A stretch of 36,094 bases of DNA, from assembly GCA_003221045.1 (NCBI GenBank), contig QHUC01000048.1, positions 1 through 36,094 of the forward strand. Reading direction: 5' to 3'. The number at the start of each line of letters is the position of its first letter. Position 1 is the stretch's first letter. Made by a program: the position numbers and the translations under genes. This document shows, in pieces, positions 1 through 36,094 of the stretch. The notes under the pieces were generated by a model. It saw only the letters and a program-made list of their open reading frames with translations, had not been told where the DNA came from and made no database searches. The stretch comes from Gemmatimonadota bacterium (GTDB lineage Bacteria > Gemmatimonadota > Gemmatimonadetes > Gemmatimonadales > GWC2-71-9).

Positions 1-244
1 GGCGGCCTATCAGGCGCGCAAAGAGTACGCGTTCCGTGTGCACGCGGAGGCCTCGAAGCCGCAGATCCGCGCGGCTATCGAGGGGCTCTTCAAGGTGTCC
101 GTGACGGACGTCCGGACGCTGGTCGTGCGCGCCAGGCGGCGCACCGGCGGTCTGCGGGTGGCGCGCGCGGGCCGACGGCCGGCGTGGAAAAAAGCGATCG
201 TGACCCTCAAAGAGGGCGATACGATCCCCGTGTTCGAGGGCTGA
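1..244 (+). CDS. rplW: 50S ribosomal protein L23 (uL23), 3' part only
   Basis: This is the C-terminal part of L23; the start lies before the window. The frame is open from base 2 and ends at TGA 242-244. The visible sequence matches the family: KEYAFRVH, the helix around [18 protein letters not shown], then [12 protein letters not shown] and a final FEG. L23 sits at the exit of the peptide tunnel and is the docking site for trigger factor and SRP (family knowledge). It is followed one base later by rplB, the order expected in the S10 operon (rplC-rplD-rplW-rplB). Identification is secure; only the missing N-terminus limits it. Confidence 0.95.
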
Positions 245-245
245 T

Positions 246-1085
246 ATGGGTATCCGACAGTTCAAGCCGGTGACGCCGGCCACGCGGTTCCGCTCGGTGT
301 CGGACTTCGAGGAGATCACGAAGGGGACGCCGGAGAAGTCGCTCCTCGAGCCGCTGCGGGGCAGCGGGGGCCGGAACAACAAGGGTCACATCACGGCCCG
401 GTATCGGGGGGGCGGCCACAAGCGGCAGTACCGCCGCATCGACTTCCGGCGCGAGAAGTTCGGCGTGCCGGCGAAGGTGGCGGCGGTCGAGTACGACCCG
501 AACCGCACGGGGCGCATCGCGCTGCTGTTTTACGCGGACGGTGAGAAGCGCTACATCCTCGCGCCGAAAGGCCTTGCTGTGGGCGACACGGTGGTCTCCG
601 GACCGGGCTCGGACATCCGCGTGGGAAACACCATGCCGTTGTTCGAGATCCCGCTCGGCACCACGGTGCACAACGTGGAGCTCAAGATCGGGCGCGGCGG
701 CCAGCTCGCCCGGTCGGCCGGCACCGGCGTGCAGGTGGTGGCCAAGGAAGGCAACTACGTCACGCTGCGGCTCCGCTCCACGGAAATGCGTATGGTGCGC
801 GGCGAATGCCTCGCCACCATCGGCGAGGTGTCGAACGCAGAGCATGAGCTCTTGTCGGTGGGCAAGGCCGGCAAGAGCCGCTGGCTCGGGCGGATGCCCC
901 GCGTGCGGGGCGTCGCGATGAATCCCGTGGACCACCCGCTCGGCGGCGGTGAGGGCAAGTCGTCCGGCGGCCGGCCACCCACCAATCCCTGGGGGAAGGT
1001 CGAAGGGAAGAAGACTCGGCACAAGAAGAAGTCGTCGACGAAGCTCATCGTGCGCGGACGCAAGCGCGGGAAGGCGACGCAATAA
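246..1085 (+). CDS. rplB: 50S ribosomal protein L2 (uL2)
   Basis: Full-length L2 of 279 residues, close to the usual 275-277. It starts with [14 protein letters not shown] and carries the family signatures [14 protein letters not shown] (about 56-69), AEVEYDPNR-like [16 protein letters not shown], and the C-terminal [16 protein letters not shown] block that contains the conserved His of the peptidyl-transferase region. The end is rich in Lys and Arg ([12 protein letters not shown]). L2 binds 23S rRNA and is needed for subunit joining (family knowledge). The stop TAA shares its last base with the A of the rpsS start codon, so translation is probably coupled. No damage is visible. Confidence 0.97.
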
Positions 1086-1522
1086 TGGGACGCTCGGTCA
1101 AGAAGGGGCCGTACGTGGAGCCCTCGCTCATGGTGAAGATCCAGGCCTTGAACGACAAGAACGAGAAGAAGGTCTTCAAGACCTGGTCGCGACGCTCGAC
1201 GATCACGCCTGACTTCGTGGGGCACACGCTCGCGGTGCACAACGGGAACAAGTTCATCCCGGTGTACATCACGGAGAACATGGTCGGCCACAAGCTCGGC
1301 GAGTTCGCCGCGACGCGCCTGTTCCGCGGGCACTCGGCCAAGGGCTCGGCGCAGGAGCGCGAAGAGGCCGCCGCGGCCTGCCGGACGCCTACGCCATCCT
1401 GCGCTTCTCGAAGAAGCTGGCGGCGAAGCAGATCCACAAAGTGCTCAAGTCGGCGGTGGCGAACGCCGAGCAGCGGGCGCTGCGTGAGAACCAGGCGCTG
1501 GACGTGGACCACCTGCGCGTGA
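1085..1522 (+). CDS. rpsS: 30S ribosomal protein S19 (uS19), stop codon lost at a probable deletion
   Basis: The first ~90 residues are a normal S19: [30 protein letters not shown], the [25 protein letters not shown] core and RGHS. S19 binds the head of the 30S subunit near the A-site tRNA. After about residue 92-97 (base ~1365) the frame should stop, but it runs on for ~48 residues of a non-S19, Arg/Ser/Thr-rich sequence to TGA 1520-1522. That tail is rplV read in the wrong frame. So the S19 stop, the intergenic space and the start of L22 are missing between about 1350 and 1380. The 145-residue product drawn here is therefore unlikely to be the native protein. Whether the loss is real or an assembly error cannot be told from the sequence. 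Confidence 0.85.
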
Positions 1523-1782
1523 ACTACGCCGTCGTGAACGAAGGGCAGACGCTCAAGCGCTTCACCCCGGCCGCGATGGGCCGGGCGACGCCGATCAAAA
1601 AGCGCACGAGTCACATCGAGATCCGGGTGGCGGGCGAAGCGGAATCACGCGCACCCAAAGTCCAGCCCGCCAAGGCCGAGGCGAAAGCCCCGCCCGTGAG
1701 GGCGGGGACCAAGAAGGGCAAACCCACGCGCGCCAAGAAGGCTGCGGGCTCCAAGTCCAAGACGAAGAAAGAGAGCAAGTAA
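1441..1782 (+). CDS. rplV: 50S ribosomal protein L22 (uL22), N-terminus missing
   Basis: The L22 frame is recognisable from about 1372-1381 ([21 protein letters not shown]) and continues through [26 protein letters not shown] and the loop [17 protein letters not shown] that lines the exit tunnel. The family's first ~35 residues (start codon, SPRKxRLVVDLIRG region) are not present; upstream is the end of S19. The only start codon in frame is a GTG at 1441, which would cut into the core, so the annotated start is a makeshift. After the core comes a ~50-residue Lys/Ala/Pro-rich tail that most L22 proteins lack; it contains a perfect DNA hairpin at 1688-1707. The stop TAA is followed at once by the GTG of rpsC. 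Confidence 0.85.
1688..1707. repeat. Perfect 8-bp hairpin inside the L22 tail
   Basis: The arms CCCCGCCC (1688-1695) and GGGCGGGG (1700-1707) are perfectly complementary around a GTGA tetraloop. The hairpin is within coding sequence, in the low-complexity tail of L22. It resembles the palindromes in the L5 extension (4137-4214) in being an in-frame GC hairpin within a non-conserved tail. No T-run follows, so it is not a classical terminator. Confidence 0.7.
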
Positions 1783-2442
<660 letters not shown>

Positions 2443-2446
2443 GTCC

Positions 2447-2860
2447 ATGCTCGCACCGAAGCGCGTCAAGTTTCGGAAGCGGTTCAAGGGCCGCACCAAG
2501 GGCATGGCCACGCGCGGTAACACCGTGGCGTTCGGCCACTACGGGCTCATGGCGCTCGAGCCGGGCTGGATCACGAACCGCCAGATCGAGGCGTCACGCG
2601 TGGCGCTCACGCGCGAGATGAAACGCGGCGGCAAGGTGTGGATCCGGCTCTTCCCGGACAAGCCGATCACCAAGAAGCCCGCCGAGACGCGCATGGGAAA
2701 GGGCAAGGGGAATCCGGAGGGCTGGGTGGCGGTCGTCAAGCCCGGGCGCGTGATGTTCGAGCTCGAGGGCATCGCGGAGGACTTGGCGCGGCAGGCCTTG
2801 GGGCTCGCGGCGGCTAAGCTCCCGATCAAGTCGAAGTTCGTGCGGCGGGAGGAACGGTAG
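2447..2860 (+). CDS. rplP: 50S ribosomal protein L16 (uL16)
   Basis: Complete L16 of 137 residues: [26 protein letters not shown]-like [16 protein letters not shown], the [41 protein letters not shown] block and a [20 protein letters not shown] end. L16 contacts the A-site tRNA elbow and helps organise the peptidyl-transferase centre. The next gene, rpmC, starts on the base after the stop. Confidence 0.97.
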
Positions 2861-3061
2861 ATGGCGACGAAAAAGCCCGAGGCGCTGCGCGAGATGAAGA
2901 ACGAGGATCTCGAGCAGCAGCTGGTGGTGCTGACCGAGGAGCGGTTTCGGCTGGGGTTCCGCCGGGCCACCGAGGCGCTGCCGAACCCGATCCAGCTGCG
3001 CAGGATCCGGCGCGAGATCGCGCGGATCAAGACCATTCTGAGAGAAAGGGCTCAGGGATGA
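2861..3061 (+). CDS. rpmC: 50S ribosomal protein L29 (uL29)
   Basis: A 66-residue two-helix protein with the family pattern: [14 protein letters not shown] near the start, [17 protein letters not shown] in the middle, and [22 protein letters not shown] at the end. L29 sits beside L23 at the tunnel exit. Its stop overlaps the rpsQ start (ATGA at 3058-3061), so the two are probably translationally coupled. Confidence 0.95.
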
Positions 3062-3306
3062 GGGGGCGGCGCAAGGTTCGCACCGGCGTGGTGGTGAGCG
3101 ACAAGATGCAGAAGACGGTCACGGTGTCGCTCGTGCGCCGGTTCGCGCACGGGTTCTACGGCAAGCAGATCGTGCGCACCAAGCAGGTCGCCGCGCACGA
3201 CGAGCAGGGCGCCAAGGCGGGGGACACGGTGCGGATCGTCGAGACCCGTCCGCTGTCCAAGACCAAGCGGTGGCGGGTGGTCGAAATCGTCGAGCGCGCG
3301 AAGTAG
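3058..3306 (+). CDS. rpsQ: 30S ribosomal protein S17 (uS17)
   Basis: An 82-residue OB-fold protein: [22 protein letters not shown], then a basic hairpin loop, [34 protein letters not shown]. This is the standard S17 pattern and length. S17 binds helix 11 and helix 7 of 16S rRNA early in assembly. The start overlaps the rpmC stop by 4 bases. Confidence 0.96.
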
Positions 3307-3324
3307 CGGGAGGGGGAGGGGACC

Positions 3325-3693
3325 GTGGTACAGCAGGAATCGATTCTCAAGATCGCGGACAACTCGGGCGCGCGGCGCGCGCTCGTGATCCGGGTGCTCG
3401 GCGGATCCAAGCGCCGGTACGCAGGGCTCGGCGACATCGTCGTCGTGGCCATCAAGGACGCCATTCCCACGGGCCAGATCAAGAAGGGCGAGGTGGCCAA
3501 GGCCGTGATCGTCCGCACGGCCAAGGAGACCAAGCGGCGGGACGGCTCCTACATCCGGTTCGACGAGAACGCCGCGGTGCTCATCACGGACCAGGGCGAG
3601 CCTCGGGCGACCCGCATTTTCGGACCGGTGGGGCGCGAGCTGCGCGAGAAGCGATTCATGAAAATCGTGTCGCTCGCGCCGGAGGTCATCTGA
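3325..3693 (+). CDS. rplN: 50S ribosomal protein L14 (uL14)
   Basis: Complete L14, 122 residues, starting at GTG 3325. The family start V-Q-Q-E-S with [21 protein letters not shown] is clear, followed by [42 protein letters not shown] and [26 protein letters not shown] purine-rich stretch (GGGAGGGGGAGGGG, 3308-3321) just upstream provides a strong ribosome binding site in the 18-base gap after rpsQ. Confidence 0.97.
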
Positions 3694-3694
3694 C

Positions 3695-4090
3695 ATGAAG
3701 CCGCTGGTCTTCAAGAAGAGCCGCCGGGCGGCCGCTCGAGGCCAGGAGCCCGAGCGCCACAAGATGCACATCGCCAAGGGCGACACCGTGCGCGTGATCT
3801 CCGGCGAGCATCGCGGCAAGGAGGGCAAGGTCCTCCGGGTGTTCCCCAAGGAATTCCGGGTGGAAGTGGAAGGCGTGAACATCGTGAAGAAGCACAAGCG
3901 GGCCGCGTCGGCGAACGAGGAGAGCGGCATCATCGAGCTGACGGCGCCGATCGCCGCGTCGAAAGTGATGCTGCTCGACCCGAAGTCCGGCGAACCCACA
4001 CGAGTGCGGCGGCGCCTGGACAAGGACGGAACGGCAGAGCGGGTGGCGGTGAAGTCGGGCCAGCCGATCCCGCGCGTGAAAGCGAAATAG
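3695..4090 (+). CDS. rplX: 50S ribosomal protein L24 (uL24) with short N-terminal extension
   Basis: The KOW-domain core starts at about residue 24 ([28 protein letters not shown]) and continues with [14 protein letters not shown] and [20 protein letters not shown]. The usual protein is ~105 residues; this one is 131 because of about 23 extra basic N-terminal residues. I keep the upstream ATG because GGAGGT at 3681-3686 lies 8 bases before it; the ATG at 3764 would give a more standard protein but has no such site. L24 initiates assembly of the 50S subunit (family knowledge). Confidence 0.93.
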
Positions 4091-4092
4091 TC

Positions 4093-4923
4093 ATGGCGGA
4101 TACCAAGGAAAAGGAACCCAAGCAGGGTCGCGCGGCTGACCCCGGGGCCGTGCCCCGGGGTGAACCGGCGGCCGAGCAACCCGCGGTTGACCCCGGGACG
4201 ACGCCCCAGGGTCAGGAGCCGAAGGTCGCCGACGTCGCCCCCGCGGAGGCCCCGGCGGCGCCCAAGCCGAAGCAGAAGGAAAAGCAGAAAGGCAAGAAGC
4301 CGGCAGAGGGCAAGCCGGCCGCTCCGGCCGAGCCTGAAGGCCCGCCGCCCGAGCCGGCTCCGCGCGCCCGGCTGCTCGACTACTACGAGCGGCAGGTGCG
4401 AGCGAAGCTGACCCAGCAGTTCGGCCTGAAGAACCCGCACCAGATCCCGAAGCTCGTGAAGATCGTGCTCAACGTCGGGATGGGGGACGCCACGAAGAAC
4501 CCGAAGGGGCTCGAGGCCGCCGTGGCCGAGCTCGGCGCGATCTCGGGCCAACGGCCCGTGGTCACGCGGGCGAAGAAGTCGATCGCGAACTTCAACCTGC
4601 GGCAGGGCATGGCCGTGGGGTGCGCGGTGACGCTCCGCGGCGGCCGGATGTTCGAGTTTCTGGACCGGTTCATCAGCGTCGCCGTGCCGCGGATGCGCGA
4701 CTTCCGCGGGCTGCCGACCGACAGTTTCGACGGTCACGGGAACTACACGATCGGCATCAAGGAGCAGATGATCTTCCCGGAGATCGACTACGACAAGGTC
4801 GAGAAGATCCACGGGATGGATATCACGTTCGTGACGAGCGCCGGCCGGGACGACACCGCGCTGGCCCTGCTGCGCGAGCTGGGGATGCCCTTCCGGGGCG
4901 AAGCCCCGGTCGCGGTCGGTTAA
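4093..4923 (+). CDS. rplE: 50S ribosomal protein L5 (uL5) with a ~90-residue low-complexity N-terminal extension
   Basis: The L5 core occupies about residues 92-276: [45 protein letters not shown]-like block, [51 protein letters not shown] and [26 protein letters not shown]5 links the 5S rRNA and the P-site tRNA. The usual length is ~180; the extra N-terminal ~90 residues are rich in Ala, Pro, Lys, Glu and contain a twice-repeated DPG..P.G.EP-like unit encoded by two 27-bp palindromes (4137-4163, 4188-4214). I see no start codon in frame close to the core, so the extension appears to be translated. Confidence 0.93.
4137..4163. repeat. 27-bp palindromic element, copy 1, in the L5 extension
   Basis: The arms ACCCCGGGGC and GCCCCGGGGT form a perfect 10-bp stem around a CGT loop. 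A second element of the same length, 21 of 27 bases identical by eye, begins 51 bases (17 codons) later. Both are in frame and encode variable linker sequence, as expected for a mobile or duplicated palindrome tolerated within a disordered region. Confidence 0.7.
4188..4214. repeat. 27-bp palindromic element, copy 2, in the L5 extension
   Basis: The related palindrome TGACCCCGGG...CCAGGGTCA has two stem mismatches, so it is a decayed or diverged copy of 4137-4163. It encodes [10 protein letters not shown] where copy 1 encodes [10 protein letters not shown]. Confidence 0.65.
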
Positions 4924-4940
4924 GGGGGAGAGTCCGGGTC

Positions 4941-5126
4941 ATGGCCAAGAAGGCGTGGATGGAGAAGGTCAAGCGGAAGCCGAAGTTCAAGGTGCGGGCG
5001 TACTACCGGTGCCAGCGCTGCGGGCGCAGTCGCGGCACGCTCCGGAAGTTCAAGCTGTGCCGCATCTGTTTCCGGGAGCTCGCGCTGCGCGGGGAGATTC
5101 CCGGCGTGCGCAAGGCCAGTTGGTAA
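4941..5126 (+). CDS. rpsN: 30S ribosomal protein S14 type Z (uS14)
   Basis: A 61-residue zinc-type S14: [29 protein letters not shown], then [28 protein letters not shown]. The four cysteines (CQRC at about 24-27 and CRIC at about 40-43) form the zinc site of the short S14 class. The start ATG 4941 is preceded by AGGGGGAGAG (4923-4932). The longer open frame upstream in this phase is the antisense-like read-through of rplE and not part of the gene. Confidence 0.96.
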
Positions 5127-5141
5127 AGGACGGTACGCGAG

Positions 5142-5537
5142 ATGAGTGTGACTGATCCCGTCGCCGATATGCTCACCCGGGTGCGCAACGCCTGCCAGGC
5201 GGGGCACCGTCGGGTCGACATGCCGGTGTCGAAGCTGAAAGTCGAGATTGCACGGCTGCTCCGCGACAACCACTACGTCCAGGACTTCAAGGTGCTGGAC
5301 GACGGGCGTCACGGACTGCTGCGGCTGTATCTCAAGTATCACAACGACGCCCCCGTGATCCGCGAGCTGCAGCGCGTGTCCGCGCCCGGCCTGCGGCGCT
5401 ACGTGAAGGCGCGCGAGATCCCGCGCGTCAAGAACGGCCTCGGCATGGCGATTCTCTCCACGCCGCAAGGCCTGATGACGGACCGCGAAGCCCGCACCGC
5501 CCGCGTGGGCGGTGAGCTCCTCGCAGTGGTCTGGTAG
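5142..5537 (+). CDS. rpsH: 30S ribosomal protein S8 (uS8)
   Basis: Complete S8, 131 residues: SVTDPVADMLTRVRNA, the VSKLKVEIARLLRDNHYV helix, PGLRRYVKAREIPRVKNGLGMAILSTPQGLMTDREAR and GGELLAVVW. These are the N- and C-terminal domains that bind helix 21 of 16S rRNA. In other bacteria S8 also represses the spc operon by binding its mRNA; nothing in this sequence was checked for that. Confidence 0.96.
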   Translation: MSVTDPVADMLTRVRNACQAGHRRVDMPVSKLKVEIARLLRDNHYVQDFKVLDDGRHGLLRLYLKYHNDAPVIRELQRVSAPGLRRYVKAREIPRVKNGLGMAILSTPQGLMTDREARTARVGGELLAVVW

Positions 5538-5545
5538 GGGACCTC

Positions 5546-6094
5546 ATGTCGCGTATCGGCAAGAAGCCGGTCCCGCTACCGAAGGGCGTCACGGCCCAGC
5601 TCGAGGGACTGCGAGTCACGGTGAAGGGCCCCAAAGGCGAGATCAGTCGGCTCGTCCACCCCGAGCTCGCCGTGGCTTTGGACGGCGAATCGATCGTCGT
5701 GCGACGTCCCTCCGACGAGGCCCGGCACAAGGCGCTCCATGGTCTGACCCGGACGCTCATCGCGAACATGGTCGACGGAGTCACGAAGGGGTTCGCCAAG
5801 GCGCTCGAGATCCAGGGGGTGGGATACAAGGCGGAGCCCAAGCCGTTCGGCGTGCAGCTCGTCGTCGGGTTCTCCCACCCGGTGCCGTATCACGCGCCGA
5901 CCGGGATCAAGATCTCGGTCGACAACAACGTCGTGGTGAAAATCGAGGGCGTGGACAAGGAGCTCGTGGGGCAGGTGGCGGCGGAAATCCGCGCCATCCG
6001 GCCGCCCGAGCCGTACAAAGGCAAAGGAATCCGCTACGCGGGCGAGCAGGTCCGGCGCAAAGCCGGCAAGACCGCCCAAGCGGCGGCGAAATAA
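5546..6094 (+). CDS. rplF: 50S ribosomal protein L6 (uL6)
   Basis: Complete L6, 182 residues: SRIGKKPVPLPKGV, VTVKGPKGEISR, HGLTRTLIANMVDGVTKGFAKALEIQGVGYKAE, and the second repeat ending RPPEPYKGKGIRYAGEQVRRKAGKT. L6 sits near the factor-binding site of the large subunit. Spacing to rplR is 3 bases. Confidence 0.97.
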   Translation: MSRIGKKPVPLPKGVTAQLEGLRVTVKGPKGEISRLVHPELAVALDGESIVVRRPSDEARHKALHGLTRTLIANMVDGVTKGFAKALEIQGVGYKAEPKPFGVQLVVGFSHPVPYHAPTGIKISVDNNVVVKIEGVDKELVGQVAAEIRAIRPPEPYKGKGIRYAGEQVRRKAGKTAQAAAK

Positions 6095-6097
6095 CCC

Positions 6098-6469
6098 ATG
6101 CGCAAGATCCATAAGATCCGGACGCAGGCACACCGCCGTCTTCGGCGTCACCTGCGCGTGCGACGCAAGGTCGCCGGTAGTGCGGAGCGTCCTCGGCTGG
6201 TGGTGTTCCGCTCGTCGAAGCACATCTACGCCCAGGTCGTGGACGATGTCCGGGGAGTGACGCTGCTGGGCGCCGGAGACACCTCCGAAGGCATTCAGGT
6301 GGATGGCAAGGGAAAGACTGCCCGGAGCTTCGCGCTCGGACGCTTGATCGCCGTCAAGGCCAAGGAGAAGGGGATCGGGAAAGTTGTGTTCGACCGAGGT
6401 GGGTACCAGTATCACGGGCGCGTGAAGGCCGTGGCCGACGGCGCCCGCAAAGGCGGATTGGAGCTCTAA
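6098..6469 (+). CDS. rplR: 50S ribosomal protein L18 (uL18)
   Basis: Complete L18, 123 residues: a basic N-terminus ([38 protein letters not shown]), then [54 protein letters not shown]18 binds 5S rRNA. The last base of its stop is the first base of the rpsE start codon. Confidence 0.97.
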
Positions 6470-7233
6470 TGGAGAACGAGCAACAGCCGAGGCCGTCAGG
6501 CCCGGCGACGATCGAACCCGCCGAGACGGCACACGCCGGGGGCGAGGGCCGTCCCGAGGAGCGACCGGCAGGTGCCGGCGGTAGTAGCAGTGGTGGCAGT
6601 GGTGGCGGCGGTGGGGGCGGTGGGGGCGGTGGCGGGGGCCGCGGCCGGGGTGGTCGCGGCGGCGGTCGGGGCGGTGGTCGGGGGCGCGGGGGCGAGCGAC
6701 GCGACTCGAGCGACCGCCAGCGCGAGGGCGACGGCCTGGTCGAGAACGTGATCTCGATCAACCGTGTGGCCAAGGTGGTGAAGGGTGGGCGGCGGTTCGG
6801 CTTCAACGCCCTCGTGGCGGTGGGCGACGGGCAAGGGCGCGTCGGCATCGCGACCGGGAAGGCGAACGAAGTCAGCGAGGCGGTGCGCAAGGCGGTCGAG
6901 GCCGCCCGGCGGCGAATGATGGAGGTACCCCTCGCCGGCACCACCATCCCACACGAGATCGTGGGTCACCACGGCGCGGGGCGGGTGCTCTTGAAGCCCG
7001 CGGCGTCCGGGACCGGCGTCATCGCCGGGGGTCCCGTGCGCGCCGTGCTCGAGTGCGCCGGCGTCCGCGACATCTTGACCAAGAGTCTCGGCTCCACCAA
7101 CCCGCACAACATGGTTCGGGCCACGGTGGACGCCCTGCAGCACCTCACCACGGCGCGCCGGGTGGCAAAGGAGCGCGGCGTCGAGCTCGAAGCGATTCCG
7201 TACAAGGCCCGGCAGGAGGCGGTCCGTGGCTAG
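6469..7233 (+). CDS. rpsE: 30S ribosomal protein S5 (uS5) with Gly/Arg-rich N-terminal domain
   Basis: The S5 core runs from about residue 86: [46 protein letters not shown]-like block, [35 protein letters not shown] and [16 protein letters not shown]. Normal S5 is ~165-170 residues; this one is 254. The extra part is a polar stretch (1-34), a poly-glycine run (about 42-57) and an RGG-type region (about 58-77, [18 protein letters not shown]). No alternative start occurs between the glycine run and the core except codons inside the fold, so the extension is probably translated. S5 is a fidelity protein at the mRNA entry side. Confidence 0.94.
6573..6696 (+). repeat. GGN-rich simple repeat encoding the S5 glycine/RGG tract
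   Basis: The stretch is an almost uninterrupted series of GGC, GGT, GGG and CGG/CGC codons. It encodes the poly-Gly and RGG region of S5. Such tracts are prone to slippage and to assembly errors, so the exact glycine count should be treated with caution. Confidence 0.8.
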
Positions 7234-7492
7234 AAAACCGCCCACGCGGAAATACCGCAAGCGCAAACCTGGGCGCGACCGGCCCCTTCCCCCTCCAGGA
7301 AAGGGCGAGCTGCGGATTCTCCAGGTCCGCTCGGGGATTGGTCGGCCCGCCTTGGAACGCCGTACGCTCGAGGCGCTGGGCCTCAAGCATCATCAGGACG
7401 CCGTGGTGAAGAAGGACCATCCATCGCTCCGCGGCATGCTCCGTCAGGTGCGCCACCTCGTCGAGGTGACGCCCGCGAAGGCTAAGGATTAG
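7226..7492 (+). CDS. rpmD: 50S ribosomal protein L30 (uL30) with basic N-terminal extension
   Basis: The L30 core is at about residues 28-84: [53 protein letters not shown]. The family is ~60 residues; here ~27 basic residues ([16 protein letters not shown]) precede it, giving 88. The chosen GTG 7226 overlaps the end of rpsE by 8 bases; a start closer to the core is not obvious. Confidence 0.92.
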
Positions 7493-7494
7493 CA

Positions 7495-8040
7495 ATGGCG
7501 AAGGCGAAAGCGAAACCGAAGACACGGGCGAAAGCCAAGCCACGGGCGAGGGCCAAACCCCGGGCGGAGGCGGCGGAGGCGTCGAAGGCGGAGCCACCGC
7601 ATCTCACTCTCTCGAGCCTGCGGCCGCCGCGCGGTTCGCACCGCGCCCGCATCCGCAAGGGACGGGGGCCCGGCTCGGGCATCGGGAAGACCGCCGGTCG
7701 GGGCGGGAAGGGCCAGACCGCGCGGCAGGGCGGCAAGGTGCGTCCCGGCTTTGAGGGCGGCCAGATGCCGCTCATTCGCCGGATTCCCAAGCGCGGGTTC
7801 ACGAACCCGTTCAAGCAACCGGCGCAGGTCGTCAACGTGCGACATCTCGGCCAGCTCGCCGAAGGGGTCGAGGTCACCCCCGAGACGCTGTTCGGCGCCG
7901 GGCTCGTGCGCCGGCCTGACCGTCCGGTTAAGCTCCTGGGGATGGGCGACGTGCAGCGGAAGTTCAGCGTGAAGGGCGTCACGGTGTCCGCGTCCGCCCG
8001 CTCGAAGATCGAGCAGGCGGGCGGCACGATCGCGAGCTGA
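7495..8040 (+). CDS. rplO: 50S ribosomal protein L15 (uL15) with Lys/Ala/Arg-rich N-terminal tail
   Basis: The L15 core begins at about residue 36: HLTLSSLRPPRGSHRARIRKGRGPGSGIGKTAGRGGKGQTAR, GFEGGQMPLIRRIPKRGF, then VNVRHLGQL and KLLGMGDVQRKFSVKGVTVSASARSKIEQAGG. The first ~35 residues are repeats of KAKPRARAKP type, giving 181 residues in total against ~145-150 usually. L15 is a late assembly protein of the 50S subunit. secY follows after 4 bases. Confidence 0.95.
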   Translation: MAKAKAKPKTRAKAKPRARAKPRAEAAEASKAEPPHLTLSSLRPPRGSHRARIRKGRGPGSGIGKTAGRGGKGQTARQGGKVRPGFEGGQMPLIRRIPKRGFTNPFKQPAQVVNVRHLGQLAEGVEVTPETLFGAGLVRRPDRPVKLLGMGDVQRKFSVKGVTVSASARSKIEQAGGTIAS

Positions 8041-8044
8041 TCCG

Positions 8045-9257
8045 ATGACCGCGCCCCGCCTGCCCAATCTGTTCAAGGTGCCGGAGCTGAAGGAGAAGAT
8101 CCTCTTCACGCTCCTGTGCTTGCTGGTGTACCGCGTGGGAGCGCACATCGCGACCCCCGGCGTCAACGTCCAGGCGCTCGCCGACTTCCTCCACAACCAG
8201 GGTCAGGGCACGCTCTTCAGCCTGTACGACCTGTTTGCGGGCGGCAGCTTCGGGCGGGCGACGGTATTCGCGCTCGGCATCATGCCGTACATCTCGGCGA
8301 GCATCGTGTTCCAGCTCGCCGCGCCGGTGTTCCCGATCGTCGAAAAGATGCAGCGGGACGAGGAGGGTCGGAAAAAGCTCACGCAGTGGACCCGCTACCT
8401 CACCGTCGTGCTGTGCTTGTTCCAGGCCTACGGCTACGCGCTGTTCACGGAGCAGATCCCGGGCGCCGTGGGGCATCCGGGGTTCTTCTTCCGACTCACG
8501 ACGGTGCTGACCCTCACCACCGGCGGTGTGTTCGTGATGTGGCTGGGTGAGCAGATCACGGAGCGGGGCATCGGCAACGGCGCGAGCCTCCTCATCTTCT
8601 TCTCGATCGTGGAGCGGATCTGGCCGGAGACCATCCGGACGATCGACGCGCTGCAGGCGCACGCCCTCACCTTCCCGGTGCTCCTCCTCGTGCTGGCGAT
8701 CATGGTGCTGGTGGTCGCAGGCACCGTTGCCGTGACGGTCGCGGCGCGGCGCATTCCGATCCAGATCCCGCGCAAAGTCATGGGGCGGGGACGGATCCGC
8801 GAGGGACAGAAGACGTTCATCCCCCTCCGCCTCAACACGGCGAACGTGATGCCCATCATCTTCGCGCAGTCGATCATCATCGTCCCGGGGACGTTCGCCG
8901 CCTTCAGCGGCAATCAGACGCTCAAGCACCTCGCCGAGTACTTCAAACTTGAAGAAGCAGGGCGGCTTCATTCCCGGCGTGAAGCCCGGAGCCGCGACGG
9001 CGGACTACATCGACGAAGTGCTGTCCCGCATCACGTTCCCGGGCGCCATCTTCCTGACGATCATCGCGATGCTGCCGATCGTGGTGTCGAACATCCTGAA
9101 CATGCCGTTCGGCTTCGGGGGCACCGCGCTGCTCATCGTCGTGGGCGTGGCGCTCGATACGGTCCAGCAGGTACAGCAGCACCTCCTGCTGCGACACTAC
9201 GACGGCTTCATGAAGGAAGGGCGCGTCAAATTCCGCGGTCGCCGGCAGTACATGTAG
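8045..9257 (+). CDS. secY: Protein translocase subunit SecY, broken near 8945 by an apparent deletion with frameshift
   Basis: The first ~300 residues are good SecY: NLFKVPELKEKILFTLLCLLVYRVGAHIATPG, the plug and TM2 region, TLTTGGVFVMWLGEQITERGIGNG, RRIPIQ and the loop GNQTLKHLAEYF. At about 8945 the frame changes. In the +1 frame relative to it, 8946-9257 encodes NLKKQGGFIPGVKPG, the TADYIDEVLSRIT helix, FGFGGTALLIVVGVALDT and KFRGRR, the normal C-terminus. Between AEYF and NLKKQGG the family has ~35 more residues including a transmembrane helix (VFFTYFYT region); they are absent. So this is a deletion not divisible by three, and not a simple indel. Because SecY is essential and single-copy, an assembly error is the likeliest cause. 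Confidence 0.9.
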
Positions 9258-9264
9258 GGATCCT

Positions 9265-9828
9265 GTGTTTATCCTCCTGCTGGGCGCGCCGGGCTCGGGC
9301 AAGGGCACGCAGGGAAAGATTCTCGCCGAGCGGCTCGGGCTCCCGAAGATCACGACCGGTGACATCCTGCGCGCGGCGGTGAAATCCGGGACGGCGCTGG
9401 GCCTCGAGGCCAAGAAGTTCATGGATGGGGGCAAGCTCGTACCCGACACCGTCATCCTCTCGCTCATCAAGGAAGAGCTCGCGAAGCCCGAAGCCGCGCA
9501 GGGCGCCATCTTCGATGGCTTTCCCCGCACGGCCGCGCAGGCGGCGCTGGTCGACGCCACGCTGGGCGAGCGCGGACAGCGCTTGAACCACATCGTGCTG
9601 CTCGACGTGCCGGAGGAGGAGCTGATCCGGCGCATGACGGGTCGGGCGGCGCAGGAAGGGCGCTCGGACGATACGCCGGACGCCATCAAGACGCGCCTGC
9701 AGGTGTACCAGCGCGACACGGCTCCCCTCGTCGCGCACTACGCCGAGCGGGGGATCGTGCACCGCGTCCCGGGGATCGGGGCCGTGGACGACATCGCCAC
9801 CGAGATCAAGCGGGTCATCGGACGATGA
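9265..9828 (+). CDS. adk: Adenylate kinase, short-LID form
   Basis: A 187-residue nucleoside monophosphate kinase that interconverts ATP + AMP and 2 ADP. The P-loop GAPGSGKGT is at 7-15, TTGDILR at 30-36 and DGFPRT at 84-89. The LID segment (about 127-137) is the short type without zinc cysteines. The start is GTG 9265, 7 bases after secY. The stop overlaps the map start (ATGA at 9825-9828). secY-adk-map is the classical order. Confidence 0.96.
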   Translation: MFILLLGAPGSGKGTQGKILAERLGLPKITTGDILRAAVKSGTALGLEAKKFMDGGKLVPDTVILSLIKEELAKPEAAQGAIFDGFPRTAAQAALVDATLGERGQRLNHIVLLDVPEEELIRRMTGRAAQEGRSDDTPDAIKTRLQVYQRDTAPLVAHYAERGIVHRVPGIGAVDDIATEIKRVIGR

Positions 9829-10586
9829 TCACCATCAAGTCCCCGCGCGAGATCGAAACGATGGCCGCCGCGGGCCGCATCGTGGCGGCAACACTCGCGG
9901 TGGTGGCCCAACACGTGCGACCCGGCGTGTCCACGGAGGAGCTCGATCGCGTCGCGGAGGACTTCATCCGCTCGCACCCAGGCGCCCGCCCCTCGTTCAA
10001 GGGGCTGTACGACTTTCCCGCCACGCTCTGCACCTCCCTCAACCAGGAGGTCGTGCACGGCATTCCCTCGCCGCGCCGTGTGCTCAAAGAAGGAGACCTG
10101 CTGAGCGTGGACGTCGGCGTGTGGCTGGACGGCCTGCACGCAGACTCGGCGGCGACGTTCCCGGTGGGCAAGGTGAGCCCCGAAGCCGAGCGGCTGCTCG
10201 CGGTCACCCGGCAGGCGCTGGCGGCCGGCGTGGCCCAGGCCCGCGCCGGCAATCACGTCGGGGACATCGGTCACGCCGTGCAGGAAGTGGCGGAGGGGGC
10301 CGGGTACTCGGTGGTGCGGGAGCTCGTGGGACACGGCATCGGGTCCGCGTTTCACGAAGACCCGCAGGTGCCCAACTACGGCAAGCCGAAGCGGGGTCCC
10401 CGGCTCGTCCCCGGTATGACGATCGCGATCGAGCCGATGGTGAATGTCGGGGGGGCCGAGATTCGGACCCTTGACGACAAGTGGACCGTGGTGACGGAAG
10501 ACGGCTCGCTCTCCGCCCACTTCGAGCACACGGTGGCCGTCGGTGAAAACGACACGCCGCCCCGGATTCTCACCAAGCCCGTGTGA
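9825..10586 (+). CDS. map: Methionine aminopeptidase type I
   Basis: A 253-residue M24 peptidase that removes the initiator methionine from nascent proteins. The five metal ligands are visible at D96, D107, H170, E203 and E234, in VDVGVWLDGLHADSA, GHGIGSAFHEDP, AIEPMV and FEHTV contexts. Length and ends are normal. It is the last gene of the ribosomal operon in this window. The usual next genes infA and rpmJ are not here; a hairpin repeat and the 3' end of a convergent gene follow. Confidence 0.96.
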   Translation: MITIKSPREIETMAAAGRIVAATLAVVAQHVRPGVSTEELDRVAEDFIRSHPGARPSFKGLYDFPATLCTSLNQEVVHGIPSPRRVLKEGDLLSVDVGVWLDGLHADSAATFPVGKVSPEAERLLAVTRQALAAGVAQARAGNHVGDIGHAVQEVAEGAGYSVVRELVGHGIGSAFHEDPQVPNYGKPKRGPRLVPGMTIAIEPMVNVGGAEIRTLDDKWTVVTEDGSLSAHFEHTVAVGENDTPPRILTKPV

Positions 10587-10589
10587 CGT

Positions 10590-10617
10590 GTAGGGGCGCA
10601 GCATGCCGCGCCCCTAC
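10590..10617. repeat. Dispersed hairpin repeat, copy A, between convergent genes
   Basis: The arms GTAGGGGCGC (10590-10599) and GCGCCCCTAC (10608-10617) pair perfectly around the 8-base loop AGCATGCC. The 24 bases 10591-10614 recur identically at 24439-24462. A second GCGCCCCTAC stands at 10626-10635 and contains the stop codon of the minus-strand gene. The element fills the 45-base gap between map and the convergent IMPase-FTCD gene. It may act as a two-way transcription stop, but no T-run is present. Confidence 0.8.
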
Positions 10618-10631
10618 GTTCAGGCGCGCCC

Positions 10632-12755
10632 CTACGCGTCGCGCAGCTCTCCCGCCAGTCGTTCCGCTTCTTCCAGCAGCGCCTTTCCGATTCCGGGATC
10701 CGACAGCCCGGCGACGTTCACGCGGACGTTTTCAAGCGCCCCGGCGAGCGCGGTGCGCCCGAGGTGCTCCCCCACGGTCGCGTCCGACCGGGCATTCTTG
10801 TTGCCGATCGCGCGAATCGCCTGCGCGAGCTTGATCACGGCGACGGCACTCCGTGCGGTGTCGAGGGGAGTCCGCGCGGCGCCGAGCAGTGCCTGGTCGA
10901 TCTTCTGCTGGCGACCGGGGTCCGTCTTCGACGTCTGGTACGCGAGGCGTACCAGCCCGTAGGCGGCCGCGTCGGCCTGGACCAGGCCTTTGAGGCGGTT
11001 CATGGCCTCGGTAGCCGCCTCGAGCACCCGTTGGGCTTCCGCCTCGACGCCAGCGTATGCCTTCCGGCCGATGGTCAGTCGGGCTACCATGGCGACGAGT
11101 GCCGCGCCCATGGCACCCGCGAAGGCGGCGGCGCTCCCGCCCCCCGGCGCCGGCTCCGCGCTGCTCAGCTCGTCGAACCATGCGTCCACGGTCGCGGCTC
11201 CGCCCTCCGCCGCGCGGATCTTGGCCTCTAGCAGGTGCCCGGCCGGATCGGGCAGCTTCAAGGCGGTCGCTCCCGCGCCCCGCAGCGCGCGCTCTGGGAT
11301 CAGCCCAACGACCTCGCTCTTTAAGACGTCCACGCCACGCGCCCGGGCCATCCGCTCCACGGCGGCGAATACCGTGATCGGCGGGGTCGTATCGATGTCG
11401 AGCAGGTTCATGGACACCTGAGCCTTGCCCTGCACCTCGAATCCGGATGCCTGCACCGCGGGAAGTCCGCCGCTCGAGGTGCGAATCCCCTTGGCGATCT
11501 CTTTGGCGATCGCGACGTCCGGCGAGTCGAGATAGATGTTGAACGCCACCAGGAAGGGGCGTGCGCCGACGGCCGTCGCGCCGGCCGTCGGATGGATGCG
11601 CTTGGGACCGAAGTCGGGATCGGCGCCCGGATCCTTCCCGATGCGCTCCCGGAGTCCCTCGAATTCGCCCTTGCGAACGTCGGGCAGGCGCTCCCGCTCG
11701 GGTCGTGTCGCGGCCCGCGCGTACAGGTAGATCGGCAGTCCGAGCTCGGCGCCGGCGCGCTCGCCGAGCCGGCGGGCGAGTGTCACGCAGTCGTCCAGCG
11801 TCACGTCGCGGACCGGTACGAACGGAACGACGTCCGTCGCCCCCATGCGGGGGTGCTCCCCTCGGTGCCGGGTCAGGTCGATCCGTTCCGTGGCGACGCG
11901 CATGGCGGCAAGCGCCGCCTCGATGGCGACGTGCGGGGGCGCGACGAAGGTGTAGACCGAGCGGTTGTGCGCCACGTCCGCCTGCACGTCGAGGAGCCGC
12001 GCTCCCGGGACGCCGGTGATCGCCCGCCGCAGGGCTTCCAGCGTCGCATCGTCGCCCTCGAGGGTGGTGACGGTGCCTCCAGCCTCGCGCACGAGCACCA
12101 CACCTGCTGCCACGTCCCACGGCGCCAGCGTCAGCTCCCAGAAGCAATCGAGCCGGCCGGCGGCCACGTCGACGAGGTCGAGCGCGGCCGAGCCGGCGCG
12201 ACGGATGCCGCTCGTCGCACCCATCACAGCGGCGAATTGATCGAGGTAGCGGCGCAGCACCGGCAGGTGCTTGAATGGGAACCCGGTGCCCACCAGGGCA
12301 TGCCGTGGCTCGGTGAGCTCCGAGACGGCGAGCCGGCGATCGCCCTGCCACGCTCCCAGTCCGGCCGCACCCCAATAGCTCACGTCCCTCACGATATCGT
12401 GAATCGCGCCGACTCGCAGTACTCCGTCCACCAGCGCGCCGATCGACACGGCGTATTGCGGGTAGCCGTGCAGAAAGTTGGTGGTGCCGTCGAGCGGGTC
12501 CACCATCCAGACTACCGCACCGGCCCGGGGCGCCTCGGGAGACAGCTCTTCGCCCACGACGGTCGATCCGGGAACGTCGCGCGTGAGCGCCTCGGCAATG
12601 AGCGCCTCGGCGCGCCGGTCTGCGTCCGTGACGAAATCGTGGCGGCCCTTTTCGACCCAGCTCGGCGCCGCGGCCGGCGTGAGCCCCCGCAGCTCGCCCG
12701 CCGCGCGGGCCGCGGTGCGCCGCGCGACATCGACTAAGTCTTTGAGTTCACGCAC
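10632..12755 (-). CDS. Inositol-monophosphatase-like domain joined to formiminotransferase-cyclodeaminase
   Basis: The 707-residue frame has three parts. Residues 1-~233 are an IMPase-like phosphatase: VGEELSPEAP, the metal motif WMVDPLDGTTNF (83-94) and LAPWDVAAGVVLVREAGG (210-227). Residues ~234-520 are glutamate formiminotransferase: DVQADVAHNRSVYTF, EHPRMGATDVVPF with the catalytic His at ~301, and GPKRIHPTAGATAVGARPFL. Residues ~522-707 are the formimino-THF cyclodeaminase (SAEPAPGGGSAAAFAGAMGA). At the joint (residues 228-236, near 12050-12070) the last ~30 residues of an IMPase and the first ~12 of FTCD (ECVPNFSEG strand) are both missing. A fusion by deletion of two neighbouring genes, real or by assembly, fits better than an old natural fusion. 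The GTG start 12755 is the first that leaves a full IMPase N-terminus; GGAGGT lies 12 bases upstream. Confidence 0.85.
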   Translation of the reverse strand: MRELKDLVDVARRTAARAAGELRGLTPAAAPSWVEKGRHDFVTDADRRAEALIAEALTRDVPGSTVVGEELSPEAPRAGAVVWMVDPLDGTTNFLHGYPQYAVSIGALVDGVLRVGAIHDIVRDVSYWGAAGLGAWQGDRRLAVSELTEPRHALVGTGFPFKHLPVLRRYLDQFAAVMGATSGIRRAGSAALDLVDVAAGRLDCFWELTLAPWDVAAGVVLVREAGGTVTTLEGDDATLEALRRAITGVPGARLLDVQADVAHNRSVYTFVAPPHVAIEAALAAMRVATERIDLTRHRGEHPRMGATDVVPFVPVRDVTLDDCVTLARRLGERAGAELGLPIYLYARAATRPERERLPDVRKGEFEGLRERIGKDPGADPDFGPKRIHPTAGATAVGARPFLVAFNIYLDSPDVAIAKEIAKGIRTSSGGLPAVQASGFEVQGKAQVSMNLLDIDTTPPITVFAAVERMARARGVDVLKSEVVGLIPERALRGAGATALKLPDPAGHLLEAKIRAAEGGAATVDAWFDELSSAEPAPGGGSAAAFAGAMGAALVAMVARLTIGRKAYAGVEAEAQRVLEAATEAMNRLKGLVQADAAAYGLVRLAYQTSKTDPGRQQKIDQALLGAARTPLDTARSAVAVIKLAQAIRAIGNKNARSDATVGEHLGRTALAGALENVRVNVAGLSDPGIGKALLEEAERLAGELRDA

Positions 12756-12756
12756 C

Positions 12757-12794
12757 TTGCGTCGCCGACCTCCACCGTCGTAGGTTGTGGGCCC
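12757..12794 (+). promoter_or_regulatory. Putative trpS promoter giving a leaderless or near-leaderless mRNA
   Basis: TTGCGT (12757-12762) and TAGGTT (12781-12786) are separated by 18 bases, and the trpS ATG begins 8 bases after the -10-like box. No Shine-Dalgarno sequence is present, so transcription starting at about 12793 would leave almost no leader. This is pattern reading only. Confidence 0.4.
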
Positions 12795-13787
12795 ATGGCG
12801 CGCGTCTTCTCCGGCATCCAGCCTTCGGGCGAGCTGCACATCGGCAACTACTTGGGCGCGGTCCAGAACTGGGTCAAGTTGCAGTACCAGCACGACTGCC
12901 TATTCTGCGTGGTCGACCTGCACGCCATCACGCAGCCCTACGATCCCGCCACCCTCGCGCAGCGCTCCCTCGACATGGCGATCGGGTTGTTCGCTTCCGG
13001 CATCGAGCCGGCGCGCGCGATCGTGTTCGTCCAGTCGCACGTCTCCGAGCACACCGAGCTCAACTGGCTGCTCAACACCGTCACACCGCTGGGCGAGCTC
13101 GAGCGGCAGACGCAGTTCAAGGACAAGTCCCAGCGTCAGGAGAGCGTGCCGGCGGGGCTACTGAACTATCCGGTGCTCCAGGCGGCCGATGTGCTCCTGT
13201 ACGAGGCGACGCTCGTGCCGGTCGGCGAGGACCAGCTGCAGCACCTCGAGTTGATGCGGGAGATCGCGCGTCGCTGGAACGCGCGCTTCGCGAACGGGTT
13301 CGCGTTCCCGGAGCCGCAGGCGCTGCTGTCCACCGCCAAGCGCGTGCTCGGACTCGACGGTCAGGCCAAGATGTCCAAGAGCCTCGGCAACACGATCGGC
13401 CTGCTCGACCCGCCCGAGACCATCTGGGAGAAACTCAAGCCCGCCGCCACGGATCCGGCCCGCGTCACGCGGAAGGACCCGGGAAATCCCGACATCTGCA
13501 ATATCTTCACGATTCACCACGGCTTCTCGCCGCCGGACACCCTCAAGCTGGTAGCGCACAATTGCCGGACCGCTGGCTGGGGCTGCCTCGACTGCAAGCG
13601 GGTGCTCGCGGACAATATGATAGCCGCGCTCGCTCCCATCCGCGAGCGGGCGGCGGTGTTACAGGCGGACCCGCGCACCGTGACCGACCTCTTGCGGGCC
13701 GGCGCGGATCGCGCGCGCGCGATCGCTCGGCGGACCATGGATCGGGTGCGCCGCCGCATGGGCTTCCTCGGCACTCCGGAGGCATGA
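12795..13787 (+). CDS. trpS: Tryptophanyl-tRNA synthetase
   Basis: A 330-residue class I synthetase charging tRNA-Trp. The HIGH motif is HIGN (15-18) in FSGIQPSGELHIGNYLGA; the KMSKS motif is at 192-196 (AKMSKSLGN). GEDQLQHLELMREIARR is the tryptophan/ATP pocket helix, and TAGWGCLDCKRVLADN matches the C-terminal helical part. It is complete. It is divergent from the IMPase-FTCD gene (39 bases between starts). Its stop overlaps the start of the MgtC-family gene. Confidence 0.97.
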   Translation: MARVFSGIQPSGELHIGNYLGAVQNWVKLQYQHDCLFCVVDLHAITQPYDPATLAQRSLDMAIGLFASGIEPARAIVFVQSHVSEHTELNWLLNTVTPLGELERQTQFKDKSQRQESVPAGLLNYPVLQAADVLLYEATLVPVGEDQLQHLELMREIARRWNARFANGFAFPEPQALLSTAKRVLGLDGQAKMSKSLGNTIGLLDPPETIWEKLKPAATDPARVTRKDPGNPDICNIFTIHHGFSPPDTLKLVAHNCRTAGWGCLDCKRVLADNMIAALAPIRERAAVLQADPRTVTDLLRAGADRARAIARRTMDRVRRRMGFLGTPEA

Positions 13788-14455
13788 TGCCGGGGTTCGC
13801 CGAAGCGATCCATCTGAGCGTCCTGGTCCAGCTCGGGCTCGCCGTCCTCCTGGGCGGCGCGATCGGGCTCGAACGGGAGCTGGCCGGGAAGCCCGCCGGC
13901 CTCCGCACCAACATCCTCATCTGTGTGGGGGCCACCCTGTTCACGCTGATGTCGATAGGGTTGGCGTTCCAGGGTCCGGGGCACGGCGACCCCACGCGCG
14001 TCGCTGCGCAGATTGCCACCGGCGTGGGCTTCATCGGGGCGGGCACCATTCTCCACGCCCGTGGCGCCGTGACGGGCCTGACGAGCGCGGCGACGATCTG
14101 GGTGGTGGCGGCGATCGGAATGGCGGTGGGCGCCGGCGCATACGTCGACGCCCTGGGAACCACGGCGCTCGTGATGGTCGTGCTGTACGGACTCGGCTAC
14201 GTGGAGCGCTTCGCCGGTCGCCATTTGACCCGCTCGCACCTGTTGATTCATGCGCGACCCGAGCCCCAGGCCCTCGAGGAGCTCGAAACACTGGTGCGCC
14301 GGGCCGGCGTCGAGATCGAGCGCACCGAGTCACGCCGCGAGAACGTCGACCTCGTGGTCGAGCTCGACCTGCGGGGCCCGCGCCGCCTGCACGAGCAGGC
14401 CATGATCTCAATCCTGCACCACCCCCTCGTCCGCACCGTGTCCACGGGAGAGTGA
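13787..14455 (+). CDS. MgtC/SapB-family membrane protein
   Basis: About 223 residues. The N-terminal ~140 residues hold four hydrophobic segments with the family signatures LGGAIGLERELAGKPAGLRTNILICVGATLFT and RVAAQIATGVGFIGAGTILHARGAVTGLTSAATIWVVAAIGMAVG. The rest is a soluble ACT-like domain (about 150-223). Family members affect membrane potential, Mg starvation survival or act as transport-associated proteins; the role here is not known. Two adjacent ATGs exist (13784, 13787); I prefer 13787 because GGAGG (13778-13782) is 4 bases upstream of it and only 1 from the other. It overlaps trpS and, by GTGA, the next gene. Confidence 0.92.
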   Translation: MPGFAEAIHLSVLVQLGLAVLLGGAIGLERELAGKPAGLRTNILICVGATLFTLMSIGLAFQGPGHGDPTRVAAQIATGVGFIGAGTILHARGAVTGLTSAATIWVVAAIGMAVGAGAYVDALGTTALVMVVLYGLGYVERFAGRHLTRSHLLIHARPEPQALEELETLVRRAGVEIERTESRRENVDLVVELDLRGPRRLHEQAMISILHHPLVRTVSTGE

Positions 14456-15480
14456 GTCGGCGCCTCGTCGTCGACCTCGCATCGCCGCGCGCCGCCTGGC
14501 GCATCCCCCCGAGCGCGGTACAGGCGATTCGCGACGCCTTGGGCGCCGGGTGGGAAGTGGTCGAGGTCCAGGCACCGGCTGCTTCTGATGGGGACGGCGG
14601 CTCCGGCACCCCAGAGGCTGCCGCGGCGGCGCGCGGCGCCGAGATCTACCTCGGGTACGGCGTGCCGGCCGGTGTGGTGGCGGCGGGCCGCGGATCGCTG
14701 AGATGGGTGCACAGCGGGACCGCGGGCATCGGGGCAAGCCTCCGTCACCTCGCCGGGACCGACGTGGTTCTCACCAACTCGGCGGCGGTGCATGCCGAGC
14801 CGATCGCCGATTGGGCCATTGCCGCAATCGGCTACTTCGCGCGGGGCCTGGACCGGATGCGCGAATTTCAGGCGGCGGAACGTTGGGCCCGGCCCGAGTT
14901 TACAGACCTCCACGTTCCCGTGCGTGAATTCGCCGACCTCCGGCTGGGGGTGTTCGGTCTGGGCGGGATCGGCGCGGCTATCGCACGCCGGGCAGTGGCG
15001 CTGGGCATGCACGTGATCGGCATCCGGCGCCGGCCGGAGCGTGGCGGGCCGCGCGGTGTAGCGTGGGTGGGTGGCCTGGCCGATCTGCCGCGCCTCGCGG
15101 CCGAAAGCGATTGTCTGGTCATCGCGGCGCCCCACACCGACCACACACGGGCCGCCGTGGGTCGAGACGTGCTGACGCGCCTGCCGCAGGACGCGATCGT
15201 CGTCAACGTCTCGCGTGGCACGCTGCTGGACGAGACCGCGTTGCTCGAGCTGCTCGACGCCGGACGGGTGCGCGGCGCGGCGCTCGACGTGTTTGCGGTC
15301 GAGCCCTTGCCCGGGGCGCACCCGTTTTGGCGTCACCCGCGCGTGCTCGTGAGCCCCCATGTGGCGGCGGTGACCGCGCGCTTCTGGGAGCGTGAAACAG
15401 GGCTGATCGTGGAGAACATCAAGCGCTATCTTGCAGGGTCCCCGCTCGCGAACACGGTCGACCCGGAGGCCGGATACTAG
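14452..15480 (+). CDS. D-isomer-specific 2-hydroxyacid dehydrogenase
   Basis: A 342-residue NAD(P)-dependent dehydrogenase that would reduce a 2-keto acid to a D-2-hydroxy acid or the reverse. The dinucleotide motif GVFGLGGIG is at 167-174, and catalytic R255 (NVSRGTLLDE), E284 (DVFAVEPLP) and H303 (SPHVA) are all present. The position after the second beta strand is Arg-rich (IRRRPE, 191-196), which suggests NADPH rather than NADH. The substrate cannot be told; glyoxylate or hydroxypyruvate are usual for this branch. The start GTG overlaps the previous stop (GTGA at 14452-14455). Confidence 0.9.
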   Translation: MSRRLVVDLASPRAAWRIPPSAVQAIRDALGAGWEVVEVQAPAASDGDGGSGTPEAAAAARGAEIYLGYGVPAGVVAAGRGSLRWVHSGTAGIGASLRHLAGTDVVLTNSAAVHAEPIADWAIAAIGYFARGLDRMREFQAAERWARPEFTDLHVPVREFADLRLGVFGLGGIGAAIARRAVALGMHVIGIRRRPERGGPRGVAWVGGLADLPRLAAESDCLVIAAPHTDHTRAAVGRDVLTRLPQDAIVVNVSRGTLLDETALLELLDAGRVRGAALDVFAVEPLPGAHPFWRHPRVLVSPHVAAVTARFWERETGLIVENIKRYLAGSPLANTVDPEAGY

Positions 15481-16631
15481 TGGAGGAGAAGCACAAGGGT
15501 GCTCGGGCGAGCGCCGGCGTCACCCAGCCGCGCGGCATCGAGCAGATCATCAAGGCCGCCATCGATCGCGGCGCCTCCGACCTGCACATCAAGGCGGGAG
15601 ACGTGTTTCGCGCCCGCATCGACGGGAAGCTCGTCCCGCTCACCAAGCAGCGCCTCACGCCCGAGCAGACGAAGGCCATCGCGCAGCACCTGCTCCCGAG
15701 CGACGAGGATCGCGGCCGCCTGGACCGGCTCCGCGACTACGACTGCTCCTGGGGCATGCCGGGCGTCGGGCGGTTTCGCGTGAATATCCTGCGGCAGCGT
15801 TCCTCGTTCATGATCGTGATGCGGGTGATCCCATTCGACGTTCCCACGTTCGAATCGCTCAGCCTGCCGTCGATCCTTTCCACGGTCGCCGGCGCAGAGC
15901 GCGGCATGATCCTCGTCACCGGGGTGACGGGCTCGGGGAAGAGCTCGACCATGGCCGCGATCGTGAATCACATCAATCAGACGCAGAACAAGCACATCGT
16001 CACGCTCGAGAACCCGATCGAGTTTCTGCACCGCGATATCAGCTGCTCGGTGACGCAGCGCGAGATCGGTGTGGACACAGACGACTTCCGGGCGGGCCTG
16101 CGGGCGGCCCTCCGCCAGGATCCGGACGTCGTGTTGATTGGCGAGATGCGCGATGCGGAGACGATTGACACGGCGATCAAAGCGGCCGAGACCGGTCACC
16201 TCGTGATCTCGACGTTGCACACCCCTGACGCCATCAGCACCGTGAGCCGTGTGGTCTCGATGTTCCCGCTGGAGGAGCAGGAGGTCGCGCGGCTGCGGCT
16301 GGCCGAAGCGCTGCAGGCGGTCGTCTCCCAGCGACTCCTGCCGCGCGCCGACGGCCACGGGCGGGTGGCGGCGGTCGAGATCCTCATCTGCACCGGAACG
16401 GTGCGGGACCTGATCCGGGACGCCAAGCGAATCGCCGCGCTACGGGACTACATCCGCGACGCCCGGGATCAATATGGAATGCAAACCTTCGACCAGCACC
16501 TGATGGAGCTGGTGGCGGACGATGTGGTGACGTACGAGACCGCGCTCGCGGCGGCGACCAATCCGGCTGACTTCGAGCTTCAGATGCGGACGCTGCGGCG
16601 CCGGTCGCGTGTCGCCGCGCCCGGCCAGTGA
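15480..16631 (+). CDS. PilT/PilU-family twitching motility ATPase
   Basis: A 383-residue secretion-type ATPase of the type IV pilus retraction class. Walker A is GVTGSGKS (148-155), the Asp box includes TLENPIEF (175-182), Walker B is DVVLIGEMRD (216-225), and the His box is TGHLVISTLHTPDA (238-251). The N-terminal PAS-like domain (ASDLHIKAGD) is also typical. Such enzymes drive pilus disassembly and twitching. No other pilus genes are in the window, so it is a stand-alone retraction ATPase here. The GTG start overlaps the previous TAG; GGAGG at 15465-15469 is 10 bases upstream. PilT versus PilU cannot be settled. Confidence 0.92.
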   Translation: MEEKHKGARASAGVTQPRGIEQIIKAAIDRGASDLHIKAGDVFRARIDGKLVPLTKQRLTPEQTKAIAQHLLPSDEDRGRLDRLRDYDCSWGMPGVGRFRVNILRQRSSFMIVMRVIPFDVPTFESLSLPSILSTVAGAERGMILVTGVTGSGKSSTMAAIVNHINQTQNKHIVTLENPIEFLHRDISCSVTQREIGVDTDDFRAGLRAALRQDPDVVLIGEMRDAETIDTAIKAAETGHLVISTLHTPDAISTVSRVVSMFPLEEQEVARLRLAEALQAVVSQRLLPRADGHGRVAAVEILICTGTVRDLIRDAKRIAALRDYIRDARDQYGMQTFDQHLMELVADDVVTYETALAAATNPADFELQMRTLRRRSRVAAPGQ

Positions 16632-17533
16632 CGGGGGGGGCGGGGGGGGCGGGGGGGGATCGGCCGCTCGCGGGGGTCCTGGCCCCCATCACCACGCCGT
16701 TCGACCGCGCCACCGGAGAGGTCGCCCCGGTGCACCTCCGTCAGAACGTCACCCGGCTCCTCGCGGCCGGACTCGACGGGGTGGTCGTGGCGGGCTCGAC
16801 GGGCGAGTCGGCCCTGCTGGACCCCGACGAGCAGCGCCGGATGGTCGCCTGGGTACGTGAGGTGTTGCCGGACCGCCGCTGGCTGCTCGCCGGCACGGGC
16901 AGTGAGTCCACGCGGCAGGCCGTGGCGCTCACGCGCGCGGCGGCTGCCGAGGGGGCCGACGCCGTGCTGGTGCGGCCTCCCGCCTACTACTCGGCCGGTC
17001 TCTCACCCGCAACCCTCGCGGAGTACTACCGCGCCGTGGCCGATGCGAGCCCGATTCCGCTCTTGGTCTACAACATCCCGAAGTACACGCACCTGGCGAT
17101 CGCCGCGGGGCTGCTGCACCAGCTCACCGCACACCCCAACATCGTTGGCGTGAAGGATTCTTCGGGCGACGCTAAGAATCTCGCGGCGTATCGCGACGTG
17201 GCACCTGACTGGTCGGTGTTCGTCGGCTCGGGCTCGCTCCTCTACCAGGCGCTCGAGCTCAAGTGCGACGGCGGAATCCTCGCCGTGGCCTGCTTCGCTG
17301 CGGCGCTCGCCGCCCAGGTGTACGCGGCCTTCCAGGCCGGAGACCGCGCCGAGGCGGGGAAGCTGCAAGAGCGGCTGGGTCCGCTCGACAAGGAGGTCGT
17401 CGGAAGGCTGGGCCCTGCCGGCGTCAAGGCCGCCATGGACGCGGTGGGGCTGTACGGCGGACCGGTGCGCACCCCGCTCGCTCCCGTGGGCGCGGCCGAC
17501 CGGGAGCGGGTGACCAAACTCGTGGCCGCGTGA
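16628..17533 (+). CDS. DHDPS/N-acetylneuraminate lyase family aldolase, probably not DapA itself
   Basis: A 301-residue TIM-barrel aldolase. The Schiff-base lysine is K176 (GVKDSSGD), the conserved tyrosine Y148 (VYNIPKYT) and the GSTGES phosphate-like loop is at 56-61. In true dihydrodipicolinate synthase the Tyr motif reads YNVPSRTG and its Arg binds the substrate carboxylate; here that position is Tyr (YNIPKYTH), so a different keto-acid substrate is likely (inference). The first ten residues are encoded by a (C-G8)x3 tract directly after the start, MTGGAGGAGGD. GTG 16628 overlaps the pilT-like stop (GTGA). A later start is possible, as the family core begins at about residue 14. Confidence 0.88.
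   Translation: MTGGAGGAGGDRPLAGVLAPITTPFDRATGEVAPVHLRQNVTRLLAAGLDGVVVAGSTGESALLDPDEQRRMVAWVREVLPDRRWLLAGTGSESTRQAVALTRAAAAEGADAVLVRPPAYYSAGLSPATLAEYYRAVADASPIPLLVYNIPKYTHLAIAAGLLHQLTAHPNIVGVKDSSGDAKNLAAYRDVAPDWSVFVGSGSLLYQALELKCDGGILAVACFAAALAAQVYAAFQAGDRAEAGKLQERLGPLDKEVVGRLGPAGVKAAMDAVGLYGGPVRTPLAPVGAADRERVTKLVAA
16632..16659 (+). repeat. Three G8 runs in tandem at the start of the aldolase gene
   Basis: After the stop of the PilT-like gene come three runs of eight G separated by single C, a 9-base unit repeated three times. It encodes GGAGGAGG. The runs can slip by one base and thus shift the frame, and four or more G-triplets allow a G-quadruplex in the coding strand. Confidence 0.85.
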
Positions 17534-18438
17534 CGGACTATCGAGCCCTCCTGGCCGTCATCGCTGTCCCCCGGCTCGTCGGCACCGCAGCGCATCAGCG
17601 GGTTCGCGACCGGCTCAAATCCGAGCTCGTGGGTCGGGGGTTCGTGGTCATGGAGCACCGCTTCAGCGGGCGATCGTTGCTCTATCGCTTCGGACGGACG
17701 CCGCTCGACGGCATCAACTTGATCGCCGTCCGTCCCCGCGTCAGAATCAGGACATGGCTCACCGCCCATTACGATTCCAAAGGCCAACGCCTCTCCATGG
17801 CCTCGCGCTTGCTCGCCGCCGGGCTCGTGACGCTCGGCGCTCTCGAGTTGGCCGGTGTCGCACTCCGGGGGCTCTTGGGCATGCTCCACCTCGGGCCTGC
17901 GGACGCGCTCCTCGGCCTCGCGGGGCTCGTCGGGGCGGCGCTCCTCGCCGCTAACCCCGTGACCGACAATTCGGCCGGCGCCGTGGATAACGGCTCCGGC
18001 GTCATCGCGGTCCTCGCCACCGTCGATGCGCTGCCGCCGGACGCCGGCGTCGGCGTCATCTTCTCGGACGCCGAGGAATACGGCCTCGTCGGGGCGCGGG
18101 CGATCGTGCGAGAACGGGCCAACCTGCTCGCCGATACTGCGGTCCTGAACTTCGACGGCATCGACGACCGCGGCGGCGCCGTTGCGTTCGTGCATCGGCC
18201 CGGGCCGACCGTTGACGCAGTCACGCGCGCCACGGACGCGCGCGGCTGGCGCCGGCTGCCCGTGCTCGTCGATGGCATCGCGTTTGGCGCGGCGGCCCGG
18301 GAGTGCGTGACGATCATGCGAGGCGACTGGTCCACCACGCGAATCGTCCACACGTCCAACGATACCGCGGAGCGGTTGACGCTGGAGGGCGCGCGCCAGG
18401 TGGGTGTGGGAGTTGCACGCGCGCTTCAACCGGCCTAG
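17530..18438 (+). CDS. M28-family-like zinc peptidase with an internal hydrophobic insertion
   Basis: About 302 residues. Candidate zinc ligands follow the M28 order: H80 (TAHYDSKG), D153 (GAVDNGSG), E182/E183 (SDAEEYGLVGA), D209 (NFDGID) and H274 (IVHTSND). Between the first two ligands (about 88-145) lie two strongly hydrophobic segments (LLAAGLVTLGALELAGVAL and LLGLAGLVGAALLAA), which would place the protein in the membrane. M28 enzymes are amino- or carboxypeptidases; the substrate is unknown. No signal peptide is seen. The start GTG overlaps the previous stop (GTGA). A terminator follows at 18461. Confidence 0.8.
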   Translation: MTDYRALLAVIAVPRLVGTAAHQRVRDRLKSELVGRGFVVMEHRFSGRSLLYRFGRTPLDGINLIAVRPRVRIRTWLTAHYDSKGQRLSMASRLLAAGLVTLGALELAGVALRGLLGMLHLGPADALLGLAGLVGAALLAANPVTDNSAGAVDNGSGVIAVLATVDALPPDAGVGVIFSDAEEYGLVGARAIVRERANLLADTAVLNFDGIDDRGGAVAFVHRPGPTVDAVTRATDARGWRRLPVLVDGIAFGAAARECVTIMRGDWSTTRIVHTSNDTAERLTLEGARQVGVGVARALQPA

Positions 18439-18460
18439 CTTCCCCCGGAGGATACTCCAA

Positions 18461-18485
18461 CGCCCCGCCTCCTCGGGGCGTTTTT
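18461..18485 (+). terminator. Rho-independent terminator just upstream of purA
   Basis: The stem CGCCCCG (18461-18467) / CGGGGCG (18474-18480) with a CCTCCT loop is followed by TTTTT (18481-18485). It ends the trpS-to-peptidase run. It stops only 11 bases before the purA ATG, leaving little room for a separate purA promoter and leader. Confidence 0.85.
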
Positions 18486-18496
18486 GCTGGGGGTCT

Positions 18497-19657
18497 ATGT
18501 TCGGACCGAAGACGCACTGCGTCGTGGTCGTCGGCGCCCAGTGGGGCGACGAAGGCAAGGGGAAGATCGTTGACGTTCTCGCCGAACGGGCGGATCTCGT
18601 CGTGCGCTACCAGGGTGGGGCGAACGCCGGCCACACCGTGCACACGGCGGCCGGCGAATTCGTGCTGCACCAGATCCCCTCTGGGATCATCCAGGGCGCG
18701 GTCTGCCTCGTCGGCAACGGGGTGGCGCTCGATCCGGAGACCCTCTTCACCGAGCTCGATGCCCTGAGCGAGCGCGGCATCCGCACCGAGCACAAGCTGT
18801 ACGTCTCGGACCGGGCCCATCTCACACTGCCCTATCACAAGCTGCTCGACCGGGCCCGCGAAGCCCGCGAGAAGATCGGGACCACGGGCCGGGGCATCGG
18901 CCCGACGTACGAGGACAAGTACGGTCGCCGGGGGATCCGCGTGGGCGACCTCCGGAACCTGAGCCGGGCCCGGGAGCTGGTCTGCGTGCGCGTGCAGGCG
19001 GCGAACGAATTCCTCGCATTGCTGGGATCCGCCGTGCTCGAGGGTGCCCAGGGCGCGCTGCTCGACGTGGACCACGGCACCTACCCTTACGTCACGTCCT
19101 CCAATACGACCGCCGGTGGAGCGGCGGTCGGCTCGGGCATCGGACCCACGGCCGTCGATGCCGTGTTGGGGGTCGTCAAGGCGTACACGACTCGTGTGGG
19201 CAACGGGCCGCTCCCCACCGAGGCGGAGCCGGCCGTGGCCGACCGGATCCGGGAGCTGGGAGACGAATTCGGGGCAACCACCGGGCGACCGCGCCGCTGC
19301 GGTTGGTTCGACGCCGTCGTGGTACGCTACGCCGTCCGCGTGAACGGCCTCACCGGGCTTGCCGTGACCAAGCTCGACGTGCTCGATTCCTTCTCCGAGA
19401 TTCCCGTGTGCGTCGGTTATCGGTTCGAGGGCGAGTCGCTCGACTCTATGCCGGCGGACGTGGAGCGTCTGGCGGGCGTGGAACCGGTCTACGAGTCGTT
19501 GCCTGGCTGGGAAAAATCCCTGAGCCACGTGCGCCGGCTAGCGGACCTGCCACCTGCGGCGCGGGCATATTTGGACCGGCTCCAGGACCTGGCACACGCG
19601 CCGATCCAGTATGTCAGCGTCGGGACGCACCGCGAGCAGATCATCGAAGTGACGTGA
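18497..19657 (+). CDS. purA: Adenylosuccinate synthetase with ~40 residues missing internally
   Basis: Joins IMP and aspartate using GTP in AMP synthesis. The N-terminus VVVVGAQWGDEGKGKIVD, NAGHTVH, TTGRGIGPTYEDKYGRRGIRVGDL, EGAQGALLDVDHGTYPYVTSSNTTAGG, STRVGNGP-like TRVGNGPLPTE, GATTGRPRRCGW, TKLDVLD and VEPVYESLPGW are all present. The length is 387 against ~425-430. The shortage lies between RVGDL and EGAQG (bases ~18950-19040): 29 residues here against 69 in the E. coli enzyme. The reading frame is kept. The loss removes a helical segment that no family member I know lacks, so a real short variant, a deletion or a collapsed assembly are the options. GGGGG at 18490-18493 precedes the ATG. 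Confidence 0.9.
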   Translation: MFGPKTHCVVVVGAQWGDEGKGKIVDVLAERADLVVRYQGGANAGHTVHTAAGEFVLHQIPSGIIQGAVCLVGNGVALDPETLFTELDALSERGIRTEHKLYVSDRAHLTLPYHKLLDRAREAREKIGTTGRGIGPTYEDKYGRRGIRVGDLRNLSRARELVCVRVQAANEFLALLGSAVLEGAQGALLDVDHGTYPYVTSSNTTAGGAAVGSGIGPTAVDAVLGVVKAYTTRVGNGPLPTEAEPAVADRIRELGDEFGATTGRPRRCGWFDAVVVRYAVRVNGLTGLAVTKLDVLDSFSEIPVCVGYRFEGESLDSMPADVERLAGVEPVYESLPGWEKSLSHVRRLADLPPAARAYLDRLQDLAHAPIQYVSVGTHREQIIEVT

Positions 19658-19670
19658 CACTGGCGCATTG

Positions 19671-20669
19671 ATGCTCGACCTGGCGGTCATCGGTGCCGGG
19701 CCCTGCGGGCTCGCGGTAGGCGTGGCGGCGAAGCGTGCCGGTCTCACGTGCACGCTGTACGACCGGGGCCCCGTGGTCGCCAGCCTGCTGCGCTATCCCC
19801 TGTACATGACGTTCTTCTCGACGCCCGACAAGCTCGAGATCGGCGTTCCGTTCGTCACGGCCGGCGACAAGCCGACGCGCCGTGAGGCGCTGACCTACTA
19901 TCGAAAAGTGTCCGAGCACTTCGAGCTGGACGTGCGCCAGTACCATACGGTGCGTCGCGTGGCCAGCGCCGACGACGCGTTCCAGGTCCAGGCCGAGCAT
20001 CCCGGCATGCCGGGCCCGGAGACCATCGGATGCCGTCATGTCGTGTTCGCCACCGGCTATTTCGAGTCGCCGAATCGGCTCGGCGTGCCGGGCGAGGACT
20101 TGCCCAACGTGTCGCACTACTTCACCGAGGCGCATCCCTACTGGCAGCAGCGCGTGGTCGTGGTGGGGGGCGGCAACAGCGCAGTGGAGACGGCCCTCGA
20201 GCTGTGCCGGGTCGGCGCCGAGGTCACCATCGTGCACTTCCTGGGCGACTTCGATCGCGGGGTCAAGCCATGGGTGCTTCCCGACATCACGAACCGCGTG
20301 AAAGAAGGCCGGGTCCACGTCCGGTGGTGCAGCCGGGTCATCGAGATCGACCGATCGCATGTGGTCGTTCGGCGCGAACCCGATGGAGGCCAGGAGACGA
20401 TTCCCGCCGATTTCCTCCTGGCGCTGACGGGTTACACGGCGGATCTCACGCTGCTGCGCTCCGTGGGCGTGGCAGTCGACGAAGCGAGCGGGGTGCCGCG
20501 GCATTCCCCGGCAACAATGGAGACGAACGTACCAGGCGTGTACATCGCTGGCGTGCTCGCCTCGGGGTTCGACGCCAATAGGATTTTCATTGAGAATGGG
20601 CGCGAGCACGGCGGGCGGATCTGCGATCACATCAAAAGCAAACCCCCCAGAGTTGCCCCTGGGGGGTGA
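19671..20669 (+). CDS. ypdA: YpdA-family putative bacillithiol disulfide reductase
   Basis: A 332-residue FAD/NADPH thioredoxin-reductase-like flavoprotein. The FAD motif GAGPCGLA is near 9-16 and the NADPH motif GGGNSAVE near 165-172. YPLYMTFFSTPDKLEIG and TGYTADLTLLR with GVYIAGV match the YpdA subgroup, which reduces oxidised bacillithiol in Firmicutes. The CxxC of thioredoxin reductase is absent, as in YpdA. No bacillithiol synthesis gene is in the window, so the thiol partner is inferred. I take ATG 19671; a TTG lies one codon earlier. The last codons form one arm of a hairpin (20642-20667). Confidence 0.85.
   Translation: MLDLAVIGAGPCGLAVGVAAKRAGLTCTLYDRGPVVASLLRYPLYMTFFSTPDKLEIGVPFVTAGDKPTRREALTYYRKVSEHFELDVRQYHTVRRVASADDAFQVQAEHPGMPGPETIGCRHVVFATGYFESPNRLGVPGEDLPNVSHYFTEAHPYWQQRVVVVGGGNSAVETALELCRVGAEVTIVHFLGDFDRGVKPWVLPDITNRVKEGRVHVRWCSRVIEIDRSHVVVRREPDGGQETIPADFLLALTGYTADLTLLRSVGVAVDEASGVPRHSPATMETNVPGVYIAGVLASGFDANRIFIENGREHGGRICDHIKSKPPRVAPGG
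20633..20667 (-). terminator. Minus-strand terminator downstream of the riboswitch
   Basis: The arms ACCCCCCAG (20642-20650) and CTGGGGGGT (20659-20667) pair perfectly over an 8-base loop. Read on the minus strand the stem is followed by TTTGCTTTT, a U-rich tail; read on the plus strand no T-run follows. It therefore works best as the end of a minus-strand transcript that starts beyond the riboswitch. It overlaps the last codons and stop of ypdA and may also slow plus-strand transcription. Confidence 0.65.
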
Positions 20670-20987
20670 TCGCCTGCTCCACATCGTGCGCCCTAGAACC
20701 CGATGCGAGCGAGACGAATTTCTTGCTCGGGGGGCTAATGAGAAGCCCCGCGCTCTGGTCAGGGCGTGGGGCCGGTACCAACCTCCGGCAGCCGGGCTGT
20801 CTCGGAGACCCGAGACCCTTGGCTTTGCGCCCCGCCGTCGCCGGCGGTTTGCCCTGAAAGCAGAGATAGCCGGTCGGGTATTGAGCAAAAACGGTGCCCT
20901 GGCACTACCTAGCGTGACTGCTGTAGATAGCGTTCTCCCAGTCCCCACCTTGTATTGCATAATGCACTATTTCCTGCAGAACACAGT
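20670..20987. other. 318-bp intergenic region between ypdA and glycerate kinase
   Basis: No plausible gene is seen on either strand; the long open frame on the minus strand is the antisense of ypdA. The region holds a c-di-GMP-I riboswitch on the minus strand (20781-20867) and a small hairpin GGGGCT/AGCCCC at about 20732-20750 on the minus strand. The right end (20950-20987) is AT-richer and contains TGCATAATGCA (20956-20966), an odd-centred palindrome with a CATAAT -10-like box. It may be the promoter region of the glycerate kinase gene. Confidence 0.7.
20781..20867 (-). promoter_or_regulatory. Cyclic di-GMP-I (GEMM) riboswitch, minus strand
   Basis: The minus strand shows the GEMM-I pattern in order: AGGGCAAACC (20855-20846), a hairpin GCCG-GCGA-CGGC with a GNRA loop, GGGGCGCAAAGCC (20833-20821), a second hairpin GTCTCGG-GTCT-CCGAGAC (20817-20800 area), and the closing CCCGGCTGCCGG (20796-20785). 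A short outer stem ATCTC/GAGGT (20867-20863 with 20785-20781) closes it. These match the known Vc2-type aptamer core GGGCAAACC...GNRA...GGACGCAAAGCC...GGGxUxCCG. The RNA class binds c-di-GMP (or cGAMP in some variants). No gene on the minus strand follows; a terminator-like hairpin stands ~115 bases downstream. Confidence 0.85.
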
Positions 20988-22070
20988 ATGACGCACGTTG
21001 TCCTCATCGCTCCTGCCGCCTTCAAGGGCACTTTCGGGCCCCGACAGGTCGCCGACGCCCTCGCGATGGGAGTCAGGCACGCGCTCCCCGAAGCAACGGT
21101 TCTCCAATGCCCGATTTCCGATGGAGGGGATGGGCTGCTCGACGCCGTGCTCCCGCCCGGTTCGCTGCGCGAGCGACTCACCGTGACCGGCCCCCTCAGT
21201 GATCCGGTCTCTGGAGAGCTCGGTTGGATCGATCCCGAGACAGCGATCTTCGAAAGCGCGACCGCGTGCGGCATTGCCCTGCTCAAGCCGGACCAGCTGG
21301 ACCCGCTCCGCGCCACGACGCGCGGCGTTGGGGAGCTCGTCTGGGAGGCCGTCGAACGGGGCGCAAACACGGTCGTGGTGGGCCTCGGCGGCTCTGCGAC
21401 GGTGGACGGCGGCACCGGCGCGGCGCGGGGGCTCGGTTGGTCGATCGTGGATTCCGGGGGTGCAGCGCTCCCGGATGGCGGCGGGTCACTGGCACAACTC
21501 GCGGAGGTCGAAGGCGGGTGGAGCATCGCGGCGCGCGTCGTCGCCCTCGCCGACGTGACCACGCCGTTGGTGGGTCCGAAGGGCGCCGCGCCGGTGTTCG
21601 GTCCTCAGAAGGGGGCGGGGCCGGAAGGCGTGAAGCTGCTCTCACGGGGGCTCGAGCGGCTCGCCGAAGTGATGGCGAGGCACGGACGTAATGATCTGGC
21701 GACACTCGACGGTGGCGGCGCGGCGGGCGGTCTCGGCGCCGGGCTCGCGTTCTTCGCGAAGGCGCAGCTCACGAGTGGAGCGGACTGGGTGCTCACGCGC
21801 GTGGGGTTCGACGCCGCGCTCGCCAACGCCCAGCTCGTGATCACGGGGGAGGGCTCGTTCGATCGCACCTCGCTGGTCGGTAAAGCGTCCGGCGAGGTCG
21901 TGCGCCGCGCCCAGGCGGCGAGAAAGCGGGTTGCGGTCGTGGCGGGGAAGGTCGAAGGACTCGTCGGCCTGCACGCCCTGGACGGCGAAGGCAGGGTCCT
22001 CGATGCCACAGGCATCGCGGCGTTGGCGCAGCGGGCGGTGCGCGAGGCGTTCGGGTTGCCGGGCCCCTAG
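20988..22070 (+). CDS. Glycerate 2-kinase, GarK/GlxK type
   Basis: A 360-residue kinase that phosphorylates D-glycerate, probably to 2-phosphoglycerate. The start IAPAAFKGTFGPRQVADALAMGVR matches the family's IAPDSFKGSLSA..VA.AI..G; PISDGGDGLLDAVL is its D-G-G motif, GLGGSATVDGGTGAARGLG the central glycine loop, and TGEGSFDRTSLVGKASGEV the C-terminal signature. I use ATG 20988; TTG 20955 in frame would add 11 residues and is less likely. No Shine-Dalgarno is visible. The dehydrogenase at 14452 could supply glycerate, but the two genes are not linked. Confidence 0.92.
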   Translation: MTHVVLIAPAAFKGTFGPRQVADALAMGVRHALPEATVLQCPISDGGDGLLDAVLPPGSLRERLTVTGPLSDPVSGELGWIDPETAIFESATACGIALLKPDQLDPLRATTRGVGELVWEAVERGANTVVVGLGGSATVDGGTGAARGLGWSIVDSGGAALPDGGGSLAQLAEVEGGWSIAARVVALADVTTPLVGPKGAAPVFGPQKGAGPEGVKLLSRGLERLAEVMARHGRNDLATLDGGGAAGGLGAGLAFFAKAQLTSGADWVLTRVGFDAALANAQLVITGEGSFDRTSLVGKASGEVVRRAQAARKRVAVVAGKVEGLVGLHALDGEGRVLDATGIAALAQRAVREAFGLPGP

Positions 22071-22094
22071 CGGCCCGTCTATCTTCCGCCCCTT
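22056..22094 (+). promoter_or_regulatory. Putative glyS promoter, near-leaderless
   Basis: TTGCCG (22056-22061) and TATCTT (22080-22085) with an 18-base spacer precede the ATG at 22095 by 9 bases. No Shine-Dalgarno sequence exists. A similar TCTATCTT..CCGC...ATG arrangement occurs before 24514. Confidence 0.4.
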
Positions 22095-23438
22095 ATGCCG
22101 CCCAACCCCAACGATACCGTGATGGACAAACTCGTCTCGCTCGCGAAGCGACGCGGCTTCGTATTTCAATCCTCGGAGATCTACGGCGGTCTCGGCTCGG
22201 TGTGGGATTACGGCCCTCTCGGTGTCGAGCTCAAGAAGAACATCAAGGAGCGTTGGTGGCGCTCGATGGTGCACAAGCGTGAGGACATCGAGGGTCTGGA
22301 TGCGGCGATCCTGATGCACCCGAAGGTCTGGGAAGCCTCAGGACACGTGGCGGGGTTTACCGACCCGCTGGTCGACTGCAAGCATTGCAAGAACCGGTTC
22401 CGGGCCGACGATCCCCGCATCAAGGGCACTCCGGGTGAGCCGAGCGCGCAGTGCCCCGTGTGCGGCAGCAAGGGCACATTGACTGCACCCCGCATGTTCA
22501 ACCTCATGTTCAAGACGTTCATCGGTCCCGTGGAGGAGGTGGCGGCGGTGGTGTACCTGCGGCCGGAAACGGCCCAGGGGATCTATGTCAACTACTTGAA
22601 CGTCCTGCAATCGTCCCGTCAGAAGGTCCCGTTCGGCATCGCCCAAATCGGCAAGGCGTTCCGAAACGAGATCACGCCCGGGAACTTCATCTTCCGAACC
22701 CGCGAGTTCGAGCAGATGGAGATGCAGTTCTTTGTGAAGCCTGGGACCGACAACGAGTGGTTCGAGTTCTGGCGGCAGGAGCGGATGAAGTGGCTCGTGG
22801 GGCTGGGGGTGCGACCCGAGAAGCTACGGTTTCATCGGCACACGAAGGAGGAGCTCGCGCACTACGCCAAGGACGCCTACGACATCCAGTACGAGTTCCC
22901 GTTCGGCTGGCAGGAGTTTGAGGGGGTTCACAACCGCACGAACTTCGACTTGTCGAGGCATCAGGAGTTTTCGGGCAAGAAGCTCGAATATTTGGACCCG
23001 ACCACGAGCGAGCGGTTCATCCCCTACGTGGTGGAGACGTCGGCGGGCGCCGACCGCACCGCGCTCGTCGTGCTGGTGGATGCCTACCGCGAGGAGGAGG
23101 TGGAAGGCGAGAAACGCGTGGTGCTCCGGCTCCATCCGGCACTCGCGCCGCTCAAGGCGGCGGTCTTCCCGCTCGTGAACAAGGACGGGATGCCCGAGCT
23201 GGCCCGCCGGGTGTTCGACGAGCTGCGCAGGCACTACAACGTCTTCTACGACGACGGGGGCTCGATCGGACGGCGCTACCGCCGTCAGGACGAGGCCGGG
23301 ACGCCGTTCGGCATCACCGTCGACGGCCAGTCCACGCAGGACGGCACCGTGACGGTACGCGACCGGGACACGCTGAAGCAGGATCGTGTGGCGGCCGATC
23401 GACTGGTCGCCTATCTGGGGGAGAAGCTGAAGGGGTAA
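22095..23438 (+). CDS. glyS: Glycyl-tRNA synthetase, alpha2 type
   Basis: A 447-residue class II synthetase of the single-chain dimeric kind (as in Firmicutes and eukaryotes). [29 protein letters not shown] opens the catalytic domain; CKHC and CPVC (about 95-120) form a zinc-like insert; [21 protein letters not shown] is motif 2; [14 protein letters not shown] is motif 3 region; the C-terminal anticodon-binding domain ends [23 protein letters not shown]. Complete. The first nine residues (MPPNPNDTV) may be dispensable, as ATG 22122 would also fit. Confidence 0.96.
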
Positions 23439-23450
23439 GCTAGCCCCTCG

Positions 23451-24146
23451 ATGAGACTTGATGATTTTCGTTCGATGGTCGAGCGCCTCGCCCTGGAGGT
23501 GCCGAGTGAGTTTCGGGATGGAGTGGTGGCCATCGACGTGAGCCCCAAGGCCGTCCCCCATCCGGTGCGCGGAGGCGTGTACACCCTAGGCGAATGCGTG
23601 CCGATCGAATGGAGCGGGACGGGCGCGGACCTGCAATCGCGCGTCGTGCTCTATCACGGTTCCTTCGCGGCGCTGGCCCGGCTCGGGGAATTCGACTGGC
23701 GCGAGGAAGCCTGGGAGACGCTGACGCACGAGCTGCGCCATCACCTGGAATGGCGGGCGAATCACGACGCGCTCGCCGCATACGACTGGGCGGCGGAGCA
23801 GAACTTCGCCCGCCACGAGGGTCAGCCGTTCGATCCCCGGTTCTTCCGGGCCGGCGAGGTGCTGGACGATGGGGTCTGGAAGGTCGACGACGATCGCTTT
23901 CTCGTTCTCGCCGATTCGAGGAGGCGCGGTGACCACATCGAGATTCCGTGGCACGGACGGGCGTATCGGCTCGTGGTACCGGCCGAGCCGCGCGGGTACG
24001 TCTTCTTGATTCTCGAGGGGCTCCTCGACCCGCCCCCGGGCGATGCAGTTCTCGTCGTCAAGCCCGCTTGGCGATTGCGGGACCTGTTTCGCCGAATGCC
24101 GGCCCCCGTTCAGCAGATCGCGCGAGTGACGCCGCTCGATGGGTAA
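23451..24146 (+). CDS. Zincin-like metallopeptidase-domain protein
   Basis: A 231-residue soluble protein. Its clearest feature is HELRHHLEW at 93-101, an HExxH zinc motif on a predicted helix, followed by AAYDWAAEQNF where a third ligand could lie. VVLYHGSFAALARLGEFDWREEAWETLTHELRHH resembles the small zincin family (PF06262 type), in which the motif follows a short strand. The C-terminal half (about 140-231) is beta-rich with a hydrophobic hairpin and has no recognised fold. No signal peptide. It overlaps the next gene by 8 bases, so they form one unit. TAAGCT 9 bases before the ATG could be a -10 box. Function unknown. Confidence 0.7.
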   Translation: MRLDDFRSMVERLALEVPSEFRDGVVAIDVSPKAVPHPVRGGVYTLGECVPIEWSGTGADLQSRVVLYHGSFAALARLGEFDWREEAWETLTHELRHHLEWRANHDALAAYDWAAEQNFARHEGQPFDPRFFRAGEVLDDGVWKVDDDRFLVLADSRRRGDHIEIPWHGRAYRLVVPAEPRGYVFLILEGLLDPPPGDAVLVVKPAWRLRDLFRRMPAPVQQIARVTPLDG

Positions 24147-24441
24147 GCGCGTGTTGCTCGCGACCGGAGATCTCCTGTTTCGGTCGAAGCTCAGCGCGGT
24201 GGTCACGGCGGCGGGCGGTGAGGTGTCGCGCGACGCAGCGCGGTGCGACCTCGCGGTGCTCGAGCTTGCGGAGCCCGGAGCGACCGAAAAGATTGGCGAG
24301 CTGGTCGGGCGGGGGATTCCGGTGCTCGCCTACGGCGCGCACGTCCGGCCCGAGTTGTTGCGCTCGGCGCGTGACGCCGGCGCCCTGGCGGTCCCAAACT
24401 CCCAGGTGGAGGCGCGCCTCCGCGATCTGCTAAAACAATAG
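24139..24441 (+). CDS. Degenerate receiver-like domain protein
   Basis: A 100-residue stand-alone domain with the alternation of a CheY-like fold: KRVLLATGDLLFRSKLSAVVTAAGGEV, CDLAVLELAEPG, GIPVLAYGAHVRPELLRSARDAGALAVPNSQVEARLRDLL. The place of the phospho-accepting Asp appears to be Glu (E42 in DLAVLEL), the conserved Thr/Ser is Tyr/Gly and the conserved Lys is lost (AVPNS). So it probably cannot be phosphorylated in the usual way. It overlaps the preceding zincin gene. Its stop TAG is the first three bases of the dispersed hairpin repeat. Confidence 0.65.
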   Translation: MGKRVLLATGDLLFRSKLSAVVTAAGGEVSRDAARCDLAVLELAEPGATEKIGELVGRGIPVLAYGAHVRPELLRSARDAGALAVPNSQVEARLRDLLKQ

Positions 24442-24462
24442 GGGCGCAGCATGCCGCGCCCC
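24439..24462. repeat. Dispersed hairpin repeat, copy B
   Basis: These 24 bases are identical to 10591-10614. The stem is GGGGCGC/GCGCCCC with loop AGCATGCC. Here the element starts with the TAG stop codon of the receiver-like gene, as a TAG also opens copy A. The ATG inside the loop is not a credible start for the following gene. Confidence 0.8.
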
Positions 24463-24477
24463 CGCCGGCCTGTCAGA

Positions 24478-24513
24478 TTTGCGGACCAGAGCACCGCGTC
24501 TATCTTTCCGCTC
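24478..24513 (+). promoter_or_regulatory. Putative promoter of the ubiquitin-like gene group
   Basis: TTTGCG (24478-24483) and TATCTT (24501-24506) with a 17-base spacer lie upstream of ATG 24514, 7 bases after the -10-like box. This gives a leaderless transcript if used. No Shine-Dalgarno site is seen. Confidence 0.4.
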
Positions 24514-24792
24514 ATGATCCACTCGACCACGGTCGCCCTGCCGCCCCACGAAGTGCTGGAGCGCGCGAAGCGCTTCTTTGCCGAGCGCGTGCCGAACTCG
24601 GCTGCCTTCGCGGAAAAGCAGGGACCGCAGTTCCTGGTACTGCGCGGCCAAGGCGGAGAGGAAATCGCCCTGCATGCCTGGGCCGACCCGCCGGGCAAGA
24701 CTCGGGTGCGAGCCTCCACGCTCTTCTTCGATCAGGCGCTCGATCGGTTCTTCTCGACGTTGCCACTCGAGACGTCGGTAGAGGTCGTATGA
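24514..24792 (+). CDS. Conserved-looking protein of unknown function (92 aa)
   Basis: Not recognised. It is a small soluble protein: IHSTTVALPPHEVLERAKRFF at the start, a beta-strand-rich middle (QFLVLRGQGGEEIALHAWADP) and TLFFDQALDRFFSTLPLE at the end. The helix-then-strands layout recalls small SRPBCC-like pieces but this is weak. I chose ATG 24514 over 24451 because the upstream ATG lies inside the hairpin repeat and a promoter-like site precedes 24514. It overlaps the next gene by ATGA, so the two are co-translated. Confidence 0.6.
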   Translation: MIHSTTVALPPHEVLERAKRFFAERVPNSAAFAEKQGPQFLVLRGQGGEEIALHAWADPPGKTRVRASTLFFDQALDRFFSTLPLETSVEVV

Positions 24793-25064
24793 CGGCGGTC
24801 GATCAGCGGTTTGCGGTCCGGGTCATGGTGACAGACGTGTGGGACCAGGTGTACCTCGCGGTCGAGCCCACGACGACCGTGGCTCAGCTCAAGAGCCAGG
24901 CACTGACGCAGGCGCTCAAGCGGACGCAGGTGCGGCCGGAAGATTACGTCGTGAAATTCAGGGGCGCGGAGGTATCCGACGAATCTACGACCCTCGCCGC
25001 GCTCGGCGCGGTGGCTAACTCGGCGTTCATCGTGTTGCCCGCGCGGCGCCAGGTGGTGCGGTGA
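24789..25064 (+). CDS. Ubiquitin-like (beta-grasp) small protein
   Basis: A 91-residue protein whose whole length follows ubiquitin: a first beta hairpin (RVMVTDVWDQVYLAVEP), a TTTVAQLKSQAL helix like the DTIENVKAKI helix, then RPEDYVVKFRGAEVSDESTTLAALG and NSAFIVLPARR, which parallel the [26 protein letters not shown] and STLHLVLRLRG parts. The C-terminus is RRQVVR, without the Gly-Gly needed for conjugation. No E1, E2 or JAB-type gene is in the window. It may thus be a YukD-like or structural beta-grasp protein. It overlaps both neighbours (ATGA, GTGA). Confidence 0.6.
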   Translation: MTAVDQRFAVRVMVTDVWDQVYLAVEPTTTVAQLKSQALTQALKRTQVRPEDYVVKFRGAEVSDESTTLAALGAVANSAFIVLPARRQVVR

Positions 25065-25345
25065 CTACGTCGCGTAGGCGAGGCCGGCCCAGTCGCGCGC
25101 TCACCACGTTCGCGGTCGGATTCCTTCTGCTCGACGCCATCCTCCTCGTCTATAGCGGTGCGGCCCTGGGCCGCACGCGGCTGGTCGTGTGGGGTGCCGT
25201 CTTTTTCGTCGCCGCCGGTCTCGTGGTGATCGGGTGGCGACGCTACCGCCGCCTCATGACGGACCTCGAGCAGGCGCGGCGGGACATGCGCGCCGAGATC
25301 GAGTCGATTCGAGCGCTGCTGCACGAAAAGCATCTGCACAACTGA
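25061..25345 (+). CDS. Small two-helix membrane protein with C-terminal coiled coil
   Basis: A 94-residue protein with a basic N-terminus (TTSRRRGRPSR), two hydrophobic helices (about 15-35 ALTTFAVGFLLLDAILLVYS and 41-58 LVVWGAVFFVAAGLVVIGW) and a charged heptad-like tail (about 60-92, RRLMTDLEQARRDMRAEIESIRALL). It is not recognised as a known family. It overlaps the ubiquitin-like gene (GTGA) and abuts the deacetylase gene, so it is part of the same transcript. Confidence 0.65.
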   Translation: MTTSRRRGRPSRALTTFAVGFLLLDAILLVYSGAALGRTRLVVWGAVFFVAAGLVVIGWRRYRRLMTDLEQARRDMRAEIESIRALLHEKHLHN

Positions 25346-26251
25346 GTGACGACCGCCGTCGTCTGGCACCCGGCGTGCCGTCTCCATAATCCCGGCCCCG
25401 GTCACCCGGAACGCCCCGAGCGGATCGATGCCGTCCTCGCGGCGCTCCGGGCGCCCGATATGAGTGCCCTGATCGAGTGGTCCGAAGGCCGCCCGGCCGC
25501 GCGCGAGCAGCTAGAACGAGTCCATCCGGCATCCTACCTGGACAGGCTCGAGCGCCTGGCGCGGTCGGGCGGCGGCGCCCTCGACGCCGATACCGTGATG
25601 ATCGATCGAAGCTGGGACGCGGCGCTCGCGTCCGCCGGTGCAGCGGTCCGTGCCGTGGAGCTCGGCATCGAGCGAGGGACGGCGTTCGGCGCGACCAGGC
25701 CGCCGGGGCATCACGCCCTGGCGGCGCACGCGATGGGATTCTGCTTCTTTAACAATGTGGTCGTGGCGGCGCGCCACGCTCAGCAGCTCGGTAAGGCGCG
25801 CGTGCTCATCGTGGACTGGGACGTGCACCACGGCAACGGCACCCAGGCGCTGGTCGAGCGCGATCCAACGATTCGTTACGTGTCCATGCACCAGTATCCC
25901 TGGTATCCCGGGACGGGGGCGGCGGACGAGCGGGGCGTCGGAAACGTGTTCAACGTGCCGCGCCCCCCGGGGCTCCCGCGCGAGCGCTATGTCCAGGATC
26001 TGCTCGACGCCGTGGACGCGGCGCTCGAAGGATGGCGGCCGGACCTGCTGCTCGTGTCAGCGGGATTCGATTCGCTGGCTGGCGATCCGCTGGGTGGCTT
26101 CATGCTCGAACCCGAAGACATGGCCGGCTGGACGGCGGCATTCCGTGAGTGCGTGGCGCCCGCGCCGGTCGTGGGAGTCCTCGAAGGCGGTTATCGGCTG
26201 GACCTCTTGGGCGCGGGCGTACGCGCGCACGTGCGCGCACTCGCCGCCTGA
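25346..26251 (+). CDS. Histone-deacetylase-family (acetoin utilisation/acetylpolyamine type) deacetylase
   Basis: A 301-residue zinc deacetylase. RPPGHHA (118-124) holds the catalytic His pair, DWDVHHGNGTQ (157-167) gives zinc ligands D159 and H161, SAGFDSLAGDPLGG gives D242, and LEGGY supplies the Tyr Y283. The arrangement is that of class II-like bacterial deacetylases, which act on acetyl-lysine, acetylpolyamines or similar amides; the substrate is unknown. It begins on the base after the preceding stop, so it ends the operon of small genes. Confidence 0.9.
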   Translation: MTTAVVWHPACRLHNPGPGHPERPERIDAVLAALRAPDMSALIEWSEGRPAAREQLERVHPASYLDRLERLARSGGGALDADTVMIDRSWDAALASAGAAVRAVELGIERGTAFGATRPPGHHALAAHAMGFCFFNNVVVAARHAQQLGKARVLIVDWDVHHGNGTQALVERDPTIRYVSMHQYPWYPGTGAADERGVGNVFNVPRPPGLPRERYVQDLLDAVDAALEGWRPDLLLVSAGFDSLAGDPLGGFMLEPEDMAGWTAAFRECVAPAPVVGVLEGGYRLDLLGAGVRAHVRALAA

Positions 26252-26269
26252 AATCGCATACTTTTCGAC

Positions 26270-27289
26270 ATGGCCTTGAAGCTCGCCACCGACGTGATCA
26301 CCCTGAAGACGAAGCATCCCTTCGTCATCGCCCGGGGCGGCAATGACGACACGCGCGTCGTCTGGGTGCGCCTCGTCGACGGGGACGGCGTGGAAGGGTG
26401 GGGGGAGGCGGATCCCTCGCGCTATTACGGTGAAACGGCGGATACGGTGCTCGGGGTCCTGCGCCAGCTCGAGCCTCATCTCCCCGCTGACCCCTTCGAG
26501 CTCGAGACGGCGGAGACTACCTTCGCGCGCGTCGTTCCGCGGAACGGCGCCGCGCGCGCGGCGCTGTCGGCGGCGCTGCACGACCTGGTCGGCAAACGGC
26601 TGAACCAGCCGGTGTGGCGACTCTGGGGCCTCGATCCGGCGCGGGCGCCGCGCTCCTCCTTCACCATCGGTCTCGACACGCCGGAAAAAATCCGCGAGAA
26701 GGTGCGCGAGGCGTCTTCGTATCCGATCTTGAAAATCAAGCTCGGAACCGATCGGGATGAAGCGATCCTCCGAACGGTTCGCGACGCCACGGACAAGCCG
26801 CTGCGCGTGGACGCGAATGCGGGATGGACCCGCGAGCGGGCGCTCGCGATGCTGCCGGTGCTGAAGGAGTATGGTGTCGAGTTCGTCGAGCAGCCGTTGC
26901 CGCCCGACGACGTCGAGGGCGTGGCCGCGGTGCGGCGGCGGGGCATCCTGCCCGTCGTGGTGGACGAGAGCTGCATCATCGCGAGCGACATCCCGCGGCT
27001 CGCCGGCGCCGTGGACGGCGTGAACATCAAGCTCGCGAAATGCGGCTCGCTGCGCGAAGCACTCCGCATGATTGCCACCGCCCGGGCGCACGGCATGCTC
27101 GTCATGGTCGGTTGCATGATCGAATCGTCGCTCGGCATCACCGCGGCGGCGCATTTCACGCCCCTCGTGGACGCCGCGGATCTGGACGGTGCGGCGCTGA
27201 CGGTCAACGATCCTTTCACCGGTGCCACGATCGACGGCGGGCAAATCCGACTCCCCACCGGACCGGGGCTGGGCGTGCGGCGCCGGTGA
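26270..27289 (+). CDS. Dipeptide epimerase (enolase superfamily)
   Basis: A 339-residue enolase-superfamily enzyme of the muconate-lactonising subgroup. It shows KIKLG (155-159) with catalytic Lys, metal ligands D181 (RVDANAGW), E207 (VEQPLP) and D232 (VVDESC), NIKLAKCGSL with the second Lys, and GCMIESSLGI, typical of L-Ala-D/L-Glu epimerases. It probably epimerises dipeptides, e.g. from muropeptides; specificity is not predictable here. A CATACT box (26257-26262) lies 7 bases before the ATG. It overlaps priA by GTGA. Confidence 0.9.
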   Translation: MALKLATDVITLKTKHPFVIARGGNDDTRVVWVRLVDGDGVEGWGEADPSRYYGETADTVLGVLRQLEPHLPADPFELETAETTFARVVPRNGAARAALSAALHDLVGKRLNQPVWRLWGLDPARAPRSSFTIGLDTPEKIREKVREASSYPILKIKLGTDRDEAILRTVRDATDKPLRVDANAGWTRERALAMLPVLKEYGVEFVEQPLPPDDVEGVAAVRRRGILPVVVDESCIIASDIPRLAGAVDGVNIKLAKCGSLREALRMIATARAHGMLVMVGCMIESSLGITAAAHFTPLVDAADLDGAALTVNDPFTGATIDGGQIRLPTGPGLGVRRR

Positions 27290-29553
27290 GCGGGCTGGAA
27301 GGGGCTTCAGCCGTAGAGGCCGAGCCGCGGCTTGAGCCGCGGTACGCCGAAGTCGTCCTTCCAGTCCCTGTCGCGCGCACATACAGGTACGAAATCCCGG
27401 TCGAGCTGGGGCACCGCGTGGGACCGGGAGCGCGCGTGATCGTGCCCGTGCAGCGACGTCAGGTCGTGGGGGTAGTGGCGTCGGTGGGTGTGGCGGCGCC
27501 GGGTGTGGCGGCGAGGTCGATCCTCGCCGCGCCGGACCCGGATCCGGCGATCTCGGCACCGCTCCTGGAGCTCGGTCTCTGGATCAGTCGCTACTACGGC
27601 ACGCCCCTTGGAATCGCGCTGCGGGCGCTCCTCCCCGGAGCGCTGTGGAGCGTGCGCCGGCCCAGCGGGCCGGCGGTCCAGGCCGAGCGAGTTGTGACGC
27701 TCACCGCGGCGCTCCCATCGCTGCTCGAGCGCGAGCGGGCATTCAAGCGCGCCCCGAAACGCCGGGTGGCGTACGAGGCGCTGGAGGCAATCGGCGGATC
27801 GGCCCCCGTGCGACACCTCGTCGAGCGGCTGGGTCTGTCCCGCCCGGCGGTCGACGGCCTGGTGAAGCAGGGACTCGCGCGCTACGCCGAAGTGCCGCAG
27901 CCGCGCGATCCGTTCGCCGGGCTGTCGTCCCCGCCGCCGCCCGAGCTCACGACCGACCAGCGCCGCACCGTCGACGGCATCCTGACGACCCCTCCGGCGA
28001 CGCCCGTGCTCATCCAGGGCGTCACGGGATCTGGCAAGACGCTCGTGTACCTCGAGGTCCTCCGTGCCGTCGTGGCCTCCGGCCGGGGCGCGATTCTGCT
28101 CGTGCCGGAGATCGCCCTCACGCCGCAGACCGTGGCGCGCGTCCGAGGCGTGTTCGGCGACCAGGTCGCGGTGCTGCACTCGGGTTTGTCGCACGGCGAG
28201 CGTGCGGATGCATGGCGTGCGTTGCGGCAGGGGGAGCGGCGCGTCGCGGTGGGGCCGCGCTCGGCCGTGTTCGCGCCGGTGCGGCACCTCGGGGCCATCG
28301 TCATCGACGAGGAGCACGAGTCGAGCTACAAGCAGGGGACCGCGCCGCGTTACCACGCCCGGGCCGTGGCGCTGGAGCGCGCCCGTCTCGAGGGCGCACG
28401 CCTGATCCTGGGCAGCGCGACGCCTTCGCTCGAGACGCTGCAGCTAGCAGCGGCTGGAGGAGCGGCTCGGTTCGACCTGCCCGACCGCATCGGAGCGCGA
28501 GCGTTGCCGCCTGTGGAAGTGATCGATCTCCGGAGTGCGCCTCGTGTGTCCGAGGCTCGAGCAGTGCCCTGGAGCGAGGCCCTCGACAAGGCCGTTCGGG
28601 GCGCCCTGGGGCGCAAGGAGCAGGTGATCCTGCTCCTGAACCGGCGTGGCTTCGCGACGTACCTCCAGTGTCCCGCCTGCGGCAGTGTACGCGATTGCCC
28701 GCGCTGCGCGATCGCACTCACGGTCCACCAGACGCCGCCGACGCTCCGCTGCCACTACTGCGGCCATGAAGAGTCGATCCCCACCGTCTGCCACAACTGC
28801 GGTAAGGCGACCCACCGGATGCGGGGCCTCGGCACGCAGCAATTGGAGCACTTCGTCGGTCTGCGATTCCCCGAGGCTCGCATTGCCCGCATGGATCTGG
28901 ACACCACCAGCACCAAGTGGGCCCATCACCGCGTGCTCGAGCGCATGGCCGCCGGCGCGATCGACATCCTGCTCGGCACCCAGATGATCGCAAAGGGGCT
29001 CGATTTTCCGAACGTGACGGTCGTGGGCGTCGTGGATGCCGACACAGGGCTCCATCTCCCCGACTTCCGGGCGGCCGAACGGACCTTTCAGCTTGTGGCC
29101 CAGGTCGCCGGGAGGGCAGGACGCGGCCCCAAGGGAGGCCAGGTGTATGTCCAGACCAGGGCCCCCGACCATCCCGCCCTTCGCGCAGCGGCGCTCCACT
29201 CGGTCGCGGCGTTCGCCGCGGCCGAACTGCCGCTCCGGACGCCTCCCAATCCGGCATACCCGCCCCACGTCGGGCTGGCACGGTTCGTCGCTTCCCACAG
29301 GAATGCCGAACGTGCCCGCCAGGTGGCGGAGCGGGTAGCAACCTGGCTCGGGCGAATGAATCGGGAGCGGCTGGGTGATGCGCTCAGCGTGCTCGGGCCC
29401 GCCCCATGCCCCATCGAGCGGATCAAGGGGCGGTGGCGGTGGCACGTGCTCGTAAAGGCGTCGGAGCCGCACGCGATCGGACGCGTCGTGCGGGCGCTCG
29501 GGAGGCGCGCGCGGGGCGTCGTCGTGGATCGTGATCCGGTGTCGCTCCTCTGA
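27286..29553 (+). CDS. priA: Primosomal protein N' (PriA replication-restart helicase)
   Basis: A 755-residue PriA, close to the usual length. The N-terminal 3'-DNA-binding domain (YAEVVLPVPVARTYRYEIP, VGPGARVIVPVQRRQVVGVV) is followed by the helicase with Walker A GVTGSGKT (245-252), DEEH (341-344) in VIDEEHESSYKQGTAPRYHARA, and LGSATPS. The zinc cysteines follow from about 460: CPACGSVRDCPRC, CHYCGHE, CHNCG. The C-terminal helicase part includes LGTQMIAKGLDFPNVTVVGVVDAD and QVAGRAGRG. It restarts stalled replication forks. The GTG start overlaps the epimerase stop (GTGA); a longer frame extends upstream but is the antisense phase of that gene. Confidence 0.96.
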   Translation: MSGLEGASAVEAEPRLEPRYAEVVLPVPVARTYRYEIPVELGHRVGPGARVIVPVQRRQVVGVVASVGVAAPGVAARSILAAPDPDPAISAPLLELGLWISRYYGTPLGIALRALLPGALWSVRRPSGPAVQAERVVTLTAALPSLLERERAFKRAPKRRVAYEALEAIGGSAPVRHLVERLGLSRPAVDGLVKQGLARYAEVPQPRDPFAGLSSPPPPELTTDQRRTVDGILTTPPATPVLIQGVTGSGKTLVYLEVLRAVVASGRGAILLVPEIALTPQTVARVRGVFGDQVAVLHSGLSHGERADAWRALRQGERRVAVGPRSAVFAPVRHLGAIVIDEEHESSYKQGTAPRYHARAVALERARLEGARLILGSATPSLETLQLAAAGGAARFDLPDRIGARALPPVEVIDLRSAPRVSEARAVPWSEALDKAVRGALGRKEQVILLLNRRGFATYLQCPACGSVRDCPRCAIALTVHQTPPTLRCHYCGHEESIPTVCHNCGKATHRMRGLGTQQLEHFVGLRFPEARIARMDLDTTSTKWAHHRVLERMAAGAIDILLGTQMIAKGLDFPNVTVVGVVDADTGLHLPDFRAAERTFQLVAQVAGRAGRGPKGGQVYVQTRAPDHPALRAAALHSVAAFAAAELPLRTPPNPAYPPHVGLARFVASHRNAERARQVAERVATWLGRMNRERLGDALSVLGPAPCPIERIKGRWRWHVLVKASEPHAIGRVVRALGRRARGVVVDRDPVSLL

Positions 29554-29607
29554 ACTCTCGCCATTTCGCATTCCGAATTGCACATTCCGCATTAGGTTTC
29601 TCGCTCT

Positions 29608-30738
29608 GTGACTGCCCGGCCCCGGTTTCAGTATCACCCGCCCAACTTCCAGGCGTCGCCGCTCGCGAGCGCGCCCGACGCACGCTTCGAGCCCGCGCCG
29701 GCCGACGGCGTGTTGCCGGACCGCTTTTTCTCGACGACGAATCTTCCGACGTACTTGCGGACAGGCGGCGCGTGGCGCCGGCCGCGGCTGCCCCGTATGG
29801 ACTGCGTGATCGTGCGCCATCCGGCGGGCGACCTGGTGGTGGCCGAGCCGCGCCGCGTGCGCAAAGGCCAGCTGGTCGCCGTCGGCCTCGAGGAGGATGG
29901 CAGCGAAGGGATCTTCGTGCACACGGAGGGCTTCCTCGGCGGCGCGCACAGCGCGAACGAGTTCGGCTTCATGCAGACCGAGGTGTCGCGGGAGAAACCG
30001 GTGGACTATGGTGTCCTGGCGCAGCTCCTGGGTGAGGAAAAACAGCGCGGCGGCCAGATCCTCTGGGTGGTGGGCCCGGCGCTGGTGCACGCGCGCGCCC
30101 GCGAAGACATGATCTGGTTCGTTCAGAACGGCTACGTCCAGACGTTCTTTGGCGGGAACGCGGTGGCGGTACACGATCTCGAGGCGGCGATCTTCGGGAC
30201 CACGCTCGGCATGACGAGCTCGGGCCAGGGCGTCGAGGGTGGCCATGCGCTTCACATGCGGGCCATCAACCAGGTGCGGCGCGCAGGCGGTATCACCGCC
30301 GCGGTACACGCGGGGCTTGTGAGCTCGGGGATCATGCACGCCCTTGTGAAACACGGGGTGCCGTTCGTGCTCGCCGGCTCGATCCGGGACGACGGGCCCC
30401 TGCCCGAAGTGCTCTCCGACACGTTGGCCGCCCAGGATGCGATGCGGCAATACACCGCGCAAGCGACGTTCGCGGTATTTGTGGCGACGGCGCTCCACGC
30501 GATTGCGGTCGGGAACATGCTGCCGGCCTTCGTGGACGCTCCAACGCCGGACGACTTGCGGCCGCTCACAACCATCTGCGTCGACCAGACCGAGTTCGTG
30601 GTGAACAAGCTGCGGGACCGGGGCACCCACCAGGCGTACGGGGTGGTCACGAATGCCCAGGACTTCATGCACGTCCTGCGGTTCTATGTGGAACGATGGG
30701 AGCAGGCGCAGGCGCCGGCGGCGACCGCCCTCCCGTAG
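29608..30738 (+). CDS. TIGR00300-type (archaeal-like) ornithine cyclodeaminase / LOR-SDH domain protein
   Basis: A 376-residue protein with the TIGR00300/MJ1480 pattern: LPRMDCVIVRHP, EDGSEGIFVHTEGFLG near the start, VDYGVLAQLL, then NGYVQTFFGGNAVAVHDLEAAIFGTTLGM, the block GHALHMRAINQVRRAGGITAAV, SGIMHALVKHGVPFVLAGSIRDDGPLPEV and VDQTEFVVNKLRDRGTHQAYGVVTN. Family members convert ornithine to proline and ammonia; the same domain is the C-terminal half of cyanobacterial ArgZ/AgrE. Here the N-terminal arginine dihydrolase domain is absent. The start is GTG 29608. The 3' end overlaps the next open frame. Confidence 0.85.
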   Translation: MTARPRFQYHPPNFQASPLASAPDARFEPAPADGVLPDRFFSTTNLPTYLRTGGAWRRPRLPRMDCVIVRHPAGDLVVAEPRRVRKGQLVAVGLEEDGSEGIFVHTEGFLGGAHSANEFGFMQTEVSREKPVDYGVLAQLLGEEKQRGGQILWVVGPALVHARAREDMIWFVQNGYVQTFFGGNAVAVHDLEAAIFGTTLGMTSSGQGVEGGHALHMRAINQVRRAGGITAAVHAGLVSSGIMHALVKHGVPFVLAGSIRDDGPLPEVLSDTLAAQDAMRQYTAQATFAVFVATALHAIAVGNMLPAFVDAPTPDDLRPLTTICVDQTEFVVNKLRDRGTHQAYGVVTNAQDFMHVLRFYVERWEQAQAPAATALP

Positions 30739-31094
30739 CGCCGGGTCGCGGGCCGGGGTGGGAGAAGCTCGCCGAGGCCGTGGCTCAGCGCGTGTCCCCG
30801 ACCGCGATCGAGACGATCTATCTGTTTCGGCCGTGGAAGCGCGAGGGCCGCGAGTGGGGAACGGCGGTGGTGGCGTGCCGAGGCACCGACGCGGGTGACC
30901 GGTTGCGCGTCTATACCGCGCGCTACATGCTCATCGTGCGCGGGAAGGAGCGCGGCCAGTCCCGGGTCGAGATCGAGGAGACCGGTCTCTCGCCGGCGCA
31001 GGTGATCGCGCACGTCATGCAGGCGGCCGCCGAGCGGAGTGGGGACCCGGAGCCGCCGGTCGCGGTGGGCCCGGCGGTGTGGTATGAAGGTTGA
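30696..31094 (+). CDS. Protein of unknown function (up to 132 aa)
   Basis: Not recognised. After a Gly/Ala/Pro-rich start comes a core WEKLAEAVAQRVSPTAIETIYLFRPWKREGREWGTAVVACR, a beta hairpin LRVYTARYMLIVRGKERGQSRVEIEETGL and a helix SPAQVIAHVMQAAAE. The core looks like a genuine small alpha/beta domain. ATG 30696 overlaps the previous gene by 43 bases; I found no better start, so the true N-terminus is uncertain. The end overlaps the Fur-family gene by 11 bases. Confidence 0.6.
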   Translation: MGAGAGAGGDRPPVAPGRGPGWEKLAEAVAQRVSPTAIETIYLFRPWKREGREWGTAVVACRGTDAGDRLRVYTARYMLIVRGKERGQSRVEIEETGLSPAQVIAHVMQAAAERSGDPEPPVAVGPAVWYEG

Positions 31095-31548
31095 CGGCGC
31101 CAAGCTGCTCGAGGAGTTCCGCCGGTATCTGGGGGATCACAACCTGCCGGCGACCCACCAGCGCCTGGCGGTGGCCGAGGCCGTCTTCTTTGCCGGAGAG
31201 CACCTGTCCGCCGAGGACGTCGGCCGGCGGGTCGCCAAGCGCGGGGTGGCGGTCGGCACCGCGACCATTTACCGAACCCTGGACCTCCTGGTCCGGGCGG
31301 GCCTGGCCAAGGAGCACGAGTTCGGCGAGGGCTTCAAGCGGTACGAGCCGCTCGCGGCGGGCCAGGTGCACGAGCATTGTATTTGCTCCTCGTGCGGCCG
31401 GGTGACCGAGTTCTCGAACGACCGGCTGGAACGGATGATCGCCCTCTTGGCGGAGGAAGTCGAGTTCCGGCCCGATCACCATCGGTTGGAGATCTATGGC
31501 GTGTGCCGGAGTTGCCAGCAACTGAACCCTTTAGCGCGCGCGAGGTGA
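31084..31548 (+). CDS. Fur-family metal- or redox-dependent regulator
   Basis: A 154-residue Fur-like protein. The winged-helix part reads [63 protein letters not shown]; the dimerisation part has [16 protein letters not shown] and [10 protein letters not shown], i.e. two CxxC pairs for structural zinc. The regulatory site is only partly conserved (HEHC in place of HDH), so Fur, Zur or PerR function cannot be assigned. I took ATG 31084; a longer frame begins at 31039. Its TGA lies within the Shine-Dalgarno of the next gene (GAGGTGA 31542-31548). Confidence 0.9.
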
Positions 31549-31552
31549 CGGG

Positions 31553-32113
31553 TTGATCGATTCACGAATGTTCGTGCCCACCAAGGCCTTTCTCACCAAA
31601 GGCGTCGGTGTGCACAAGGAAAAACTCACCAGCTTCGAGATGGCGCTGCGGGACGCCCATCTCGCCAACTTCAACCTCGTACGAGTCAGTTCCATTTTTC
31701 CGCCACACTGCGAGCTCGTCGACCGGGAAGAAGGCCTGTCCCTCATGAAGCCCGGTCAGGTGGTGTTCGCGGTGATCGCCGAGTCGTCCACGAACGAGCC
31801 GAGCCGTCTCGTGGCCGCGTCGATCGGCGTCGCGATGCCGGCGGACGCTTCGCATCACGGCTACATCTCCGAGCATCACAGCTACGGCCAGAACGAGGTC
31901 ACGTCGGGAGAGTACGCCGAGGACCTCGCCGCCTCGATGCTCGCCACGGTCCTCGGGGTGCCATTCGATTCGGACAAGGCGTGGGACGAGCGGCGGGAGC
32001 AGTGGCTCTTGTCGGGGGAGATCGTTCGTACCATGAACATCACCTCGACCGCCGAATGCGGCGACGACGGGCGCTGGACCACCGTCGTCTCGGCGGTCTG
32101 CTTCTGCGGGTGA
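31553..32113 (+). CDS. pdaD: Pyruvoyl-dependent arginine decarboxylase
   Basis: A 186-residue proenzyme that turns arginine into agmatine. [44 protein letters not shown] is the family hallmark; self-cleavage is expected between S46 and S47 of VSS, giving the pyruvoyl group. [25 protein letters not shown] and the tail are also normal. I use TTG 31553 because GAGGTG (31542-31547) stands 5 bases before it; ATG 31568 is an alternative. PvlArgDC is common in archaea and Chlamydiae and patchy in other bacteria. Placed after Fur and near ornithine cyclodeaminase, it suggests arginine/polyamine metabolism. Confidence 0.92.
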
Positions 32114-32156
32114 CACCGGCGCAAACCGCTTCGGCCGCGCCACGCGTATCAGTCGT

Positions 32157-32906
32157 ATGACGGTCTTTCAGGATGTAGCCGGCCTCTCCGGGGGCGTTTC
32201 GCTCCCGGGGGCGTTTGCGGGCGGCCTCCTCAGCTTCCTTTCCCCGTGCGTGCTCCCGCTGATCCCGAGTTACGTCGGATTCCTGACGGGGCTGTCCGTC
32301 GAAGAGCTGCAGGTGCGGCGTGGGACCGCCCTGGCCCACGCGCTCTGGTTCATCGTCGGGTTCTCCCTGATCTTCGTCGCCCTCGGTGCCACCGCGTCCG
32401 CGATCGGCGTGGCGCTCCTGCATTCGCAGGTGTGGATCGGAAGAATCGGGGGCGTGATCGTCGTTCTCTTCGGGTTGTACTTGCTCGGCATCGTACGGCC
32501 GGCGTTCCTCATGCGGGAGCGAAAGCTCGAGCTCGCGCACAAGCCGTCTGGCTACCTGGGCTCGGCCGTGGTGGGCGTCACGTTCGGCGCTGCCTGGACT
32601 CCGTGCATCGGCCCGATCCTGGGCGCGATCCTCACGCTCGCCGCCGCCCAGACGACGGTACGCCAGGGGATGGCGCTCCTCGCCGTCTACGCCCTCGGGC
32701 TCGCCATCCCCTTCGTCGTCACGGCGCTCGCGCTCGATCGCTTCCTCGTCTGGTTCCAGCGGTTCCGGCCCTACATCGTCTGGGTCGATCACATCGCCGG
32801 TGTCCTGATGATCCTCCTCGGCCTGCTGCTCGTCACGGACCGCTTTACGCTGCTGGCGAGCTGGCTGCAGGGGCTCACGCCGGAGTTCTTGAAGAGTCGG
32901 CTCTAG
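32157..32906 (+). CDS. ccdA: CcdA-type thiol:disulfide transporter
   Basis: A 249-residue inner-membrane protein with six hydrophobic helices. The redox cysteines C31 (LSPCVLPLIPSY) and C150 (AAWTPCIGPILG) and their proline-rich contexts are diagnostic of CcdA/DsbD-TM. It moves electrons from thioredoxin across the membrane, usually for cytochrome c maturation or extracytoplasmic thiol repair. No cytochrome c genes are in the window. The ATG is close to TATCAG but no clear ribosome binding site is seen. Confidence 0.92.
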   Translation: MTVFQDVAGLSGGVSLPGAFAGGLLSFLSPCVLPLIPSYVGFLTGLSVEELQVRRGTALAHALWFIVGFSLIFVALGATASAIGVALLHSQVWIGRIGGVIVVLFGLYLLGIVRPAFLMRERKLELAHKPSGYLGSAVVGVTFGAAWTPCIGPILGAILTLAAAQTTVRQGMALLAVYALGLAIPFVVTALALDRFLVWFQRFRPYIVWVDHIAGVLMILLGLLLVTDRFTLLASWLQGLTPEFLKSRL

Positions 32907-33050
32907 CCCGCGGGTTTGTCCAACCAGAGATGGGAGTGCGGCTTACCATCGCCACCGGGCGGGCCGGGTTTCATGTGGGAACTCTGAGGGCCGTTCTCGT
33001 ATATTATGTGCCTGCGATACCGAGAGAGAGGTGATATATCGACGGCCGCC

Positions 33051-33674
33051 ATGAAGGACGTTCCCGCACCGGCTAACCAGCCGGCAAAAGCGGCGCCTGA
33101 GAAGAAAGCGCCGCGACCCAAGCCCGCGCCCGCCAAGCCCGCGGCTCCCGCTCCGCTGATGCTCTCGGCCGGAACGCGGGTCCCGCTCACAGCGAACGAT
33201 ACCATCAGCACCCGGTCGGCACACGCGGGTGATCCCTTTACCGCTACGGTCAGTCAGGATGTGAAGGACGCCACCGGTCGCGTGGTCATCCCGGCCGGCG
33301 CGAGTGTGTCGGGGACCATCACGGCAGCGGATCCCGCGCCGAACCCGAACTCCACCGGTAAGATCGAGCTGGCCGTGAAGACCGTGAGCGTGCGAGGGAA
33401 AGGTTACCCGATCGAGGCTTCCGTGGTGTCCATGGACACCATAATGAAGGGCCGTGGGGTCACGAAGGCCGACGCCGCCAAGGTCGCCGGCGGGGCCGTG
33501 GCCGGCGCGATCCTCGGGAAGATCGTCGGCAAGAACACGAAGGGCGCCGTGATCGGTGGCGCGGCAGGCGCCGCGGCCGGCGCAGCTGCAGCCCGCGCGT
33601 CGCGTGACATCGACGTCGTGATTCCGAAGGGTGCAGCCATCACGGTCAAGCTGGAGAAGTCGCTGACAGTCTGA
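33051..33674 (+). CDS. Glycine-zipper domain protein, export signal not seen
   Basis: A 207-residue protein from ATG 33051 (an ATG at 33006 would add 15). It begins with an Ala/Pro/Lys linker (about 5-35), then a beta domain (about 36-125, LSAGTRVPLTANDTISTRS, VSVRGKGYPIEASVV), then a glycine zipper (about 142-178, AGGAVAGAILGKIVGKNTKGAVIGG) and a last strand (VVIPKGAAITVKLEKSLTV). Glycine-zipper proteins are usually lipoproteins or outer-membrane linked, yet no signal peptide or lipobox is present with either start. A purine-rich GAGAGAGAGG (33021-33030) is 20 bases from the ATG, too far. The 5' end may be missing. Confidence 0.65.
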   Translation: MKDVPAPANQPAKAAPEKKAPRPKPAPAKPAAPAPLMLSAGTRVPLTANDTISTRSAHAGDPFTATVSQDVKDATGRVVIPAGASVSGTITAADPAPNPNSTGKIELAVKTVSVRGKGYPIEASVVSMDTIMKGRGVTKADAAKVAGGAVAGAILGKIVGKNTKGAVIGGAAGAAAGAAAARASRDIDVVIPKGAAITVKLEKSLTV

Positions 33675-33689
33675 CCGGGGGAACCCGCC

Positions 33690-35486
<1,797 letters not shown>

Positions 35487-35498
35487 GCCGAATTGTGC

Positions 35499-35524
35499 AC
35501 GTTGACCCGAGTTCGGGTCAACGT
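35499..35524. promoter_or_regulatory. 26-bp palindrome between ggt and murQ, operator-like
   Basis: The 12-base arms ACGTTGACCCGA (35499-35510) and TCGGGTCAACGT (35513-35524) are perfectly complementary around a central GT. TTGACC inside the left arm and TAACTT (35526-35531) are spaced by 18 bases, so the palindrome covers a possible murQ -35 box. It lies 12 bases from the ggt start on the other strand. It fits a dimeric repressor or MerR-like activator site; the regulator is unknown. Confidence 0.6.
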
Positions 35525-35552
35525 CTAACTTGGGGGCCATCCGACAGCCTTC

Positions 35553-36094
35553 ATGACCGGCCCCTCTCCCGACTACCGCGACCCGCGGCTCACCGAGCAG
35601 CGCAATCCCCGCACCCAACGCATCGACGTTGCGTCGACGCTCGGAATCGTGGACCTGATCAACGTGGAAGATGCGACCGTGGCGCCGGCGGTGCACGCCG
35701 TGCGAGCCGAGCTGGCGCGCGCGATCGACCTCGTGGTGACCGCGTTCCAGCGGGGCGGGCGACTGATCTACGTGGGCGCCGGGACGTCCGGCCGGCTCGG
35801 CGTGCTCGACGCGAGCGAGTGCCCGCCGACGTTCGGTACGCCACCGGAGATGGTCGTCGGGGTGATCGCCGGTGGCTATCCGGCGCTCGTGAAGAGTAGC
35901 GAAGGGGCCGAGGACGACGTGAACGCCGGGATGGCGGCGATGGACCAGACGCGCGTCGCACCCGCCGACTTCGTGCTCGGCATCGCGGCGAGCGGCACGA
36001 CGCCGTTTGTGCGTGCCGCCCTGTCTCGCGCGCAGACGATCGGCGCAGCGACGGGGCTCGTCTCTTGCTACGATCCGCCGCGCGTGCTCGTCGA
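35553..36094 (+). CDS. murQ: N-acetylmuramic acid 6-phosphate etherase, 5' part
   Basis: The first 180 residues of MurQ; the window ends within the gene. LTEQRNPRTQRID, LINVEDATVAPAVHAVRAELARAID, GGRLIYVGAGTSGRLGVLDASECPPTFG and VIAGG with EGAEDDVNAG are characteristic. The SIS domain SGxTP block reads AASGTTPFV (usual SGRTPYV). The enzyme splits the lactyl ether of MurNAc-6-P during cell-wall recycling. The start ATG 35553 follows the palindrome by 28 bases; no Shine-Dalgarno is evident. Identification is secure. Confidence 0.94.
   Translation, partial: MTGPSPDYRDPRLTEQRNPRTQRIDVASTLGIVDLINVEDATVAPAVHAVRAELARAIDLVVTAFQRGGRLIYVGAGTSGRLGVLDASECPPTFGTPPEMVVGVIAGGYPALVKSSEGAEDDVNAGMAAMDQTRVAPADFVLGIAASGTTPFVRAALSRAQTIGAATGLVSCYDPPRVLV

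Follow-up and report, generated by a model that had tools for sequence, protein, structure and literature searches.

The window, that is, the whole stretch of 36,094 nucleotides that was analysed, ends in two divergently oriented genes. The first, ggt (33690-35486, minus strand, start codon ATG at 35484-35486), encodes a gamma-glutamyltranspeptidase (PF01019 match of the translation, E 2e-174) of the lipoprotein type, its translated N terminus, MRRPLVLSLLLLGACARG, being lipoprotein-like. The second, murQ (MurNAc-6-P etherase), begins with the ATG at 35553 on the plus strand and extends to 36094, where its 3' part is cut by the window end; in the relatives it continues into anmK and then nagZ. 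For murQ and anmK the names derive from reading of the sequence by eye and from the original prediction made for this DNA, no family match being so named; in a profile search the murQ homologue of contig C4 gave matches to GKRP/SIS domains, and nagZ has a glycosyl-hydrolase-3 domain match. The corresponding neighbourhood of the same-genus genome G002 comprises ggt, murQ, anmK and nagZ, followed by convergent FHA-, PP2C- and kinase-looking genes (apart from ggt and the nagZ glycosyl-hydrolase-3 domain, all named by eye). Elsewhere in the window, reading by eye gave a Fur-like gene at 31084-31548 and, at 1-10600, a ribosomal-protein gene cluster with adenylate-kinase-like and methionine-aminopeptidase-like genes. 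The genome bin of the window also contains a second ggt-murQ-anmK-nagZ locus (L005 1-6000, G000:C4). The ggt of this C4 locus and that of the window differ at a fraction of 0.53 of their fourfold sites, so that the bin is probably a mixture of two species although its stated contamination is low (0.82).

The two genes are separated by only 66 bp (35487-35552), intergenic DNA short enough for overlapping divergent promoters. In this gap, between ggt on the minus and murQ on the plus strand, an inverted-repeat search located a strandless 26-bp palindrome (35499-35524) of the sequence ACGTTGACCCGA-GT-TCGGGTCAACGT. Its arms (35499-35510 and 35513-35524) are 12 nt each with a 2-nt gap and are 100% complementary. 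The original prediction had described exactly these arms and centre, a place near the ggt start and an overlap with a murQ -35 box, all of which agrees with our data: the palindrome begins at 35499, close to the ggt start codon, and its left arm carries TTGACC at 35502-35507. It is the single perfect inverted repeat of the window that has arms of 12 or more and a gap no longer than 10, and Markov-1 shuffles of the window (n = 20) contained on average 0.1 such repeats. Real DNA of the same genus, however, contains 30 of them in 1.137 Mb, or about 0.95 per 36 kb. The palindrome by itself is therefore unremarkable, and its meaning depends on its conservation. A terminator was rejected: no T run follows the arms, and the palindrome lies upstream of both predicted starts.

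Promoter motif of the lineage

In literature searches for promoters or start-site maps of Gemmatimonadota, none of the papers listed mentioned Gemmatimonadota or Gemmatimonas. A motif was derived de novo by two-block EM from 445 upstream regions of G002 (1.137 Mb, 982 genes called). The best motif was cTTGcc-N18/19-TAnnTT, i.e. TTG-N20/21-TAnnTT, with a likelihood per sequence of 0.417, as against 0.23 for Markov-1 sequences and 0.318 for the reverse strands of non-divergent upstream regions; both of these controls yielded GC-rich noise only. Elsewhere in the genus, promoters have conserved -35 and -10 elements and more variable spacers. For scoring, a PWM was trained on 443 regions with the ggt-murQ locus excluded; the null distribution came from 3000 random 90-mers, and the 95th percentile of the upstream regions was 14.0.

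By this measure a lineage-consensus promoter is predicted on each strand of the ggt-murQ gap. The core of the left arm, TTGACC (35502-35507, plus strand), would be the murQ -35 box, followed after 18 nt by TAACTT (35526-35531, plus strand), which conforms to the genus motif; the combination TTGACC-N18-TAACTT scores 14.36 (null p 0.001), which exceeds that 95th percentile. The core of the right arm, TTGACC on the minus strand (35516-35521), would be the ggt -35 box, with CACAAT (35492-35497, minus strand), a mediocre match assigned by the PWM, as the -10 box 18 nt past it; TTGACC-N18-CACAAT scores 10.93 (null p 0.0097). Since both arms fit an independently found motif, we read them as -35 boxes of the usual kind, at the usual spacing. 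Between the predicted ggt -10 box and the ATG lie 5 nt, and the ggt mRNA would accordingly be leaderless or nearly so. Among the relatives the murQ -35 is TTGACC or TTGCCC and the ggt -10 is CACAAT, TACAAT, CAGTAT or CAGAAT, the ggt promoter reaching a PWM score of only 8.3 (p 0.056) in L072 and of 9.87 (p 0.019) in L080. Exact TTGACC-N17-19-TAACTT occurs in the window's own genome only at the ggt-murQ locus and at its C4 homologue, exact hexamers being too strict for a degenerate motif.

Among 79 divergent gene pairs of G002, 46 have predicted promoters on both strands, and the opposite predicted -35 boxes are most often 10-29 bp apart. Interleaved divergent promoters may thus be common in the genus, on offsets taken without a permutation control.

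Conservation of the palindrome

The nearest named relatives are soil Gemmatimonadetes MAGs. The sequence TTGACCCGNNNNCGGGTCAA stands beside ggt with zero mismatches in seven of the ten same-genus genomes (G000-G005, G009); G006 yielded neither murQ nor ggt, and G008 no ggt. Among 80 loci fetched by murQ (L066-L145), many of which belong to the same genomes as the G-numbered loci (e.g. L066 = G002:C67) and are not independent of them, TTGACC-N8-GGTCAA is exact in 14. All 14 fall among the 18 loci with a murQ identity of at least 79%, the four without the exact core being L069, L070, L071 and L096. A ggt match lies upstream of murQ on the opposite strand in 41 of 49 loci (L066-L112, L114, L128).

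Ten allele rows with adjacent genes were compared position by position; two of the rows, those of the window and of L072, come from different genomes and have the same 26-mer. The hexamer pairs are kept 6/6 in nine rows and 4/6 in G020, and 1 to 3 of the outer three pairs of the dyad are kept. Two or three inner pairs are kept in the genus, L072, L075/L078/G024 and G019, falling to 0-1 in L077, L080, G028 and G020. The hexamer pairs stay while the inner pairs break, so that the conserved object is TTGACC-N8-GGTCAA. In distant relatives (ggt about 55-65% identical) the right arm is absent and only a murQ-facing element is present, either GTTGCCCC-N18-CTAATTTAG or CGTTGACCG followed by AAATTTAG-like boxes, and divergent ggt and murQ occur without the palindrome in L070, L081, L086 and G035 (L163). 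Within the genus the palindrome is nearly unchanged while ggt differs at 0.24-0.57 of fourfold sites. The original prediction had made itself dependent on conservation upstream of murQ or ggt, and in close Gemmatimonadales relatives the palindrome is indeed conserved.

The 8-bp centre CGAGTTCG, which belongs to neither hexamer, has a pairwise identity of 0.969 over eight alleles from the genus (0.889 with G007), and four control spacers, few as they are, gave 0.49-0.81, gene 58 being the highest (0.81). Left out of these controls were the purA rows of W and G24, the rows of G24 for genes 60 and 62, G24 being from another genus, and the row of G7 for gene 58, where it has no sequence. In whole-gap controls the best 35-bp windows elsewhere reached 0.57-1.00. 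Measured against the four control spacers, conservation of the centre exceeds what two plain promoters require, and an additional binding protein is for this reason possible.

Further copies of the site, expected if it belonged to a regulon, were sought at genome scale. With up to 3 mismatches, the window's own genome matched at the palindrome, at the C4 homologue, once in an ORF (C89) and once on C44. In the 1.137 Mb of G002, the pattern with N8 spacing and at most 2 mismatches had two intergenic matches, one of them the palindrome site; spacing 8 came top of a scan from 0 to 20 (2 intergenic, 13 coding), but these matches are not taken as operators because almost all are coding. Summed over 10 genomes the pattern gave 211 forward matches versus 114 for the reversed control, a difference without weight, as the control loses the dinucleotides. 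A regulon was rejected: pattern searches of the own genome, 61 relatives and 10 genus genomes gave no second conserved site.

Loci with ggt and murQ apart

In six loci (L068, L069, L071, L073, L076, L096) murQ does not stand beside ggt; the dyad is broken in all six, and TAACTT is kept. Five of them were scored (L076 was left out): L096 has a score of 10.39, and the other four (L068, L069, L071, L073) have 13.15-15.04, owing to a TGG displaced by one base. As these five detached loci keep a predicted promoter with the dyad broken, murQ needs no dyad for its promoter.

On the other side of the split, G007, where ggt is separated from murQ, has a decayed copy with the right arm intact and the left arm and centre changed, and three ggt-only loci (G001, G004, G009) keep the full dyad without a murQ promoter. 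The nearest relative of G001 is G005 (fourfold-site difference 0.24) and that of G004 and G009 is G002 (0.28-0.29), both with murQ adjacent; the split may therefore be recent in these three. Their full dyad favours an operator, a point weakened by the possibly recent separation.

In L073 (G001) a xylose-isomerase-like TIM barrel gene (PF01261) and a second gene lie between ggt and murQ (1405-2977), and L076 (G009) has a ggt-murQ gap of similar size with flanks similar to those of L073. The G001 ggt is closest to that of G005, which is without the insert, and this suggests exchange between lineages.

Discussion

In overlapping divergent promoters, two promoters of opposite direction lie between divergent genes and their polymerase footprints overlap. 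The palindrome, its pattern of conservation and the agreement of both arms with the independently found promoter motif were computed directly, and we consider it likely, judging from the sequence, that the palindrome represents such a pair, with predicted start sites: two TTGACC -35 hexamers of the lineage's housekeeping promoter would stand back to back, one on each strand. Together with TAACTT, the left arm would direct rightward transcription into murQ-anmK-nagZ, and the right arm, together with CACAAT, leftward transcription into ggt. As each -35 box lies within the spacer of the opposite promoter, an RNA polymerase bound at one promoter should keep a second from the other. Simultaneous binding appears unlikely because both promoters occupy the same stretch, their predicted starts, near 35538 (+) and 35486 (-), being about 52 bp apart, and the two promoters are probably mutually exclusive for RNA polymerase. 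Overlapping divergent promoters are a known kind of arrangement and ggt-murQ would be a further case of it, the -35 pair forming here, within the genus, a perfect 26-bp palindrome.

A related class is that of the bidirectional promoters of Escherichia coli and Salmonella, in which pseudo-symmetric DNA binds RNA polymerase either way, giving divergent transcription with mutual exclusion, and the -10 element is shared; a distance of 18 bp between the starts is the most frequent, distances of 10 and 23 bp also being common (Warman et al. 2026, PMC12825309; PMC10268837). In E. coli this competition is reported to make a difference only if one of the two directions is strongly active (PMC12825309). 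The ggt-murQ region resembles such promoters in its near-symmetric DNA and in the predicted exclusion of opposing polymerases, but differs in that its -35 boxes are interior and interleaved, its -10 boxes lie outside and the predicted starts are about 52 bp apart. A strict bidirectional promoter was thus rejected: the -10 boxes are separate (35526-35531 and 35492-35497), and with the -35 boxes interior and the -10 boxes outside, ggt-murQ falls outside this class. The motif itself resembles the primary promoter of Bacteroidota, TAnnTTTG (-7) / TTTG (-33) (PMC7366714), in the TTG upstream and the TAnnTT downstream. It is unlike that promoter in lacking a conserved final TG in TTG-N20/21-TAnnTT, and the resemblance is one of sequence.

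The original prediction proposed that the palindrome may be an operator through which one regulator controls both genes. Such a site would bind a dimeric repressor or activator encoded elsewhere and lie over both promoters, co-regulating ggt and murQ either alone or in addition to the -35 role of the arms. The perfect 12-bp dyad speaks for it, as do the inner arms and centre, conserved in the genus beyond the control spacers, and the three ggt-only loci that retain the full dyad. Nevertheless, more distant genomes lose the inner pairs and keep the hexamers, no other conserved site was found in the genus genomes searched, and the dyad is broken at the separated murQ loci, the five scored ones of which keep their promoter, so a shared operator is not needed by murQ. 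The search for further palindrome sites that had been proposed as a check brought no second conserved site to light in the own genome or the relatives. Moreover, reading by eye recognised no regulator gene in the ggt/murQ/anmK/nagZ cluster, an adjacent MerR gene included; literature searches on murQ/anmK/nagZ regulation and on the MurR operator led nowhere. We therefore regard an operator as unlikely: of the operator-like layout the palindrome and its conservation stand, while the arms are accounted for by two divergent -35 boxes. A combination, in which the arms serve as -35 boxes of mutually exclusive promoters and the conserved centre is read by a putative regulator that would switch polymerase between gamma-glutamyl-peptide processing by secreted GGT and cytoplasmic peptidoglycan-sugar recycling by MurQ-AnmK-NagZ, seems to us quite unlikely.

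A MerR-type layout had also been suggested. MerR activators bind between incorrectly spaced hexamers, and both under SoxR-type control at PsoxS/soxR (PMC12825309) and at ggt-murQ a dyad occurs in a divergent promoter region, here near the -35 boxes. The ggt-murQ spacers, however, are not stretched but measure 18 bp, the genus norm (TTG-N20/21-TA), and the dyad, centred at 35511.5, misses the centres of both spacers (35516.5 and 35506.5) by 5 bp. With the dyad off-centre between normally spaced elements, and no MerR gene recognised alongside, a MerR-type activator site was rejected as extremely improbable. A chance palindrome or the leftover of an inverted duplication, now without function, would agree with the finding of such repeats about once per 36 kb in the genus, but hardly with a sequence near-constant there while ggt differs at 0.24-0.57 of fourfold sites, nor with the preservation of the hexamer pairs in other genera; we hold it to be very improbable.

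From the point of view of two divergent promoters, a striking palindrome becomes explicable by promoter anatomy once the lineage's own consensus is known. The motif TTG-N20/21-TAnnTT provides a working promoter model for an uncultured soil genus of Gemmatimonadota, applicable to other intergenic regions. The physiological coupling of GGT with peptidoglycan recycling is one that we only infer; if the exclusion between polymerases is true, ggt and cell-wall recycling would be linked in these bacteria by competition and not by a dedicated regulator.
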